NCBI RefSeq assembly: GCF_000012985.1
Contig: NC_007645.1
Location: forward strand, 186,001 to 250,000
Direction: 5' to 3'
DNA: 64,000 nt
Source: Hahella chejuensis KCTC 2396
GTDB taxonomy: Bacteria > Pseudomonadota > Gammaproteobacteria > Pseudomonadales > Oleiphilaceae
Below the pieces are notes generated by a model. That model saw only the letters and a program-made list of their open reading frames with translations. It searched no databases and was not told the DNA's origin. Position numbers and translations under genes: made by a program. This document shows, one piece after another, positions 1 to 64,000 of the stretch (the first letter of the stretch is position 1; each line of letters begins with the position of its first letter).

Positions 1-95
1 TGTCGGTCGACAACAGTCACTTCATGCCCGAGCTGGGCCAGATGGTATGCGGTGGAAACGCCGATGACGCCGCTGCCCAGGATAATTACACGCAT
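1..95 (-). CDS. dadA: D-amino acid dehydrogenase, N-terminal fragment (runs off the left edge)
   Basis: Only the first 31 residues are in the window. They begin [20 protein letters not shown] and continue through a VTVVDR strand. The GxGxxG dinucleotide-binding motif (GSGVIG) and the acidic end of the second beta strand are the FAD-binding Rossmann start of DadA, the quinone-linked enzyme that deaminates D-alanine and other D-amino acids at the inner membrane. The fit to the DadA N-terminus is close, but other FAD oxidoreductases of the DAO family start similarly. The start is the ATG whose complement ends at 95. Confidence 0.85.
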
Positions 96-435
96 TTATT
101 GTCCTTGTTGTCTCTGCTTTGACTTCGCTGCGTGGCTCGCTGCACGCGCAGGCTGCGCCATTAAATAACAACCGTATATAAATCTGCATAAGTAATTCCC
201 ATAGTTGTACATGGAAAATTTGGGGTTGCGCCAGCGGATTTGTATATAAAATGATCCGATCTAAAAAGATAACTATCTATTCCATTAGATAGCTTGTTCT
301 TGATACTTGGATTGCGTGAATAACTCTAATCTCAGCTTAACCGAAATTATATCCTTAAAAAACAATTGCTTAGAAAGTAATTCCTTTCTGTTGGAAAGAT
401 TGGCGCGTTCTTTGTAATTGACGGGGTCGAACAAA
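96..435. other. Intergenic region between dadA and the tRNA-like RNA
   Basis: About 340 bases without a convincing gene. It is AT-rich from about 160 to 420 and must hold the dadA promoter on the minus strand. The right end holds a plausible sigma70 promoter for the downstream RNA, listed separately. I saw no other coding frame or strong hairpin. Confidence 0.6.
391..418 (+). promoter_or_regulatory. Putative sigma70 promoter of the tRNA-like RNA / RlaP transcript
   Basis: A TTGGAA -35-like hexamer (391-396) is followed after 16 bases by TGTAAT (413-418). Transcription would start near 425, just ahead of the first stem strand of the structured RNA at 436. This is a motif reading only. Confidence 0.4.
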
Positions 436-561
436 GGACGCGAAGGCGAAAAGGCGAGCCGCCGGCAAACGGGTTGCGCAGCCGGTGAAGGGTAATACCG
501 AGACCATTCGGAGTAATGCCCGAAGTCATGGTTATTGTGGGTTCGAGTCCCACCGCGTCCA
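436..561 (+). ncRNA. Putative tRNA-like structured RNA upstream of the RlaP gene
   Basis: A 7-bp acceptor-like stem pairs GGACGCG (436-442) with CGCGTCC (554-560). The latter directly follows a canonical T arm: GTGGG (537-541), loop TTCGAGT (542-548), CCCAC (549-553). A D-arm-like hairpin pairs GGCG (445-448) with CGCC (460-463) around an 11-base loop containing GG. The anticodon-arm and variable region is replaced by about 73 bases with two further hairpins: GCAA/TTGC (465-477), and GGG...CCC with an inner CCGA/TCGG (490-521). At about 125 bases it is too long for a tRNA, has no normal anticodon arm, and lacks an encoded CCA. It may be a tRNA mimic such as a bacterial Y-RNA-type molecule or a decayed tRNA. 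I found no clear Ro60-binding motif and no Ro60 gene nearby. Confidence 0.5.
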
Positions 562-594
562 CTTATATCAGAAGTAAAAACAGGAGTGGCGACA

Positions 595-1350
595 ATGGAA
601 AAGCGGATACAGGAAACTCTGGAGCGGATCGAGTGGGAGCACGATGTCAGAGTGCTCTACGCTTGTGAATCAGGCAGCCGGGCCTGGGGATTCGCTTCCC
701 GGGATAGTGACTATGACGTTAGATTTATCTATCAACGTCCACTGTCTCATTATTTATCATTAGGCAAACGACGGGATGTAATTGAGCTTCCCATTGTGGA
801 TGAACTGGACGTTAACGGCTGGGATATCAGCAAGGCGTTGACGCTATTACGCAGCGGTTCGGCGACGTTGCAGGAATGGCTGAATTCGCCAATTGTTTAT
901 AGCCGGGACGTTGTGTTTCTCGCGCAGATGAAATATGTGGCGTCGCTTTCCGCGCGTCCCGTCACGTTGTTTCATCACTACTTCTCCATGGCGCGCAAGG
1001 AGCGTGAGAGATTGGCTGCGGGCGAGGTCAACGCCAAACGCTATGCCTATATGTTGCGGACGTTGCTGGCCGCGATGTGGGTGGCGGAGCATAGGACGCC
1101 TCCGCCGGTGCGCTTCTATGAATTGAAGGCGCGTATGTTGGGCGGCGGTTCGTTAGTGGCGGAAGTGGATGCATTGCTGGAGCGCAAGGCGAAGGGGAAT
1201 GAAAAGGAAGTCATCAAACCTGTCACAGCGATAGACTGCTTTGCGGATGGTCAGTTTGAGGCGCTGGAGGCAGTGCGTTTTGACGCTGTGGACAAACTCG
1301 ATCTGGAGACCATTGATCGAGTTTTCATGCAGATGCTAAACGCCGCATAG
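595..1350 (+). CDS. RlaP-family predicted nucleotidyltransferase (DNA polymerase beta fold)
   Basis: This 251-residue protein starts at the ATG at 595, preceded by AGGAG at 582-586; an upstream in-frame start at 535 would lie inside the tRNA-like RNA and is rejected. The N-terminal half carries the nucleotidyltransferase signature: GSRAWGF near residues 27-33, then the metal-binding DxD (D39, D41) in SDYDVRF, with another acidic strand near ELDVNGWD. The rest is helical. This pattern is RlaP (formerly YcgL-like), a minimal nucleotidyltransferase family named for its association with RNA ligases in RNA-repair loci. Its substrate is not established. It begins 34 bases after a tRNA-like RNA, so the RNA could be its substrate or guide; that is inference. 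It ends at a strong terminator. Confidence 0.75.
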   Translation: MEKRIQETLERIEWEHDVRVLYACESGSRAWGFASRDSDYDVRFIYQRPLSHYLSLGKRRDVIELPIVDELDVNGWDISKALTLLRSGSATLQEWLNSPIVYSRDVVFLAQMKYVASLSARPVTLFHHYFSMARKERERLAAGEVNAKRYAYMLRTLLAAMWVAEHRTPPPVRFYELKARMLGGGSLVAEVDALLERKAKGNEKEVIKPVTAIDCFADGQFEALEAVRFDAVDKLDLETIDRVFMQMLNAA

Positions 1351-1361
1351 ACCCTGCAATC

Positions 1362-1383
1362 AGGGCCGGACTTTTCCGGCCCT
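1362..1383 (+). terminator. Rho-independent terminator after the RlaP gene
   Basis: A perfect 9-bp stem AGGGCCGGA/TCCGGCCCT with a 4-base loop lies 11 bases after the stop codon. It is followed by a pyrimidine-rich TCTCTTC tract. Confidence 0.8.
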
Positions 1384-1496
1384 TCTCTTCACATCCCCTT
1401 CTATTACTGCAAAGCATTGGCGCAGCGCGCATTTCGGCTATACTTTCATCAGAATTCTCTTTAAATCTGAGCCATTTAGCAGTTGAGAACCGGTGG

Positions 1497-2420
1497 GTGC
1501 AAACAGATAGCAATAACAAGAGGCAACTCAACAAGCTCGTGGTGGGAGGCGTCGTCCTGGCGTTGACGATTCTGACTGTCCTGGCGTATTGGTATCACCG
1601 GCGCTCAGCGGAAGTTGAATGGCTGGGACTCAATCCCGACCCAGACGCGCAGACGCTGGTCTCTCCCTCACAGCCTCAGGGGTTGCCGCCAGAGATATTC
1701 ACTGCCGAGCCGCAACACCGTGCGCTCGATGGCGACGTGGTCTACGTTACTCCCTTGCCGGGCGGTCAGCTTTGGCTGGTTCGTCGCAATCCCTCATCCA
1801 CATTTATGTTCACGGCGATTTTACGCACTATCCCCGTCTTGCTATTGCTGATGAGTCTTGTCGTGCTTGGATATTACATCTGGAAAACGCGCATTTTTGC
1901 AGAGCGGGTGAAAGAGCTGATTATGTATGACCCGGTCACCAAGGTGCTGAATTGGCGATTTGCTGAAGAACGGTGCACGCAAATGGTGAAGCATTGTCGC
2001 CGCTACAAGGAGGAGTTCAGTTTCCTGGTGCTCGACGGTGATCACTTTATCTGGATCAACGACAACTTCGGACCGGAAGCGGGGGATGAGGCGTTGATTT
2101 TCCTGGCGGAAACCATCAAGAACGTGATTCGCGAGGTGGATATTCTCGGGCGTTACGGCGGTGAAAAATTCGTGATCGGGTTGCCTGCCACAGACCTCAA
2201 TGGCGCAGTGGTGGTCGCGGAGCGCATTCGGCAACTGTTTGAGCAATGCAAACCCACCAGCTACGATGTGCGCTACAGCGTTAGCATCGGCTGCGCCCAG
2301 CTTATCCGCAATGAAGACCTTCATGACACTATCAAGCGGGCCACCCACGCCCTGTATCGGGCCATCAAGGGCGGCCGCAACCGCGTCGCGGCCTCCAAGA
2401 ACCACGAAGCCGTCGCCTGA
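1497..2420 (+). CDS. Membrane-anchored GGDEF-domain protein with degenerate active-site motif
   Basis: This 307-residue protein starts at GTG 1497. There are two hydrophobic segments, near residues 12-32 and 102-125, which enclose a periplasmic stretch of about 70 residues. A cytoplasmic GGDEF domain occupies about 145-300. The domain keeps DPVTKVLN, the LDGDHF...IND...AGD block and an RxxD I-site (REVD), but the signature reads GGEKF. The fourth position, a metal-coordinating Glu in active diguanylate cyclases, is Lys here, and the usual Lys after LDxDHF is absent. I expect little or no cyclase activity and possibly a c-di-GMP-binding or scaffold role. No EAL domain is present. The ribosome binding site is weak. 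Confidence 0.8.
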   Translation: MQTDSNNKRQLNKLVVGGVVLALTILTVLAYWYHRRSAEVEWLGLNPDPDAQTLVSPSQPQGLPPEIFTAEPQHRALDGDVVYVTPLPGGQLWLVRRNPSSTFMFTAILRTIPVLLLLMSLVVLGYYIWKTRIFAERVKELIMYDPVTKVLNWRFAEERCTQMVKHCRRYKEEFSFLVLDGDHFIWINDNFGPEAGDEALIFLAETIKNVIREVDILGRYGGEKFVIGLPATDLNGAVVVAERIRQLFEQCKPTSYDVRYSVSIGCAQLIRNEDLHDTIKRATHALYRAIKGGRNRVAASKNHEAVA

Positions 2421-2551
2421 CGGCGATTTGTTTTAGCTCACCTTTCGCACTTGCGCGTCGACGCGAACTATACTTGGACTAACTGCTGGTTGAACGGATA
2501 AGACGACCTTTATCCAACTTGCCTTTCACTTGCGGCCATGGAGGACGTCTC

Positions 2552-3190
2552 ATGAACGCTGAGACTGCGCTGTACAGACGCGTTTTTCTCAAGCTTTTGC
2601 TGGGGGCGTCGTTGTGGCCCTGGCGTGGAGCGCATGCGGATGATCTTGAAAACGGTTCCTGCGGCGTCACGCAGGCGGCGCCGGAAGGTCCCTTTTATGT
2701 GCGTAACGCGAGAGAAACCGCCTATATCAACTACCGCAACTTTCCTGGTCGCTTGATGAGGGTGGAGGGAATAGTACTTGGAGGCCCACTGGGCGATCTT
2801 CCTTTGCCGGAAGCGCGCGTGGAGATCTGGCACGCGGATGGCGATGGCCGCTATCACCCCGCCGGCGACGGTGACGTCAGTGAGTACTCTCTGGATGCAG
2901 TGAACCTGCGTGGCGTTGGATATACCGACGTTTCAGGCCGCTATGCGTTCCATAGTATCGTTCCGGGAACCTATGGCGGTCGCCGCAGGCATATCCATTG
3001 GAAGTTCAGCGCGCCGGGGTACCGTGCGTTGACGACGCAAAGTTATTGGCGAGAGGACCAGAACAGCGCGCAGGCGTCTACGGATGTGGTTGACCGTAAC
3101 CCGGAACGCTGCCGTTGGCTGGACTTCCCCCTTGACCGCAAAGGCATTCGGGTCGGCGTCTTTAATGTGGTTTTAAAGCCGTTGCAGTAA
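2552..3190 (+). CDS. Tat-exported intradiol ring-cleavage dioxygenase family protein
   Basis: This 212-residue protein starts at ATG 2552, eight bases after GGAGGA. The N-terminus has a twin-arginine motif (RRVFLK) followed by a hydrophobic stretch and an AHA-type cleavage site, so Tat export of a folded metalloprotein is likely. The body is the intradiol dioxygenase fold (catechol 1,2- and protocatechuate 3,4-dioxygenases). The four non-haem Fe(III) ligands can be placed: Tyr in the DGDGRYH segment, Tyr in PGTY, and two His in RRHIHWKF. These enzymes open catechol rings between the hydroxyls. No aromatic-degradation genes surround it, so the substrate is unknown. An extracytoplasmic location is unusual for classical ring-cleavage enzymes. 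Confidence 0.8.
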   Translation: MNAETALYRRVFLKLLLGASLWPWRGAHADDLENGSCGVTQAAPEGPFYVRNARETAYINYRNFPGRLMRVEGIVLGGPLGDLPLPEARVEIWHADGDGRYHPAGDGDVSEYSLDAVNLRGVGYTDVSGRYAFHSIVPGTYGGRRRHIHWKFSAPGYRALTTQSYWREDQNSAQASTDVVDRNPERCRWLDFPLDRKGIRVGVFNVVLKPLQ

Positions 3191-3297
3191 CTTTTGCAGT
3201 TGATTTACACCGCCAAGCTGTACACAGCTCGTGGCGCGCCTGGACGCGCGTCGACGGGTTTATAAAAAAGGACGTACGCATACAAAAGGATTGATAT

Positions 3298-4095
3298 ATG
3301 AAAATTGCATTGGCATCTCCGCCGATCCCGAAGTCTGTCGATAATGCGTTGCAGTGGGTGGACCGTCTGGTCACGGAGGCGACTCTTTCGAAAGTGGATC
3401 TGATATGTTTTCCCGAAGCTTATGTGCCGGGAATTCGAGGCATGGACTTCAAAGTCGAAAACTGCTCGCCCAGGAAAATGCAGTCTGCGCTGGATCGGAT
3501 CTGCGATCTGGCGCGTAAAACTTCCATTAACATCATACTTCCCATGGAATGGCCAGCCCCGGAAGGGCGTCGTAATGTCGCCTTTGTGGTGGATCGTCGT
3601 GGCGTGCTGCTGGGGAAACAGACGAAGAATCATCTTGAGCAGGGGGAGGAGGCGTATTTCATCCCGGGGGCCCGGCGTCAGCTGTTCGATGCGGATGGCG
3701 TGAAGTTCGGCATTGTGATCAGCCATGAAGGATGGCGCTGTCCGGAAACGGTGCGATGGGCGGCCAGTCGCGGCGCCAAGATCGTGTTTCATCCTCATTT
3801 TACAGGCAGTCATTTCAAAGGAGTGAAGCTGACGCAATGGGGAAAGTTGGAAAACCCATTCTACGAGCGGGCGATGCAATGTCGCGCTATCGAAAACACG
3901 GTATTTTTCGCCAGCGTCAATTACGCCATGGACTATCAGGGCTCCGCCACGACGTTAATTGCGCCGGACGGCGCTTGTGTGGCCTATCAGCCATATGCGG
4001 AAGTGGGAGCGTTGGTGATCAATATCGACGTCAGGGACGCCACCGGGGTTAACGCCCGGCGCTACGCCCCTGAACGGGATCTGGAGAAGGCCTGA
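3298..4095 (+). CDS. Carbon-nitrogen hydrolase (nitrilase superfamily) homologue with Ser in place of the catalytic Cys
   Basis: This 265-residue protein starts at ATG 3298 with AAAGGA upstream. The nitrilase fold is recognisable: the catalytic Glu region (CFPEAYVPG, about residue 40), the Lys region (KNHLEQGEEAYFIPG) and the nucleophile elbow. In relatives I recall, the elbow reads ICHEGWRYPETVRWAA. Here the codons give I-S-H-E-G-W-R-C-P-E (around 3718-3750), so the nucleophilic Cys is AGC Ser. A Cys sits six residues later, just before the Pro, but it is not in the elbow position. Family members hydrolyse amides or nitriles. This copy may be inactive or have changed chemistry. It ends 2 bases from the convergent phospholipase-like gene. 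Confidence 0.75.
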   Translation: MKIALASPPIPKSVDNALQWVDRLVTEATLSKVDLICFPEAYVPGIRGMDFKVENCSPRKMQSALDRICDLARKTSINIILPMEWPAPEGRRNVAFVVDRRGVLLGKQTKNHLEQGEEAYFIPGARRQLFDADGVKFGIVISHEGWRCPETVRWAASRGAKIVFHPHFTGSHFKGVKLTQWGKLENPFYERAMQCRAIENTVFFASVNYAMDYQGSATTLIAPDGACVAYQPYAEVGALVINIDVRDATGVNARRYAPERDLEKA

Positions 4096-4097
4096 GG

Positions 4098-5750
4098 TCA
4101 GTCCCAGCTCCAGCGTTGAGATTTGCCGCCGTGATACTCCCACAGATGCGCGCGTTGACCATCGCCCCAGAATGGGTCTTTGATGTCCAGCGCCATGTTT
4201 GTGGCGTTAGAGATACGGAAGCTGTTGCTGGGACCCTGCAGCCAGACCTGATTGGGACCGCCATGGCAATTCCATAGTACGATGCGGGCTCCTTTCTCCG
4301 TATCGGCTCCGGATACGTCGATGCACTTGTCCGGGGCCGATTTTGCGTGGATCATGCCGTATTGATCCTTCCACCATAGCTGACTGTCGGCGCCGTGACA
4401 GGACCATTGATGGATCTCCACGCCGTTATGGGTCTCACGGCCCTCAAGGTCCAGGCACTTTCCTTTGTCATTGCGCAGCTTGCGCCAAACCACGGCGCCA
4501 TCGTCTCCCGGCAGAGTGACGGCAGGCTGATCGCCCGGCGCCCAGACCCCTTCTTGCGCCAAGTCAGAGTAGTTCAGCCACACATTGGCGTAGCCCTGCT
4601 CGGCCTTGGCGTTCTGCAGCAGTTGGTTCTGGTAGCCGTTTTTCGGCGTGGCGAAGCGATAATCGCCGCCGAATTCCTGTTGGCAGAAGAATTCTCCCTG
4701 TTCCCAGATTGCGTTGCTCTGCGTAACCGCCCAGGCGTCGTGGGTTTTGCTGTAACAGGCGAACGGGCGCGCATTAGTGCAGGCGGCGTCATTGAAGCGG
4801 CCATTGCCCCATTGCTCGGCGCAATGCTCGTTGTTATTGGCGTTGTTGGGCTCATTCTGATCCCAGCTCCATACTGCGGCGGTCATACGCTCGTCAAAGG
4901 CTTTCAGCTGGTCCAGGCCAACGACGCCCAGACTGCAACGTGCGGCCTGCGCCATTAATTCCGGAGTGATCGGCTGCGGCGGGTCGCCGAATACATCGGA
5001 CAGGCGGGTGCTGTCCTCAAAGATGCGAACCAGATTATTCTGCACGAAGTTAAGGTCGTATTTATCCGTGCGGCATTCGGGATAGGGGTGAAAGTGATCG
5101 TTGTCAGTGGGAAAACCGTAATTGTAGACCGTCTGCGCCCAGGCGTCCGAACCGCAATTACCGCCAATCAACAGCACTTGCCTGCCGCTATTGAGAATGT
5201 CCGCCTTACTGATATTCATGGGCAGCGTAGCGCAGCTTCCCGGTTTGTAGATCAAATCCCCCATTTGCCGGTTTAACGCCGCCACAGCGTCATCGTAGCG
5301 GCCGTCCACATGTTCTTCGAGATAGATGATCAACACTTCACCGCGGTTGCCGTCCTGTCGCAACCAGGTCGCGACTTCTTTCAGGCCGTCCTCGAAGCGG
5401 CGGTCAAAAGCGGAACAGCCAGTGTGGTCGTTGGCGCCGTGGCATAGTTTCAGGTCACCGTAGGTGTAATGAACGTCCAGCTCCAAAGCGCGTATGCCCA
5501 TATCCAGTTGATCCACCAGACTGTAAATATGGTTGGGGTCCCAGTAGCTGCCCAGGTTGGCGTAAGCGGATGAGTTATAGCTGTTATGTGTATAAGGAAA
5601 GTTGGCGCGGCCCAGCGGTTCTCCCAGGTCCAGGGTGCGTTGATGCGTCAGAGCGCGGTAAGTCCAGCTATTGCGGAAGTCTTCAATCTCGTTGGCGCAG
5701 ACCGAAGACGCGGCCGCCGCAATCGCTGCGGCGTATGCGAGTTTTTTCAT
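4098..5750 (-). CDS. Secreted PI-PLC X-like phosphodiesterase with C-type-lectin-like and ricin-B modules
   Basis: This 550-residue protein has a signal peptide at residues 1-19 (cleavage after VCA). Residues about 45-260 are a PLC-like TIM barrel with the two catalytic His (H55 in YTHNSYN, H104 in LCHG) and acidic residues in ALELDVH. Residues 293-403 are a C-type-lectin-like unit whose halves appear in reversed order: the EPNN...C...F.DAAC...FAC part (294-333) precedes the W...C...F.TP...WLNY...EG.W part (340-403). Residues 420-550 form a ricin-type beta-trefoil with QLW, QVW and QRW repeats. It is predicted to be an extracellular enzyme that binds glycans and cleaves a phosphodiester, perhaps a phospholipid or GPI-type headgroup. 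It is convergent with the nitrilase homologue. Confidence 0.85.
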   Translation of the reverse strand: MKKLAYAAAIAAAASSVCANEIEDFRNSWTYRALTHQRTLDLGEPLGRANFPYTHNSYNSSAYANLGSYWDPNHIYSLVDQLDMGIRALELDVHYTYGDLKLCHGANDHTGCSAFDRRFEDGLKEVATWLRQDGNRGEVLIIYLEEHVDGRYDDAVAALNRQMGDLIYKPGSCATLPMNISKADILNSGRQVLLIGGNCGSDAWAQTVYNYGFPTDNDHFHPYPECRTDKYDLNFVQNNLVRIFEDSTRLSDVFGDPPQPITPELMAQAARCSLGVVGLDQLKAFDERMTAAVWSWDQNEPNNANNNEHCAEQWGNGRFNDAACTNARPFACYSKTHDAWAVTQSNAIWEQGEFFCQQEFGGDYRFATPKNGYQNQLLQNAKAEQGYANVWLNYSDLAQEGVWAPGDQPAVTLPGDDGAVVWRKLRNDKGKCLDLEGRETHNGVEIHQWSCHGADSQLWWKDQYGMIHAKSAPDKCIDVSGADTEKGARIVLWNCHGGPNQVWLQGPSNSFRISNATNMALDIKDPFWGDGQRAHLWEYHGGKSQRWSWD

Positions 5751-6121
5751 GAGAGGTATCCCTATCTTATCGTTATTTTGCCAGGGGCTTTTTATATCCG
5801 GTCCAGGTTACAACCTAGATACAGGGCTTAACCGGACGGATACAAAGATAAGGTTACAAAGTGTTCTATTTTCTTCCAATGCAAGGGGTGTGAAATGCTT
5901 GGCGGGTCACAAAATAAGCGGCAGTTGGGCTGCGTAGCTATGCATCCGCTATGCCACACATTGTTACAAATACGTACGCAAGCCTACGCTTTTTTGTGAA
6001 CAAAAATTAACCAGTTTGTGGGCGCCAATAAGCGGAATTTATGGTCCAAACTAAAAAAGAGGCCGTAATTTTTGGCGCAGCAGGAACAACATGACTCCCA
6101 AAAAAACTGAGGAGGTGACGT
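5751..6121. other. Divergent intergenic region between the phospholipase-like gene and a small secreted protein gene
   Basis: 371 bases without a gene. It must hold both promoters. Two copies of AGGTTACAA (5805-5813 and 5851-5859) lie on the phospholipase side, and the first is part of a short palindrome. Two AATAAGCGG words occur nearer the centre and right. No strong hairpin was seen. Confidence 0.5.
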
Positions 6122-6409
6122 ATGTGTACTAAACAATCAGTAGGCTTTGTTGCTGGTTTAGCTCTAGCGTTGGCCAGTTCCTTATCGGTCGCGGGCGATT
6201 TGAGTATCGCAAATCAGAAAGCCGAGAATATTGAGCACCAGGACATTGAACAACTGGTGGCGGATTTTTATCTTGAATACGGTGAACCCACTGCAGCGGG
6301 ACCCGGTACGATGAAAGATGGTAAAACCATGCGCTATGGCCGCTCTATGATGGATGATGATGCGTCAGCGCGGGATTTGAAATGGGAGAACTTTGGAAGC
6401 AACAATTAA
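6122..6409 (+). CDS. Small secreted protein of unknown function
   Basis: A 95-residue protein that I do not recognise. It starts at ATG 6122 behind a strong GAGGAGG ribosome binding site. Residues 1-25 look like a Sec signal peptide ending SLSVAG, leaving about 70 mature residues. The mature part is acidic, with a DIEQLVADFYLEYGEP stretch followed by a Met- and Asp-rich tail; it has no Cys and no membrane segment. It is transcribed away from the phospholipase-like gene and closed by a clear terminator, so it is probably a monocistronic, well-translated periplasmic or secreted protein. Confidence 0.75.
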   Translation: MCTKQSVGFVAGLALALASSLSVAGDLSIANQKAENIEHQDIEQLVADFYLEYGEPTAAGPGTMKDGKTMRYGRSMMDDDASARDLKWENFGSNN

Positions 6410-6471
6410 AGCCTGCGAGGGCGCCTGTAACCTCCTAGTTTAGGTGTGCAGGGAATTGCCCATGATTGATT

Positions 6472-6503
6472 AGCAGGGACCGGCGGTGAAGTTGGTCCCT
6501 GCT
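6472..6503 (+). terminator. Rho-independent terminator
   Basis: AGCAGGGACC (6472-6481) pairs perfectly with GGTCCCTGCT (6494-6503) around a 12-base loop, followed by GCGTTTTC. It closes the small secreted protein gene, and may also help separate it from the convergent XRE regulator. Confidence 0.75.
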
Positions 6504-6520
6504 GCGTTTTCAGGGCGCGC

Positions 6521-7273
6521 CTAGAACTTCTTCGTAGACGGCTCACGACGCAATCGAGTAAAGGATTGCGGTTCCCAGGGCCGAATCGCCATGACGAAAG
6601 CGGTGCCGAATTTATCATTCAGTGGGATGGATTCATCTTCCGCCACCAAAGCGTGAAATTCCGCCGCCAAACGTTGCATGCGTCGCTGAATTTCCGCATT
6701 GGAACGTCGCGATAGCATTCCGCTCAGGAATAGACGGCTTTCTCCGTTCTTGTTAAAGCGCGACTGCAGAAATTCGTTTTGCACTTGTTGCTCAAAGAAT
6801 TGTTGTATAGGCCCATGTGGCCGCCAGGAGAAATGTCGGGATATCTTCAGTTTCACCCGGTTGCCCGGCAACAATTCAATCAGTTTCATGCGGTCGAGCT
6901 TGGCCAGCAGTCGCACGCCTTCCAGCTCTTCGATTTGATAAGTGCCAATAATTTCCTTGAACGTCCATTTGTTCAGCAACAATTGGGCGGTCAGCAACAA
7001 GTTGATATCGGCGGCGAGCTCTTTCTCCTGCTCTTCGGTCAGTTCAGTGATTTCACCGGAACTGTTTTCCATGCTGCGCACCAGATCGGAGATTTCGATG
7101 CCGAGAAATTCACAGACGCGATCCAGCCGTTGCAATGAGAAGCTGCGCTCGGAAAACAGGCGCTTGACGCTGGCTTCGGATAGCTCCAGTGCGTCAGCGA
7201 CGTCAGCGTAGGTTTTCCCTTGGGCTTTGAGGGTGCGTTTGAGAGTGTCGATCAAAGCGATGGTCTGCGGCAT
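6521..7273 (-). CDS. XRE-family transcriptional regulator
   Basis: This 250-residue protein has an N-terminal Cro/C1-type helix-turn-helix, about residues 9-65 (TYADVADALELSEASVKRLF...FEFLGIEISDL type). It continues into a long helical C-terminal region of about 180 residues with an EEQEKELAADINLLLTAQ segment and no recognised ligand domain. The start is the ATG at 7273 preceded by GGAAGG; the frame stays open further upstream but has no ribosome binding site there. It lies downstream of the iron-responsive operon on the same strand, separated by a strong hairpin, so it may be a separate unit. The target is unknown. Confidence 0.8.
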   Translation of the reverse strand: MPQTIALIDTLKRTLKAQGKTYADVADALELSEASVKRLFSERSFSLQRLDRVCEFLGIEISDLVRSMENSSGEITELTEEQEKELAADINLLLTAQLLLNKWTFKEIIGTYQIEELEGVRLLAKLDRMKLIELLPGNRVKLKISRHFSWRPHGPIQQFFEQQVQNEFLQSRFNKNGESRLFLSGMLSRRSNAEIQRRMQRLAAEFHALVAEDESIPLNDKFGTAFVMAIRPWEPQSFTRLRREPSTKKF

Positions 7274-7379
7274 AACAATCCTTCCGGGGGGATAGCGGAC
7301 CCAAATAATAGCCCTGTCACAGGGTGGCGTCGAGAGAGGAGGAAAACGGGTTACCGTCAGCCGTTCCCTGGGGCCGTAC

Positions 7380-7409
7380 TGACCCTGGCGGGCTAACCCG
7401 CCAGGGTCA
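7380..7409 (-). terminator. Perfect 13-bp hairpin at the 3' end of the imelysin/DUF1513 operon
   Basis: TGACCCTGGCGGG (7380-7392) pairs perfectly with CCCGCCAGGGTCA (7397-7409) around a 4-base loop. The stop codon of the DUF1513 gene (7393-7395) sits in the loop and its last codons form one stem strand. There is no T tract on the minus strand, so it may act as a Rho-assisted terminator or mRNA 3'-end stabiliser rather than a classical terminator. Confidence 0.55.
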
Positions 7410-8553
7410 TGTGGTTGTCCCAGCGTGTGCCAGCGACAGACCAATGTTGTTCAACTTTCATCGTCAGCGGATCGACGCGGATGACTTTCCCTTCGCCGCT
7501 GCTGGCCAGGAACTCTTTGCCGTCAGGCGTCAATGAGAGCCCGCAGACGTCCGGCAGGCTTATCTTCCCGACGCACTTCTGAGCGTCCAGGCTCCACAAT
7601 GTGATGGAGTCGCCTCTGGGAGAAGTGACGCCCGCCACGCGCAGGCGTGAATTGATCACTACGCTGCCGGTGTAATTCTTCAGGCTGCGCCACAGGCTGT
7701 ATTCAGCTGATGCAGCCTGGATTGGCGAGCCGGATTTGTGCATATAGACCAACGGCGGCGTATCCGTGGGAGGGCCTTCGTACTGACAGCCGAAGCAGAC
7801 GGCGCCGTCGTCCGCCACATCCAAATGGCGAATACTGAGCTTTTTATCTTCCAGCTCCCAGCGCTCCAATAACGCTCCGCTGGCGATGTCGATATAAGCC
7901 AGCGAAGGCTCCATGGCGTCAGGGTTCATTTTTTCCCGTGGATTATCCGGGTGAGTCAGGATGCCGCCATTGGCCACCACCAACGCTTTGCCGTCTGCGG
8001 ATAAATGCAGTTCATGCGGCCCGATTCCGCCGCTGGACCATTCGCCCACCTGACGGTAACCGTCCTGGGCGTCGCGAACGCCAATGACGCCGCGGCCGCT
8101 GGCGTAATCGTTTTCCGTGGTGTAAAGGTAGCGACCATCGCGGGAATAACAGGCGTGTCCGAAGAAGTGTCTGTCTTCTGCGCTGGAGAGCTCTTCATAA
8201 CTGGGCTCGCCATCCGCCTGGCGGCGCACTATTGCTGCGAAACGGGCGGGACGGCGGCCGACCAGGACGAACTCTTCGCCGGACGGATGACGCGCCACGC
8301 CGTGTCCGCGTCCAGGCAGGGCGTGCTCCATCAGTATGTCGCCTTGCAGACTCCAGAGTATCAGACGGGAGTCGCCGCCAGCGCCATTCACGGATGAGAA
8401 CAGCGCGCCCGCGGCGGCGCTGCCGTTGGTCGTTTGTTTGGCGCCGAACGCCCAGGCAGGGGCGGCCATAGCCAGTCCGCCAAGCGCCAGTCCGCGAGCC
8501 AGCTGGCGGCGGGTTAAGGTAAGTTGGGCGTGGAGATTGGATTGGGCGCGCAT
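7393..8553 (-). CDS. DUF1513 family beta-propeller protein, Tat-exported
   Basis: This 386-residue protein starts at ATG 8553, immediately after the stop of the upstream imelysin gene (TGATATG) and eight bases after GGGGA. The N-terminus has a twin-arginine signal (LTRRQLARGLALGGLAMAAP). The rest is repeated beta-propeller-like strands with HGVARHPSGEEFV, GHACYSRDGRYLYTTEN, GPHELHLSADGKALVVANGG and CGLSLTPDGKEFLAS blocks. The family is almost always found as the last gene of imelysin/di-haem operons. The exact role is unknown, probably periplasmic and tied to iron acquisition. The 13-bp hairpin spans its stop codon. Confidence 0.85.
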   Translation of the reverse strand: MRAQSNLHAQLTLTRRQLARGLALGGLAMAAPAWAFGAKQTTNGSAAAGALFSSVNGAGGDSRLILWSLQGDILMEHALPGRGHGVARHPSGEEFVLVGRRPARFAAIVRRQADGEPSYEELSSAEDRHFFGHACYSRDGRYLYTTENDYASGRGVIGVRDAQDGYRQVGEWSSGGIGPHELHLSADGKALVVANGGILTHPDNPREKMNPDAMEPSLAYIDIASGALLERWELEDKKLSIRHLDVADDGAVCFGCQYEGPPTDTPPLVYMHKSGSPIQAASAEYSLWRSLKNYTGSVVINSRLRVAGVTSPRGDSITLWSLDAQKCVGKISLPDVCGLSLTPDGKEFLASSGEGKVIRVDPLTMKVEQHWSVAGTRWDNHMTLAG

Positions 8554-8554
8554 A

Positions 8555-9667
8555 TCAGTCCCCATCCTCGCTGTTGAAATCCCGAGTAACGCCGATAACG
8601 GGAAACAGCTCTTTTTCCACGGCCGCCTGCAACTGGCGCAGCGCTTCGTATAATTTTTTGACCTTGGCGTTTTTTTCCGCGTCATTCACGGCGTCTTCCA
8701 GGGCGAAATCGATCTGCGCCAGTTGCGCGTCAACCCCATCCAGCAATCCGGTGATCTTTTTATGCATGGCGGCGCTTTCGCGGGAGAGCAGGAAATCGTC
8801 AAGTCCGTAGCCGTCGCCGCCCATATAGAAACGTCTGAGGGCGCTGAGATTGTTGCGAATATTGGCGATGGAATTGCGGCTATGAAAGGACTCCAATGCT
8901 TTCAGCTTGGCGGAGCGGCCCTCCAGTCCCATCGGCGTCGCCACTTTGTTGGCGGTGATTTGCTGGATTCCGGTCATGAGTCCGTTCAGGTACTCATCGA
9001 CGCTTTCCTGGGGCACACTGAGATTTCCGTCAGCTTCAAAGGGGTTTTCGAAGTTGTCGCCGAAGCCGCCTTTCCATTCCTTTTCCAGCTCCGTCGCCAG
9101 GTCAACACTGTGGCTGGCGATCGCAGTCAGAGCCTGGCACCGGCGGGCTCCCTGATCGGCGGACTGCAGTTTATCGAGAGCGTTTTTACCGAATAGCAAA
9201 TATTCGATAGCGGGCAATCCCTGGATCGCGATACTGCCGTTGTTGATGGCGGCTTGCAGTGGATCTGATCCGGAAGCCAGCGCCTCAACGGCGCGCTCCA
9301 GCAGCTTTTCCCGGATTGGCCAGCTCTGCATGCGCAGGCGGCGGTCTTGCTCCTGCAGTGGGCCGAACTGGATGAGCGATACGCTCATCCAGGTTTGCAT
9401 GGCCTCGCGCCACGCCTGTTGCGCATGCTCAAGAGATTGCGCATTCGTCTCTTCGCACAGCGCCGTCGTTTTGGCCTTTAGCGCCTGGACTTTAGCGCTG
9501 AGCTGCGCGTGGGCGGGAACGATAATATCGCTTCTGGCCTGCTGCAGAATTTGCAGGTATTCCTTTTCAAGGCTTTCTGCCGCCGCGCCTGAAGACAACG
9601 ACAGCGCGGACGCCGCCAGGACGCCGGCGCTGAACAGTCTGAATAGACTTGTCGATCTAAAATTCAA
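8555..9667 (-). CDS. Imelysin-family periplasmic protein (second copy)
   Basis: This 370-residue protein has a Sec signal peptide (about residues 1-30, ending GAAAES). The imelysin domain (peptidase M75-like helical bundle) shows the GLPAIEYLLFG segment, equivalent to the GxHxxE region of canonical imelysins but with Pro in the His position, plus the usual W-rich helix (AWREAMQTWMSVSLIQFGPL). Imelysins are iron-regulated periplasmic or outer-membrane proteins. Peptidase activity is doubtful for many, and this copy lacks the motif His. It sits 11 bases downstream of the di-haem protein gene and 1 base upstream of the DUF1513 start, so translation is probably coupled. Confidence 0.85.
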   Translation of the reverse strand: MNFRSTSLFRLFSAGVLAASALSLSSGAAAESLEKEYLQILQQARSDIIVPAHAQLSAKVQALKAKTTALCEETNAQSLEHAQQAWREAMQTWMSVSLIQFGPLQEQDRRLRMQSWPIREKLLERAVEALASGSDPLQAAINNGSIAIQGLPAIEYLLFGKNALDKLQSADQGARRCQALTAIASHSVDLATELEKEWKGGFGDNFENPFEADGNLSVPQESVDEYLNGLMTGIQQITANKVATPMGLEGRSAKLKALESFHSRNSIANIRNNLSALRRFYMGGDGYGLDDFLLSRESAAMHKKITGLLDGVDAQLAQIDFALEDAVNDAEKNAKVKKLYEALRQLQAAVEKELFPVIGVTRDFNSEDGD

Positions 9668-9678
9668 AGCGGATTCCT

Positions 9679-11202
9679 CTACAGAGATTCCAAAAACTTC
9701 ACCAGCGCATCACGCTCGTCAGCCTTGAACGTCAACACCTTATCCCGTGACTGTTGCGCCTCGCCACCGTGCCAAAGCACAGCTTCCAGCAAAGTGCGCG
9801 CGCGTCCGTCATGCAGATAAGTCGCCTGGGCATTGACGACCTGGCTTAATCCGATGCCCCAAAGCGGCGGCGTGCGCCATTCCGTTGCGGTGGCGTCGTG
9901 CTCCACCACTTCGTCCGCAGACGCAGGAGAACCGTTCAGTTTCAAGTCCGCCAGGTCAGGGCCCATATCGTGGAGCAGCATGTCCGTGTAAGGGAAAATA
10001 ATCTGCTCGGATTGTTCGATGTGGTCTTTGCCCAGTTTCGCGGTGACGAAAGACTCATTGTGACAGGCGTTGCAACCAGCTTCTCGGAACAGGCCATGAC
10101 CTCTTTGCACAGCGCTGTCCTCAATGTTGCGACGCGCGGGAACCGCCAGGTTGCGGCTGTAAAAGGCGACAAAGTCGAGGACGTCGTCGCGAATCTCGAC
10201 ACCGTTTTCATCGGCGCCATTGGGCGCTTTTTTGCATGCGCTTTGGGCGTCAGTACAGTGGTCCGCTGCAAACAGGGAAGAGGTGAGGCCCATGTCGCCG
10301 TTGAAGGCGCCGGCAGTCTGCTGTTTGACGGTGGGCTGACCGGCTTTCCAGCCGAAACGGCCGAGCGCCAGAGCGTTTTTCTCTACGTCCCAAACCCGAT
10401 TGGGGCGACCGGATACGCCGTCCTGGTTACTGTCCTGCGGGTCCGCCAGGGCTTCAATATCGGCTTGGGGAATGGCTTCCAACAGTCCAAGTCCGATGAC
10501 CGGCGGCGCCACTCGCAAAGACAGGGTCAGGTCGTCCGCAGGCTCGCCGTAGGCCCAGTTGCGCAAACGCCACTGTGGCCGCCGCAGGTTGACTTTGAAG
10601 CCGTCAGCGAAACTTACGGTCTCTTCGTTGTAGCTGACCTCAATGCGGGCCTCAGGGGATACACCGGGAATGGCGCGGTCCTGCAATTGACCGCCATAGA
10701 CGGGATCGCCCAGATTGGCGACTTCGGGGTTGTTCAACAGCGCTTGTTCGTCAGCGTTACGCGCGGGTCGGCTCAAACGGATCAGCAGGCTGTCGGCGTC
10801 ATCCGCCGCATCAGCCGGAGCATGGCCGCGGCCGTCATTGAAGTGACAGCTTTGACAGGCGCTGACATTGAACAGCGGTCCCAGGCCGTCGCGCAGATCC
10901 GTGGTCGCCGGCGCGATGACCCAGGGATCTTCAAAAAAATCGTTGCCGATCAGGAAGTCACCCTTGCGACGGGAGCTCATGTTGGCGGAATTCAGACTGA
11001 AAGCGCCAGCGTGGGTCGCCTGTACAGTAGTGTCTCCGCCAGCCTGTTTCTGGGTGGCGAGATCGTATTCCACGGCTGCGGCATAGATGGGGGCGGCGAG
11101 GAAAAAAGCGCCCTGTATAAACGCAAAAAAAGCGCCTTGGCGCTTCCCGGTGTGTTTGGTCAATGGAAGTGGGTAAAAGGGGGTTGGTCCCGATTTCTTC
11201 AT
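9679..11202 (-). CDS. Di-haem oxidoreductase (DUF1111/DHOR family), c-type cytochrome
   Basis: This 507-residue exported protein has a signal segment at about residues 22-43. Two c-haem attachment motifs are present: CQSCH (116-120) near the N-terminus and CNACH (377-381) in a second cytochrome-like domain. The GPLFN..SCQSCH...DGRGH pattern is the DUF1111 family, related to di-haem peroxidases such as MauG and often labelled thiol oxidoreductase. It lies third from the end of the operon between two imelysin genes and presumably passes electrons or oxidises a partner during periplasmic iron handling; no member has a firmly proven substrate that I know of. The start at 11202 has only a weak ribosome binding site. 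Confidence 0.85.
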   Translation of the reverse strand: MKKSGPTPFYPLPLTKHTGKRQGAFFAFIQGAFFLAAPIYAAAVEYDLATQKQAGGDTTVQATHAGAFSLNSANMSSRRKGDFLIGNDFFEDPWVIAPATTDLRDGLGPLFNVSACQSCHFNDGRGHAPADAADDADSLLIRLSRPARNADEQALLNNPEVANLGDPVYGGQLQDRAIPGVSPEARIEVSYNEETVSFADGFKVNLRRPQWRLRNWAYGEPADDLTLSLRVAPPVIGLGLLEAIPQADIEALADPQDSNQDGVSGRPNRVWDVEKNALALGRFGWKAGQPTVKQQTAGAFNGDMGLTSSLFAADHCTDAQSACKKAPNGADENGVEIRDDVLDFVAFYSRNLAVPARRNIEDSAVQRGHGLFREAGCNACHNESFVTAKLGKDHIEQSEQIIFPYTDMLLHDMGPDLADLKLNGSPASADEVVEHDATATEWRTPPLWGIGLSQVVNAQATYLHDGRARTLLEAVLWHGGEAQQSRDKVLTFKADERDALVKFLESL

Positions 11203-11231
11203 TATTTCATCACAGCTTATTATCAGAGATT

Positions 11232-11277
11232 ACGGCGATCGGTCGGGGATTTTACCCGATTTGCGACCGATCGCCGT
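11232..11277 (-). promoter_or_regulatory. Intra-operon hairpin between the imelysin lipoprotein and di-haem genes
   Basis: A perfect 14-bp inverted repeat, ACGGCGATCGGTCG (11232-11245) and CGACCGATCGCCGT (11264-11277), encloses 18 bases that contain a small GGG/CCC hairpin. It fills the 89-base gap between genes of the same operon and has no T tract. It may cause partial termination or protect the upstream mRNA, letting the first gene be expressed more than the rest. Confidence 0.6.
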
Positions 11278-11291
11278 GATTTACATCAGGA

Positions 11292-12671
11292 TCAGGATTC
11301 GCAGTCGCCTACGTCCTCAGTCGGGCAGGTGCCGGCGTCGAATTCCTGCAGGCTCAGAGCCAGCACTTTGGACACGCCTTCGCTCAATGGTTCTTCCAGG
11401 CTAACCAGCGCCGCCGCGGCGTCCAGCACCAGTTTTTTGTCTTCCGCGCTACCGCCGACCAGCTGATCGAACTTTTTGCCGCCGGACTTGGCTTCCGCTT
11501 TGTCGACGATGGCGCGCATACGGCTCTCGATCAAGCTCATATGCTCATCCATTTGTTGTTTGAGCGCGGGGTTATGATGCGCTACCAGGTCCGCAATGCT
11601 GGGACCGCTGACTACGCTGCCGTCCAGGCGGGCATAGCTGCCGCGATACGCGTCCACCACGCCCATGGCGTTGTTATAGATAGCGATGTGGGTCAGGTCG
11701 CTGAAGCAGTCGTGCTCGTCTTCGGTGCTGCCGAACAGGATGGCGACTTTCATACGCTCGCTGGCCAGTTCGCCGATGGCCATATCGCCCATGGAGTCCA
11801 GGATGCGTTGCAGGCCGTCGCCGCGAGTGAGGAAATCGTTACGCAGCGTGCCTTTTTTCGCGCCGGCGGCGGGGGTCCACTCCGCCTCCATCGCCTGCAG
11901 GTCGCTGACCAGCAGGTCGGCTGCGGCTTTCAGGTACTGGGCGCGGCGCTGACAGATCTTGTAATCGGACTTTTTGTCGCCGCTGGTGCAGGCGCCCTGG
12001 CTGGAGTCGGTGTAATAGTCGCTGACGGGACGCGCCCCGGCGCCAGGCCCAGTACCGTTAAGGTCCTGGCCCCACAGCAGGAATTCAATCGCATGCACGC
12101 CGCTGGTGACGTTGGCTTCCGCGCCGCCGATTTCATTCATGCCGGCGATCAGCTCCGGGGTGATGGTGGAGATGTCAATGCTCTGACCGCCTACGGTGAA
12201 AACGCCAGTGCTGTTGATGATGTTCTTGGGCGAGTTGTATTCGCCTTCATAGGAACCGGAAACGTAATCGATCAAGGCTTCGTCCAGCGGCCATGCGTTG
12301 ACCTGACCTTCCCAGGCGTCGATGCTGGCGAGACCGCCATCCGCATCCAGGCCTTCCGTTACATGGCCGTTTTCGACGTCAAAGCGCAATACTTCGCTTT
12401 GCTGATAAGGAACCCGCGCCTGTGCGTAGGCGGCTTTGGCCGCATCCAGGTTCGCCTGGGTGGGGGTGGCCAGAAATACGTCGATGGACTTGTTCAACTG
12501 CGTCGCCGCTTGCAGGGAATCTGCATACATAGCGTGGGCCATGTTCGCGAAGTGATCGACAACTTGTTTCGGTTCAACTACTTGGCTGGTGCTAGAAGCC
12601 TGGTGCCCGGCGCAGGCGGACATTAACAGCGGAACAGCGAAAGCTGCGGCGAGTTTGCAAGGGCGCATCAT
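11292..12671 (-). CDS. Imelysin-family lipoprotein, iron-regulated
   Basis: This 459-residue protein has a lipoprotein signal: LMSA before Cys20, so it should be lipid-anchored. The imelysin domain contains the canonical GxHxxE motif at residues 191-196 (GVHAIEFLLWGQD) and helix repeats with Trp and Asp (ASIDAWEGQVNAWPLDEALIDYV). Relatives include IrpA-type iron-regulated proteins and Pseudomonas IcmP. It is the first gene of a four-gene operon (then di-haem protein, second imelysin, DUF1513) preceded by a Fur-box-like palindrome 42 bases upstream. Two consecutive ATG codons (12671 and 12668) can start it. It ends with a Cys/Asp-rich tail. Confidence 0.9.
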   Translation of the reverse strand: MMRPCKLAAAFAVPLLMSACAGHQASSTSQVVEPKQVVDHFANMAHAMYADSLQAATQLNKSIDVFLATPTQANLDAAKAAYAQARVPYQQSEVLRFDVENGHVTEGLDADGGLASIDAWEGQVNAWPLDEALIDYVSGSYEGEYNSPKNIINSTGVFTVGGQSIDISTITPELIAGMNEIGGAEANVTSGVHAIEFLLWGQDLNGTGPGAGARPVSDYYTDSSQGACTSGDKKSDYKICQRRAQYLKAAADLLVSDLQAMEAEWTPAAGAKKGTLRNDFLTRGDGLQRILDSMGDMAIGELASERMKVAILFGSTEDEHDCFSDLTHIAIYNNAMGVVDAYRGSYARLDGSVVSGPSIADLVAHHNPALKQQMDEHMSLIESRMRAIVDKAEAKSGGKKFDQLVGGSAEDKKLVLDAAAALVSLEEPLSEGVSKVLALSLQEFDAGTCPTEDVGDCES

Positions 12672-12710
12672 GGGATCGGTTCCTATTGGTGAATAGTACT
12701 AATAATGTAA

Positions 12711-12735
12711 ATGATAATAGTTACTATTATTTCAT
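12711..12735 (-). promoter_or_regulatory. Fur box (predicted) of the imelysin operon
   Basis: ATAATAGT (12714-12721) and ACTATTAT (12723-12730) form an 8-1-8 palindrome extended by AT-rich flanks. The 19 bases 12713-12731 match 13 of 19 positions of the E. coli Fur consensus by hand count. The position 42-60 bases upstream of the imelysin start, and the imelysin family's known iron regulation, support Fur repression. Confidence 0.75.
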
Positions 12736-12894
12736 TATTCAATAACACCTGGGGGGAGCGGCGTTGAGCTTCATTGCGGCAGTATGGTCGGACAAGCCGC
12801 TGGACCCTGGTGAGAGCGGGTTGATGTGAACCTGAAGTGGAAAATACGCGTATAGTTAGCGGTTTGCAGTCATTATTTGCAGGGTGAGAGCCGC

Positions 12895-13527
12895 ATGCTG
12901 ATTAATCATGAAGATATCGAATCGATGCCGCATCTGTATCGGGTGGCGTTTATTAACTCTCTTTCCGGGTTCAAGAGCGCCAATCTGGTAGGAACGGCAG
13001 ATAAGAAAGGGCTCACCAACCTCTCCATTGTCAGCTCTTGTACGCACATCGGCGCGCATCCGCCGCTGGTGGCCATGATTATTCGCCCGCATTCGGTAGA
13101 ACGGCATACCTTGGAAAATATCCTTGCAACAAGCTTTTACACACTGAATCAAGTACATGCAGGCATTTATCGGCCCTCTCATCAGACCTCCGCCCGCTAT
13201 CCCAAAGAGGTTTCCGAGTTCGCCGCAGTGGGACTGACGGAAGCCTGGCGGCAGGACTTCGCTGCGCCCTATGTGAAAGAAAGCAAAATTTCGCTGGGCA
13301 TGGCGCTGAGGGAGCATCATCACCTCAGCATCAATGGAACGGAACTGCTTATCGGTGAAATCATGCAGGTGCAATTACCGTCGGAGTGTTTGTCGCAAGA
13401 TGGCTTTGTGGATATCGAAAAAGCTGAAACCGTAGCGCTGTCCGGTCTCGACAGCTATCACCGCAGCCAGCGTTTGGCCCGACTGAGCTACGCCAAACCG
13501 GATGCACCCTTGAGTGAGATAGAATAA
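12895..13527 (+). CDS. Flavin reductase-like (FMN-binding split-barrel) protein
   Basis: This 210-residue protein starts at ATG 12895, with AGGGTGAG upstream; a TTG at 12877 is in frame but less likely. The LVGTADKKGLTNLSIVSSCTHIG and PPLVAMIIRP...HTLENILAT segments are typical of the FMN-binding split-barrel of flavin reductase/HpaC-like and related proteins, with a cytoplasmic location. The C-terminal region (GLDSYHRSQRLARLSYAKP) matches a subgroup of uncharacterised family members. Substrate and partner oxygenase are unknown, and no oxygenase gene is adjacent. It is transcribed away from the imelysin operon. Confidence 0.75.
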   Translation: MLINHEDIESMPHLYRVAFINSLSGFKSANLVGTADKKGLTNLSIVSSCTHIGAHPPLVAMIIRPHSVERHTLENILATSFYTLNQVHAGIYRPSHQTSARYPKEVSEFAAVGLTEAWRQDFAAPYVKESKISLGMALREHHHLSINGTELLIGEIMQVQLPSECLSQDGFVDIEKAETVALSGLDSYHRSQRLARLSYAKPDAPLSEIE

Positions 13528-13543
13528 CGCGACAACGCAGACG

Positions 13544-14122
13544 CTAGTCCGCAATCATGCGCAATGCCCAATCCGGGGTGGTTTCGCCCCACTGTACCGG
13601 TCGGCCATGCTCCAGTTTGACGATAAACTGATAGGGCGCTTCCGCGCTTGTGTTATCAAAGAAATACGCAAAGTCGACGAAGTTGATGGCGGCGCTGACG
13701 TTTTCCCGCAGCCTTGGCAGGCGGCGGCGCAGGCGCTCCTCCGGCACATCGTGACCCCCTGCGCGTACGCGCTGCGACACTCTGTTGACGTGCAGGTCTT
13801 CCAACTGCAAATGAATATAAACCAAAGTGATTTCATAGCCATGGCGCTTGGCGGACAGTAACAGATCCACTTTGGAAGGGTGGGAAAATACGGTTTCCAT
13901 GCAGAATGAGCGCCGCTCGCGCAGCAGCTGCTCCCGAAGGTCATGCGCTTCCCGCGCTGCGCGCAAGGTGACGTCATCGTCAATCGTTTCGCCGTAGCCC
14001 TTGGCGATTTCATCCGCATTGACGAAGGGAATGTCCAGATGTGCGAGCTTATGTTTGTAAAAAGTGCTTTTGCCCGCGCCGTTGCCGCCGACTAGGACCC
14101 ATAAAACCGGTTTACGTCTCAC
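13544..14122 (-). CDS. Zeta-toxin-family P-loop kinase (toxin of a predicted toxin-antitoxin pair)
   Basis: This 192-residue protein starts at GTG 14122 with AAGGA six to nine bases upstream. The Walker A motif GGNGAGKST is at residues 12-20. The zeta-toxin features follow: FVNADEIAKGYG, an arginine- and glutamate-rich helix (AREAHDLREQLLRERRSFCMETVFSH) and the LVYIHLQLEDLHVNRVSQRVRAGGHDVPEE lid. Zeta toxins phosphorylate UDP-N-acetylglucosamine or related sugars and block wall synthesis. Chromosomal members of this short group could also be kinases of other substrates. The partner gene 50 bases upstream encodes a ParD-like antitoxin rather than the classical epsilon protein. Confidence 0.8.
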   Translation of the reverse strand: MRRKPVLWVLVGGNGAGKSTFYKHKLAHLDIPFVNADEIAKGYGETIDDDVTLRAAREAHDLREQLLRERRSFCMETVFSHPSKVDLLLSAKRHGYEITLVYIHLQLEDLHVNRVSQRVRAGGHDVPEERLRRRLPRLRENVSAAINFVDFAYFFDNTSAEAPYQFIVKLEHGRPVQWGETTPDWALRMIAD

Positions 14123-14172
14123 TCTCCGTCCTTATTGTTGTGTTTCCGTAGATTGAATGACTTTCGGGTCAG

Positions 14173-14514
14173 TCAGGGCTCATAACGTTTGATCGATTCG
14201 CCGTCCTCGCTGCCATAATAAGTGTCATCGCGCTCTTTCAGTTCGTCCGTCACTGAACTGAAGTCGTCGTCGATGAACTGATCAAACAGCGTGCGGGACG
14301 CCATCAGCCGCTCGTCATTGTTCAGATTGTCTATCTGTATCTCGCCGGATAGGAAGCTTCTGATGCGTTCATAGGATAAAACGCCCGAACGCTCCACCAT
14401 CTGGCCAATCTTGGCCCAATGTTCAATCTGGCCCTGGACGGATCGGTGCGCGCCTTTGGCTTCGCGTCTGGCGCTGTCAATAAGAAAGTCGTCGATTCGG
14501 ACGGACTGGGGCAT
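14173..14514 (-). CDS. ParD-like antitoxin paired with the zeta toxin
   Basis: This 113-residue protein starts at ATG 14514 with GGAG seven bases upstream; a TTG at 14529 is in frame but unlikely. The N-terminal MPQSVRIDDFLIDSARREA and HRSVQGQIEHWAKIG segments are the ribbon-helix-helix-like ParD-like family (TA_ParD-like), expected to bind DNA as a dimer and autoregulate. The C-terminal half is acidic (DDDFSSVTDELKERDDTYYGSEDG), as expected for a region wrapping the toxin. It sits immediately upstream of the zeta-type toxin, in antitoxin-first order. Confidence 0.75.
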   Translation of the reverse strand: MPQSVRIDDFLIDSARREAKGAHRSVQGQIEHWAKIGQMVERSGVLSYERIRSFLSGEIQIDNLNNDERLMASRTLFDQFIDDDFSSVTDELKERDDTYYGSEDGESIKRYEP

Positions 14515-14617
14515 GGCGGGCTCCAACAACTTGGGTGTCGATAATGAACAAATTATAGCCGCAATCGCAAAATGCGATCAAGCTGTGTTTAAGGCGCAGC
14601 CTCGCCTTGTCCCTCTG

Positions 14618-14980
14618 TCAGCCTCCTGCTTTTTTCGCGGTGAATCCCTTCTTTTTCAGCTCTTCCACAATCAGATCGCGATGATCGCCCTGAATTTCAA
14701 TCACTCCGTCTTTCACCGTGCCGCCAACGCCGCATTTCTGCTTCAAATGTTTGGCGAGATCTTTTAACTCTTCGCCCGCCAGCAGTACGCCTTTCACCAC
14801 GGTGACGCCCTTGCCTTTTCTACCGGCGGTTTCGCGACTGACCCGTACGACGCCATCGCCCTGAGGAACGGCGGATTGACCGCAAACGCAGGCGTCTACA
14901 GGTTTGCCGCAATCCGGACACATCCGGCCGAATTCAGTGGAGTAAACCAGTCCGGAGTTTTTAGCGCTTTTCTTCGACAT
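14618..14980 (-). CDS. yciH: YciH, SUI1/eIF1-family translation factor
   Basis: This 120-residue protein has an N-terminal segment with a CPDCGKPVDACVC four-cysteine knuckle (about residues 21-34). The SUI1 domain follows (GVTVVKGVLL...LAKHLKQKCGVGGTVKDGVIEIQGDHRDLIVEELKKKGF), the universally conserved eIF1 core. YciH affects start-codon discrimination in E. coli in vitro, but its physiological role in bacteria is uncertain. Length and sequence are normal for the family. The start ATG at 14980 has no clear Shine-Dalgarno. It is flanked by the ParD-like gene downstream and a hydrolase gene upstream on the same strand. Confidence 0.92.
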   Translation of the reverse strand: MSKKSAKNSGLVYSTEFGRMCPDCGKPVDACVCGQSAVPQGDGVVRVSRETAGRKGKGVTVVKGVLLAGEELKDLAKHLKQKCGVGGTVKDGVIEIQGDHRDLIVEELKKKGFTAKKAGG

Positions 14981-15023
14981 AGATCATTCGTGCCTGTTCA
15001 AAATCATGTATTCGTGAGAGAGG

Positions 15024-16040
15024 TCAGCCTTGCGCGCCTTCCGCCAGAAAGTCGGCGATATAGCGGTCCACCCAACTTTCCATTTTGAAGTTTTCGATAA
15101 ACCCGCAGTGCCCGCCGTAGGGGGAGCGTATGATCTTCAACAGCGGGTTGCCGTTCAGGTGCTCCAGATCCCGGGCGGGAATTACCGGATCGTCTTCGGC
15201 CAGCACCAATCGGGTTTCCACCTGTATCTGACGCAGGCGCTCCCCGGTGACGGCGTAACCTTTGAAGTATACTTCGGAGTTGGGGTAGGGCGTATGGGCG
15301 CCGACGAAGTAGTCGCTCATTTCTGTCAGGCTTTTACGGTCATAGAACGCGTCGTAATCAATCAGCCCGGGGTGGTTATCCGCCTTTTTGCGCAATGAGC
15401 GTAACCACTTCTTGCGGAAATAGCTGCGATAGATCGGCAGACCATGCTCCAGAGCCCACAAGGTGTGCATTGGCTCCAGAACGGGGGAGATCGCCGCCAC
15501 TTTACTTAAATTAAGCTCAAATTTCCGGACTTTCGTCGCCACTCGCAGAGCGAAATTGCCTCCCAGGGAAAAACCGGCCAAGTACCACTGCTCCGGCTCC
15601 AGTTGCGTCTGCATCTTGTTAAGCGCTTCACAGACTTCATCCAGGCGGTTGGCGTGAAACAGTTCCTCAGTCAGATGATGAGTGGGACCATGATCCCGCA
15701 GATGCAGCCGGAAGATATCGTAGCCGGTGTTGTACAGATGCGCGGCGAGGGAGAGGATATACAGCGAATCGGCGCAACCTTCCCAGCCATGAATCAACAC
15801 AGCGAGTTTGCGTGGCTTGTCTTCCCGACAACTGAGCAGGCCGTGGATTTTGCCGCCATCGGCGCAGTCGAAAATATAGGGACGGGCGCGGTCGAGCACT
15901 TCCTGAGCGCGTTTCGCCATCATGGGACGACGCAGTTTCACCGAGGCGAACAGCGACTGAACGTGCCGGTTGCGCAGGCCGAACTGGGGTTTCCATTCGG
16001 CGGTTTCTTCACTGTGGCGGTCGTCTGTGGCGTCGTTCAT
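15024..16040 (-). CDS. YheT-like alpha/beta hydrolase
   Basis: This 338-residue protein is an alpha/beta hydrolase: oxyanion-loop HGWEG near residue 83, RDHGPTHHL, nucleophile elbow GFSLGG with Ser near 158, acid in VLAEDDPVIP, and catalytic His in SPYGGHCGF. The N-terminal FGLRNRHVQSLFASVKLRRP segment and overall arrangement are those of the UPF0017/YheT group. Homologues act on esters, but no physiological substrate is established. No signal peptide is visible, so it is probably cytoplasmic. It lies downstream of the MocR gene on the same strand with a gap of about 90 bases and may be a separate unit. Confidence 0.85.
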   Translation of the reverse strand: MNDATDDRHSEETAEWKPQFGLRNRHVQSLFASVKLRRPMMAKRAQEVLDRARPYIFDCADGGKIHGLLSCREDKPRKLAVLIHGWEGCADSLYILSLAAHLYNTGYDIFRLHLRDHGPTHHLTEELFHANRLDEVCEALNKMQTQLEPEQWYLAGFSLGGNFALRVATKVRKFELNLSKVAAISPVLEPMHTLWALEHGLPIYRSYFRKKWLRSLRKKADNHPGLIDYDAFYDRKSLTEMSDYFVGAHTPYPNSEVYFKGYAVTGERLRQIQVETRLVLAEDDPVIPARDLEHLNGNPLLKIIRSPYGGHCGFIENFKMESWVDRYIADFLAEGAQG

Positions 16041-16131
16041 GGCGGCGATACCCTGCTTCAGAGTGGTCTTGAGAGCATTCAGTATAAATCCTGCAAACGC
16101 TCCCGTCTCTGAGACTTGCGCAGGGGGCGCG

Positions 16132-17559
16132 TCAGGACGATTGCAGTTCTTCTCTCACCCACTGACCGATCTTACGCACCGCCAGCTCACGTTCCGGCGA
16201 CCAGCCCTGGGCGTAATTGAGGCGGAAGCAGTGGCGATACTGGCCCGAGATGGAGAACAGCTCGCCGGGGGCGAGCATCACGCCTTCCGCATGGGCGCGG
16301 TGATAAAGCTGGGTAGTGTCGATCTTACGCGGCAATTCGAACCAGGCTACCAGTCCCCCCTGTGGCCGGGAGATACGGGTGCCTTCGGGGAAGTGTTCGT
16401 TGACCAGATCCAGCAGGCGCGCAAAACGCTGCCGATAGCACTCCCGCGCCTGTCGCAGGTGGCGGTCGTACATGCCTTGGGAAAGCACTTCCGCCATCAC
16501 CATCTGCGGCAATGTCGGCAGGGCGATGCTGTTGATGAACTTGCGGTGGCTGACCGCCTCGAAATAACGGCCCGGCATCACCCAGCCCAGGCGCAACTGT
16601 GGATCGATGGTTTTCGATAGCGAGGAGCACAGCAGCACCCGTCCGTCCGGATCAAACGCCTTGACGGCTTTGGGACGGTGGTCGCCGAAGTACAGATCGC
16701 CGTATACGTCATCTTCGATCAGCGGGATGTCATAGCGGCCGAGTATTTTCACCAGTTCAGCTTTACGCTCGTCCGGCATCAGCGAACCGATGGGATTGGA
16801 AAACGTGGCGACGGTCAGCGCCACTTTGATCGGCCACTTCTCCAGCGCCAGCTGTAACGCCTCCAGGCTCAGGCCGGTCTGTGGATGAGCGGGTATCTCC
16901 AGCGCTTTGAGGCCGAAGGTCTCGATCATTTGCAGCAGGCCGTAGTAACAGGGTGATTCCACCGCCACGATATCGCCGGGTTGCGTCAGTACCCGCAGGC
17001 ATAACGCCATGGCGTTCTGGCAGCCGGCGGTAGTGATGATGCATTCCGGTGAAATAAATACCCCTGCGTCTACGGCGCGGCGGGCGATCTGGTGGCGAAA
17101 CTCGCGTACGCCTTCCGGAGAATCATAGCCGATGCCCAGAAATGTCTTGCTGCGCGCCATTTGCGCGAAGGTGCGCTGTACCTGCTTGAGAATAGGGAAG
17201 TCCAGGGCCGGAATCGCCGCGCTCATACTTACCCCTTTGCGGGCGGCGGCGTCGCGCTGCACTTCCATCACCAACTGAGAGGTATTCGCCGGACGCGGCT
17301 TGGGCGTGTGGCGGGTCTGCGTCGGGGTGGCGAGCCGGTCCTCATTGCGCTTGCGCACGTAGTAACCGGACTTGGGCCGCGCCTCTATCCAGCCGCGATC
17401 CTCCAGGACGCCGTAAGCGGTGTTGACGGTGGAGATGCTGACTTGTTGTTTCTTCGCCATTTGGCGTACGGAAGGGAGCTTGTCGCCGACGCGAAACACG
17501 CCTTCGCGAATCTGATCCGCCAACTGGTCGGCCAGACGCGCATAAAGATTCATTTCCAT
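16132..17559 (-). CDS. MocR/PdxR-type regulator (GntR winged helix fused to aminotransferase fold)
   Basis: This 475-residue protein has an N-terminal GntR winged-helix domain, about residues 5-72 (LADQLADQIREGVFRVGDKLPSVRQMA...STVNTAYGVLEDRGWIEARPKSGYYV). A linker leads to a class I aminotransferase fold with the PLP-binding Lys in SSLSKTIDPQLRLGW. MocR proteins use PLP or an aldimine as effector and usually control an adjacent, often divergent gene. Here the divergent genes encode a DUF1127 protein and a LysE exporter. The intergenic region has repeated TACAGATTT/ATCTGTWA words and a long inverted repeat. ATG 17559 and ATG 17553 are both possible starts; neither has a good Shine-Dalgarno. 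Confidence 0.9.
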   Translation of the reverse strand: MEMNLYARLADQLADQIREGVFRVGDKLPSVRQMAKKQQVSISTVNTAYGVLEDRGWIEARPKSGYYVRKRNEDRLATPTQTRHTPKPRPANTSQLVMEVQRDAAARKGVSMSAAIPALDFPILKQVQRTFAQMARSKTFLGIGYDSPEGVREFRHQIARRAVDAGVFISPECIITTAGCQNAMALCLRVLTQPGDIVAVESPCYYGLLQMIETFGLKALEIPAHPQTGLSLEALQLALEKWPIKVALTVATFSNPIGSLMPDERKAELVKILGRYDIPLIEDDVYGDLYFGDHRPKAVKAFDPDGRVLLCSSLSKTIDPQLRLGWVMPGRYFEAVSHRKFINSIALPTLPQMVMAEVLSQGMYDRHLRQARECYRQRFARLLDLVNEHFPEGTRISRPQGGLVAWFELPRKIDTTQLYHRAHAEGVMLAPGELFSISGQYRHCFRLNYAQGWSPERELAVRKIGQWVREELQSS

Positions 17560-17565
17560 AAGCAG

Positions 17566-17725
17566 TACAGATTTAGCCGGTTAACACCATAACAGAAGGG
17601 TAATTAGGAAATCTGTTATGGTCAACATGTTTGGTTTTTGAATCTGTAACGGCTCAAAAAAGGGCGATAAAGTATGCAACCTAGATTGGTGGCGAAAATT
17701 AAGGCGCGACCAGAAGTACAGATTT
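17566..17725. promoter_or_regulatory. Cluster of repeated operator-like words between the MocR gene and DUF1127/LysE genes
   Basis: CCATAACAGA (17587-17596) and TCTGTTATGG (17612-17621) are a perfect 10-bp inverted repeat with a 15-base spacer. The half-word recurs as TACAGATTT at 17566-17574, AATCTGTA at 17641-17648 and TACAGATTT at 17717-17725. Multiple spaced half-sites between divergent genes are typical of MocR operators. The assignment is inference from position. Confidence 0.55.
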
Positions 17726-17758
17726 GTCCGGATCGCGTCCGAGCAGAGGAGATGAAGC

Positions 17759-17986
17759 ATGGCCGTAGCACATTTTGGAAAATTCGGTCGGAATGCGACG
17801 CCTTCCGACAGTCATGGCGCGCATGACGCCACAAGACAGGGTTTGAGAGATTTGATTGGCAAGTGGCGCCGCAATATCGATACCCGGCATCAGCTGTCAT
17901 TGATGTCGGACAGTATGCTGGATGATATCGGTCTGACCCGCGAGGCGGCGGAAGCGGAAGCCAGAAAACCTTTCTGGCGCGACTAA
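17759..17986 (+). CDS. DUF1127 (YjiS-like) small protein
   Basis: A 75-residue protein starting at ATG 17759 behind AGAGGAGA. The C-terminal half carries the DUF1127 motif: LRDLIGKWRRNIDTRHQLSLMSDSMLDDIGLTREAAEAEARKPFWRD, in which the R..L..M.D..L.DIG.R pattern is diagnostic. Short DUF1127 proteins are arginine-rich, some bind RNA, and they often sit beside MocR or other regulators. It is divergent from the MocR gene, upstream of the LysE-type exporter, and followed by a terminator hairpin. Confidence 0.88.
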   Translation: MAVAHFGKFGRNATPSDSHGAHDATRQGLRDLIGKWRRNIDTRHQLSLMSDSMLDDIGLTREAAEAEARKPFWRD

Positions 17987-18052
17987 GGTTGCACTGAGGC
18001 GAGATCGTTTAGCACTTTTGTCTTCCCATACGAGTTTACCCTCGTATTTTTC

Positions 18053-18083
18053 GCCTCCGGATACCTCATCCGGAGGCTCTTTT
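18053..18083 (+). terminator. Rho-independent terminator after the DUF1127 gene
   Basis: GCCTCCGGAT (18053-18062) pairs perfectly with ATCCGGAGGC (18068-18077) around a 5-base loop, followed by TCTTTT. It separates the DUF1127 gene from the exporter gene. Confidence 0.85.
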
Positions 18084-18182
18084 AACCCTTACAGCTTTGC
18101 AAATCCATACGCGCTTCGGGTTTCTCCTGACCCGCGCATTCCGGTAGTTGCAGTTATTCCGCTTCGGCGGGGAGTCGTCATC

Positions 18183-18797
18183 ATGGAATTATTTTTCGCC
18201 GTACTGTTGTTTGCTGTTTCCACCACTGTCACCCCCGGACCGAATAACATCATGGTGATGGCCTCCGGCGTCAACTTTGGCGTGCGCCGCACCCTGCCGC
18301 ATTTCCTGGGCATTTGTCTGGGATTCCCTTCCATGGTCGCCGCAGTCGGATTGGGTCTGGGAACCATTTTCGCCCAGGCGCCGGCGCTGCATGTGATCGT
18401 TAAAGTGGTGGGCGTGACCTATATGTTGTATCTGGCCTGGAAAATCGCTATGACGGACACATCCATTCGCGCCGACAAAGATGTCAGACCCATGACGTTC
18501 TGGCAGGCGGCGGTGTTTCAGTGGGTGAACCCCAAGGCCTGGATCATGGCGATTGGCGCGGTGGCGGCTTTCACCACGGTCAGTGGCGACATGAATGCGC
18601 AGGTGGCGGTGATCGCCCTGGCGTTTCTCTCCGTCAGCTTTCCCTGTGTCGGCGTGTGGATGCTGGGCGGCGCCATTTTGCAGAAAGTGCTGACCCGGCC
18701 CAGGCAGCAGCGCGTATTCAACCTGACTATGTCGTTTCTCCTGGTAGCCTCCATTATGCCGATGATCGCCGCCAACCTCAGCGACGCTCCGGTCTGA
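18183..18797 (+). CDS. LysE/RhtB-family amino-acid exporter
   Basis: This 204-residue inner-membrane protein starts at ATG 18183 with GGGGAG nine bases upstream; an open frame extends 55 codons further upstream through the terminator and is not used. The TPGPNNIMVMASGVNFGVRRTLPHFLGICLGFPSM block is the hallmark of the LysE/RhtB superfamily. About six hydrophobic segments cover the length, with the conserved QWVNPKAWIMA segment near residue 115. Members export amino acids such as threonine, homoserine or cysteine; the substrate cannot be read from sequence. It is placed next to a MocR regulator, often an amino-acid or PLP sensor. Confidence 0.88.
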   Translation: MELFFAVLLFAVSTTVTPGPNNIMVMASGVNFGVRRTLPHFLGICLGFPSMVAAVGLGLGTIFAQAPALHVIVKVVGVTYMLYLAWKIAMTDTSIRADKDVRPMTFWQAAVFQWVNPKAWIMAIGAVAAFTTVSGDMNAQVAVIALAFLSVSFPCVGVWMLGGAILQKVLTRPRQQRVFNLTMSFLLVASIMPMIAANLSDAPV

Positions 18798-18847
18798 CTC
18801 AGCGCGGCCATCGCGTCGCGCAACGTTTTTATCCTCAACCCCCATTT

Positions 18848-18880
18848 CTCCTGACAGAATGCTGTCAGGAGCTCTTTTTT
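18848..18880 (+). terminator. Rho-independent terminator after the exporter gene
   Basis: CTCCTGACAG (18848-18857) and CTGTCAGGAG (18862-18871) form a perfect 10-bp stem with a 4-base loop, followed by CTCTTTTTT. Confidence 0.92.
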
Positions 18881-18927
18881 ATGCTGTCTCCGTGTTCTTA
18901 ATATCACTTCCATCAAGGAGACTGAGC

Positions 18928-19248
18928 ATGAGCCAGATTGTAGAGCTTGTAACCTTCAAACTATTGCCTAGCGCGGATAAAGGCGCTTTCGCCCAGGCCA
19001 GTGAGGGCGTCAACGCGTTCGTTAGAGACCGCGAGGGCTTTCTGTATCGCAGCCTGTGTGAAAACCCAAAGGAAAACAGCTGGACGGACATTGTGTACTG
19101 GCGGGACATGGACGCCGCCAAGCAGGCGGGGGAAATGTTCATGACGTCAGAACTGACGCGCGGCTTTATGAGCTATATTGATCCGACTTCCGTTACAATG
19201 CGGCATCTGCAGGTGGCGAACGACTCTGGTTGTTCAACGACCGCCTGA
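18928..19248 (+). CDS. Small dimeric alpha/beta-barrel (antibiotic biosynthesis monooxygenase-like) protein
   Basis: This 106-residue protein starts at ATG 18928 after AAGGAG. The sequence MSQIVELVTFKLLPSADKGAF...EGFLYRSLCENPKENSWTDIVYWRDMDAAKQAGEMF fits the ABM/ferredoxin-like dimeric barrel, with an initial beta strand, an F.YR strand, a W.D.VYW strand and a helix with A......F. No catalytic residue can be assigned. The next gene on the same strand is a WYL-type regulator 39 bases downstream. Such small barrels are often next to YafY-like regulators, so co-regulation is plausible. Confidence 0.65.
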   Translation: MSQIVELVTFKLLPSADKGAFAQASEGVNAFVRDREGFLYRSLCENPKENSWTDIVYWRDMDAAKQAGEMFMTSELTRGFMSYIDPTSVTMRHLQVANDSGCSTTA

Positions 19249-19287
19249 GAACCGAAATTTCCCATGTCGTGAGGAACCCTTTCCCGG

Positions 19288-20022
19288 ATGCGCAGAGCTG
19301 ATCGTCTTTTTCAAATTGTGACTATTCTGCGCAGCCGGCGTGGGGCGACCACCGCCAAAATTATCGCGGAACAGCTAGAGGTGTCGGAGCGCACTATCTA
19401 TCGCGATATCCAGGCGCTGATGGTGTCCGGCGTGCCTATAGAGAGCGAAGCCGGCGTGGGATATCGGTTGATGAGGGGCTTTACCTTGCCGCCGCTCAAC
19501 TTTCAAGAAGACGAACTGGAAGCGCTGTTGCTGGGAATGCGCATGGTGCAGGCCTGGAGCGACCGCGCCATGGGCCGCGCCGCCACCCACGCCCTGCAGA
19601 AGATTCTGGCGGAGTTGCCTTCTCATCTGAAGCGCATGGGCGAGCAGACCCAGATATATTCTCCTCAATTCTTCGTGGACGCCAAGGCCGCTCAGTTTGG
19701 CGAGGAGTTACGCGCCGCAATCAGACAAAAAACCTTGATCTGGGTGCGTTACAAGCGGGTCGACGGCGTTGAAAGCGAACGCTGGCTGGAACCGCTAGGC
19801 ATGTTTTTCTGGGGGCGTACCTGGACCTTGGTCGCCTGGTGTCGTCTGAGAAAAGAGTATCGCGAATTCCGACTGGACCGTCTGCTGGAGCTCAGGGCCG
19901 CGCAAGAGACGTTCGAGACCCAAAAAGACAAATGTTTAGATCATTACCTGGATCGTGTAACCTCGCTGTATAACGAATACTTTCAGGAACACGCCAGAAC
20001 AGAACTGCCTGACCCCCAATGA
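19288..20022 (+). CDS. YafY-type transcriptional regulator (HTH plus WYL domain)
   Basis: This 244-residue protein starts at ATG 19288. The N-terminal HTH_11-type winged helix is at residues 1-60 (MRRADRLFQIVTILRSRRGATTAKIIAEQLEVSERTIYRDIQAL). A WYL domain begins near residue 140, where IWVRYKRVDGVESERWLEPLGMFFWGRTWTLVAWCRLRKEYREFRLDRL carries the WYL-like strand and the conserved Arg residues used in ligand binding. Family members respond to nucleic acids or small ligands. Its stop overlaps the start of the next membrane-protein gene (ATGA), so at least those two are co-transcribed. Confidence 0.9.
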   Translation: MRRADRLFQIVTILRSRRGATTAKIIAEQLEVSERTIYRDIQALMVSGVPIESEAGVGYRLMRGFTLPPLNFQEDELEALLLGMRMVQAWSDRAMGRAATHALQKILAELPSHLKRMGEQTQIYSPQFFVDAKAAQFGEELRAAIRQKTLIWVRYKRVDGVESERWLEPLGMFFWGRTWTLVAWCRLRKEYREFRLDRLLELRAAQETFETQKDKCLDHYLDRVTSLYNEYFQEHARTELPDPQ

Positions 20023-20435
20023 GTGATGCTCCCTCTTCGGGCGTAATCGGCGACTTTCCCGGCAAACGCTGGTTGAAGATAGCGCTGCGTACGCTGCATA
20101 TTCTCAGCGTCGTCGGCGTGTGCGGCGGGATCTGGTTTGGTCACGCACAAGAGGAGTGGCGCGGATTCTGGATGTTCGCCCTGGCCACCGGCATGGCGAT
20201 GCTGCTTCTTGATGCGCTCTCCAACTGGCTGTGGCTGGTGCAGGTCCGCGGCGTGACGATTCTCTCCAAATTCATTCTATTCTCCATGCTGGGCGTGTAT
20301 CCCTCTGCGGATCGCTGGCTTCTGACTGCGATCATTGTGGCTTCCGTGGTAATTTCCCATGCCCCTGGCTCAATTAGATACTATTCTTTATTACATCGGC
20401 GCGTGATGCGTTCACTCACGGATATGAAAGGATGA
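20019..20435 (+). CDS. Conserved hypothetical inner-membrane protein
   Basis: A 138-residue protein that I cannot assign to a named family. Its ATG overlaps the regulator's TGA by four bases. Four hydrophobic segments are visible, near residues 23-42, 50-72, 78-97 and 102-120, with basic residues between them; the N-terminal 20 residues and the C-terminal YYSLLHRRVMRSLTDMKG tail are likely cytoplasmic. A methyltransferase gene begins three bases after its stop, so this is the middle gene of a tight WYL regulator-membrane protein-methyltransferase run. Confidence 0.75.
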   Translation: MSDAPSSGVIGDFPGKRWLKIALRTLHILSVVGVCGGIWFGHAQEEWRGFWMFALATGMAMLLLDALSNWLWLVQVRGVTILSKFILFSMLGVYPSADRWLLTAIIVASVVISHAPGSIRYYSLLHRRVMRSLTDMKG

Positions 20436-20438
20436 CAG

Positions 20439-21008
20439 ATGTATTGTCATGATGAAGAACCGTCGCCTTTACTGATCAATTGGCAGGATGCGTTTCGTGA
20501 CGCGCCGGTTGCGCCGGTGCTTGATCTGGCCTGTGGCCATGGCCGCAATGGGCTGTGGCTGGCGCGTCGGGGGCGGGATGTTGTTTTCGCCGACCGGGAC
20601 GCTGAAGCGCTGGACGGCATTGCCGAGGTGCTGTCGCAGGAAGGGCTGCCGGGGCGAATCTGGTGCATCGACCTGGAGACGCGCCTGCCGGATCTGGACG
20701 ACGATAGTTTTTCTGCGATTCTGGTGTTCCGCTATCTGCATCGACCGCTGTTTCCTTTGTTGAGACGCGCCCTGGCCCCTGGCGGCTATCTCTTCTATGA
20801 AACTTTCACATGGGAGCAGCCGCAGTACGGTCGCCCCTCCAATCCTGACTTTCTGTTGCAGCCCGGCGAATTGCGACGTGAATTCGGCGCCTGGGATGAA
20901 GTGCATTATTTTGAGGGCGTGGACCCTGAGAAACCCCTGGCGATTTCTCAGTGGGTCGGGCAAAAACCCCGTCTCGCCATCGCGGAATTACCGCCATTGC
21001 CTGCTTGA
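20439..21008 (+). CDS. Class I SAM-dependent methyltransferase
   Basis: This 189-residue protein starts at ATG 20439 with AAGGA eight bases upstream. Motif I is VLDLACGHGRNGLWLARRG (residues 27-45), followed by VVFADRD for motif II, an LPDLDDDSFSAILVFRYLHRPLFPLLRRALAPGGYLFYETF block for motifs IV-VI, and a C-terminal extension. The H-G-R-N form of motif I and the RYLHRPL segment resemble the TehB-like group of small-molecule methyltransferases. The substrate is unknown. It is the third gene of a compact run with the WYL regulator and a membrane protein. Confidence 0.85.
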   Translation: MYCHDEEPSPLLINWQDAFRDAPVAPVLDLACGHGRNGLWLARRGRDVVFADRDAEALDGIAEVLSQEGLPGRIWCIDLETRLPDLDDDSFSAILVFRYLHRPLFPLLRRALAPGGYLFYETFTWEQPQYGRPSNPDFLLQPGELRREFGAWDEVHYFEGVDPEKPLAISQWVGQKPRLAIAELPPLPA

Positions 21009-21083
21009 GCGAGGGATAGACATCACCTGAGCTGGATGGCGCATTGCGCGACGCACCCTGAAAACGCGTTGTGCAGACTGCAT

Positions 21084-22508
21084 TCAGACGCTGCGTAATA
21101 GTACGGAACCGTCCACCCGGCTCCAGAAGCCGGTTTTATCCGGGTGTGTGCGGCGCAGTGCAACCAGAAAGGCGCTGTGATCCGGCGTACTTTGATAGTC
21201 CGGTCCAGCGGCGTCCAGCTCCGTCAGTTCCTTTATGTAATCAGCGGCGTAGGCGTAAGCCTTGGCGTAACTGCGATTGAGAATGTCCTCCAGCAGGGCG
21301 CGATAGCAAAGAATGGCGCCCAGGACGATGCGGTTTTCTTTAAAGCGTTCCGCCAGCGCCAGCAGGTCGCCGTGATAATACTGCTGTAACGCCTCGCCCT
21401 GTTGTTGCAATAGCGCCAGCGCCCTTTGCGGTTGCTGCAGCTCCAGCAACAAACTGGCCGCCAGCGCGCCGTCGCCGGCCTGCTCCGCGCTTTGAATGGC
21501 GTCGTCAATAATCTCTTCGCGCTCCTCTCGCGGCGCCAGATGCAACAGCGCCTGTAGATGCTCCGGGGTGGGCTCCAGATTGAACAGGCGTTGCAACGCG
21601 TCGCGTTTGTTGGCGCGATCGCCGAGCTGTTCATAAGCCAGCAGGCGTATTTTCAGCAGGTCGGGACTGTCTGCTTCCGGCGTATCCAGGCAGGCGAGGG
21701 CTTTATCCGGCTCCGACGCCTTCAGGTAGTTCTCCGCCAGCTCGATCTTCAAAAAGTCGCTCAGTTCAGGGTAGGCCAGCTTGACCGCCTGGGCATACAG
21801 ATCCGGGTCGTTCAGCGCTTGCGCAGCGCCCTGTAATCCCGTCAGCGCCTCGCGAAAGTAGTCATCCTGAGGCGCCAGTCCTTTTTTTACCGCCTGACGC
21901 AGCTGCCGCTCATAGCGCCAGGCCAACTGACTGAGTTCGCTGTCAGTAAAGCAGGATTTGTCCGACGCCAATAAGCCGAGCAACAGATTGCCGGCGTCTC
22001 TGTCGCGCCACTCGGCGAAGCGACTCAACCAGTAACCTTCTGGAAATCGTTGCCGCCGTCGCGCAGAGGTGATCGCCCTGGCCATGGTGGAGACCGCTTC
22101 TCGATATACGTCGCTGATGGCGCCGGCGGAGTCGTCGCTGCGCACAAATACTTTTTCGTGGGTGATGATGAACTCGGCCAGGATGTCGCAGGCTTGCAGC
22201 GGGTAATCTTCCATCAGGCTCGCCTCGATATCCTGCAGTAATTGTTGCAGTTGCGCGGCATAGCCGAAGGTTTCGCCATAGCGGATAAACTGCCTGCTTT
22301 GTCCGATCGCCTGGATGCGCTCGCTCAAATTGGCCGCCAGAGCGGAGGGCGAACGCCGTAGCAGAAATAGATCAATGAAGGCGTCCACCTCTTCATGCCT
22401 GCCGTGCAGCTCCAGCAATAATTGAGTCAACTCGCTTTTACTCAGCTTTTTGAGTCGGCGCTGCAGGTCGCGGGAGTTGGTGAGATCGCGGGAGTCGGAG
22501 GAGGGCAT
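21084..22508 (-). CDS. DUF6880-type TPR-like helical repeat protein
   Basis: This 474-residue protein starts at ATG 22508, with AAAGG upstream; the frame is open 24 codons further but without a ribosome binding site. It is almost entirely alpha-helical. Residues 20-60 are basic with LKKLSKSELTQLLLELHGRHEEVDAFIDLFLLRR, and later parts look like TPR/HEAT-type helix pairs (DKALACLDTPEADSPDLLKIRLLAYEQLGDRANKRDALQRLF). The conserved C-terminus (DYQSTPDHSAFLVALRRTHPDKTGFW) is characteristic of a family often linked to SWIM zinc-finger proteins. The function is unknown; a protein-interaction scaffold is likely. Confidence 0.7.
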   Translation of the reverse strand: MPSSDSRDLTNSRDLQRRLKKLSKSELTQLLLELHGRHEEVDAFIDLFLLRRSPSALAANLSERIQAIGQSRQFIRYGETFGYAAQLQQLLQDIEASLMEDYPLQACDILAEFIITHEKVFVRSDDSAGAISDVYREAVSTMARAITSARRRQRFPEGYWLSRFAEWRDRDAGNLLLGLLASDKSCFTDSELSQLAWRYERQLRQAVKKGLAPQDDYFREALTGLQGAAQALNDPDLYAQAVKLAYPELSDFLKIELAENYLKASEPDKALACLDTPEADSPDLLKIRLLAYEQLGDRANKRDALQRLFNLEPTPEHLQALLHLAPREEREEIIDDAIQSAEQAGDGALAASLLLELQQPQRALALLQQQGEALQQYYHGDLLALAERFKENRIVLGAILCYRALLEDILNRSYAKAYAYAADYIKELTELDAAGPDYQSTPDHSAFLVALRRTHPDKTGFWSRVDGSVLLRSV

Positions 22509-22632
22509 GAGGCACCTTTGCTTGCGGGACCCTTTGACGAATTGCGTCGCAGGCGTCCGATTAGTGGCGTTGGCGGTCAACGTGTAAACTGCCTTATGTT
22601 ATTAATTTTAGACAAACTACAGAGGGATGGAC

Positions 22633-23208
22633 ATGACGAATGAGTCAGGTTTGCAAAATGCGCCGTCGCTGACCGCCGAGGACGTGCTGCGATTCTGGTT
22701 TGAAGAATTGAGCCCCGCGGATTGGTTTCGTAAAAGCGACGAACTGGATCGTCGCATCGCTGAGCGCTTCGGCCCCTTGCTGACGGCCGCCAGAGCGGGG
22801 GAGCTATCCCATTGGCGTAACGAGCCCCGCGGCCGGTTGGCGGAAGTAATCGTTCTGGACCAGTTTTCCCGCAATATCTTTCGCGATCAGGCTGAGTCCT
22901 TCGCCGCGGACAATCTGGCGTTGGCGCTGGCTCAGGAAGCGGTGCGGGCGGGAGCGGACAAGGAGCTGGGCGACGAGGAGAAGAGCTTTCTGTATATGCC
23001 GTATATGCATAGCGAATCCGCAGTAGTCCATGAAGAGGCCGTGCGTTTGTTCAGCCAGCCCGGACTGGAGAACAATCTGGATTTTGAACACAGACACTTG
23101 GCGATTATCAAACGCTTTGGCCGCTATCCCCATCGCAATGCGATTCTAGGACGCGAATCCACGCCGGAAGAGTTGGCGTTTTTAAAAGAGCCCGGGTCTG
23201 GGTTTTGA
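22633..23208 (+). CDS. DUF924 family protein
   Basis: This 191-residue protein starts at ATG 22633, six bases after GAGGG; the ATG at 22627 directly abuts that ribosome binding site. The LTAEDVLRFWFEELSPADWFRKSDELDRRIAERF start, the VIVLDQFSRNIFRDQAESFAADNLAL core and the FLYMPYMHSES...FEHRHLAIIKRFGRYPHRNAILGRESTPEELAFL end are the full DUF924 pattern. It is TPR-like, helical and probably cytoplasmic, with no established function. It is convergent with the GH13 paralogue; a hairpin lies between them. Confidence 0.92.
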   Translation: MTNESGLQNAPSLTAEDVLRFWFEELSPADWFRKSDELDRRIAERFGPLLTAARAGELSHWRNEPRGRLAEVIVLDQFSRNIFRDQAESFAADNLALALAQEAVRAGADKELGDEEKSFLYMPYMHSESAVVHEEAVRLFSQPGLENNLDFEHRHLAIIKRFGRYPHRNAILGRESTPEELAFLKEPGSGF

Positions 23209-23218
23209 TTCAATGACG

Positions 23219-23239
23219 CCGCTTGCTCAAGGCAAGCGG
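23219..23239. terminator. Hairpin between convergent DUF924 and GH13 genes
   Basis: CCGCTTGC (23219-23226) and GCAAGCGG (23232-23239) form a perfect 8-bp stem with a 5-base loop that contains part of the GH13 paralogue's stop codon. There is no T tract on either strand, so a role as a bidirectional transcription end is only suggestive. Confidence 0.4.
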
Positions 23240-24909
23240 CCGAAGAACGCCTCGTAGGGCGGCAGATAAATACGATTATCCCGCAACTCGCCGCGAAAAC
23301 CATGACCGCTCAGGACTTCTGGCGGTTGCGGCAGGTTGAGCTCGATTTCAGCCGGCTCATAGGACACATTGAAGGCGGCCAGCAATCGCCCCCCTTTATG
23401 TTTGCGCAGCAACAGCAACACTGACGCATCCGCGTGAATGATCGACATGGAGCCCAACAGTATTTCCGGCTGTTGTTCGCGCCAGCGTATGAACTGCTGC
23501 ACGCGACGCAGGACGGATTCCGGGTCCTTTTGCTGCACATTGATAGCGTGGGACAAGTGGCGCGGATCGATGGGCAACCAGGGTGTATGGGTCGAGAATC
23601 CGGCGTGAGGCGGTTTGTCGTCCCAGGGCAGCGGCGTGCGGCAACCGTCGCGCCCCATATACTGCGGCCAGGACAGTTTGCCGTAAGGGTCGCACAGATT
23701 ATCGAATGGAATATAAGCTTCCTCCAGACCCAGCTCGTCCCCTTGAAACAGGACGGGCGTTCCCCTCAGCGACAGGTGCAGAGCCAACACAATGGCGGCC
23801 AGTCGGGGGGCGTCATGATCTCCTTCCCAGCGCGACACCAGACGGGCGACGTCGTGGTTGTTCAGCATCCAATAAGGCCAGACCTGATCGCAATTCTCCT
23901 CGAAGGTTTGCACTACGCTGACCAGACCAGGCAGGTTATAGACGCTGGGCAGGGCTTCATAAATATTGGCCATCTGCAGGCCTTCCTGTGAGCCGCTGTA
24001 AATGTTCAGCATTTCAAAGGTGGCGCTACTGGTGACGCTGCCCAGCAAGGCGGCTTCGTAGCGATCGCACAGGCGGCGGATGCGGGCCAGCGTCGGCAGG
24101 GTTTCGGGCCGGTTCTGGTTATAGATCTGCAACTGATATTCGAACGGGTTGATCAACGCTTCTTCGGGAATCGTCGCCATATTGCGCCGCGGCGGGTTAT
24201 TACGCAGCTTTTTATCATGGGTATACAGGTTCGGGCAGTCCAGGCGGAAGCCGGCGACGCCGCGCTCCAGCCAGAACTGCAGAATACTGAGCACTTCGGC
24301 GATGACTTCGCTGTTATGGAAGTTGAGATCCGCCTGCCGGCTGGTGGCGTTGTGCAGGTAGTACTGGCCGCGGGTGGAGCTCCATGACCAGGCCGGGTGG
24401 CCAAAGGTCGTCTGCCAGTTGTTGGGAACCGTGCCGTCCGCTTGCGCGTCCGCCCATACGTACCAGTCCGCTTTCGGATTATTGCGATCCTGTTTGCTTT
24501 CCAGAAACCAGGGATGCTGCACGGAAGTATGGCTGATGACGATGTCGAGCAGTACCTTGAGGCCACGGTTGTTCGCTGCGCGGATCAGCGCGTCGAAGTC
24601 GTCCAGATCGCCGAAAGCGGGGTCGAGGCTGTAGTAATCGCTGACATCAAAGCCGAAGTCGCTCATCGGCGAGGTAAACACCGGCGTCAGCGCAATGGCG
24701 GCCACGCCGAGTTCGACGAAATAGTCCAGTTTTGCGGTCAGGCCTTTGATATCGCCGACGCCATCGTTATTGGCGTCGAAAAAGCTGCGCACGTTGACCT
24801 GATAAATAACGCCGTATTTCCACCAGTCATCCTGTGTGTCTGCAGGTCGTTGCGTCTGTGGCCGCTGATTGTTCCGCTGTCCCGGAAGTTGCGGATCGGA
24901 TGATTTCAT
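23227..24909 (-). CDS. GH13 alpha-amylase-superfamily paralogue lacking the acid/base Glu
   Basis: This 560-residue protein is closely similar to the intact glucosidase at 28918-30540. It has an N-terminal extension of about 26 hydrophilic residues (QLPGQRNNQRPQTQRP) and no signal peptide. The (beta/alpha)8 catalytic regions are present: DIVISHTS (region I), GFRLDCPN with the nucleophile Asp (region II), and NNHD (region IV). Region III reads ALLGSVTSSA where the intact paralogue has TTVGEIGADE, so the acid/base Glu is Ser. Hydrolysis should be strongly impaired. It may be a binding or regulatory pseudoenzyme. It is transcribed away from the sugar-uptake operon with one small gene between. 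Confidence 0.88.
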   Translation of the reverse strand: MKSSDPQLPGQRNNQRPQTQRPADTQDDWWKYGVIYQVNVRSFFDANNDGVGDIKGLTAKLDYFVELGVAAIALTPVFTSPMSDFGFDVSDYYSLDPAFGDLDDFDALIRAANNRGLKVLLDIVISHTSVQHPWFLESKQDRNNPKADWYVWADAQADGTVPNNWQTTFGHPAWSWSSTRGQYYLHNATSRQADLNFHNSEVIAEVLSILQFWLERGVAGFRLDCPNLYTHDKKLRNNPPRRNMATIPEEALINPFEYQLQIYNQNRPETLPTLARIRRLCDRYEAALLGSVTSSATFEMLNIYSGSQEGLQMANIYEALPSVYNLPGLVSVVQTFEENCDQVWPYWMLNNHDVARLVSRWEGDHDAPRLAAIVLALHLSLRGTPVLFQGDELGLEEAYIPFDNLCDPYGKLSWPQYMGRDGCRTPLPWDDKPPHAGFSTHTPWLPIDPRHLSHAINVQQKDPESVLRRVQQFIRWREQQPEILLGSMSIIHADASVLLLLRKHKGGRLLAAFNVSYEPAEIELNLPQPPEVLSGHGFRGELRDNRIYLPPYEAFFGRLP

Positions 24910-25237
24910 AAAGCGCTCGCGTTGCCGGATTCCTGGCGCCGAATTTTGCTGTCCGGATTATTTGTCTGACGCCGGTAGCGCCCAGTGTACGTGCGCGACA
25001 GAGGCTTGTCCACGTACCCCCGCGGCATGGAAATTTGGGCTATGTAGAAGTCGGCTCTTGTCTTGATGAAAAGTTTTTGTTAACTTCGATCCTCACAGGT
25101 GTTGATATACGCCTGCCGCCCACACAGGCAAAGTCGAGTACGACATTATCTACAAATCTATGAGTGTTATAGGTTTAGTGACTCATGAGACAAGATGTGA
25201 GTGGGCCGCGTCATTGCCGTTGTAGCGAGACATTGCT
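24910..25237. other. Divergent intergenic region with a candidate operator
   Basis: 328 bases between the GH13 paralogue and the small gene at 25238. No coding frame is credible. An inverted repeat ATGAGT (25160-25165) / ACTCAT (25181-25186) with a 15-base spacer lies within an AT-rich stretch and could be an operator. The rest shows nothing distinctive. Confidence 0.4.
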
Positions 25238-25645
25238 ATGAATCATGCGACCTGCAGACACGTATCGGAAACCACGCTGAAGAATTTCAAGCGTGACGCC
25301 AAGAAAATCAAACGTAGCCAAGGAATCTCCCACGCCCAGGCGTTGGATCTTGTTGCTGTGGAACATGGATTCCGTTCCTGGTTTGATGTTCTAAACCGCG
25401 CCAAAGGTCTCTCCTCAGCGCGTCCGCAGCCGCAGAAACCTCAAACAACGAATCGCGCCAGCGTAGTCGTAAATCCTTTCGGCAAGCACATTTCCCTGTT
25501 CGCAGAATCTTTCGCTCATGCGGTGCCATACAGTTGGCGCATCGCACGACGCAGTATTGGCTCCGGCGTCGCCGGCCATGCGGGGCGTCGCGAGGGTTCA
25601 GTCCATTCCGTAGTCGTATCTCCCAGCGCCTGGTCTTTGATCTGA
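25238..25645 (+). CDS. Small protein with a helical 'glyoxalase-related N-terminal' type domain
   Basis: This 135-residue protein starts at ATG 25238. Residues 10-57 (TTLKNFKRDAKKIKRSQGISHAQALDLVAVEHGFRSWFDVLNRAK) match a short helical domain (lysine-rich helix, then SHxxALDLxAxxxGFxxW) found at the start of some glyoxalase-superfamily and plasmid-borne proteins, where it probably binds nucleic acid. The C-terminal 75 residues are proline- and arginine-rich with no recognised fold. Nothing ties it functionally to the sugar operon downstream. The two halves may have different origins. Confidence 0.55.
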   Translation: MNHATCRHVSETTLKNFKRDAKKIKRSQGISHAQALDLVAVEHGFRSWFDVLNRAKGLSSARPQPQKPQTTNRASVVVNPFGKHISLFAESFAHAVPYSWRIARRSIGSGVAGHAGRREGSVHSVVVSPSAWSLI

Positions 25646-25758
25646 CGAGGGTTTGATGCCGGCGGCGTCCTCACGGTCGCTCCGCATACGGTGTATCTTT
25701 ATTTTCATTCTCGCAATCCACGTAATGTGCTCCATATAACAATAACTCGGAGGAATCC

Positions 25759-27039
25759 ATGATGAAAAAAACCATAATTAAGGCTATTGGTACGGGTGTA
25801 TTTCTGTCCGCCGCTTTCAGTCTGCAAGCGCATGCGGAAACGTTGACCATCTCCTGCGGCGCCGTCGGCGCGGAGCTGGAGCTGTGTAAGGACGGCGTCA
25901 AGGCCTGGGCGGAGAAAACCGGCAATGAGGTGAAGGTGGTGTCCACGCCCAATTCCTCATCCGAGCGTCTGGCGCTCTACCAGCAACTGCTGGCTGCGGG
26001 CAGTCAGGACATCGACATATTCCAGATCGACGTGGTGTGGCCGGGTATGCTGGGCCAGCACTTCGTCGACCTCAAACCTTTCAGCAATGGCGCTGAAAAA
26101 GAGCACTTTGAATCTATCGTCAACAACAACACTGTGGACGGCAAACTGGTGGCCATGCCCTGGTTTACTGACGCTGGCGTGTTGTACTACCGCAAAGACC
26201 TGCTGGAGAAATACAGCCAGCAGCCTCCGGAAACCTGGGAGCAACTGGAAGCCTCCGCGAAACTGGTGCAGGACGGCGAGCGCAAGGCGGGTAATGACAA
26301 AATGTGGGGCTTCGTCTGGCAAGGCCGCGCTTATGAAGGTTTGACCTGTAACGCGACGGAGTGGGTCGCCAGCTTCAACGGCGGCACAGTGGTGGATGAG
26401 AAAGGCAAGATCACCATCAACAATCCGCAGGCCGCCAAGGCCCTCAATACCGCCGCCGGCTGGATTGGGACTATCAGTCCGCAGGGCGTGACCAACTACG
26501 CGGAAGAAGAGTCCCGCGGCGTGTTCCAGTCCGGCAACGCCGTGTTCATGCGTAACTGGCCTTACGCCTGGTCGCTGGCGCAGGCTGAAGACAGCGCCAT
26601 CAAAGACAAAGTGGGCGTAGTCGCCCTGCCAAAGGGAGGTGAAGACGGTCGCCATAGCGCGACTTTGGGCGGCTGGCAGCTGGCGGTCTCCAAGTACGCC
26701 AAAAACCCGAAACTGTCAGCGGATCTGGTCATGTACCTGACCAGCTATGAAGAACAGAAGCGCCGCGCTATCAAGGCTTCCTACAACCCCACCATCAACG
26801 CCCTGTACAAAGACAAGGACGTGCTGGCTGCGACGCCTTTCTTCGGCAGCCTGTACGAAACCTTCGTCAGCGGCGTACCGCGTCCCTCCAGTGTGACCAA
26901 GAGCAAGTACAACCAGGTCAGCACCGCCTTCTTCAACGCTGTGCACAGCGTTTTGTCCGGCAAGGAAAAAGCCGAAGCCAGTCTGGCTCAGTTGGAAGGC
27001 CAACTGCGTCGATTCGCCCGTAACGGAAAGTGGAAATGA
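25759..27039 (+). CDS. Alpha-glucoside ABC transporter, periplasmic substrate-binding protein
   Basis: This 426-residue protein starts at ATG 25759 behind GGAGG. A signal peptide covers residues 1-27 (LQAHA cleavage). The mature protein is a family 1 solute-binding fold: TLTISCGAVGAELELCKDGVKAWAEKTGNEVKVVSTPNSSSERLALYQQLLAAGSQDIDIFQIDVVWPG. This resembles the ThuE/AglE trehalose/maltose/sucrose-binding group of rhizobia. Operon order (binding protein, two permeases, GH13 glucosidase, ATPase) is the same as AglEFGAK. The substrate is probably trehalose, maltose or sucrose; I cannot decide among them. Its stop overlaps the first permease gene. Confidence 0.88.
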   Translation: MMKKTIIKAIGTGVFLSAAFSLQAHAETLTISCGAVGAELELCKDGVKAWAEKTGNEVKVVSTPNSSSERLALYQQLLAAGSQDIDIFQIDVVWPGMLGQHFVDLKPFSNGAEKEHFESIVNNNTVDGKLVAMPWFTDAGVLYYRKDLLEKYSQQPPETWEQLEASAKLVQDGERKAGNDKMWGFVWQGRAYEGLTCNATEWVASFNGGTVVDEKGKITINNPQAAKALNTAAGWIGTISPQGVTNYAEEESRGVFQSGNAVFMRNWPYAWSLAQAEDSAIKDKVGVVALPKGGEDGRHSATLGGWQLAVSKYAKNPKLSADLVMYLTSYEEQKRRAIKASYNPTINALYKDKDVLAATPFFGSLYETFVSGVPRPSSVTKSKYNQVSTAFFNAVHSVLSGKEKAEASLAQLEGQLRRFARNGKWK

Positions 27040-28016
27040 AACTCTCTCAATCCGGCGCTGCATCCGCAGCGCCTCCCCGGCCTGAGGTAAGCGACAAGAT
27101 GTCCCAGTCGTCCCGACAACGCCAGCGCGCCCGCAGCGCCTGGCTGTTCCTGGCCCCGATGATCTGTACGCTGCTGTTGGTCGCCGGTTGGCCGCTACTA
27201 CGCACGATCTGGTTCAGTTTCACTGACGCCAGTCTGACGGATCTTAACGCAGCCGAGTTTATCGGCTGGGGGAACTACTTATACAAGGAAGATGGCGAGT
27301 GGTATGGCCTGCTGGCCGACGCCGTGTGGTGGAAATCGGTATGGAACACCCTGACGTTCACGCTGATCTCCGTGTCGTTTGAGCTGGTGCTGGGCATGAT
27401 CGTGGCGCTGGCCTTGAACGTGAACTTCGCCGGTCGCGGTCTGGTGCGCGCAGCGGTGCTGATTCCCTGGGCGATACCCACCATTGTTTCAGCCAAGATG
27501 TGGAGCTGGATGCTGCACGACCAGTTCGGAATTCTCAACGACATGCTGATGGGGGTCGGACTGATCTCGGCGCCGCTGGCCTGGACCGCGGATGCGGATC
27601 TGTCGATGGTGGCGGTGATCATGGTCGATGTCTGGAAAACCACGCCTTTCATGGCGCTACTGATGCTCGCTGCGCTGCAGATGCTGCCCAAGGACTGTTA
27701 TGAGGCGGCGAAAGTGGATGGCATCCATCCAGTAAGAGTTTTCTTCCGAGTGACCCTGCCGCTGATTATGCCGGCCGTGCTGGTGGCGGTGGTGTTCAGG
27801 GCTCTGGACGCGCTGCGGATCTTTGATTTGATTTATGTGCTGACTTCCAACAGTGAAGACACCATGTCCATGTCCGTTTTCGCCCGCCAGCAGCTGGTGG
27901 ACTTCCAGGATGTGGGATACGGCTCCGCCGCGTCGACGGCCTTGTTCCTGGTGATCGCATTGCTGACGTTGGCCTATCTGTATCTGGGGCGCAAGTATAT
28001 GCGCGTGGGGGACTGA
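27036..28016 (+). CDS. Alpha-glucoside ABC transporter permease 1 (MalF-like)
   Basis: This 326-residue inner-membrane protein starts at ATG 27036, whose ATGA overlaps the binding-protein stop; the GTG at 27030 is an alternative. A basic N-terminus (QSSRQRQRARSAW) leads into six or so hydrophobic helices. The EAA motif that docks the ATPase is EAAKVDGIHPVRVFFRVTLPLIMPA, about residues 225-250. Length and topology match the MalF-type permeases without the large MalF periplasmic insert. Confidence 0.9.
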   Translation: MKLSQSGAASAAPPRPEVSDKMSQSSRQRQRARSAWLFLAPMICTLLLVAGWPLLRTIWFSFTDASLTDLNAAEFIGWGNYLYKEDGEWYGLLADAVWWKSVWNTLTFTLISVSFELVLGMIVALALNVNFAGRGLVRAAVLIPWAIPTIVSAKMWSWMLHDQFGILNDMLMGVGLISAPLAWTADADLSMVAVIMVDVWKTTPFMALLMLAALQMLPKDCYEAAKVDGIHPVRVFFRVTLPLIMPAVLVAVVFRALDALRIFDLIYVLTSNSEDTMSMSVFARQQLVDFQDVGYGSAASTALFLVIALLTLAYLYLGRKYMRVGD

Positions 28017-28017
28017 G

Positions 28018-28863
28018 ATGAGCCAGAGCGTCGATGTAAAACAGTTGCTGCGAAAAGCCGCCTTTTACCTTTTGGTGGCGGCCATCGTGGTGTTTTCCGT
28101 GTTCCCTTTCTATTACGCGATCCTGACGTCATTCAAGTCCGGCAGCGAGTTGTTCGTGGTGGACTACTGGCCCACTTCCGTTGATTGGGCGAACTATCTT
28201 TCCGTGTTCAAGGGCACGGCCTTTGGGGAAAACATCCTCAACTCGGTGATGGTGTCCAGCGCGGTGGTGCTGGTGTCCCTGATGCTGGGACTGACCGCCG
28301 CCTTCGCTCTGGCGCGGATTGATTTCCGCGGTCGCGGGCTGATGCTGATTGCGATTCTGTCGGTGTCCATGTTCCCGCAGGTGGCGGTGCTGTCCGGTCT
28401 GTTCGAAGTGATTCGCGGCCTGGGTCTGTACAACAACCTGCTGGGTCTGGTGCTCGCGTATTTGATTTTCACGCTGCCGTTCACGGTATGGGTGCTCACC
28501 ACGTTCATGAAGCAGATGCCGAAGGAAGTGGAAGAAGCGGCGATTCTGGACGGCGCGTCCAACCTGACCATTATTTTCCGGGTGTTCCTGCCGATGATGT
28601 GGCCGGCGCTGGTCACGACCGGACTGCTGGCGTTCATCGCCGCCTGGAATGAATTTTTGTTCGCCCTGACGTTCACACTCACTGACGCGCAGCGCACGGT
28701 GCCGGTCGCCGTCGCGCTGATCAGCGGCAGCAGCCAGCATGAGCTGCCCTGGGGCGTGATCATGGCCGCATCGGTCATCGTGACCGTGCCGCTGGTGGCG
28801 CTGGTATTGGTGTTTCAACGTCGCATTGTGTCCGGCCTCACCGCTGGCGCAGTCAAAGGTTAA
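28018..28863 (+). CDS. Alpha-glucoside ABC transporter permease 2 (MalG-like)
   Basis: This 281-residue inner-membrane protein begins one base after the MalF-like stop. Six hydrophobic helices are visible. The EAA loop is EEAAILDGASNLTIIFRVFLPMMWPAL, near residues 173-200. The N-terminal FPFYYAILTSFKSGSELF is the typical MalG-family start. It forms the heterodimeric channel with the upstream permease and would use the ATPase at 30614. Confidence 0.9.
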   Translation: MSQSVDVKQLLRKAAFYLLVAAIVVFSVFPFYYAILTSFKSGSELFVVDYWPTSVDWANYLSVFKGTAFGENILNSVMVSSAVVLVSLMLGLTAAFALARIDFRGRGLMLIAILSVSMFPQVAVLSGLFEVIRGLGLYNNLLGLVLAYLIFTLPFTVWVLTTFMKQMPKEVEEAAILDGASNLTIIFRVFLPMMWPALVTTGLLAFIAAWNEFLFALTFTLTDAQRTVPVAVALISGSSQHELPWGVIMAASVIVTVPLVALVLVFQRRIVSGLTAGAVKG

Positions 28864-28917
28864 ACGGGCGCCGCGCGGCGGGGCCTGCAGTTATAGATTG
28901 TTTTAGGAGTTTCTCTC

Positions 28918-30540
28918 ATGTCGAAGGTTGAGCGGGATTGGTGGCGCGGTTGCACCATTTATCAGATTTATCCGCGTAGCTATCTGGATTCCAACCAGGA
29001 CGGCATCGGCGATTTGCCGGGCATCGTCAGCAGGCTGGATTACATCGCCGGTCTGGGGGTGGACGCGATCTGGTTGTCCCCATTCTTTACGTCGCCAATG
29101 AAAGATTTTGGCTATGACGTGTCCGATTATCGCAGCGTTGATCCCATTTTTGGCGATCTGGACGACTTCAAGCGTCTGGTAGAAAAGTCTCATGCCTTAG
29201 GCATGAAGGTCATGATCGATCTGGTGATGAGCCATACTTCCGATCAGCACCTCTGGTTCCAGGAAAGCTCGCAGGATCGCACCAATCCGAAGGCGGACTG
29301 GTACGTGTGGGCCGATCCTAAACCGGACGGCACGCCGCCCAATAACTGGCTGGCCATGTTCGGCGGCTCCGCCTGGGCGTGGTGCGCCAAGCGTCGCCAG
29401 TACTATATGCACAACTTCCTGAGCAGCCAGCCGGATCTTAACTACCACAATCCGGAAGTGCAGGATCAAATGCTGGAGGAAGTGCGCTTCTGGCTGGACC
29501 TGGGCGTGGACGGCTTCCGTCTGGATACGGTCAACTATTACTTCCATGACAAGCAACTGCGCGACAATCCGCCGTTGCCGAAAGACGCCAAGAAAACGCT
29601 GGGCGCGCCGGAACAGAATCCGTATTCCTTACAGCTACATGTCTACGACATCAGCCGTCCGGACAACATTGGCTTCCTCAAGCGTCTGCGTGAGTTGCTG
29701 GATCAGTACGAAGGCATCACCACTGTCGGTGAGATCGGCGCCGATGAGCCGTTGAAAATCATGTCGGACTACACTTCCGGCAGCGACAAACTGCACATGG
29801 CGTATACCTTCGACCTGTTGAACGTATTCCATGAGCCGACCTACATCCGCGAAGTGGTGGAGCGTCTGGAAAACCAGATCGGCGACGGCTGGGCCTGCTG
29901 GGCGCTGTCCAATCACGATGTGGTGCGTTGCGTCACCCGCTGGGCCAACGGTCGTGATCGCGCGCCCTTCGCCAAGCTGTTGCTGGGCCTGTTGCTGTCT
30001 CTGCGCGGCAGCGCCTGCATCTATCAAGGTGAAGAGTTGGGACTGCCGGAAGCGGACGTTCCCTATGAACGTTTACAGGACCCATACGCCCTGCCGTTCT
30101 GGCCGGAGTACAAAGGCCGTGACGGCTGCCGTACGCCGATGGTGTGGGAAAGCGCTAAACCCTACGGCGGCTTCTCCTCCATTGACCCCTGGCTGCCGGT
30201 TTCCGAGGAGCATCTCGGACTGGCGCCGGACGTACAAGAGAAAGACCCGAACTCCGTGCTCAACTTCTATCGCGGCTTTATCCACTGGCGCAAGCGTCAG
30301 TCCGCGCTGAAGAACGGTTCCATTCGTATGCTGGACGCTCCAGCGGGCGGATTGCTGTTCGAGCGCTGCGACGAGGAACAACGCATCGTCATCGCCTTGA
30401 ACATGACTGCGGAGACCATCCGCGTTCCCTGTCGCATGGCCAATGTCGAGCCGATGAGCGGACATGGCTACAGCGGCGAGCTGGAGGGCGAGGATATCGT
30501 ATTGCCGCCGTATCAGGCGTTTTTCGGCGAGTTGAAGTAA
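28918..30540 (+). CDS. GH13 alpha-glucosidase (oligo-1,6-/alpha-glucoside hydrolase type)
   Basis: This 540-residue cytoplasmic enzyme starts at ATG 28918 after TTAGGAG. All three catalytic residues are in place: nucleophile Asp in GFRLDTVN, acid/base Glu in TTVGEIGADE, and the transition-state Asp in SNHDVV. Region I is DLVMSHTSDQH. The start, IYQIYPRSYLDSNQDGIGDLPGI, is typical of oligo-1,6-glucosidase, trehalose-6-phosphate hydrolase and alpha-glucosidase relatives, and the C-terminal domain ends YQAFFGELK. It is encoded between the permeases and the ATPase, so it probably hydrolyses the imported alpha-glucoside. It is about the same length as the degenerate paralogue but without its N-terminal extension. 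Confidence 0.9.
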   Translation: MSKVERDWWRGCTIYQIYPRSYLDSNQDGIGDLPGIVSRLDYIAGLGVDAIWLSPFFTSPMKDFGYDVSDYRSVDPIFGDLDDFKRLVEKSHALGMKVMIDLVMSHTSDQHLWFQESSQDRTNPKADWYVWADPKPDGTPPNNWLAMFGGSAWAWCAKRRQYYMHNFLSSQPDLNYHNPEVQDQMLEEVRFWLDLGVDGFRLDTVNYYFHDKQLRDNPPLPKDAKKTLGAPEQNPYSLQLHVYDISRPDNIGFLKRLRELLDQYEGITTVGEIGADEPLKIMSDYTSGSDKLHMAYTFDLLNVFHEPTYIREVVERLENQIGDGWACWALSNHDVVRCVTRWANGRDRAPFAKLLLGLLLSLRGSACIYQGEELGLPEADVPYERLQDPYALPFWPEYKGRDGCRTPMVWESAKPYGGFSSIDPWLPVSEEHLGLAPDVQEKDPNSVLNFYRGFIHWRKRQSALKNGSIRMLDAPAGGLLFERCDEEQRIVIALNMTAETIRVPCRMANVEPMSGHGYSGELEGEDIVLPPYQAFFGELK

Positions 30541-30563
30541 CTGCTACCAATAGCTGAAACACA

Positions 30564-30581
30564 AGGCGCGTGGACGCGCCT
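30564..30581 (+). promoter_or_regulatory. Intra-operon hairpin between the glucosidase and ATPase genes
   Basis: AGGCGCG (30564-30570) pairs with CGCGCCT (30575-30581) around TGGA, followed only by TTTCGG. The short T tract suggests at most partial termination, which could lower ATPase expression relative to the upstream genes. Confidence 0.45.
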
Positions 30582-30613
30582 TTCGGCACAACAAATACAA
30601 GAGACGAGATGTT

Positions 30614-31642
30614 ATGGCTGAGCTTAGATTACGCAACGTCAATAAAGTTTTTCAGCAGACCCATGTGCTGCACGACATCAATCTGCACATCGCGGACGGC
30701 GATTTTGTCGTATTTGTCGGCCCCTCCGGCTGCGGTAAGTCCACATTGCTGCGCACCATCGCCGGTTTGGAGGACATCACTTCCGGCGAACTCTATATCG
30801 GCGGCGCGCTGGTGAACGATGTAGCGCCGGCCAAGCGCGGCGTGGGTATGGTGTTCCAGTCCTACGCCCTGTACCCGCACATGACGGTGTATGAAAACAT
30901 GGCGTTCGGATTGAAGCTCGACGGCGCCGGGCAGGATGAAATCCGCAGCAAGGTGGAGTCGGTGGCGCAAACCCTGCAATTGGGGGCGCTGCTCAAGCGA
31001 AAGCCGGCGGCGTTATCCGGCGGACAGCGGCAGCGGGTGGCCATCGGTCGCGCCATCGTACGCGAACCCAAAGTGTTTCTTTTCGATGAGCCGCTGTCCA
31101 ACTTGGACGCCTCCCTGCGAGTGCAGACCCGTCTGGAGATCGCCAAGCTGCATGAACGTCTCGGCTCCACCATGATTTACGTCACCCATGATCAGGTCGA
31201 GGCCATGACTCTGGCGGACAAGATCGTGGTGATGAATCAGGGGCGCATAGAACAGGTAGGTACGCCGCTTGAGCTTTATAACCAGCCTGCATCCGAGTTT
31301 GTGGCCACTTTCATTGGGTCTCCCCGCATGAACATGCTGAAGGGCAAGGCGGCGGAAGATCTCGGCGGCGCTACTCTGGGCATACGGCCGGAGCATTTAC
31401 AGGTGCGCACTCAGGGCGAAGCGGGGGATTGGAAAGGCGTGTTGCGCATGGCTGAGCATCTGGGCAGCGACACCTATGTTTATGTCGACGTCGCAGGCGT
31501 TGGCGAAATGACGGCGCGTATCGTGGGTGAAATGGAGCTGGAGCCGGGGTGCGAGCTGTACCTGCATGCGCCCTCGCAACATATGCATCTGTTCGACGCA
31601 CAAGGCAAGCCGGTGGACGCATCGCTGCGCCGCACCGCCTGA
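30614..31642 (+). CDS. Sugar ABC transporter ATPase (MalK/UgpC/MsmX type)
   Basis: This 342-residue protein has Walker A GPSGCGKST near residues 37-45, the Q-loop in VFQSYALYPHM, signature LSGGQRQRVAIGRA, Walker B VFLFDEPLSNLD, and H-loop THDQ. A C-terminal TOBE/regulatory region from about residue 235 carries GIRPEHLQV. This is the standard multi-sugar-import ATPase, expected to energise the two permeases encoded upstream. It is the last structural gene before the AraC-type regulator. Confidence 0.93.
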   Translation: MAELRLRNVNKVFQQTHVLHDINLHIADGDFVVFVGPSGCGKSTLLRTIAGLEDITSGELYIGGALVNDVAPAKRGVGMVFQSYALYPHMTVYENMAFGLKLDGAGQDEIRSKVESVAQTLQLGALLKRKPAALSGGQRQRVAIGRAIVREPKVFLFDEPLSNLDASLRVQTRLEIAKLHERLGSTMIYVTHDQVEAMTLADKIVVMNQGRIEQVGTPLELYNQPASEFVATFIGSPRMNMLKGKAAEDLGGATLGIRPEHLQVRTQGEAGDWKGVLRMAEHLGSDTYVYVDVAGVGEMTARIVGEMELEPGCELYLHAPSQHMHLFDAQGKPVDASLRRTA

Positions 31643-31681
31643 CATTCAGTCAGAGATTAAAACAACAACAATCGTCATCTC

Positions 31682-32524
31682 ATGAAAACAGCAAATGTAG
31701 CAGCGGTCGCCGCTCCCAGGGGCGGCTCTCCGCACCATTATTTCGGCGCGCTGGCGGACTCTCCCAGTCTGGCGGACGCCGCACATTTCGAAGTCGCCAT
31801 TTGTTGCGCCGGCGGCGCGGTGTTATGGGATGAACGCCGGCGTCTGGTGCTGGAGCCTTTCAGTCTGGTGTGCTTTTCCTCTCTCCATGGCGTTAAGCAG
31901 TTGCACAGTAATGCAGAAGCCTGGGGATTGCGCTTATGGTTGCCTTTGTCCTTTCTGGCGGAGCTGTGCATCCCCCATCGGATGAAACAGAAATTGCTGC
32001 ATGGCGAGATTTGCGTGGCGGACGCCGCCAAGGCTTTGGAATCGGAAACAGTCGCGCGTTGGGCGGAGGAGCTGGCCTGTCAGGATGACTACTTGAAGGA
32101 CTTGGTTTGGGACGAAATAGCCTTGCTGTTGCGGCGTTTGTTCAAAGACGCCCCGGGACCGGACGCCTGCGTCGCCAAGCCTGCGGGCGAGCCCAAGGGT
32201 TCCTGTCGCCATGTGCACAAGATGGTGGAGTATATGAACGAGCGTTATTGCGACTCCATCTCCGTTGCGGATGTCGCCGCGCATGTGCGACTGCATAAAA
32301 ACTTCGCTATGGGATTGTTCAAACAGGTGCTGGACATGACCATTCTGGAATACCTGACTCAGTTGCGGGTGAATCACGCCGCCCGGTTATTGACCACGAC
32401 TTCCTTGCGCGCCAGTCAGATCGCGTTTGAAAGCGGGTTTTCCTCTATCACCCGTTTTTACGAGGTATTTTCCCGCAGCTTTAGTCAGTCTCCCTGCGAT
32501 TACCGTAAGTCGCGGCGGGTTTAA
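31682..32524 (+). CDS. AraC-family transcriptional regulator (probable sugar-operon regulator)
   Basis: This 280-residue protein starts at ATG 31682, with only a weak Shine-Dalgarno. The N-terminal half (residues 15-100) has the cupin-like sugar-sensing pattern (YFGALADSPSLADAAHFEVAICCAGGAVLWDERRRLVLEPFSLVCFSS). The C-terminal 100 residues contain two helix-turn-helix segments, VADVAAHVRLHKNFAMGLFKQVLDMTILEYLTQLRV and ASQIAFESGFSSITRFYEVFSRSFSQSPCDYR, the second being the AraC signature. It is located directly after the ATPase on the same strand, and is likely an autoregulated activator of the transport operon. Confidence 0.9.
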   Translation: MKTANVAAVAAPRGGSPHHYFGALADSPSLADAAHFEVAICCAGGAVLWDERRRLVLEPFSLVCFSSLHGVKQLHSNAEAWGLRLWLPLSFLAELCIPHRMKQKLLHGEICVADAAKALESETVARWAEELACQDDYLKDLVWDEIALLLRRLFKDAPGPDACVAKPAGEPKGSCRHVHKMVEYMNERYCDSISVADVAAHVRLHKNFAMGLFKQVLDMTILEYLTQLRVNHAARLLTTTSLRASQIAFESGFSSITRFYEVFSRSFSQSPCDYRKSRRV

Positions 32525-32598
32525 GCGACTGACTCGCGACTCATCACTGCGTCAGCGCGTCCCGCCAAGCCCGGCTATAATTAGGGACAGGAGGGGAT

Positions 32599-32910
32599 AT
32601 GGCGCAAGCACACTTTTTTGTCGGTCAGTTGGTTGAGCATAATTTATTTGGCTATCGCGGCGTGGTGATCGGCGTCGACCCGATGTTCAACCATACAGAC
32701 GCCTGGTATGAGAGCGTCGCGAAGTCGCGTCCGCCCAAAGATCAGCCCTGGTATCATGTGCTGGTGCATGAGAGCGACCATATGACCTATGTGGCGGAGC
32801 GAAATCTGAGAGTCAGTCTGGATACGACTCAGATTGATCACCCTCTTTTGGGCGCTTACTTTGACCGTTACGATGGCGCCCGCTACTTCCCGCGTCACTC
32901 AATGCATTAA
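32599..32910 (+). CDS. hspQ: HspQ, hemimethylated-DNA-binding / heat-shock adaptor protein
   Basis: This 103-residue protein starts at ATG 32599 behind GGAGGGG. The whole length is the HspQ/YccV domain: FFVGQLVEHNLFGYRGVVIGVDPMFNHTD, WYHVLVHESDHMTYVAERNLRV and HPLLGAYFDRYDGARYFP. In E. coli it binds hemimethylated oriC DNA and is a Lon specificity factor for degradation. It overlaps the convergent histidine-kinase-like gene by four bases at the 3' end. Confidence 0.93.
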   Translation: MAQAHFFVGQLVEHNLFGYRGVVIGVDPMFNHTDAWYESVAKSRPPKDQPWYHVLVHESDHMTYVAERNLRVSLDTTQIDHPLLGAYFDRYDGARYFPRHSMH

Positions 32911-34433
32911 TCCGCCGCTTCGGGCGCAGGGATATAGGGCAGTTCCAGATAGAAGGTAGCGCCGGTCGGCAGGGTGGAGTTGCTGGAAATTTCCTTGGCG
33001 ATGGACTCAAAGTAAATCTGCCCGCCTTGTAACTCCACCAATCCTTTGGCCAAAGTCAAACTGAAGCCGGAACCCAGGGAATCGCTGCAGGCCTCGTCAC
33101 TACGGGCCAGTCCCTCGAACAGGTAGGGGCGGATTTTTTTGGGAATGCCGGGGCCGTTGTCGCTGACCGACAAACTGATCAAAGCGCCTTCCCGGCGTAG
33201 ATGAACGCTGATCTCTCCGCCTTTGCCGGAATGCCTGACGGCGTTGCTGAGCAGAATATCAATAATCTGCTGCAGACGCTTTTCATCGCCACGCACCCAG
33301 GCTTCCGCGACGCCGCTCTCAAAGTGCAGGTTTTTACTGGTCTGATAGGCCTTGTTGCGCCAGATCTCTGTCTGCGTCCGCGCCAGTTTGAGCAGATTGA
33401 CCGGGCTTAAAGTCAGCACCAGAGAATGATTCTGAATCTGGTAGATATCGAACAGCACTTCAATCAGCTTTTGCATGCGCTCGCAGTTACGCTCGGCGAC
33501 GTGCAGCATGTGCAAAGTCTTTTCCTGGATTTCCCCCGTCAGCCCGTTTTTGCACAGCATGACCGCCCCCTGAATGGCGGTCATGGGAGACCGAATTTCC
33601 TGGGACACCATGGCGAGCAGGCGCGCGCGCACCGTATTGTCGTGAGCGCTGTCTTCCCGCACTTGCTTTAATTGACGGGTCTTTTCCGCCACATTGAAAG
33701 TAAGGGAGTTCTGCAGGTCATAGAGAAGCCGACTGTTTTCCGAAAACTTCACCAACGCCCGGGCTACGTTGCCGATTTCATCGTTGCGCTGAGTGTGGGG
33801 AATTCGCTGCTCCAGATCGCCGTCCGCCAGCCGGGTGATGGCGGCGGTCAATTCCTCCAGCGGTTGCGTCATCCAGCGGCAGGCGAGGTAAATGGCGGCC
33901 AGACAGATAAATAGCGTAGCGCTGAGGGTGACGGAGCGTTCTGTCAGCTTGACCAGCATGGAGCTTTCCACCTGGCTGATATCGATCACAACATTGAGCG
34001 TGCCAATTTCTTTTTCACCGCCCTGATCCCAGAGCAGCGGACGGGTGATGCGCATCTGCGCGGCGCCGTCCGACAGTTTGCCGGCGGAGGCGATGACTTC
34101 GCCGTCCGGGTAGCGAATTGCGACCTGCATGATTTCCGGCATCGAGAACAGGTTATTGACGGCGTTGTTGATAATGTCGAAGTCAAAGTTCCACACCGCG
34201 GCGGCCAGCACCGATCGCTGCGCATCCGCCAACAGATAAGCTTCCTTCTCCAGGTTGGCGAGTTGCGCCCGGTAGTCGTACCAGGCGGTCACCGCCGCCT
34301 CCAGTGCGAACATGGAGACAATGATGATGGAAGTCAGCGTCATCAGCCTACGACGCAGGTAGGCGCTGTGCGGTTGACGTTTTTGTTTCCGGTCCTTGGG
34401 CAGCTCTTCGGTGATGGACTGATCTGGAAGCAT
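32907..34433 (-). CDS. Membrane histidine-kinase-like protein lacking the phosphoacceptor His
   Basis: This 508-residue protein starts at ATG 34433 (TTG at 34454 is in frame). Two membrane segments lie near residues 30-52 and 175-195, enclosing a periplasmic sensor region of about 120 residues. A HAMP domain follows (CRWMTQPLEELTAAITRLADGDLEQRIPHTQRNDEIGNVARAL), then a HisKA-like helix pair and a C-terminal HATPase domain with N-box LLSNAVRHS, DNGPGIP and GSGFSLTLAKGLVELQGG. The HisKA H-box reads MVSQEIRSPM; codon CAG (near 33590) gives Gln where the phosphorylated His should be. ATP binding looks intact. It is encoded 28 bases after a periplasmic binding protein gene, a LuxPQ- or TorTS-like arrangement. 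Confidence 0.85.
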   Translation of the reverse strand: MLPDQSITEELPKDRKQKRQPHSAYLRRRLMTLTSIIIVSMFALEAAVTAWYDYRAQLANLEKEAYLLADAQRSVLAAAVWNFDFDIINNAVNNLFSMPEIMQVAIRYPDGEVIASAGKLSDGAAQMRITRPLLWDQGGEKEIGTLNVVIDISQVESSMLVKLTERSVTLSATLFICLAAIYLACRWMTQPLEELTAAITRLADGDLEQRIPHTQRNDEIGNVARALVKFSENSRLLYDLQNSLTFNVAEKTRQLKQVREDSAHDNTVRARLLAMVSQEIRSPMTAIQGAVMLCKNGLTGEIQEKTLHMLHVAERNCERMQKLIEVLFDIYQIQNHSLVLTLSPVNLLKLARTQTEIWRNKAYQTSKNLHFESGVAEAWVRGDEKRLQQIIDILLSNAVRHSGKGGEISVHLRREGALISLSVSDNGPGIPKKIRPYLFEGLARSDEACSDSLGSGFSLTLAKGLVELQGGQIYFESIAKEISSNSTLPTGATFYLELPYIPAPEAAD

Positions 34434-34461
34434 TATGTCGTCGCGTCTCGCCAAAATGAGT

Positions 34462-35595
34462 TCAATGCTGCTGAAGCAGCCGCTCTAGTGAAAAATCATA
34501 CTGCTTGAGTTGAGGGTTCAACACTTTTGAAAAGCGAGTGAAATCAATGTCACTCCAATTGACGCCGACAATGAACTGCAAATATTTGTCGACGTTATCC
34601 GGCGTGAGCAAACCCATATTGGAATGGATGGACACGCCTAGGTCATCTGCGAAGTCCCGGCCGAGGTGGTAGTCGTACATCAGCACGAGGCTCCATGCGC
34701 CCTGCATGAAATGGCCTCCGTAAGAACCCGCCAGCTTGCCTTCTTTGATGTATTCCAACGCGGAAGGACTCCAGTCGATACCTGCGATGAGCAGGTTTTC
34801 TCCCGGCTTGTAGCCGAGGCTTTGCGCGCCCCGTAGTGAGCCGACGGCGATGGAGTCGTTGGCGGCCCAGATCACGCGGGTGCGGGGGTAGCGTTTCAAC
34901 AGCCCGACCGCCTGCTTATAAGCCAGCTCTTCATCCCAGCGGGCGGACACCAACTGCTGCAGTTCCACTTCCGGGCGTTCCGACAGTGAACGATGCAATC
35001 CCATTTCCCGTTCAATCGCGGCGTTGTCCGTGGGCGTGCCGCCGATAGCCAGAATTGGCAGCACCTGCCCGCCGCGCAGCAACTCGCGTGAGGAAGCGGA
35101 AGCGAACAACATGTTGGCGAGCGCGTACCCGGCGTTTTCATCGTTGGGCAGCATTTGTCCAATCCATTGTTTGAAGCGCTCCCGAGGGTGTCCGTAACGC
35201 CGCTCCTGCTCCACATTGAGACCGGAGTTAAAGACAAAGGAGCGCACTTTGGCTTCTTCCGCCAGGGCCAGCAATTCCGGAGCGTTGCCTTTGAAGTTTT
35301 TGTACATGATGAAGTCTGGCGGGTCGCTGGCCAGAATGTGCTTGATCTGCTGGCGCATGAGCAGTCGGTCGTGATTGGCGCTGAAAATGTCCAGGCGAAT
35401 ATTCAGGTCTTCCGCGGCGGCGCGGGCGAATCGAATTACTTCAGACCAGAAAGTATCGTCGCTGCTTTGCGGATTGAAGAACACCACATGCATCGCCGGC
35501 GTCATGGATGGAGCTGGAGCGGCGTGGGTCAATGGCGACGCCAGCAGCCAGAACAGCAGCCAAATCGCGCCTCTGCAGGACAACTTAAGTAGCAT
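34462..35595 (-). CDS. Periplasmic ligand-binding protein (family 1 / LuxP-TorT type), likely sensor partner
   Basis: This 377-residue protein starts at ATG 35595; ATG at 35625 is in frame but gives a less typical signal peptide. A signal peptide (about 25 residues, LTHA cleavage) precedes a type I periplasmic binding fold: HVVFFNPQSSDDTFWSEVIRFARAAAEDLNIRLDIFSANHD and VIWAANDSIAVGSLRGAQSLGYKPGENLLIAGIDWSPSALEYI. No permease or ATPase is adjacent; instead the kinase-like gene follows by 28 bases. It therefore probably delivers a ligand signal to the membrane protein rather than feeding a transporter. The ligand is unknown. Confidence 0.85.
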   Translation of the reverse strand: MLLKLSCRGAIWLLFWLLASPLTHAAPAPSMTPAMHVVFFNPQSSDDTFWSEVIRFARAAAEDLNIRLDIFSANHDRLLMRQQIKHILASDPPDFIMYKNFKGNAPELLALAEEAKVRSFVFNSGLNVEQERRYGHPRERFKQWIGQMLPNDENAGYALANMLFASASSRELLRGGQVLPILAIGGTPTDNAAIEREMGLHRSLSERPEVELQQLVSARWDEELAYKQAVGLLKRYPRTRVIWAANDSIAVGSLRGAQSLGYKPGENLLIAGIDWSPSALEYIKEGKLAGSYGGHFMQGAWSLVLMYDYHLGRDFADDLGVSIHSNMGLLTPDNVDKYLQFIVGVNWSDIDFTRFSKVLNPQLKQYDFSLERLLQQH

Positions 35596-35737
35596 CGTTT
35601 CCGGCCGGACCAAGTTAGAATTCATTCACTCAGTGTAGCCGTAAATCCGGGTGTGCGCTTTCAGCGCGGAGAGGGGCGTCTGAAGCTGTGCAGCGACGAT
35701 GGTGCGTCGCTGCAACGGCGATCAAAGGCGGCGCAAT

Positions 35738-36307
35738 TTAGTCCGCGCGGCCCATGAAACGCTTTTCGGCGGTATGAATTTTAACGCGCTCGCCTTGTTC
35801 CAAATATTCAGGAACCTGAATTGTCAGGCCGGTGACGAATTTGGCGGGTTTGGTGCGGGCGCTGGCGGAAGCGGCTTTCATGGCGGGGGTGGTTTCGATC
35901 ACTTCCATTTCCACCGTTTGCGGCAACTCCAATGCGAGAACCTGACCGTCCACCATTAGCACCTGGAGTCCCTGGATTTCTTCTGTCAGAAATAACAACT
36001 GGTCTTCGATGTCGTTCTTTTTCAGCATATATTGGGAGAAGTCTTCGTTGTCCATAAAGACATAATCGTCGCCGTCGATATAGGAGAACGCGACCTGACG
36101 ACGCTCCAGCTGAGTGGTGCTCAGCATGTCGTCGCCTTTGAAACTTTCTTCGTATTTGAGACCGGTGCGCACATTGCTGAAGCGCATTTTGTACAGGGTG
36201 GCGGCGCCTCTGGCGCTGGGGCTGTGCACTTCGATGTCTTTAACAATCAGCAATTGCCCGTTTAAATCAACGACTTCGCCTTTTTTAATCTCACTGGCCC
36301 GCGGCAT
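35738..36307 (-). CDS. yeiP: Elongation factor P-like protein YeiP
   Basis: This 189-residue protein starts at the [13 protein letters not shown] at 36307. It has the three-barrel EF-P architecture. The tip loop ([15 protein letters not shown], about residues 28-42) carries Arg where canonical EF-P has the modified Lys, the feature that separates YeiP/EfpL from EF-P. FKGDDML and the C-terminal [17 protein letters not shown] are also typical. It helps ribosomes through polyproline-type stalls. It is divergent from the carbamoyltransferase gene. Confidence 0.93.
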
Positions 36308-36444
36308 ATGGATGTCTCCGGAAAAAATGGTTGCGCGCATTTTATGGCATCAGTAGTCTTAAGAAAACTATAGCGATAGCGACGACGGCCCTTTCCCGGC
36401 AAGTCATACCTCATACTACGCATAACGGATTGGCTTCCCTTTCA

Positions 36445-38289
36445 ATGACCACGATTTTAGGCATTTCCGCTTATTACCATGATGCGGCGGCGACACTGGT
36501 AAAGGACGGCGTGATTCTGGCCGCGGCCCAGGAAGAGCGCTTTACCCGCAAGAAACATGATGCGGATTTTCCCCGCCACGCCATTGAGTATGTCCTCGAC
36601 GCAGGCGGCGTCGCTCTGGACGAGGTGGACACCGTGGTTTTCTACGATAAACCGTTGCTGAAATTCGAACGGCTGCTGGAGACCTATCTGGCGTTTGCGC
36701 CGCGGGGCTTCCGCTCTTTCGCCACGGCGATGCCGGTGTGGCTCAAGGATAAACTGTTCCTTAAAAGTGAATTAAAGAAGGCGTTGAGGGGGCTGTTGCG
36801 CGACCCCAAAGCCGTGCTACCGCGCCTGCTGTTCGCCGAGCATCATCAGTCCCACGCGGCGTCAGCCTTTTACCCCAGTCCGTTTGAGAACGCCGCCGTT
36901 TTGTGTCTGGATGGGGTGGGCGAATGGGCGACCAGTTCGGTGTGGGTGGGTGAGGGAGCCTCACTGCGGCCCTTGTGGGAAATCGAGTTCCCGCACTCAC
37001 TGGGTCTGCTGTATTCCGCTTTCACCTATTTTTGCGGCTTTAAGGTCAACGCCGGCGAATACAAGCTGATGGGGCTGGCGCCCTACGGTGAGCCGAAATA
37101 CGTTGATCTGATCATGCAGCATCTGATTGACGTTAAGCCCGACGGCACTTTCCGGCTGCATTTGCGTTACTTCGACTTCATGACCGGTCTGCGTATGACC
37201 AATCAGCGTTTCGCCGAACTGTTCGGCCTGCCTCGACGCGAACCGGAGGCGCCGTTGACGCAGGCGTATATGGACCTTGCCCGCTCGGTGCAGGCGGTGA
37301 CTGAGGAAATCGTATTGCGCCTTGGGCGCACCATCGCTGAAGAAACGGGACAACGTCACTTGTGTCTGGCCGGAGGCGTGGCGTTGAATTGCGTCGCCAA
37401 TGGCCGCCTGCTGCGGGAAGGCCCGTTTGACGATATCTGGATTCAGCCGGCGTCCGGCGACGCAGGCGGTTCTCTCGGCGCCGCTTTGTTGGCCTGGCAT
37501 CACTACCAGGGAGAACCCAGGGCGCGCCCGCTGCATGCCGAACAACTGGACGCCATGCAGGGCGCCTACTTAGGTCCGCAATACAGCGATGAAAACATCC
37601 AACGTTATCTGACCGAAATCGGTGCGGCGTTTGCGGTGCTGGAGGATGACGCCCTGTACGCCGATATCGCCGCTGATTTGGCGGGCGGCCAGGTAGTAGG
37701 CTGGTTTCAGGGACGCATGGAGTTCGGGCCCCGCGCTCTGGGCGCACGCTCTATTCTGGGCAATCCGCTGGACTCGGATATGCAGACCAAGATGAACCTT
37801 AAGATCAAGTTCCGCGAATCCTTCCGCCCCTTTGCGCCGGCGGTGGCGGCGGAGCATTGCGGTGATTATTTTGACCTGGATAAGGCCAGTCCCTACATGC
37901 TGCTGGTGGCGGACGTCCAGGAGCAGTGGCGCAAATCCACGGAACAGGGCCTGCAAGGCCTGGAGCGTCTGCGGCAGATTCGTTCGGATCTGCCCGCCAT
38001 CACCCATGTCGACTATTCAGCACGGGTGCAGACGGTGCATCAGGAAACTAATCCCGAGTTTCATCGTCTAATAAAGGAGTTCGCCAAGCATAGCGGCCAT
38101 CCGGTGCTGATCAACACCTCTTTTAACGTGCGGGGCGAGCCGCCGGTGTGTTCGCCGGACGATGCGTTTCGATGTTTTATGGCGACGGAGATGGATGTAC
38201 TGGTATTGGGACGGTGCGTGCTGCGCAAAACCGCTCAGCCGGAGTCCCTGGTAAATAAAGACTGGTCCCGGGAGTTTGAACTTGACTGA
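36445..38289 (+). CDS. NodU/CmcH-family O-carbamoyltransferase (SxtI-like)
   Basis: This 614-residue protein starts at ATG 36445. The N-terminal Kae1-like domain includes ISAYYHDAAATLVKDGVI and the metal-binding HHQSHAASAFYPSPF segment. GGVALNCVANGRLL lies in the middle, and the C-terminal domain shows GRMEFGPRALGARSILGNP and HPVLINTSFNVRGEPPVCSP. The family transfers carbamoyl from carbamoyl phosphate to hydroxyl groups of secondary metabolites, polysaccharides or Nod factors. It is followed by overlapping SxtJ and DUF5989 genes, the sxtI-sxtJ-sxtK gene order, but no other saxitoxin-type genes are nearby. The acceptor is unknown. Confidence 0.9.
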   Translation: MTTILGISAYYHDAAATLVKDGVILAAAQEERFTRKKHDADFPRHAIEYVLDAGGVALDEVDTVVFYDKPLLKFERLLETYLAFAPRGFRSFATAMPVWLKDKLFLKSELKKALRGLLRDPKAVLPRLLFAEHHQSHAASAFYPSPFENAAVLCLDGVGEWATSSVWVGEGASLRPLWEIEFPHSLGLLYSAFTYFCGFKVNAGEYKLMGLAPYGEPKYVDLIMQHLIDVKPDGTFRLHLRYFDFMTGLRMTNQRFAELFGLPRREPEAPLTQAYMDLARSVQAVTEEIVLRLGRTIAEETGQRHLCLAGGVALNCVANGRLLREGPFDDIWIQPASGDAGGSLGAALLAWHHYQGEPRARPLHAEQLDAMQGAYLGPQYSDENIQRYLTEIGAAFAVLEDDALYADIAADLAGGQVVGWFQGRMEFGPRALGARSILGNPLDSDMQTKMNLKIKFRESFRPFAPAVAAEHCGDYFDLDKASPYMLLVADVQEQWRKSTEQGLQGLERLRQIRSDLPAITHVDYSARVQTVHQETNPEFHRLIKEFAKHSGHPVLINTSFNVRGEPPVCSPDDAFRCFMATEMDVLVLGRCVLRKTAQPESLVNKDWSREFELD

Positions 38290-38704
38290 ACCATTGCGTC
38301 AAAACTTCGCCTCCGCGTCGGAAGGAGAATTGAGAAAGTTCGGCCTCATGATGGCCGTCTTTCTGATACTGGTATTTGCATTGTTTTTGCCTTGGATTTT
38401 TTCATTGAGCCTGCCGGTATGGCCTTATCCGGTCGCTGGCGCGTTCGCCGCCCTGGCGCTATTGAAACCGGCGCTATTGCGTCAGCCCTATGTCCTGTGG
38501 ATGCGCTTCGCCTTAAGGCTGGGCAAGATAAACAGCGCTATCATTCTCGGCGCTGTTTTTATCGTCATGGTGGCGCCGCTGGGTTGGGCGCTGCGGCTGA
38601 TGCACAAGCTGCAACTGCAAAAACGCGTTGATCCGCAGGCGACCACTTATCGAACCTTACGTAACGAACCTATGACCCCCGAGTCCATGGAGCGACCATT
38701 CTGA
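38282..38704 (+). CDS. SxtJ-family small membrane protein
   Basis: This 140-residue protein starts at TTG 38282, seven bases after GGGAG, and overlaps the carbamoyltransferase stop by eight bases; TTG 38276 is too close to the ribosome binding site. Hydrophobic segments are near residues 22-45, 46-62 and 84-104. The C-terminus RVDPQATTYRTLRNEPMTPESMERPF matches the family. SxtJ has no proven function; it is repeatedly found between a carbamoyltransferase and a DUF5989 gene. Translation is probably coupled both up- and downstream. Confidence 0.82.
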   Translation: MTEPLRQNFASASEGELRKFGLMMAVFLILVFALFLPWIFSLSLPVWPYPVAGAFAALALLKPALLRQPYVLWMRFALRLGKINSAIILGAVFIVMVAPLGWALRLMHKLQLQKRVDPQATTYRTLRNEPMTPESMERPF

Positions 38705-38856
38705 TGTGGGAATTTGTGAAAGACCTTTGGGCGTTTATGCGACAAAGGAAAAAAGTGTGGCTGTTTCCGCTGGTGCTGACGTTGGTGATGCTGGGCGGCC
38801 TGATTGTGATTACTCAGGGCTCCGCGGTGGCGCCGTTCATCTATACCCTGTTTTGA
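38704..38856 (+). CDS. DUF5989 (SxtK-like) 50-residue membrane protein
   Basis: The ATG at 38704 overlaps the SxtJ stop (TGATG), and translation gives 50 residues: MWEFVKDLWAFMRQRKKVWL, then a hydrophobic helix (residues 19-37) and a short tail ending SAVAPFIYTLF. The WEF..DLW.FM..RKK.WL...V pattern is that of DUF5989, the usual third member of the carbamoyltransferase-SxtJ unit. It is short enough to be missed by length-limited gene callers. It is followed by a strong terminator. Confidence 0.85.
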   Translation: MWEFVKDLWAFMRQRKKVWLFPLVLTLVMLGGLIVITQGSAVAPFIYTLF

Positions 38857-38877
38857 CACGGGTTGACCAACAGTAAG

Positions 38878-38902
38878 ACGGCCTCACCAGAGGCCGTTTT
38901 TT
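38878..38902 (+). terminator. Rho-independent terminator after the carbamoyltransferase operon
   Basis: ACGGCCTC (38878-38885) pairs with GAGGCCGT (38890-38897) around ACCA, followed by a run of T. The T run overlaps the last codon of the convergent pirin gene. Confidence 0.92.
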
Positions 38903-39740
38903 ATGCGGTCAGCTTGCCTTCCTGATAGTCCTTCACGGCGGCAAGGATTTCGTCATGGGTATTCATGACGAAAGGGCCGTAATGCGCCACTGGTTCATGT
39001 AAGGCTTCTCCAGCAAGCAACAGAAAATCCGCTCCGCCCTTGTCCGCGCTCAGTTGCAGGCGGTCGCCTTCGCCCAGGATGCCGAGCTGGCCTGTTTGCA
39101 GTACCGATCCCATGTGCACGCGTCCATTGTAGACATAAATCGCCGCCTGCTGATCCGGCTCCAGAGGCAGATCCAGTTTGCCGTTGGGCAGCAGGGAAAT
39201 ATCGAGCAGACCTGCGGATTGCGCCAGGCGATTTAACGGCGAGGCGCTGAAGTTGTCCTGAATGCGCCAGGAGCCGGCGATGACTCGAATTTCGCCGCAG
39301 CCCAGGATAATGGAGGGCAGCTCTTCCGGCTGCGCGTCACGCCACTCCGGCGCTTTCATTTTCTGGGTGCGGGGCAGGTTGATCCAGATTTGAAAGCCAT
39401 GCATGCGCGCCGCTTCAGGAATCGGCATTTCCGAGTGAATCACGCCTTTGCCGGCGGACATCCACTGCGCGCCGCCGCTTTTGATGGCGCCCTGATTCCC
39501 CATATGGTCGCGATGCTCGAACCCGCCTTCTTTCATATAGGTGAGGGTTTCCAGGCCGCGGTGGGGATGTTCGGGAAAGCCGGCGATAAAGTCGTCCCGT
39601 TCGTCGGAACGGATTTCGTCGATCATTAAGAAAGGTTCCAGATCGGTAGCGGAAAATCCTGCGATCCGGGAAATCCTGACTCCCGCGCCGTCGGTCGCCG
39701 GGCTGGCGTTAATGATGCGCTTGAGTTCTCGTACAGCCAT
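38901..39740 (-). CDS. Pirin-family protein
   Basis: This 279-residue protein starts at ATG 39740, seven bases after GGAGGA. The N-terminal cupin has the pirin metal site: HPHRGLETLTYM and FEHRDHMGNQG carry the His ligands, followed by the HSEMP segment. The second cupin is complete. Some bacterial pirins have quercetinase activity; others regulate enzymes such as pyruvate dehydrogenase or act as redox sensors. It is divergent from a LysR gene, a common pirin-regulator pair, so induction by that regulator is likely. Confidence 0.93.
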   Translation of the reverse strand: MAVRELKRIINASPATDGAGVRISRIAGFSATDLEPFLMIDEIRSDERDDFIAGFPEHPHRGLETLTYMKEGGFEHRDHMGNQGAIKSGGAQWMSAGKGVIHSEMPIPEAARMHGFQIWINLPRTQKMKAPEWRDAQPEELPSIILGCGEIRVIAGSWRIQDNFSASPLNRLAQSAGLLDISLLPNGKLDLPLEPDQQAAIYVYNGRVHMGSVLQTGQLGILGEGDRLQLSADKGGADFLLLAGEALHEPVAHYGPFVMNTHDEILAAVKDYQEGKLTA

Positions 39741-39846
39741 GGTGGTGTCCTCCCACTCCATTGCATGATTTGCGTATCCTGCAAGCAGTCTTATCATTGT
39801 TGCATTATGCATCGTAAAATTCGAAAATAAATTGCAATTATTCGTG

Positions 39847-39867
39847 TCTAAATTTCGATAAATTAGA
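39847..39867. promoter_or_regulatory. LysR-type operator between pirin and its divergent regulator
   Basis: TCTAA (39847-39851) and TTAGA (39863-39867) form an inverted repeat with an 11-base AT-rich spacer, the T-N11-A form bound by LysR regulators. It lies immediately upstream of the LysR start codon, as expected for autoregulation plus control of pirin. Confidence 0.6.
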
Positions 39868-39871
39868 ATTC

Positions 39872-40768
39872 ATGCCTAAATCGACGCTGGAACAATGGCG
39901 TATGCTGCACGCCGTAGTCGCCCATGGCGGTTTCGCCCAGGCGGCGGAGGTGGTGCACAAAAGCCAGTCCACCGTGCATCATGCCGTGCATAAGCTTGAG
40001 GAAATGCTGGGCGTGCAGATTCTGCAGGTGCAAGGCCGCAAGGCGACCCTGACCGAGGCGGGAAAACTGCTGCTGAGGCGTTCGGAAAACCTGCTGCAGC
40101 AGGCGGAGCAGCTGGAGTCCGTGGCCTCCGGCCTGGCCCAGGGCATTGAAGCGCACATCCAGATTGCGGTGGAAATCATCTATCCGCAGGAGGCGCTGTA
40201 CTGCGCATTGGCGGAATTTTCCGAGCAATACCCCAATACCCGCATCGAAATTATCGAAACGGTTTTGTCCGGCGCTGAGGACCTGCTCAAGCAGGGCGTG
40301 TGCGATCTGGTCATAACCCCATTCGTACCGCAGGGATTTATCGGCGATTTGATTACCAACATTCCGTTTACTCCGGTGGCTAATCCGGAACATCCTCTGC
40401 ACCAGCTCAATCGCACTCTGAATAAAGAAGATCTGGCCCGGCACCGGCAAATCGTCATCCGCGACTCCGGCGCCGTGCGCCGTAATTCCGGTTGGCTGGG
40501 CGCGGAGCAACGCTGGACGGTGACGCATATGAGCACCTCGGTGAATATGGTGAAGCGCGGGCTGGGTTTCACTTGGCTACCGGTTTCCTGGGTGGACGCC
40601 GATATTCAAAGCGGCGCCTTGAAGGCGCTGCCGCTGCAGGAAGGCGGCGATAGAGAAGTCCCGCTGTATCTGGTCTACGGCGATATGGACAGACAAGGGC
40701 CCGCCACGCTTTATCTGGGAAACCAGCTATTGCGACGGGGGCGTGAATGGACCAGATTTCCTGAATAG
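39872..40768 (+). CDS. LysR-family transcriptional regulator of the pirin gene (probable)
   Basis: This 298-residue protein starts at ATG 39872. The N-terminal winged helix is clear (LEQWRMLHAVVAHGGFAQAAEVVHKSQSTVHHAVHKLEEMLGVQILQVQGRKATLTEAGKLLL). The effector domain from about residue 90 has the usual two-lobe strands (IQIAVEIIYPQEALYCALAEFSEQYPNTRIEII, CDLVITPFVPQGF, GLGFTWLPVSWV). Divergent orientation from pirin with a LysR-type inverted repeat between them supports direct control. The effector is unknown. Confidence 0.9.
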   Translation: MPKSTLEQWRMLHAVVAHGGFAQAAEVVHKSQSTVHHAVHKLEEMLGVQILQVQGRKATLTEAGKLLLRRSENLLQQAEQLESVASGLAQGIEAHIQIAVEIIYPQEALYCALAEFSEQYPNTRIEIIETVLSGAEDLLKQGVCDLVITPFVPQGFIGDLITNIPFTPVANPEHPLHQLNRTLNKEDLARHRQIVIRDSGAVRRNSGWLGAEQRWTVTHMSTSVNMVKRGLGFTWLPVSWVDADIQSGALKALPLQEGGDREVPLYLVYGDMDRQGPATLYLGNQLLRRGREWTRFPE

Positions 40769-40827
40769 CCCTCTTGGCGCAGCGCTTTGAGGAACTCCAG
40801 AAAAATCAACAACAATTTGGCGACATT

Positions 40828-42285
40828 ATGAGTTTAAGCGACCTGACCCCGCAGCCCCTGTGGCGATTTTTCCAGCTTTTATGCGATACCCCGCGGCCTT
40901 CCAAACAAGAGCAGTTGCTCAAGTCCCGCATCAGAGAAGCCCTGGCTGAATATGAGCTGGAAATCATCGAGGATCAGGTCGGCAATCTGATAATCCGCAA
41001 ACCCGCGACGCCGGGCTACGAAGACGCTCCCGGCGTGGTGATGCAAAGCCACTTGGATATGGTGCCGCAGAAGAACGAAGGCTCTACCCACGATTTCAGC
41101 AAAGATCCGATTCAACCTTATATCGACGGCGACTGGGTGCGCGCCCGCGGCACTACCTTGGGTGCGGATAACGGCATTGGCGTAGCGGCCATTCTGTCCG
41201 TACTGACGTCCAAAGACATGATCCATGGCCCGCTGGAAGGTCTGTTGACGGTGGACGAAGAAGCCGGGATGAGCGGCGCCAAAGGGCTGCAGGGCGGCGT
41301 ATTGCAGGGCTCTTTGCTGCTGAATCTGGATACGGAAGAGGAAAACGAACTTTACATCGGCTGCGCTGGCGGCGTGGATATTGGCGGACGTTTCTCCTAT
41401 CAGGCGGAGCCCCGGGATGATCGTCGTCAGTATTGGCGCATCGCGTTGAAAGGGCTGCGCGGCGGCCACTCCGGACTGGATATCCATTCGGGGCGCGGCA
41501 ATGCGTTGAAGCTGGTGAATCGCGCTCTGGATCAATTACGCAAACAGTTTCCCGCCTTGCGGGTCGCCTCTTTGACTGGCGGCACCCTGCGGAACGCCAT
41601 CCCGCGCGAAGCCTTCGCCGTAGTGGCGGCGCCGGCGGAGCTGGGCGAGGCGATCAGCCGCCGCGTTAGCGAACTGCAGCAGCTGTTCTTGCAGGAGCTG
41701 AAATCGGTTGAGCCGCATTTGCATTTGACCATCAGCGACACCGATTCCGCCGATTTGTTGCCCGAGGATATGGTGGACCGCTTACAACGCGTGATTTTCG
41801 CCTGTCCTCACGGCGTGTTCCGTATGAGCGCGGATTTCCCCGGCGTGACGGAAACGTCAAACAATCTGGCGCGAGTAGTGATGGATAGCGGCCATATCGA
41901 AGTGCACTGTCTGGCGCGCAGCCTGGTGGACTCTTTGCGGGATGACGCAGCGCAATCCGTGGCGGGCGTCTTTGAACTGGCGGGGGCGGAAACGTCGGTG
42001 GGCAACAGCTATCCCGGATGGGCGCCGGACAAAAACTCTCGTCTGCTGGATAACCTGACCCGTCTGCACGAGAAAGTCGTGGGCGTTGTCCCCAAGATTC
42101 AAGTGATTCATGCGGGACTGGAATGCGGCATCCTGGGGGCGAACTATCCCCACTGGGACATGATTTCTTTCGGGCCGACCATTCGCGGCGCGCACTCGCC
42201 GGATGAAGCGGTGCACGCGCCAAGCGTGGCGAACTTCTGGAAATTCCTGGAAGCGACGCTGGCGCATCTGGCTAAACCCGACTGA
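40828..42285 (+). CDS. pepD: Aminoacyl-histidine dipeptidase / cytosol non-specific dipeptidase (M20)
   Basis: This 485-residue cytosolic di-zinc peptidase starts at ATG 40828 with a poor ribosome binding site; TTG 40774 is in frame. The Zn-binding pattern is present: VVMQSHLDMVPQ (His and Asp), TTLGADNGIGV, LLTVDEEAGMSGA (catalytic Glu), a GGHSGLDIHSGRGNA dimerisation-lid segment and a C-terminal SFGPTIRGAHSPDEAVHAPSV. It degrades dipeptides including carnosine-type X-His. The last His in RGAHSPDE is the usual distal ligand. Confidence 0.92.
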   Translation: MSLSDLTPQPLWRFFQLLCDTPRPSKQEQLLKSRIREALAEYELEIIEDQVGNLIIRKPATPGYEDAPGVVMQSHLDMVPQKNEGSTHDFSKDPIQPYIDGDWVRARGTTLGADNGIGVAAILSVLTSKDMIHGPLEGLLTVDEEAGMSGAKGLQGGVLQGSLLLNLDTEEENELYIGCAGGVDIGGRFSYQAEPRDDRRQYWRIALKGLRGGHSGLDIHSGRGNALKLVNRALDQLRKQFPALRVASLTGGTLRNAIPREAFAVVAAPAELGEAISRRVSELQQLFLQELKSVEPHLHLTISDTDSADLLPEDMVDRLQRVIFACPHGVFRMSADFPGVTETSNNLARVVMDSGHIEVHCLARSLVDSLRDDAAQSVAGVFELAGAETSVGNSYPGWAPDKNSRLLDNLTRLHEKVVGVVPKIQVIHAGLECGILGANYPHWDMISFGPTIRGAHSPDEAVHAPSVANFWKFLEATLAHLAKPD

Positions 42286-42373
42286 AACAAGCATTGAGCT
42301 AGCGGGCGTCGTTACTGGCGCCCGGCGCTAACGTCACCTCGCTGGTTTCGTTGGCGCCAATTGCGCTTTTCAG

Positions 42374-42820
42374 TCAGCTGGGCTCTTCTTCCGGCTCCAC
42401 TTCCACCAGATCCAGCAGATTAATCGCGATTTTGATAAAGTCGCCCCCCGTCAAAATGCCTACGACATGACCGTTTTCCACCACGGGCAGACAACCGTAT
42501 TTCTTGGTTTGCAGAAACTCCGCTGCTTTACGGATTGGCGTATCCAGGCTGGCGGTGGCGACTTTAGTCCGCATCACCTGGGTGACGGGAATTTCGGACT
42601 CATGGGCTTCCATCAGCTCCGGGGGCATGTCATACACGGAGGAATCCATGGCGGCGAAGACGTCGCGCTGGGTGACGAGGCCTTCCAGTTTATTTTTGGC
42701 GTTGACGACCGGAATATGGCGGATGCCTTGTTCCTGCATCATTTTGCGCGCATCGGCGAGGCTGTTCTCAGTGCTCAGCGTGTGCACGGGGTGGCTCATT
42801 ACATCTTTCATCAGGATCAT
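42374..42820 (-). CDS. Tandem CBS-domain protein
   Basis: This 148-residue protein starts at ATG 42820 preceded by GGAGG; the ATG at 42832 lacks a site. It is a stand-alone Bateman module: CBS1 about residues 3-60 (VMSHPVHTLSTENSLADARKMMQEQGIRHIPVVNAKNKLEGLVTQRDV) and CBS2 about 80-140 (VMRTKVATASLDTPIRKAAEFLQTKKYGCLPVVENGHVVGILTGGDFIKI). Such modules bind adenosine nucleotides and act as energy sensors. The partner is unknown, and no enzyme is in the same operon. The C-terminus is acidic. Confidence 0.92.
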   Translation of the reverse strand: MILMKDVMSHPVHTLSTENSLADARKMMQEQGIRHIPVVNAKNKLEGLVTQRDVFAAMDSSVYDMPPELMEAHESEIPVTQVMRTKVATASLDTPIRKAAEFLQTKKYGCLPVVENGHVVGILTGGDFIKIAINLLDLVEVEPEEEPS

Positions 42821-43222
42821 GCTTACCTCCAATTGCGTAAGCTTTAAGGTAATGGAACCGGCGTCGGTATGGCTTGATGCGAGTCAAACCCGCCGCGACC
42901 CAGGGCCTGGTGACGTTTCGGCGTCATCTCCTGAAGTATAGACAGCCTGGACGGACCAGGGCTTATGGGGTTGACGCTGTCACACAGGCAGCCTCTAGTG
43001 TATGCCTCGGCGCGCTGTTGGGACAGCCCAATAATTGTCTAAAAGTTACTCAGGCTGTGGATTGAAAGAGGCGATGACGAAGTAGAAGGCAGGATCTGGC
43101 CGTAAGTAAAGGAATGCGCCTGAAAATAGAGGTAACGCACTTTGAGCGCTACTCAAGTGCGTCTCAACTCGCCTTCGGCATTGGCGTGACGGAAGAGTTC
43201 TAACCTCCCGGCGTCTACGTAC
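42821..43222. other. Intergenic region between the CBS gene and recD
   Basis: 402 bases without a credible gene. It lies upstream of the CBS gene and downstream of recD. The only notable structure is the inverted repeat at 43135-43162 listed separately. Confidence 0.5.
43135..43162. repeat. Inverted repeat downstream of the recCBD operon
   Basis: ACGCACTTTGAG (43135-43146) and CTCAAGTGCGT (43152-43162) pair as an 11-bp stem with one bulged T and a 5-base loop. It is 60 bases past the recD stop on the minus strand. The immediate downstream sequence is only modestly T-rich, so it could be a weak terminator or an mRNA-end hairpin. Confidence 0.5.
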
Positions 43223-45160
43223 TCACCACAGGTCCAACTGCACGCCGTCGCCAGACGGTTCATCTGGTTTATCGTCAACCGCGGGGCCTGCTGGCTGAAG
43301 CTCACCCCAGATTCTGCGGGCGAGCCCGGACATTCTTTGGGTTGGGCGTTTTATGGACTTGATCAATAGATGGCGCGGTCCCCATACGCTGATTCGTTTC
43401 TTGGCGCGGGTGACGCCCGTGTACAGCAGTTCCCGCGTCAGTACTGGTTGGTCGGTTTCAGGCAACGCCACGACGCAATGATCAAACTCGGAACCCTGGC
43501 TTTTGTGAATGGTCATAGCGTACACGGTTTCGTGGGCGGGCAGCCGGTATAGGGGAATGCTGCGCAGAGGTCCGTCCGCATCCGGGAACCACGCCCTTAG
43601 CTGCCCTGATGCCGGATCGCGCCAGATCAGGCCCACATCGCCGTTGAACAAGCCCAGACTATAGTCGTTGCGGGTCACCATGACAGGGCGACCGTGGTAG
43701 TGCAGTTGGTAGCGCGGGGCCAGGCCTTTGCGTTGCAGCGCCGCTTCCACCCACTGATTGATTTCCTGCACGCCGCCATGGCCTTCTTTCACGGCGCAGA
43801 GAATGCGGAAGCGATTCATGGCGTCCAGGGCGGTTTCCACCGAATCTGCTTTGAAGCAGGGCTCATAGGCGTTGGCGGCGGTCTGCTGGATGATCGACTG
43901 TAATTGCGACGGCGGCAGATTTTCCCAGTCCGCGTCTTCAAACTCCGGCTGTCTGAACACCTGCAGAGCGGCTTCCGAATCGCCGGCGTTGATCGCCTGC
44001 GCCAGTCGACCGATGCCGCTGCGGGCGTGAAAGCGATGACTGACTTCCAGGCGAATGACGCAGTCAGCAACAGGTGCGGCTTTCTCTTCTTCGGGGTAGG
44101 GGGGCGTCAGGCCAATTTTGCGCAGGTAACTCGCCATATCCGGGCTGACCCCTGCTGTGGCTCTTTGCGAGCAGATATCGCCAATGACGCTGCCGGCCTC
44201 GACCGAAGCAAGCTGTTCGCTGTCGCCCAGCAACATCAGGCGGGCGTGAGGAGGCAGCGCCTCTACGATACGCAGCATCATCGCCAGATCCACCATCGAC
44301 ACTTCGTCTATCAATAATAAATCCACAGGAAGCGGATGACCGGCGTGGTGTACGAAGCCTTTGCCGTCGCCGCGGACTTTGAGCAGGCGATGCAGAGTGT
44401 AAGCGGTATCGGGAATGCGTTCGGGATGTGACAGACGTTCTCCCAACTGCAATTTGGCGTTACGGATGGACTCCATCAGACGCGCAGCCGCTTTGCCGGT
44501 CGGCGCCGCGAGCGCAATGCGCAGAGGCGGTTCGGACAGTTCTCCCAGCATGCCCAACAGCTTGGCTACCGTGGTGGTTTTTCCGGTGCCGGGACCGCCG
44601 ACAATGGCGGTGAAGCCCTGGCGACAGGCCACGGCTGCGGCGATAGCCTGACGGTCCTCTGCGGCGACGGAAGGAAAGAAGCGCAACAGCGCCTGACGCA
44701 CCTGTTCGGGCGGGAAAGCGGCGTGATGGGCGATGCGCTGTTGCAGGAGCCCGGCGAGTTGGCGCTCATACTCGAAATATCGGGCCAGATAGAAGCAGTT
44801 ACGATCGTCAAGCACGCATGGACTGACCGGGCCGGCGTCGCCTATATCCGAATCCGCCTGGGTCAAACCGCTGGCGAGCAGCGCTTCGCGCCATAATTTG
44901 AGAGAAGGGGCGATAAAGGCGCGCATGTCTTCTTCCGCCGAGTCCGGCCACAACGAGCGGCCGGCGTATTGCGACAGGTCCAGACAGGTATGGCCGTTAG
45001 CCAGGGCGTTGGAGGTTAGCGCGACGGTCAGCGCCAGCAGTTCCCGCTGTTCTTCCGTCGCCGCGGTCGCCAGTTCTGCGAACTGCTGACCCAGGTAATA
45101 ATCCAGCGGCCGCAGCAGATTGCTTTGTCGGGCGGCGTCAATCAAGTGGGCGATGCTCAT
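43223..45160 (-). CDS. recD: Exodeoxyribonuclease V alpha subunit RecD
   Basis: This 645-residue SF1B helicase starts at ATG 45160 in a four-base overlap with recB. Walker A is VGGPGTGKTTTVAK near residues 188-201, Walker B LLLIDEVSMVD, then LGDSEQLASVEAG (motif III). The C-terminal UvrD-like block includes YAMTIHKSQGSEFDHCVVALP and LYTGVTRAKKRISVWG. It is the fast 5'-3' motor of RecBCD. The length is close to the E. coli protein. It is last in the recC-recB-recD operon. Confidence 0.97.
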   Translation of the reverse strand: MSIAHLIDAARQSNLLRPLDYYLGQQFAELATAATEEQRELLALTVALTSNALANGHTCLDLSQYAGRSLWPDSAEEDMRAFIAPSLKLWREALLASGLTQADSDIGDAGPVSPCVLDDRNCFYLARYFEYERQLAGLLQQRIAHHAAFPPEQVRQALLRFFPSVAAEDRQAIAAAVACRQGFTAIVGGPGTGKTTTVAKLLGMLGELSEPPLRIALAAPTGKAAARLMESIRNAKLQLGERLSHPERIPDTAYTLHRLLKVRGDGKGFVHHAGHPLPVDLLLIDEVSMVDLAMMLRIVEALPPHARLMLLGDSEQLASVEAGSVIGDICSQRATAGVSPDMASYLRKIGLTPPYPEEEKAAPVADCVIRLEVSHRFHARSGIGRLAQAINAGDSEAALQVFRQPEFEDADWENLPPSQLQSIIQQTAANAYEPCFKADSVETALDAMNRFRILCAVKEGHGGVQEINQWVEAALQRKGLAPRYQLHYHGRPVMVTRNDYSLGLFNGDVGLIWRDPASGQLRAWFPDADGPLRSIPLYRLPAHETVYAMTIHKSQGSEFDHCVVALPETDQPVLTRELLYTGVTRAKKRISVWGPRHLLIKSIKRPTQRMSGLARRIWGELQPAGPAVDDKPDEPSGDGVQLDLW

Positions 45161-48100
45161 GCCGGTTCTCCCTGCAGAATCTCTGCAAAAGCGGCCACGG
45201 CTTCACGCGAGGGACGGTCGAAAAACACCCCTAGCTCCGGTTGCTGTTGGCTGTGCATGCCACGCAAAAACAGATAGTAAACGCCGCCAAAATGGGTCTC
45301 GTAGTCATATGCGGGCAGGCTGCGCTGCAAATAACGGTGCAGCGCCAGCGTATAAATCAGATATTGCAGATCGTAGCGGTGCGCGAGAATTTCGTTGCGC
45401 AGGTTGTCGGGGGCGTAACTCTCCCGCTTTTCTCCAAGCCAGCTGCCCTTGTAGTCGGCGATATAGAAACGTCCTTCATGCTGAAAAGTGAGGTCGATAA
45501 AGCCGTGCATCAGGCCTTCGTTGGCGGCGACGTTTAAATTAACCGGCGCTTCCGAGCCGGAGTAGTCCGCCAGGAAGCGGGCGAGCCGCGCCTGCTGTAT
45601 CAGCGTCACGGGAAACAAAAACTCCATTTCCACCTGCATATTGGCCTTGTCGAGTTGCGACAGTGAAAAGGGCGTGACGCCGTTTTGCCGCAGCGGCGTA
45701 TTCACCACTTGCCATAACTGCTCCGCCACGCAGGCCACCCATTCTTCGCCGAAGCCATGTTGTTGCAGGCTGTGACTGGTGAGTTCATGCAATATTTCGG
45801 CGCTTTCCGCCTGAAACGGCATATTTTCCAGAATATGGTGAAAACACTGTCCGGCCCAGGCGCCTTTGGGGAACTGGAAAATATCGCTCACGTCCGGTTG
45901 CAGACGGGGCTGGACCTCCAGAGTCGCTTCCGCCTCGTCCAAAGGCTCTTCGCTATGGCGTCCGCCGCCACCGGCGGCCAGTTGCGAATAACTGGACAAA
46001 CGCCAGTTTTGCTCCACGGTGCGCTGGGCGGAGCGCGCGCGCCACTGACCGGCGCCTTCGCCGGGTTGATGGCGCTGATGCACCGGCTCAGGCGCCGGAC
46101 TCCAGTAAAAGTCAGTTTGCGCCGCAAGGCGGGTCAGAGGCTCCGCCAGTTGGGTATCGTCCAGATTTTTGAGAGACGTCAGCCAGTCAGTCAGACTGCC
46201 CGTGGCGCCGCCATACAGCAGCCAGGCCATGGCGGCGTACTGGAACTCATTCACAGCGCCCCAGGCCCAGACGCACAATTGTTTGGCCCGGGTCAGCGCC
46301 ACATAAAGCAGACGCAGGTCTTCCGCCAAACGCTCGCGCTCCGCCTGTTCTCGTAAGCGGTCGCCGCCGCTCAGATCGAGCACCAGACGATGTTCCCTTT
46401 CTGGGTCATGACACATTAAATAATCGTCTTTGCCGCTACGGCCAAACCCCAGAAAAGGCAGAAACACCAACGGATATTCAAGCCCTTTGGAACTGTGGAT
46501 GGTGACGATTTTCACCAGCGCCTCGTCACTTTCCAGACGTAACTGATGCTCGTCGCCGCGTCCGTCCGCCTGCTCCAGTTGTCCTTGATACCAGGCCAGC
46601 AGGCGTTCAGGCGTGGGGTAGTCGCGTCCCGCCTGTTGCAATAGTTCAGCCAGCTGCAACAGATTGGTGAGGCGGCGCTCGCCTTCCGGGAGACCCAGTA
46701 GTCTGGCGGCGACGCTAAAGTTCTGCAGCCATTTCTGAAACATGGGCATGAAACCGGCGTCCTGCCATTCCTCCCGCAACTGGTGCAACGAGGTCAGCAT
46801 GTTTTCCCAGCGCTGTTCATCCCGCGCCAGCGTCTCCAGCTCTGCGGCGGTCCATCCCCAGCTCAGGGTCACCAGCGCAGCGCGCAGGCGACGTTCGTCA
46901 TTAGGCTCCAGTAACGCGCGCAGCAGACGCAGCAGGTCGGTAGCCTCTTCGCTCTGATAGACGCTTTCCCGAGTCAGAAACACACTGCTGACGCCAACGG
47001 CGGAGAGCTTTTCCGACATGATGCGGGCCTGTTTATTATCCCGCACCAGTACGGCGATGTCGCCGGCGCTGAGCGGGCGTTCGCCCAGACGGGCGCGGCC
47101 GCATTCTCCCAGGTTGAGCCAGTTGGCGATTTCACTGGCGGTGATTTGCGCCAACTGCGGTCGCGCCTGATCTTTACTGATGGTCTTTCCGCCGTCTTCA
47201 CGGCCGAGCAGCCAGGCCTGCAATGGCGTCACGGGGACGTCGTCCAATGTCAGAACGGAGGCGTCAGCGGCGCCGGCGGCCTGCACGGGAATGAATTCTA
47301 TATCGCCGGCGAACAGGAAAGGATTGGCGCACTGTTCGAACAATCCATTAACCGCCGCCACCAGTTCTTTACGGGAGCGCCAGTTAGTGTCCATGGTGTA
47401 GCGATTATCCTGGGGCGTGCGCTGCTTGGCTTGCAGATAGGCGTAAATATCCGCGCCCCGGAAGCTGTAAATCGCCTGCTTGGGGTCGCCGATCATAAAC
47501 AAAGTGGCGTTACCGTCGGCGGCGTCATACAGGGAGGAGAAGATGCGATACTGAGATGGGTCGGTATCTTGAAACTCGTCAATCAGGGCGACTGGGTAGC
47601 GGCGTTGCAGCGCCTGGCGTAACTGGGGGCCGGTGGCGGCTGCGAGGGCGTCTTTGAGACTGCCGATCAGATCATCGAAGCCCAGGATTTCCGCCTGGGT
47701 TTTCAGACGCTGCAGTACGTCCTTGAAGGCGGTCAGCGTGGCGCCTACCAGCCAGGCGTCTAACTGCGTCTGTTGGGTCAGAAACTGGTCAAGAGCGGTG
47801 AAGAAAGCATGCTGTGGCGCGCCAAGTCCTTTATCCGCCGCTTTTTTCAACACAGACGCATCGAGAACGCTCTGACTGAACAGGGCTGCGGCGGGAGGCA
47901 GCGTCATCTGTTCTTCCGTGCGGCTCCAGATAGTAAGGCTGAGAATCGCATCGTTCAGTTTGTCTTCCCGGTAAGTTTTCTCCGCGCGGCCCAGTATTTT
48001 GTTCTCCGCCGCTTCCCGTACGGCGGCGGTAAGGTCATCGCCTTGTTGACGCCATTGGGCTTTCAGCGCGCCAGCCAGATGGCTGAGGGCTTGCGGGTCT

Positions 48101-48702
48101 ACATCCGGGCGGATCAACTCCAGATCGCCTTGCGCCAGATAGCTGCGCAGTCCGTTCAGCATATCCGCCGGCTCGCCCCACTTGGCTTGCGCCAGCTCCG
48201 CCAGCAATCGGTCGGGATAGAACAGCTTACGCCAGGTGTCCTCCGCCGCCTGCTGCAGCAATGGGCCCAGGTCTTCCTGCAGGCGCAGGTCAAACAAGAG
48301 CCCGCTTTCGAATGCGTTGTCCTGCAGGGCGCGCTGGCAGAAACCGTGAATAGTGAATATAGACGCCTCGTCCATGTTCAACAGCGCCTGCTGCAACAGA
48401 GCGAGCGCATCGCCATTGCGTTCCGGGTCGCGCCAGGGTTGCAGCCACTCCGCAATATCTGTTTCCGGCGGAGCTTGCAGCGTCTGCATGACCTCGCGGA
48501 TGCGCTGGCGAATCCGCGTGCGCAGTTCTTCTGTGGCGGCGCGAGTAAAGGTGACCACCAGAATCTGTCTGACGTCGAGCTGACGTTCCAGCAACAGACG
48601 CAGATACAAGGTGGTGATGGTATAGGTCTTCCCCGTTCCGGCGCTGGCTTCGATGAGCTGTACGCCTTGTAGAGGAATGGCGATCGGGTCCAGCGGCCTC
48701 AT
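45157..48702 (-). CDS. recB: Exodeoxyribonuclease V beta subunit RecB
   Basis: This 1181-residue protein starts at ATG 48702, overlapping the recC stop (ATGA) with GGGAGG eight bases upstream; an in-frame start 15 bases earlier is less likely. The UvrD-type 3'-5' helicase has Walker A EASAGTGKTYT near residue 25, VTFTRAATEELRTRIR, LIDEFQDTDPSQY and FMIGDPKQAIYSFRGADIYAY. The C-terminal nuclease domain keeps GFIDLTFQHEGRFYIADYKGSWLG with the catalytic Asp and DxK, and the YDLQYLIYTLALHRYL motif. Full-length and apparently active for Chi-regulated end processing and degradation of linear foreign DNA. Confidence 0.97.
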   Translation of the reverse strand: MRPLDPIAIPLQGVQLIEASAGTGKTYTITTLYLRLLLERQLDVRQILVVTFTRAATEELRTRIRQRIREVMQTLQAPPETDIAEWLQPWRDPERNGDALALLQQALLNMDEASIFTIHGFCQRALQDNAFESGLLFDLRLQEDLGPLLQQAAEDTWRKLFYPDRLLAELAQAKWGEPADMLNGLRSYLAQGDLELIRPDVDPQALSHLAGALKAQWRQQGDDLTAAVREAAENKILGRAEKTYREDKLNDAILSLTIWSRTEEQMTLPPAAALFSQSVLDASVLKKAADKGLGAPQHAFFTALDQFLTQQTQLDAWLVGATLTAFKDVLQRLKTQAEILGFDDLIGSLKDALAAATGPQLRQALQRRYPVALIDEFQDTDPSQYRIFSSLYDAADGNATLFMIGDPKQAIYSFRGADIYAYLQAKQRTPQDNRYTMDTNWRSRKELVAAVNGLFEQCANPFLFAGDIEFIPVQAAGAADASVLTLDDVPVTPLQAWLLGREDGGKTISKDQARPQLAQITASEIANWLNLGECGRARLGERPLSAGDIAVLVRDNKQARIMSEKLSAVGVSSVFLTRESVYQSEEATDLLRLLRALLEPNDERRLRAALVTLSWGWTAAELETLARDEQRWENMLTSLHQLREEWQDAGFMPMFQKWLQNFSVAARLLGLPEGERRLTNLLQLAELLQQAGRDYPTPERLLAWYQGQLEQADGRGDEHQLRLESDEALVKIVTIHSSKGLEYPLVFLPFLGFGRSGKDDYLMCHDPEREHRLVLDLSGGDRLREQAERERLAEDLRLLYVALTRAKQLCVWAWGAVNEFQYAAMAWLLYGGATGSLTDWLTSLKNLDDTQLAEPLTRLAAQTDFYWSPAPEPVHQRHQPGEGAGQWRARSAQRTVEQNWRLSSYSQLAAGGGGRHSEEPLDEAEATLEVQPRLQPDVSDIFQFPKGAWAGQCFHHILENMPFQAESAEILHELTSHSLQQHGFGEEWVACVAEQLWQVVNTPLRQNGVTPFSLSQLDKANMQVEMEFLFPVTLIQQARLARFLADYSGSEAPVNLNVAANEGLMHGFIDLTFQHEGRFYIADYKGSWLGEKRESYAPDNLRNEILAHRYDLQYLIYTLALHRYLQRSLPAYDYETHFGGVYYLFLRGMHSQQQPELGVFFDRPSREAVAAFAEILQGEPA

Positions 48703-51700
48703 GCCGGCGCCTCCCAATGCTCCAGCGCAGGCTCCCAGATGCTTTCCGCCAGCGCCACGAAGCGTTCGTTCAAAGTTTCCGCTTCAAAACGCCACACCAG
48801 AAAGTGATGCGCATCCGCCAGTTCACCCGGCTGCCACTCGTTACCCAGCCAGCAGTTCAGAGCGGCGTTGATGGGTTCGCTGCGGCTACGTGGATTATTT
48901 TTGGTTTCCACATACTTCAACGATGTTTTGGGGAAGAAACGCACCGGTTCATTCTCACTTTGCGTCAGCAGATCCATTAGCTCCGCCAGTAATTGTCTGG
49001 CCTGGTTTTGAGCCACTGGGCGGTAATGGCCAACGCCTTGGCGGCACACCAGGAAACTGGGGCGGGCCAGGGCGTCGGCGGTGACGCCGCATAACGCCAG
49101 ATGCTCCAGCCACAGCAACAACATGCGGGAAGCGCTGCAGCCAGCGGTGGTCAGGTGCAGCAGGCCGCGCGGGCCGATGCCCGCCACCGCGCCGCGCAAT
49201 GGCAGCCCGGATTTTTCCGGGGTAATTTCGATACGATCCTTGCCATACAGCTCACGGGCTTGCTCGCGCAGGGCTTCCAGTTGCTGTCGCGTTTGCTTGC
49301 GGCTGATGGCGCCGACGGCGCCGCCGGGCAGCAACCCTTTGGCTTCCAGGTAGCTTTCCGCCTCTTCATCCGTCGCTGCGTTCATCAGTTCCTGCAGCCA
49401 CAGTTCTTTTACCTGGAAGCCGTGCAGGCCGGCCAGATCGAAAGGCTCCCGGTCCTGCGCGAGATCGCTGGCGTCCAGCAATATATTGAGCCGTTGCTGC
49501 ACAAAGTAACGGGTCGGGTTGCGGAGAAAACGCCGCAGACTGTCCAACTCGACCGGATGGTCGGTGGAAAACGGCTCCCGCTCCCGGGGCGGTAAGGACT
49601 CTGGGCAGAACGCCTGATATTCCTGCTTGCTGTGTCGACCGTGCAGGGCGGGCAACCATTCCGACTGATAGCTGAAGTGGCCGCCGTCGGCGGTAAAATA
49701 ATGCGGACTGAAAGGTTGTAGCGGGTGCTCCCTGAGAATGCGCCGTATCGCTGCTTCGCCGCCCTGCTCCTGAATCGTATCCAGTAGCTCGCTGAGAATG
49801 ACCGATGGCGCGCACTCGCTGTTGTCGCGGATGCTGCGTCCCACATAGCTCAGATAAAACACGTCGCGGGCGGCCAGTAAGGCCTCCAGAAACAGAAAAC
49901 GGTCTTCCTCGCGGCGGGCGCGATCGCCTTTACGAGGGTACTCGGCGATCAGGTCGAAACCCGGCTGCGTCTGGTGGCGCGGGAACTGGTCATGATTCAA
50001 TCCCAGGACGGCGACCACGCGAAAGGGAATGCTGCGCATGGGCACCATGGCGCAGAAGGTGACCGCCCCGGTAAGGAAACTCTGACGCCGTAACGGGCTG
50101 TCCAGACGTCGGCGCAGATCCTGTTTCACCACCGCCAGCGGCAAGGGCTGATCGAAGCCCGCTGTCTGGGTCTCCTGCAGCCATTCCTGCACCGCCTCGC
50201 GGGCGACCTGCAGCGCCTGCTCTTCGTCCCGGTCAGGATCGAACAGATCGTTCATCCAGCTGTGTAAGAGGTCCGCCCATTGCTGGGGCGTCTGGCCGCG
50301 GGAGATCTGCGCGCGCCAGCGCGCCAGGGTGTCGATCAGTTGCGATAGCGCGCCCAGGCTGTCCGCATCGCCGCCCTGAATATGAGGATAAGGAGCCACG
50401 TCCTGATACATCTGCATCGCATCGGGCAGGGCGAAGCCCAGCAGCAGACGTTTGATCCCCGCCTTCCAGCTGAATTGATCGGCGCAGTCGACGCCATAGG
50501 CCTGTTGCGATTCCGCATCCAGGCCCCAGCGAATGGAGGCTTCATGCAGCCACTGGCGCAGACGGGATAACAGCTCTTCATCCAGGCCGAAACGTCGTCC
50601 CACAGCGGGAATTTCCAGCAGGCCCAGCACCTCGGACGCGGTAAAACGGCCGGGCAGCAAATCGAACAGTTGCAATACCGACTGCACCAGATTGAAGTCG
50701 CTGTAACGGCTCAGGTCGGCGAGGGACCAGGGAATCCGGCGCGCCCCTTGCTGGGCGCCGAATACCGCCTCGACAAGAGGCGCGTACTGCTCGATATCCG
50801 GCGTCATCACCACGATATCCCGGGGAGACAGGCTGTGATCGGTTTGCAGCAGATCCATCAGTTGATCGTACAGCGCTTCTACTTCGCGCAAGGCGCTATG
50901 GCACAGATGCACCTGCAGCGAGCGGTCGTCAGCGGGGCTCTCAGGCCATGGCTCCTGACGCAGGTTGAAAACGTCCGCCTGCAGGCGTTGCAGCAAGGTT
51001 TGCGGCGGCGCGGGCGGGACGTAGCAGTCGGCTTCCGTGACGGACACGTCCTGCAGCACGTCCAGGTAATCCCGCAGCGGTTTGCCCCAGGACGCCAGCA
51101 GTCGGTGGCCCTCGTCGTACAGGCCAGAGACTTCCGCGCCATCGCGGGTGCGGATGCGGCTGATGTCCTTACGGGAGGCGATGTCGCCCCAGTAATGCTC
51201 CGTAGGGTTCCATTGATACATGTGCACTTCTATATGGCGGGCGGCGTTCTGCAGCACATCCAGGTACGCCGGCGCCATATAGGGAACGCCAAAGACGAAC
51301 AAACGCGGCGGCAGTTTATCCACATGCTGCGGCAGCTGCGCGGCCAACTCCTGCAGTACGCGGGCCCGGTGCGGCGCGTCGCTGTCGTGGGTCAGGCCGC
51401 GCCAGAGCTCAATCTGCCAGGCGTGCTCGCTGGCGCCGGCTTCGGTTGGCAGACCTTGCTCCCACTCTGATAGCCAGTCCGGGCGATACATTAAATAGTG
51501 ATCGAAGACATCGGCGATGCGTTGGCTCAGCTGATAGTTGCGCAACAGGTCCGGCGATTTGCGATCCGGGCCTGTGTGCAGATAGCGATGCAGGGCGTCG
51601 AATTCGCCGCTGTCAGGAAGCCCAGGCGCCAGTTGCATGAGACGCCAGGTCAGGATGGATTTGTCAAAAGGATGCAGTTCAGGCAAATCATCCCGACACA

Positions 51701-51920
51701 GTCGCGCCAGCCGCCAGATCAGCTGCGCCGGCAGTTGAAACTCCAGATTGGCGGCGACGCCGTTGATCTCCGCCAGTTGCTGGCTCAGCCAACGGCTCAT
51801 ACCCTGGCTTTGTACGATCAGTATGTCGCTTTGCAATGGGTTGGCTTTGGGGCGCGCGAGGGCGTCGGCGAGCAAGGCGAGCAGCTGTTCCTGACGGTTG
51901 CTGTAGTAGATTTTCAGCAT
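48699..51920 (-). CDS. recC: Exodeoxyribonuclease V gamma subunit RecC
   Basis: This 1073-residue protein starts at ATG 51920. The N-terminus ([50 protein letters not shown]) is the standard RecC opening. The inactive helicase-like domains and the C-terminal nuclease-like fold, used to recognise Chi, follow throughout. Conserved blocks include [23 protein letters not shown] and [30 protein letters not shown]. It is the first gene of the recCBD operon, the order seen in many gammaproteobacteria outside the enterics. Confidence 0.97.
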   Translation of the reverse strand: [1073 protein letters not shown]

Positions 51921-52390
51921 GAAGGAGGCGTAAACGATGACCGTGAAATTGTGTGTGAGCTATTTATCATTTTCGCTAGGAGTATAAGGAAATCCAAGGA
52001 TGGCTGCATGGATAAATCATTTTCCTGGTCAATCGGTCAAACCCGCGGCGTGCGCCGTCTCAGCGTCGTCGTTAGGGGTTTTCACTTATATTTAAAATCG
52101 TTATAAGGATATAGTGGAAAACCGCTATATCAAGCTGAGTTCCTATCACATATAGAGGTAAGTGCAGTCCGTTAGCGCCTGCTGTTAGGTTTTCCCAAAA
52201 GCGCTGTTCCCGCCGGTTACCCCATTTGACCGGTTAAACGACGTTGACCCAGCCGGAAACCTATCCGCGAAAGGCCTGTAACGGCACATGGATCGAGTGC
52301 TTAGGGCTCCCCCTCACCCCCTTGGCCGTAGTCTAGCAGTAGTCCGAACTAACTTTCCGTTAACGATAACCATGAAATAAGGAAAACATC
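51921..52390. other. Divergent intergenic region between recC and the M14 peptidase gene
   Basis: 470 bases with no credible gene. It should hold the recC promoter on the left and a long leader or promoter region for the peptidase on the right. A 10-bp hairpin at 52108-52131 is listed separately. The sequence around 52080-52110 is AT-rich and promoter-like. Confidence 0.5.
52108..52131. repeat. Hairpin upstream of the M14 peptidase gene
   Basis: GATATAGTGG (52108-52117) and CCGCTATATC (52122-52131) form a 10-bp stem (one G-T pair) around AAAA, about 260 bases before the peptidase start. It could be an operator palindrome or a leader-RNA element. There is no T tract. Confidence 0.45.
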
Positions 52391-55372
52391 ATGAAATTAG
52401 TTAGATGGCTAGCCTTGATTTGTACGATACTGCCGGGGGTCGCGCTGGCCGGGCAACTTAGCATGGCGCGTATCACCCTCAACAGCGGCGATGAGTTGAA
52501 ATCGGCCAAGAAACTCGGCCTCGACATCGTCCACTACCACAAACTGAAAAATCTGACCGCAGGCGTGAAAGGGGAATCCTTTACGGTGGAAGCGGTGTTG
52601 TCTCCCATTGACAAAGAAAAGCTGGATAAAGCCGGCATCAAGTGGGAGCCAATGCAGATGACGTCGCAGTTCCGCTCCGCGTTTTCCGCCAGCGGCGAAA
52701 CCGCCTATCACAGCTTTGACGAACCTGAACTGGGCATTGAGGATCGTCTATATGCTTTGGCGGAAAAATACCCCGCTCTGGTGACGCTGTATAAAATCGG
52801 CGAATCCCATCAGGGACGTCCTTTGATTGTCGCCAAACTGACCCGTAAAACCTGGTGGGAGCGTTGGTTCGATCGCGGCGGCGATCTGAAGGAAGGCTAT
52901 GGCGTCAGCCATCAGCCTCCCGGACGCAAAAAGCCCGAGGTCTTCTACGTGGCCACGCATCACGCCCGCGAGTGGGTGGCGACGCAAATGGCCATGCGTT
53001 ACCTGGACTACCTGACCGAGAACTACGGCAAGATTGAGCGCATTACCAAACTGCTGAATCATAACGAGTTGTGGATTATGCCGGTGGCTAACCCGGACGG
53101 TTATGAGTACACCTTCACCAACGAGCGCCTGTGGCGGAAAAATCTGCGCGATAACGACGGCGACGGCCAGATCACGCTGCAGGACGGCGTCGACCTGAAC
53201 CGTAACTTCGCCGAGCATTGGGGACTGGACGACGAGGGCTCAAGCCCGGTGATGTCCGATCAAACCTATCGCGGACCTTCAGCGGAAAGCGAACCGGAAA
53301 CCGTGGCGCTGACCAGCTTTATTCAAGCTCATGACTTCCGTTTCACGCTGTCCTATCACACATACAGTAACCTGATTCTGTATCCCTTTGGATGGCAGGT
53401 GCAGACCCCTAGCTTCGACAATCCTATTTTCGTGGCGCAGGCGGGTACTGACGACAATCCCGCAATCTACGACAGCATTATCGAAGCGGGTTATGATCCC
53501 GGCGTCAGCGCTGACCTGTACACCACCAACGGCGACTTCACCGACTGGTCCTATGGCGCGTTGGGCATTCCTTCCTACACCGTGGAGCTGACATCCGGTC
53601 AGGACAAAGAAGGCAACGCCTACGGCTTTGAATTCCCGGACGATGAAAAAATGCTGCAGGCGGTTTTCAACGATAACCTGGAGTTCGCGCTGACTCTCGC
53701 AGAGAGCGCAAGAAGACCGGATAGCCCTGTTTCCGCTGTGGGTATCGAAACCGAGGATGTCTATCACGAGCCGCTGACCACTTCCTGGGGCGCGTCTCAG
53801 TCCATAGATATCCTGGCCAAGCGTCGCATCGGCGATCGCAGCTTCCTGGTGTATCAAGTAGACGGCGGCCCACCCAAGCTGACTCGCTTCCGCAGGAGTT
53901 TCGGCGACCGTTACAACACGGAACAGGGAACTTACTTCAATCGCTATGAAGCGAAAGTCCGCGGACAGGCCGTCGGCAGCACTATCACCTACTGGATCAA
54001 GACGGTGAAAGGCGAGGAGTTCGGTCCCTACAGCTACACCGTAGAAAAAGCCAGCGGCGCGAAAGTGCTGGTGGTGGCGGCGGAGGATTACACCGGCGAA
54101 TACCCTGTGTATGAGAACAACACCGCTCCGAACTATCTGACTTACTATACCGACGCACTGGACGGCGCCGGCTACACCTATGACGTGTGGGATGTGGACG
54201 CCAGAGGCGCCGTGCCGCTGGCGCGTGAAGTCATGAGCCATTACGACGCGGTGATCTGGTATACCGGCGATGATTTTGTGTCGACTGTTCTGGAAGGCTT
54301 CCAGGCCCATGAACAGATGAAGCTGCAGGCGCGCGAGTACATTAACTACTGGGACGGCAAAGTCATGGCCACTGGTCAGGGCTTGTCCGAAGCCTCTACG
54401 GTGTACGCTCAGTTCAACGATGACTTCTTCCAGTACTACATGGGCGCGTTCCTGCACCTGGAAACATCCGGTCTGGGCAAAGAAGGCAATGCGCTGGATG
54501 TCGTGGGTCAGGATGATGATCCCATCATGGCGGGCCTGCGCTTCTCCCTGAATGGCGGCGACAGCGCCAATAACCAGCAGACTCCAGACAGCTTCCTGGT
54601 CACCAGCAGCTTTGTGGACGAGTATCACCAGACTCTGGCGGCGACCTATGATCGTCCAGGCGGCGGCTTCAACCCCACTTCCGGCACGCATTATGTGTAC
54701 AGCCAGCAAGCGGATCAGAGCTACAAACGTCTGGGCGGAACCATTGAAGTGCCTGCGGATGCGCCTTACATCACGTTCAACATGGCCCATGAAACCGAAG
54801 CGGATTGGGACTTTGTGTTCGTTGAAATCGCCGAGCAGGGCAGCGACAACTGGACCACTCTCCCGGAAGCCAATGGTTTGACCAGCCAGAACACCGGCGA
54901 AAGCTGCACCTCCGGCTGGATTGACCTGCATCCGACATTGGCTCACTACATGGACGCAAGTTGTAATCCGACTGGAACCACTGGCCAGTGGAACGCCATG
55001 AGCGGCAGCAGCGCCGGTTTCCGCACCATGCTGTTCGACCTGTCCGCCTATGCGGGTAAAACAGTCGAAATCTACATTACCTACGCGTCTGACTGGGGCA
55101 CTCAGGGCCTGGGCGTGTTCGTCGATGATGTAAAAGTTGGTGAGAACGATGCGGAAGACTTCGAAGACGGCTTCGGTCAGTGGGAGCCAGGCGCTCCTGA
55201 TGGCGCGTTCAACATCAATAACTGGGAAAACATCGAAGGCGCAGGCTTTGTTGACGGTCCTGTCATCCGTGACGAAGACACCATCTATATGGGCTTCGGT
55301 CTGGAAGGCGTCGACGGTTACGAAAACCGCGTTAAGCTGATTGAGCGTTCAATGAACTACTTCGGTCTGTAA
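52391..55372 (+). CDS. Large secreted M14 zinc carboxypeptidase with C-terminal MAM/immune-inhibitor-like region
   Basis: This 993-residue protein starts at ATG 52391 after AAGGAA. A signal peptide covers residues 1-20 (VALAGQ). A propeptide-like region is followed by the M14 catalytic domain, about residues 110-440. It contains THHAREW with the His-x-x-Glu zinc motif, NPDGYEYT, DLNRNF (substrate Arg), the SYHTYSNLILYP third zinc His and the catalytic Glu in YTVELTSG. Residues about 560-993 resemble the immune-inhibitor-A/MAM-type beta-sandwich region (GFNPTSGTHYVYSQQ; TWEIYITYASDWGTQGLGVFVDDVKV type). It is predicted to be an exported exopeptidase of peptides or proteins, with a strong terminator downstream. 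Confidence 0.88.
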   Translation: MKLVRWLALICTILPGVALAGQLSMARITLNSGDELKSAKKLGLDIVHYHKLKNLTAGVKGESFTVEAVLSPIDKEKLDKAGIKWEPMQMTSQFRSAFSASGETAYHSFDEPELGIEDRLYALAEKYPALVTLYKIGESHQGRPLIVAKLTRKTWWERWFDRGGDLKEGYGVSHQPPGRKKPEVFYVATHHAREWVATQMAMRYLDYLTENYGKIERITKLLNHNELWIMPVANPDGYEYTFTNERLWRKNLRDNDGDGQITLQDGVDLNRNFAEHWGLDDEGSSPVMSDQTYRGPSAESEPETVALTSFIQAHDFRFTLSYHTYSNLILYPFGWQVQTPSFDNPIFVAQAGTDDNPAIYDSIIEAGYDPGVSADLYTTNGDFTDWSYGALGIPSYTVELTSGQDKEGNAYGFEFPDDEKMLQAVFNDNLEFALTLAESARRPDSPVSAVGIETEDVYHEPLTTSWGASQSIDILAKRRIGDRSFLVYQVDGGPPKLTRFRRSFGDRYNTEQGTYFNRYEAKVRGQAVGSTITYWIKTVKGEEFGPYSYTVEKASGAKVLVVAAEDYTGEYPVYENNTAPNYLTYYTDALDGAGYTYDVWDVDARGAVPLAREVMSHYDAVIWYTGDDFVSTVLEGFQAHEQMKLQAREYINYWDGKVMATGQGLSEASTVYAQFNDDFFQYYMGAFLHLETSGLGKEGNALDVVGQDDDPIMAGLRFSLNGGDSANNQQTPDSFLVTSSFVDEYHQTLAATYDRPGGGFNPTSGTHYVYSQQADQSYKRLGGTIEVPADAPYITFNMAHETEADWDFVFVEIAEQGSDNWTTLPEANGLTSQNTGESCTSGWIDLHPTLAHYMDASCNPTGTTGQWNAMSGSSAGFRTMLFDLSAYAGKTVEIYITYASDWGTQGLGVFVDDVKVGENDAEDFEDGFGQWEPGAPDGAFNINNWENIEGAGFVDGPVIRDEDTIYMGFGLEGVDGYENRVKLIERSMNYFGL

Positions 55373-55819
55373 TCTCAGACTAGCCACTCTATAGAGAGGG
55401 GCGCCCGCATTCGCAGGCGCCCCTTTTTTCACCTCGCTTTCTTGCAGACTTAGACTTTCGTCTATATCCTTCGCCGCCTTTTACGCGCTGCGCCGATTTG
55501 GGGCTAAGTTATTTTTTGCGCCCTGTTTTCAGGCATGAATTTTATATTGGGCTGCGCGTAAATCATTCAAATTGTGCATTTAAATTGCAAATTGTTGACT
55601 AAAAGGTCAGTATTTGCCGGTCATCATTGTCGTTGGCGCGCATATTGCTCCTCAGCTCCCTGTCGATAAATACGCACAGCGCGGGGAGACGACGGCATAT
55701 GTGGGGCGATGGGTCGGAAAAGTCCGGCTGCGTCGCAGGGGGGCGGTGGCTTTCCCCGCGCGGTGATGTATTTGCAGGAAAACAATCAAAACAAAGCAAA
55801 CACAGAAGTAGGAGTATTC
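55373..55819. other. Intergenic region between the M14 peptidase and Tsx genes
   Basis: 447 bases. The first part holds the peptidase terminator. An AT-rich segment at about 55530-55620 is the likely Tsx promoter region; a TTGACT word is at 55595-55600, but I found no well-placed -10. A frame open from 55709 into tsx lacks a ribosome binding site and is not considered coding upstream of 55820. Confidence 0.5.
55398..55429 (+). terminator. Rho-independent terminator after the M14 peptidase gene
   Basis: GGGGCGCC (55398-55405) pairs with GGCGCCCC (55416-55423) around a 10-base loop, followed by six T. Confidence 0.93.
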
Positions 55820-56683
55820 ATGACTCTCAAGAAACAGTCGGCCCTGGCCGCAGCAAGCGGCGCGTTGGTCGCCGGTCTGCTTTTTTCTTCAGCTGCGAGT
55901 GCTGTAGAAGTTCCGGAAGATATTCACGCCGCGGACTATCATTGGATGAACTGGCATCTGTATCGAGGGATTGATCAGCGTGGCGGACCTTACAAGTTCG
56001 ACGACACCTATTTCGAAATCGAGTTTGGCGGCCGCTCCGGCGCCCTGGACTTTTTCGGCTATGTGGATTTTCTGGATATTCTGGGCGATTCCGGCAATTC
56101 CGATAAAAATCGCGGCGATAACTTCTTCGCGGACATCGAGCCCCGTCTTTCCATCGACTACCTCACCGGAATGGATCTGTCTGTCGGTCCGATTAAAGAA
56201 TGGTATCTCGCTTTTGACCTGCTGATGGCTGACACAGGCCCAATCGGCGGTCTGCAGGTATTGTGGTCGGGGATTGGCACAGATACGGAGCTGCCCTGGC
56301 TGGGTAAAACAGGCATCGCTGTATATGCTCGTTATGTGGGCGAGAACTACGGCGCGAAGAATGAAGGCAGTTGGGACGGTTATGTCGCCCACATCAACTG
56401 GTTCAAACCCTTCTATCATAATGGCGATGACTTTGTCGCTTTCCAGGGCTACGCAGATTACGAGTTCGCCTCGGATCTGGGCGACGATGACCCGGCCCGG
56501 TCCTCCGACTCATTCCAGTCCTACCTGGGCGTCTGGTACCATTCCAAGCAATGGGCGGTGGGGTATGGCGCCAAGGTATACCGCAATATGACCCAGTTTG
56601 AGGACGGTGCGCCGGGATTTGCCGGCCCGGACCAGGACACCACTGGCGTTGGCCATTACTTCAACCTGACCTACAAAATCTAG
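55820..56683 (+). CDS. Tsx-family nucleoside-specific outer-membrane channel
   Basis: This 287-residue protein starts at ATG 55820 behind GTAGGAG. A signal peptide ends near residue 28 (SSAASA). The mature beta-barrel has recognisable Tsx strands: FFGYVDFLDILG, FFADIEPRLSIDYLTGMDLSVGPIKEWYLAFD, VYARYVGENYGAKNEGSWDGYVAHINWFKPF and an aromatic C-terminal Phe/Tyr-rich strand ending NLTYKI. Tsx channels let nucleosides and related molecules cross the outer membrane. It is a single gene with its own terminator. Confidence 0.85.
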   Translation: MTLKKQSALAAASGALVAGLLFSSAASAVEVPEDIHAADYHWMNWHLYRGIDQRGGPYKFDDTYFEIEFGGRSGALDFFGYVDFLDILGDSGNSDKNRGDNFFADIEPRLSIDYLTGMDLSVGPIKEWYLAFDLLMADTGPIGGLQVLWSGIGTDTELPWLGKTGIAVYARYVGENYGAKNEGSWDGYVAHINWFKPFYHNGDDFVAFQGYADYEFASDLGDDDPARSSDSFQSYLGVWYHSKQWAVGYGAKVYRNMTQFEDGAPGFAGPDQDTTGVGHYFNLTYKI

Positions 56684-56721
56684 CCGCCGTTGATGCGCCG
56701 CATTACGCGGCGCCGGATTTC

Positions 56722-56779
56722 GGAGACGAATCCGAACGACCTGAAGACGCAGCGACGTCTTGGGATTCGTCTCCTTTTT
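56722..56779 (+). terminator. Rho-independent terminator after the Tsx gene
   Basis: GGAGACGAATCC (56722-56733) and GGATTCGTCTCC (56763-56774) form a perfect 12-bp stem containing a smaller AAGACG/CGTCTT hairpin, followed by TTTTT. Confidence 0.9.
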
Positions 56780-56811
56780 CGGGAAAAGTAACGACTTCAG
56801 GAAAAGGAACA

Positions 56812-57300
56812 ATGCAGACAGTCTCCACTTACTATCTGGAAATGACTTCTCCGTCAGACTTACGGGCGAAAAGCCCGGTAGCGGAGTTGCAGATCATGGA
56901 ATGTGAAATCCGGCAGTTCGAATACAGCCGCTTTCTCTACACGTTGGTAGGCGGCGCCTGGGGATGGACGGACAAGCTGTCCTGGAGCGACGAACAGTGG
57001 CGGGATTATGCGGAGAACGAGAATCTGCGCACCTGGGTGGCATACTTCAAAGGCTCGCCGGCGGGCTATTTTGAGTTGCAGAAACAGCCTGGACGGCAAG
57101 TGGAAATTTCATACTTCGGACTGGCGCCCAAATTCATTGGCCAGGGACTCGGCGGCTATTTGCTCACCCAATGCATTCGCGAAGCCTGGAACTGGGATGC
57201 GGAACGGGTGTGGGTGCACACCTGCACGCTGGATCATCCAGGGGCGCTGGCCAACTATCAGGCCCGTGGCATGCGTCTTTACCTGACAGAGACGGATTGA
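56812..57300 (+). CDS. GNAT-family N-acetyltransferase
   Basis: This 162-residue protein starts at ATG 56812. It is a single GNAT domain, with beta strands GYFELQKQPGRQVEISYFGLAPKFIG and the acetyl-CoA loop GQGLGGYLLTQCIREAWNW (near residues 105-120), then VWVHTCTLDHPGALANYQARGMRLY. The substrate is unknown. It is followed after about 100 bases by the MglA-like module; no shared function is evident. Confidence 0.85.
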   Translation: MQTVSTYYLEMTSPSDLRAKSPVAELQIMECEIRQFEYSRFLYTLVGGAWGWTDKLSWSDEQWRDYAENENLRTWVAYFKGSPAGYFELQKQPGRQVEISYFGLAPKFIGQGLGGYLLTQCIREAWNWDAERVWVHTCTLDHPGALANYQARGMRLYLTETD

Positions 57301-57406
57301 CCCGTCTTCCGTGCTCAGCCATAAGTTCGGGCGCCTCTGGGGAAGTCTTCTATACTGAGGGGATAGGAATATCCCAGCCGGAGAAGTCTTGCCGGGAAGG
57401 AGCGTT

Positions 57407-58057
57407 ATGGCGGAGCTGGATGAACAATCGAATCGACTGACTTTGAAGCTGGTCTATTATGGCCCGGCGCTGAGTGGGAAAACCACGAACCTCGGCGCGC
57501 TGCATGAGTTATCCTCGCCGGAATTGAAAGGCGAGATGATGGTGCTGGAGACGCAAAAAGACCGCACGCTGTTTTTTGATCTTTTTCCGCTGGGGTTCGA
57601 AGCGCCCAGCGGTCTGTTGATTCAACTCAAGCTCTACACCGTTCCGGGTCAGGTGCAGCATGACAGCACCCGCAAAGCCGTTTTATCCCGCGCCGACGGC
57701 GTCGCCTTTATCGCCGATTCCCAGCATAACCAAAGCCATACCAACCTTGAGTCATTCGAGAATCTCGCCGCCAACGCCGGCCGTGTGGGCATCGATTTTG
57801 ATCGTCTGCCGCTGGTGGTGCAGTTCAATAAGCGCGACCTGAAAAATATCCTGAGCGAGCAAGAGATTCGCGAACGCTGGGAACCCAGTCCCTGGTGGCC
57901 GGTGGTGTTCGCCAGCGCCTTGCAGAATCAGGGCGTGCTGGAGACGCTGGAGCTATTGCTGCAGCGGGTCTACCCGGGGCTGGATGAAGAGTACAAGCTG
58001 GCCGCTGCGCATCAGTTGAGCCGGGAGGCGTTTGTCGCCGGCTTGTTGGGGAAATAA
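57407..58057 (+). CDS. MglA-like small Ras-superfamily GTPase
   Basis: This 216-residue protein starts at ATG 57407 with AAGGAG upstream. G-motifs are visible: P-loop GPALSGKTT at residues 19-27, a G3 in LYTVPGQVQHDSTRK (MglA-type PGQ rather than DxxG), and NKRD for guanine specificity. The ETQKDRTLFFDLFPLGF stretch between them is typical of bacterial MglA-type GTPases. In myxobacteria MglA sets cell polarity and controls type IV pili and gliding. No MglB-type (roadblock) GAP gene is adjacent; instead a histidine kinase and a receiver-ATPase fusion follow, 23 and 7 bases apart. Confidence 0.88.
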   Translation: MAELDEQSNRLTLKLVYYGPALSGKTTNLGALHELSSPELKGEMMVLETQKDRTLFFDLFPLGFEAPSGLLIQLKLYTVPGQVQHDSTRKAVLSRADGVAFIADSQHNQSHTNLESFENLAANAGRVGIDFDRLPLVVQFNKRDLKNILSEQEIRERWEPSPWWPVVFASALQNQGVLETLELLLQRVYPGLDEEYKLAAAHQLSREAFVAGLLGK

Positions 58058-58080
58058 CGGAAGCAGGGGGTTCCATTGTC

Positions 58081-59268
58081 GTGAATGACATTGATCCGGA
58101 ATTCACGCTTGCCGATCTATTGACGGCGAAAGACATTGAGTCGCTGCAAAATCGATTGTCGCCGCTGTTGGAAACCTCCGTCAGTATTGTCCCTGCGCAG
58201 GATAAGCCGGACGCTGACGCTTGGCCTATTCGCTATCAGATCCGCGCCGTCGCCTATTTAGTCGCCTCAGCCCCCAAAGAAAAAGCGGAAGCCGCCTGCA
58301 AGCTGGTGGAAGCCATCCTGCATCAGGCCGCCCGCTACCGGCTGGCGGCCTCCCTGCATCATCATGTGGTGGAGCAGGATTACGAGGAGCTGCAGCGTAA
58401 GCATCAGGCGCTGCAGGAGTCGGAAGCCAGGTATCGGGAGCTGGCGGAGCAGCTTGAACGCCGCGTGGAGGAGCAGGTGGCCCAGATCGAGCTGCGTCGC
58501 AAGCAGGTTTACGAAGCGGAGAAACTGAGCGCATTGGGCCAGCTCGGCGCCGGCGTCGCTCATGAGATTAACAATCCCCTGGGTTTTATCCAGTCAAACC
58601 TGAACTCAGGCAAAGGCTATCTGCAGGATATTAGCGATGCGCTGACCGAGATGTCCCGCGGTCACGATGTGAAGGCGATTTTCAGTCGCTATGAATTGGA
58701 CTTCGTCATCAAAGACCTGCATATCCTGATGAGCGACACCCTGGACGGCGTGGCGCGGGTCGCCAAGATCGTCAAGGATCTGAAGGGCTTCGCCGGCACG
58801 GATGGCGGCTCCAGGCAGAAAGTAGCCATGGAGGAGTTAATGGAAAGCGTCTGTAACCTCGCCAAACCCCTGATGGGCGGGCATATTCATTTGCGCAAGG
58901 AATATGAGCCGACGCCGTCGGTGTGGGTGGATTACTCGGCGTTCTGTCAGGCGGTGTACGCGATCATGTTGAATGCGGTGCAGGCCATTGGCGAACGGGG
59001 TGAGGTGCTGGTGCAGTGCGGTCCCGGCGCAAGCGGGGTGCGGATTGTGATTGAAGACACTGGCTGCGGTATGGACGCGGAAACTCTGAATCGCATTTTC
59101 GAACCGTTTTTCACCACCAAGCCGGTGGGCTCTGGCACAGGATTGGGCATGACCTTATGTCGGGATATTATCCGCGCCCATGGCGGTGAGATTCACGTCG
59201 CCAGCGAACCAGGCAAGGGCAGCCGCTTTTGCATTGAGCTGCCGATGACAGAAGAGGCCCCCGGATAA
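58081..59268 (+). CDS. Soluble histidine kinase of the MglA-REC-GspE module
   Basis: This 395-residue protein starts at GTG 58081. There is no membrane segment or signal peptide, so it is cytoplasmic. A globular N-terminal part (1-95) precedes a coiled coil, about residues 98-150 (YEELQRKHQALQESEARYRELAEQLERRVEEQVAQIELRRKQ). The H-box is LGAGVAHEINNPLGF with the phosphoacceptor His161. The HATPase domain includes MLNAVQAIG, EDTGCGMD, FFTTKPVGSGTGLGM and GGEIHVASEPGKGS. It should phosphorylate the receiver encoded next. The stimulus might be the GTPase state, which is inference. Confidence 0.9.
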   Translation: MNDIDPEFTLADLLTAKDIESLQNRLSPLLETSVSIVPAQDKPDADAWPIRYQIRAVAYLVASAPKEKAEAACKLVEAILHQAARYRLAASLHHHVVEQDYEELQRKHQALQESEARYRELAEQLERRVEEQVAQIELRRKQVYEAEKLSALGQLGAGVAHEINNPLGFIQSNLNSGKGYLQDISDALTEMSRGHDVKAIFSRYELDFVIKDLHILMSDTLDGVARVAKIVKDLKGFAGTDGGSRQKVAMEELMESVCNLAKPLMGGHIHLRKEYEPTPSVWVDYSAFCQAVYAIMLNAVQAIGERGEVLVQCGPGASGVRIVIEDTGCGMDAETLNRIFEPFFTTKPVGSGTGLGMTLCRDIIRAHGGEIHVASEPGKGSRFCIELPMTEEAPG

Positions 59269-59275
59269 GTCATCT

Positions 59276-61513
59276 ATGTCGAAATTCGCATCACTGTTCG
59301 TCAATAGCTCAGCTTCTGATCAGGATGAGGACAAAGGTAAGCCCAAAGTATCCTACAGTGTTTTGCTGGTGGACGATGAGCCTGCTGTGCTGAGTGCGTT
59401 GAGCCGGGTTTTCCGCAAGGAGAGCTATGACATTCTGACCGCCAATAATGCGATGGAAGCGCTGGAAATCATCAACCAGCGCCGTGTTCATTTATTAGTT
59501 TCAGACTACATGATGCCGGGCATGACCGGCGCGGATCTGTTGCGTAAGGTAAAAGAGCAATCCCCGGATACGATTCGAATTATGCTGACCGGACAGGCGG
59601 ATACTACCGCAGTGATGGCCGCCATCAATGAGGGTGCGGTCTATCGCTTTATTCTCAAGCCCTGGAATGATGACGACTTACGCGTCACTGTGGCCCTGGC
59701 GCTGGAGCAGTATGATCTCATTCAGAAGAACAAGGAGCTTGAGAAGACCAACGCCAAACAGCAAAAAGATTTGCAGGCGTTCAGCAAGCTGGCGCAACAA
59801 AACCGCAGCCAGCTGGCGATCATGCTGCATAAGCACAATCTTTTGAATAAACAGCAGGTTCAGGAAGTCTTCAAGCTGCAGCAAAGCCGCAAGGAGACGG
59901 TGATCAAACTGTTGCTGGAAAAACAATGGATTGATGAACGTAAGCTGGTGCAGTTGCTGAAAAAGGAAATGTTCTTTGAAGAAGTGTCCCTGGCTGAGTT
60001 TCAAATCGAGCCGGTGACGTTGTCGCTCATACCCAAATCCCTGTGTCAGAAGCAGCTCATCATTCCTCTGAGAGTCAGCGGCAAGCGTTTGTTATTAGCC
60101 ATGGCGGACCCGCTTAACGTGGAGCTGATAGACGAACTGGGCTTCACCACGGGCATGCAGATCGATCCTGTAGTCGCTACGGTCAGCGCAATGGAGTTGA
60201 AACTCGCCGAGCTGTTCGAGGAAGAGGAAACCTCCATCAAAGAGCTGGAAAGCATAGTGACGGGGATCGATCCTTTCGAAGGCATCGAAGTGGTGATCGA
60301 AGATGACGACGATGATTCTCTGGAAGATCTGTTAAGCCAGACCGAACAACCGCCGGCGGTGCGCCTGGTCAATGCGATCATCATTGAGGCCTTGCGCCTG
60401 GGCGCCAGCGATATCCATATCCATCCCCGCACCAATCAGGTCATCGTGCGCTATCGCATTGACGGCGTGCTGGAGGATAAGATCCGCATCCCGCATAGCA
60501 TGCATATGTCTCTGGTCTCCCGTATCAAGGTCATGTCTGAGCTGGACATCACCGAACGCCGCCGTCCCCAGGACGGGCGCATCACGGTGAAAACGCCGAT
60601 GCGGGTGGTGGACCTGCGCATTTCCACACTGCCCACATTGAACGGGGAGAAAGTGGTGATGCGGGTGTTGGAGCGTAATTCCTCAGTGAAAAACCTGACT
60701 CATTTGGGGCTGTCGGAACTCAACTCCCGACGCATGGAAGCCGCCATCAATAAACCCCAGGGCATGATTCTCGCGACAGGCCCTACCGGCAGCGGCAAAA
60801 GCACGTCGCTCTATGCGTTGTTGCAGCATAACGCCACCACGGAGAAGAATTACGTTACCATCGAAGACCCGGTGGAGTTCTATCTGGACATGGCCGGGCA
60901 GGTATCCGTACGAGAGAAAATCGGCCTGAGTTTCGCTTCCATTCTGCGCGCCATTTTGCGCCAGGACCCGGATATCATTCTGCTGGGAGAAATTCGCGAC
61001 TTCGAGACGGCGGAAGTCGCGTTGCATGCGGCGTTGACCGGACACTTGGTATTCTCCACGCTGCACACCAACTCCTCCATCGGCACCATCGCCCGGTTGT
61101 TGGATCTGGGCATCAAACCCTTCGTCGCGGCCCAGGCGTTAGAGTGCATCATCGCGCAGCGGCTGGTGCGGCGCATCTGCGATCATTGTCGTGAAGAAGT
61201 GACGCCCAACGAGGAGGAAATATACCTGCTGGGCCCTCTGTTCAACGATCCCCACCTGAAAACCTATCACGGCCGCGGCTGCCATAAATGCAACCACGGC
61301 TATAAAGGCCGCATCGGCCTGTATGAAGTCCTCACCATCACAGAAGAACTGCGCCACCACATCGCCGGCGGCGCATCCAGTAAAGAACTTCACGAAATCG
61401 CCGTCGCCAACGGTCTGGTCACCCTCGTCGCCGACGCCAAAACCCGCGTCCACAACGGACTCACCACCACCTACGAAGTCCTGCGGGTGCTGGGAACGCA
61501 GATTGAGGTGTAA
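59276..61513 (+). CDS. Response-regulator receiver fused to a GspE/PilB-type secretion/pilus ATPase
   Basis: This 745-residue protein is seven bases after the kinase. Residues 26-140 form a receiver: VLLVDDEP, phosphoacceptor Asp77 in LLVSDYMMPGM, Thr105 and Lys128 in FILKPW. A coiled coil (145-180) is followed by a MshEN/T2SSE_N-like region (about 180-330). An acidic linker (EDDDDDSLEDLLSQ) leads to a GspE/PilB ATPase from 360 with DIHIHPRTNQV, the Walker A GPTGSGKST at 502-510, an Asp-box IEDPVEF, PDIILLGEIRD and paired Cys zinc motif (CDHC, CHKC). It probably links kinase output to assembly of a type IV pilus or type II-like system. No pilin or secretin gene is adjacent. Confidence 0.9.
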   Translation: MSKFASLFVNSSASDQDEDKGKPKVSYSVLLVDDEPAVLSALSRVFRKESYDILTANNAMEALEIINQRRVHLLVSDYMMPGMTGADLLRKVKEQSPDTIRIMLTGQADTTAVMAAINEGAVYRFILKPWNDDDLRVTVALALEQYDLIQKNKELEKTNAKQQKDLQAFSKLAQQNRSQLAIMLHKHNLLNKQQVQEVFKLQQSRKETVIKLLLEKQWIDERKLVQLLKKEMFFEEVSLAEFQIEPVTLSLIPKSLCQKQLIIPLRVSGKRLLLAMADPLNVELIDELGFTTGMQIDPVVATVSAMELKLAELFEEEETSIKELESIVTGIDPFEGIEVVIEDDDDDSLEDLLSQTEQPPAVRLVNAIIIEALRLGASDIHIHPRTNQVIVRYRIDGVLEDKIRIPHSMHMSLVSRIKVMSELDITERRRPQDGRITVKTPMRVVDLRISTLPTLNGEKVVMRVLERNSSVKNLTHLGLSELNSRRMEAAINKPQGMILATGPTGSGKSTSLYALLQHNATTEKNYVTIEDPVEFYLDMAGQVSVREKIGLSFASILRAILRQDPDIILLGEIRDFETAEVALHAALTGHLVFSTLHTNSSIGTIARLLDLGIKPFVAAQALECIIAQRLVRRICDHCREEVTPNEEEIYLLGPLFNDPHLKTYHGRGCHKCNHGYKGRIGLYEVLTITEELRHHIAGGASSKELHEIAVANGLVTLVADAKTRVHNGLTTTYEVLRVLGTQIEV

Positions 61514-61729
61514 AAATTAGAAATTTTAGTGGAGGGTATAAAATAATTACTAGATAAATATCCTGATATGTTCTTATTTTACTTGGCGTTTGCTTTTTTT
61601 GTATTTTCAGTGTCGATTTTTGTGTCTTTTTTATCTCTGGATTTTTCTATTTTTTGTACTAGTAATTCATATGTGAATCGATCATTTATATAATATAAAT
61701 TTATATATTTATAACGAAATGGGTGTTTT

Positions 61730-63121
61730 ATGCATGAGGAAAAATCTTCTGGTGATGATGATAAAAGTTTAGTGCATAGTGATTACCAAATAAGATGGAA
61801 GAATTATAGAAGGTTTGAGGATACAGACTGGATTACAATTAAACCTATCACAATTCTTATTGGTGCAAATAATTGTGGTAAGAGCAGTATATTAGCTCCT
61901 CTTTTGCTTCTCAACCAAACTATAAAATCTAACGATACTGAAACGCCTTTAGTAACTAGAGGAAGGCTTATTGATGCGGGTAACTATAAGGACTTTATTC
62001 ATCATCATGAGGAAAATAGAAATTTATTCTTAGGATTAAGATTCCATCTTCATGAAAACAGAAAGGCAAATAAGCCGGTAGGAAGCTATCCCCCTGGAGC
62101 TATTGAATTAACCTTTTCCAAAGGTAGAGAAGCTCATCAACTAATTCTCAATAAATACGAGCTTTATGACATATTTAAGAGGAAATATTTGTCTCAATCA
62201 TTGAATAAAAGTGGAAAATACTCTCTGAGCGGAAATATCTCATATTCTAAAATGAGTGATAGAGAAAAGGCTGCAGTTTTAAAGTCTGAAGTGGTTAACT
62301 TTCTATTCTCTCCTACGTCTACATTGTACTCACTGGAATTACCTAGTGATGAGAGTGAGGAGTCTGAGGTTGAAAGATTTTCAGAAGAGTTTTCACATTA
62401 TTTAAGAGCTATTGGTTACGCCTTCTCTGAAATAAGAAGCTTATTTCAAAATTTGAGTTATGTGGGTCCACTGAGAAAGAAAATAGAAAGATATTACAGA
62501 ATTGCATCTGAAACACCTCAGACTGTTGGGCCTCAAGGTGAAAATGCACCCAACTTATTCAGGCGTAACTACGAAAATCTCAAGCATGACGTTGATAGAT
62601 GGGTAAAGCACTTTGAATTTGGTGACTCTCTACATTTTGATGATGTGAATGATGACATTTTTCAGTTATTTCTTGGTTCTGGGGATCAGAGAGTAAATGT
62701 TGCTGATGTAGGGTTTGGAGCATCTCAAGTATTGCCTCTAATTATTCAGGCGCTTGCAGCTCCTCCTGATAGCCTAACATTGGCAGAGCAGCCGGAGATT
62801 CATTTGAATCCAAGGCTCCAGTGTGCATTAGCCGACTTATTTGTACATATGGCCAATAACGGTCATAGAGTTTTAGTGGAAACTCATAGTGAACACTTAA
62901 TAATGCGACTCCGAAAGTTTGTCGCAAATGGTGATATAAAAAAGGATGATGTCGCTCTTTATTTTTTAGAGAGAGATGGTGACAGGTCAGTTATTAAACA
63001 AGTTAATATAGAAAATAATGGGCATATTAATACGGAATCATGGCCAAAAGGATTTTTTGATGATGCACTTCGCGAAGCTCTAGCACTAGCGAGCGCACAA
63101 GCAAAAATTAGGAGTAAATGA
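61730..63121 (+). CDS. SMC/OLD-like ABC-type ATPase (DUF3696 type), probable defence-system sensor
   Basis: This 463-residue protein starts at ATG 61730 in AT-rich DNA. Walker A is GANNCGKSS at residues 45-53 within WITIKPITILIGANNCGKSSIL. The middle is a large helical insert. Later come VADVGFGASQVLPLIIQAL (signature-like), TLAEQPEIHLNPRLQ (Walker B with Glu) and VETHSEHLIMRLR (H-loop). This is the AAA_15/DUF3696 arrangement shared by the ATPases of Septu, PARIS and OLD-type systems, which sense phage or DNA ends and gate a nuclease. Its stop overlaps the start of a PIN-like nuclease gene. Codon use and base composition differ from all upstream genes. Confidence 0.85.
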   Translation: MHEEKSSGDDDKSLVHSDYQIRWKNYRRFEDTDWITIKPITILIGANNCGKSSILAPLLLLNQTIKSNDTETPLVTRGRLIDAGNYKDFIHHHEENRNLFLGLRFHLHENRKANKPVGSYPPGAIELTFSKGREAHQLILNKYELYDIFKRKYLSQSLNKSGKYSLSGNISYSKMSDREKAAVLKSEVVNFLFSPTSTLYSLELPSDESEESEVERFSEEFSHYLRAIGYAFSEIRSLFQNLSYVGPLRKKIERYYRIASETPQTVGPQGENAPNLFRRNYENLKHDVDRWVKHFEFGDSLHFDDVNDDIFQLFLGSGDQRVNVADVGFGASQVLPLIIQALAAPPDSLTLAEQPEIHLNPRLQCALADLFVHMANNGHRVLVETHSEHLIMRLRKFVANGDIKKDDVALYFLERDGDRSVIKQVNIENNGHINTESWPKGFFDDALREALALASAQAKIRSK

Positions 63122-63606
63122 TGTGCATATTTGATGTAACTATAGACACTAATGTGTTGATGCATGGCAGCAACCCTAATGAAAATCGATTTCATGATAC
63201 TGTAGAATTTTTGCAACTTCTTTTAGAGTGTGAGACGCATATATGTGTTGATATGGGTTTTAATTTCGAGGAGGGAGTTAATAATAGCATTATTGGGCAT
63301 GAGTACTTAACGAAACTTGTCCACGGACAGTTTGGTTATGCTGTTATTACTCAAATGGCGCAAACAGGGAGGATTGACATGGTGGAAACTGATATCGGAA
63401 TGGCTAAGAATCGCTCCCTTATAAATATGATTTCTAATAAGCATGATAGAGTCTTTGTTAGAGTTGCAGCAAACTCTCGGGCGCACGTACTAGTTTCTCA
63501 CGATCTAAGGGACTTTCCTCCTCACACAAGAAAAGAGCTTAAGAAATTATTTGAGTTATTTGTTTCAGAAGCGTCAGAAGCTAAGAACTTATTGGCAGAT
63601 GAGTAG
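63121..63606 (+). CDS. PIN-like nuclease, effector candidate paired with the SMC/OLD-like ATPase
   Basis: This 161-residue protein starts at ATG 63121, six bases after AGGAG; ATG 63118 is also in frame, giving an overlap with the ATPase stop either way. The N-terminus FDVTIDTNVLMHG supplies the first PIN Asp, with an acidic patch near EFLQLLLECETHICVDMGFNFEEG. The C-terminal half has VRVAANSRAHVLVSHDLRDFP, the usual strand with the last catalytic acids. PIN proteins are Mg-dependent RNases (or, less often, DNases). It forms a tight two-gene cassette with the ATPase, ending at a symmetric hairpin. Confidence 0.75.
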   Translation: MCIFDVTIDTNVLMHGSNPNENRFHDTVEFLQLLLECETHICVDMGFNFEEGVNNSIIGHEYLTKLVHGQFGYAVITQMAQTGRIDMVETDIGMAKNRSLINMISNKHDRVFVRVAANSRAHVLVSHDLRDFPPHTRKELKKLFELFVSEASEAKNLLADE

Positions 63607-63610
63607 TTTG

Positions 63611-63649
63611 AAAATCCCCTAGATTATTTTCTACCATCTGGGGGATTTT
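63611..63649. terminator. Bidirectional terminator closing the AT-rich cassette
   Basis: AAAATCCCC (63611-63619) and GGGGATTTT (63641-63649) pair as a perfect 9-bp stem, extended inward by four more pairs, with A and T tails on both sides. It sits between the PIN gene and the oppositely oriented gene entering from the right, and also marks the end of the AT-rich island. Confidence 0.85.
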
Positions 63650-63656
63650 GAATTGC

Positions 63657-64000
63657 TCAACAAAGATCCGCATCCTCGACTCTGAGAATCGCCAGGCCGG
63701 GGCTGCCGGCGGTGCTGGTTCGGCTGAGGATGGCTTCGATGTAGTAAGCGTTTTGTATGAAGTCGAAGCTGGTGGTCCAACAGCCGTCGCTGACGCTGTG
63801 GGTCTGGTAGGCCGCGTTGGCGGGACGGGTGTTGCTGTCCAGCGTCAACAGCGTAGTGGTGACGCCGGTGTTGTAGTTGTACTGGCGGAGTGACAGCACG
63901 ACTCTGGCGTCGCTTCCGTTATCGCGGAAACGGGCGCTGAGGCGTTTGTTGACGCCGCCGTTATCGAGGTCGGCGATGGCGGTGACGTTATACCGTAAAG
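63657..64000 (-). CDS. C-terminal fragment of an unknown exported-type protein (runs off the right edge)
   Basis: The frame is open from the window edge to a TAG at 63657. It encodes at least 114 residues, including RYNVTAIADLDNGGVNKRLS, FRDNGSDARVVLSLRQYNYNTGVTTTLLTLDSN, SVSDGCWTTSFDFIQNAYYIEAILSRTSTAGSPGL and a Cys at the very end (EDADLC). It looks like repeated beta strands with no catalytic motif, as in a secreted beta-sandwich protein; I do not recognise the family. Composition is back to the normal GC of the chromosome. Confidence 0.7.
   Translation of the reverse strand, partial: LRYNVTAIADLDNGGVNKRLSARFRDNGSDARVVLSLRQYNYNTGVTTTLLTLDSNTRPANAAYQTHSVSDGCWTTSFDFIQNAYYIEAILSRTSTAGSPGLAILRVEDADLC

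Follow-up and report, generated by a model that had tools for sequence, protein, structure and literature searches.

A two-gene ATPase-PIN cassette of Hahella chejuensis, related to HEC-03, as a candidate anti-phage system

A 463-amino acid (aa) ATPase ORF and a 162-aa PIN-domain ORF, overlapping by 4 bp on the forward strand of the Hahella chejuensis window (the whole stretch of 64,000 nucleotides that was analysed), probably constitute a two-gene, horizontally exchanged anti-phage cassette of the abortive-infection type, in which the ATPase would restrain a PIN RNase until a phage trigger appears; the rough probability assigned to this reading is 0.58. The layout is already known as the candidate system HEC-03, and the window copy is, judging by sequence comparison, a separate branch related to HEC-03.

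The cassette and its two proteins

The features of the cassette are listed below, with residue conservation taken from a 38-row alignment of the ATPases and from 78 aligned PIN proteins.

61513..63655, no strand: low-GC accessory segment of 2143 bp that carries the cassette (BLAST breakpoints, GC content)
61730..63121, + strand: OLD-type ABC ATPase, 463 aa, AAA_15/AAA_21 plus DUF3696, presumed sensor and holder of the nuclease (ORF, domain matches)
61862..61885, + strand: Walker A GANNCGKS, residues 45-52; G45, N47, G50 and K51 at least 90% conserved
62711..62728, + strand: ABC signature-like GFGASQ, residues 328-333; G328, G330 and Q333 invariant
62780..62812, + strand: Walker B LAEQPEIHLNP, residues 351-361; E353, P355, E356 and P361 invariant
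62879..62896, + strand: switch motif ETHSEH, residues 384-389; E384, H386 and S387 invariant
62936..63085, + strand: DUF3696 C-terminal domain, residues 403-452 (Pfam E 1.3e-13, above the cut-off)
63118..63606, + strand: PIN-fold protein, 162 aa, presumed RNase effector (ORF, predicted structure, structural matches)
63145..63147, + strand: PIN active-site Asp10; D in 78/78
63250..63252, + strand: conserved PIN Asp45; D in 78/78
63301..63303, + strand: PIN acidic Glu62; E in 76/78, Q in 2
63445..63447, + strand: PIN acidic Asp110; D in 77/78, E in 1
63502..63504, + strand: PIN acidic Asp129; D in 77/78, gap in 1
63611..63649, + strand: intrinsic terminator at the end of the two-gene unit (RNA fold -20.7 kcal/mol, z -4.46)

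The 78 aligned PINs come from 88 loci, leaving aside four near-copies (L066, L067, L070, L072) and six very divergent sequences (L007, L045, L054, L055, L155, L161). What the first-pass annotation had read from the sequence alone is confirmed: the ATPase retains its complete nucleotide-site motifs and overlaps a small gene with a predicted PIN fold, a strong terminator closes the unit, and the surrounding segment is indeed unlike its neighbourhood, with a GC content of 35.6%.

The window ATPase matches ATPases of the OLD/RecF/SMC type. Among the PADLOC models, it scores best on PDC-M55A (215.7 bits) and NsnB of Menshen (210.2), followed by HEC-03B (175.7); the AriA model of PARIS also matches (E 1.5e-30), and the likeness to PtuA of Septu is distant (E 7e-4). 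The structure predicted for the 162-aa protein is a PIN domain (pLDDT 92.5), the best structural matches of which are RNA-acting PIN proteins; the top one is the RNA-free RNase P HARP, with the HARP matches tied with those to VapC toxins, and the lack of a family from this list is no evidence against that family. The protein is presumed, from its fold and acidic residues, to cut RNA.

Searches with the PIN sequence itself return little. It matches no PADLOC model (HEC-03A not even at E ≤ 1) and no PHROG; tblastn against plasmids and phages finds nothing, the only match among 369 genomes of the class is its own genome, and a short-word search of genome_contigs gives 130 stretches but no relative. 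The sequences of solved structures contain no match either, and a PIN profile yields only chance-like ones there. These PIN-only searches suggest an orphan, a view that is ruled out by the relatives found through the ATPase.

Recurrence of the pair and its relation to HEC-03

The first-pass annotation described a discrete two-gene cassette and named its recurrence in other genomes as one check. It does recur: a PIN-pattern ORF lies directly downstream of the ATPase in 72 of 80 relatives from named genomes, these being the best 80 of 484 confirmed matches, a sample that leans to PIN-paired loci because the query alignment was built from PIN-paired ATPases. Of the remaining eight loci, two have a PIN match by tblastn at this position (L069, L105), in four the contig ends 0-231 bases past the ATPase (L058, L098, L108, L128), and two have room for a partner but no PIN match (L075, and L121 with a 304-aa partner). 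The commonest spacing between the two genes is -4 bp, in 56 of the 88 PIN loci. 'PIN' is assigned here by a loose N-terminal sequence pattern combined with length and position, not by a curated model, and four of the 88 assignments (L054, L055, L155, L161) come from the pattern alone; since the same pattern occurs in just 5 of 306 other neighbouring ORFs of comparable length, the pairing goes beyond chance. Independent support comes from the PADLOC model HEC-03A, made by others, which matches 72 of 78 pattern-called PINs.

The two proteins also co-vary. Distances among the ATPases and among the PINs are correlated with a Mantel r of 0.88 (0/2000 shuffles; n=80 of the 88 loci, without L007, L045, L054, L055, L155, L161, L051 and L088 and with near-copies kept), and the correlation persists without the window clade (r 0.82, 0/1000 shuffles, n=74). 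A PIN profile matched 4 of 293 genomes, each time beside an ATPase; because all four matched PINs were already part of the profile, this result adds only the absence of ATPase-less PINs of that type.

In a viral collection, the PIN pattern is found next to 7 of 36 ATPase relatives; partner lengths in the remaining 29 range from 165 to 363 aa. Another branch of the ATPases pairs with a 332-335-aa partner in phage or provirus contigs (L134, L136, L138, L141, L143-L145, L148, L150-L152 and L009), and the ORF555/ORF333 pair of P2-EC5 (L009) belongs to this branch. In a further ATPase clade (L045, which is G046:C156, with L022 and L046), the partners are 141-154 aa long and start with the PIN-like strands IIDANM, ILDVNS and ILDNSV.

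Six relatives are of the window type, from Polaromonas, Cyclobacteriaceae, Lacihabitans, Flavobacteriales, Chthonomonas and one IMG/VR contig, and they group with the window copy in a single clade (support 100) that is distinct from the HEC-03-type one. The tree leaves the deeper order of clades unsettled; it was built from sequences with a score of at least 150 and a length of at least 340 aa, without four near-copies (L139, L148, L163, L164). The Polaromonas relative is 57% identical in its best segment; its ATPase (L051:8040-9492) is split over two frames, through either gene decay or a fault in the assembly.

With HEC-03, a PADLOC candidate described as Hma-embedded, in which HEC-03A is the PIN protein and HEC-03B the ATPase, the window pair shares the gene order, the 4-bp overlap, the ATPase superfamily and the PIN acidic residues. 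A profile-profile comparison shows the PINs of both clades to be homologous, with an hhalign probability of 95.7% and E 9e-9 over window residues 4-127. The two differ in that the window PIN has no HEC-03A match, the ATPase scores low on HEC-03B, the clade is separate and no ligase follows the PIN. Four HEC-03-type ATPases reach 440.1, 445.3, 518.6 and 543.7 bits on HEC-03B against the 175.7 of the window protein, window-clade ATPases score about alike on PDC-M55A, NsnB and HEC-03B, and HEC-03A matches, weakly (E 0.0045), one of the seven window-clade PINs compared with 72/78 in the whole set. Membership in HEC-03 is therefore not accepted: the ATPase-then-PIN order is there, but the HEC-03A match and a member-level HEC-03B score are not. 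An automatic HEC-03 call for the window pair, judged by scores without PADLOC cut-offs, is unlikely because this copy fits neither HEC-03 model as members do.

The earlier view that the layout has no name accordingly stands only in part. The defence-database comparison proposed with it finds the arrangement in PADLOC as HEC-03, and the available part of PMC12839542 (2026) mentions pairs of an OLD-ABC ATPase and a PIN endoRNase in BREX neighbourhoods, proposed to be a backup suicidal effector; what survives is that the window copy matches neither HEC-03 model in the way that members do. The combination of an OLD-type ABC ATPase with a PIN RNase in those BREX-linked pairs, as far as that part describes them, is the one seen in the window, but no BREX gene was recognised by eye among the ORFs neighbouring the window locus. 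The Hma genes (helicase, methylase and DUF499 ATPase) were likewise not recognised among the neighbouring window ORFs, by eye only.

Other named systems fit less well. Septu consists of the PtuA ATPase and the HNH protein PtuB; like the window unit, it is a two-gene combination of an ATPase and a small nuclease, but PtuA is only distantly similar and the window partner has a PIN fold instead of HNH, so that membership is not accepted. Although the window ATPase scores best on models of Menshen (NsnB) and PDC-M55 (PDC-M55A), the partners differ. PDC-M55 is rejected because its PDC-M55B model (315 positions) is not matched by the window PIN; a genome search for PDC-M55B was negative in all 38 genomes, the window genome included, but its controls were silent too, which makes it uninformative by itself. 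Menshen is not accepted either, but more tentatively: the window PIN lacks any PADLOC match, a result that bears on the partners NsnA and NsnC only if the library includes models of them. DUF262 is part of Menshen, and no DUF262 gene was recognised near the window cassette.

The literature searched holds nothing that joins DUF3696 with PIN (a single mention of DUF3696 is unrelated), nothing that joins an OLD-like ATPase, a PIN domain and anti-phage activity, and nothing on PDC-M55 or on Menshen with NsnB. As a defence term, HEC-03 appears in PMC13356809 only as a survey entry. The portion of PMC12988326 at hand names a guilt-by-embedding preprint as the source of the Hma-embedded candidates and reports that several of them, including HEC-06, are antiviral.

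Exchange between species in a variable slot

The cassette behaves as a horizontally exchanged accessory unit in a variable slot, as far as sequence comparison within the genus can tell. In the congener G373, the cassette occupies the same slot, and its identity to the window copy is 99.2% for the ATPase and 99.6% for the PIN, whereas the flanks are less alike (89.3% in the neighbouring gene and 91.9% in the right flank). The 11 differences between the ATPase genes are all silent, with 0 amino-acid changes, and the PIN genes differ by one silent change and one replacement (H136R). In two other species (G372 and G369), 741 unrelated bases replace the cassette between the same flanks, with BLAST breakpoints at 61512 and 63656 against these loci (L172 and L173); these bases are 97.6% alike between the two and have no real match to the cassette. 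The replacing segment (L172:3019-3759, the same slot in L173) encodes, in G372, a 163-aa, apparently hydrophobic ORF with no Pfam match. In G371 and G374, yet other genes follow the left gene.

A target-site duplication was sought at the segment edges, and the longest common string is an unconvincing 6 bases; because the edges have just these 6 bases in common, no insertion mechanism is proposed. The profile of the window-clade PIN matches two of the seven genomes listed for the genus and two of the 151 in the family, and in two other groups (395 and 300 genomes) it finds only the seed genome.

Proposed function and competing explanations

Under the preferred explanation, the OLD-type ABC ATPase would bind the PIN RNase in a physical complex and keep it inactive as long as the cell is healthy. 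Some product or activity of a phage would then alter the nucleotide state or the assembly of the ATPase, which would thus act as the sensing as well as the restraining half, and the RNase would be released or switched on; the freed PIN protein might cut host RNA, possibly tRNA, along with phage RNA, so that infection and cell are stopped together. In favour of this explanation count the tight, co-varying pairing of two proteins with intact motifs and a PIN fold, the exchange between species, and the near lack of amino-acid change as a sign of selection. We infer this logic from PARIS, the closest worked example, in which, according to the available part of PMC12409363, a hexamer of the ABC ATPase AriA sequesters the tRNA-cutting AriB and lets it go once triggered by a phage protein. 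An ABC ATPase sensor with a separate RNase effector is what is assumed for the window, but AriB is a TOPRIM protein and the window effector a PIN protein, and the window ATPase has a DUF3696 C-terminus. Membership in PARIS is not accepted: the window partner has the PIN fold with PIN acidic residues and no PADLOC match, and is not a TOPRIM AriB.

The genomic neighbourhoods, which had been suggested as a further check, agree with a defence role in part. Genes for HsdM and HsdR precede the Lacihabitans pair, a Type_ISP enzyme is encoded about 2.3 kb beyond the downstream end of the Flavobacteriales pair, and the IMG/VR relative from the viral collection adjoins a resolvase; the other three window-clade relatives are apparently among ordinary genes, as judged by eye (for L053 from a single side). 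In a scan of 64 neighbours from the wider family, the families present in more than one, together with related helicase and methylase families, are Eco57I (4), DUF1156 (3) and N6_Mtase, HSDR_N, HsdM_N, DUF499 and Swt1-HEPN (2 each), counts that are biased because the 64 were picked from 121, as 57 of 60 upstream neighbours (without L066, L067 and L070) and 7 of 61 downstream neighbours chosen by eye, the last of which may account for all of the DUF499 and Swt1-HEPN matches. The defence association of the family in this sample appears visible but modest: some copies do sit beside restriction-modification genes.

The strongest rival, although an improbable one, is a stand-alone toxin-antitoxin module, in which the PIN protein would be a VapC-like ribotoxin that the ATPase merely neutralises, with a role in addiction or stress and no sensing of phage. 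The PIN protein does match VapC toxins, the unit is small and stands alone with its own terminator, and the three relatives apparently surrounded by ordinary genes would fit. However, the ORF preceding the PIN gene is the ATPase itself, a 463-aa ABC protein with conserved catalytic motifs and not a small DNA-binding antitoxin, and some homologues adjoin restriction or BREX-like genes. VapBC membership is rejected on the same ground, the PIN fold being present but paired with a 463-aa ATPase in place of a small antitoxin.

The RNA ligases encoded next to many relatives bear on the substrate. Within 1.1 kb behind the PIN gene, an RNA ligase match is found in 49 of the 88 PIN loci and in 42 of the 72 genome_contigs loci (tblastn, E ≤ 1e-4, both strands), with Pfam RNA_ligase confirmed in two of them; ligases directly behind the PIN gene are exemplified by L002:6915-7607 and L003:6907-7608, with 47 further loci. 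The 49 ligase-bearing loci cluster in the HEC-03-type part of an 82-row tree built without L007, L045, L054, L055, L155 and L161 (6 changes compared with 25.9 after shuffling), and these ligases are Rnl2-like. In the window clade, no ligase was found in the seven loci, and the 1.1 kb that follow the window PIN gene contain no match; the window genome has three PF09414 genes far away, the best of them about 30% identical to a HEC-03-type ligase, and no role in trans is claimed for them. Because a ligase follows homologous PINs, RNA is favoured as the PIN substrate in the family.

This argues against a DNA-targeting, restriction-like pair, which is quite improbable. OLD/SbcC-type ATPases can recognise DNA ends or structures, so that the ATPase would detect foreign DNA and the PIN protein would cut it, as the OLD/RecF/SMC-type matches of the ATPase and the DNA restriction-modification genes adjoining some relatives might suggest; the PIN proteins that match it best in structure act on RNA, however, and the ligase follows homologous PINs in 49/88 loci, though in 0/7 of the window clade. 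Least probable of the three rivals is a cellular unit of RNA processing or repair with a HARP-like PIN protein that matures or recycles an RNA, for which the top structural match to HARP and the ligase partner of HEC-03-type relatives speak, but the HARP matches are merely tied with those to VapC, the presence is patchy with other DNA in the slot of two congeners, and the cassette was recently exchanged between species.

PIN nucleases leave 3'-OH/5'-phosphate ends. A more far-reaching proposal, which we regard as tentative and rather doubtful, is that the window clade founds a separate, unnamed ATPase-PIN immune system, whereas the sister HEC-03 type is largely a three-gene, cut-and-seal system: the ligase encoded behind the PIN gene would rejoin such ends and the lineage would soften or reverse the RNA damage that it causes itself, with the ligase-free window lineage as the irreversible version. 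The available portions of the literature on RNA ligase, PIN and ATPase contain no description of an ATPase-PIN-ligase arrangement. The combination of PIN and RNA ligase in the sister systems nevertheless suggests that RNA damage inflicted in immunity might be self-repairable, an idea that can be tested and for which loci with and without the ligase offer a ready-made natural comparison set. Should the defence reading hold, a PIN-class RNase effector would join the families with OLD-type ATPase sensors (PARIS, Septu, Gabija), and the PADLOC models used would miss a whole clade beside a candidate that PADLOC lists.

In the Cyclobacteriaceae relative, a 237-aa ORF (L052:7264-7977) with no Pfam match precedes the ATPase-PIN pair by 18 bp and contains a DISGFT stretch that we take to be cyclase-like.
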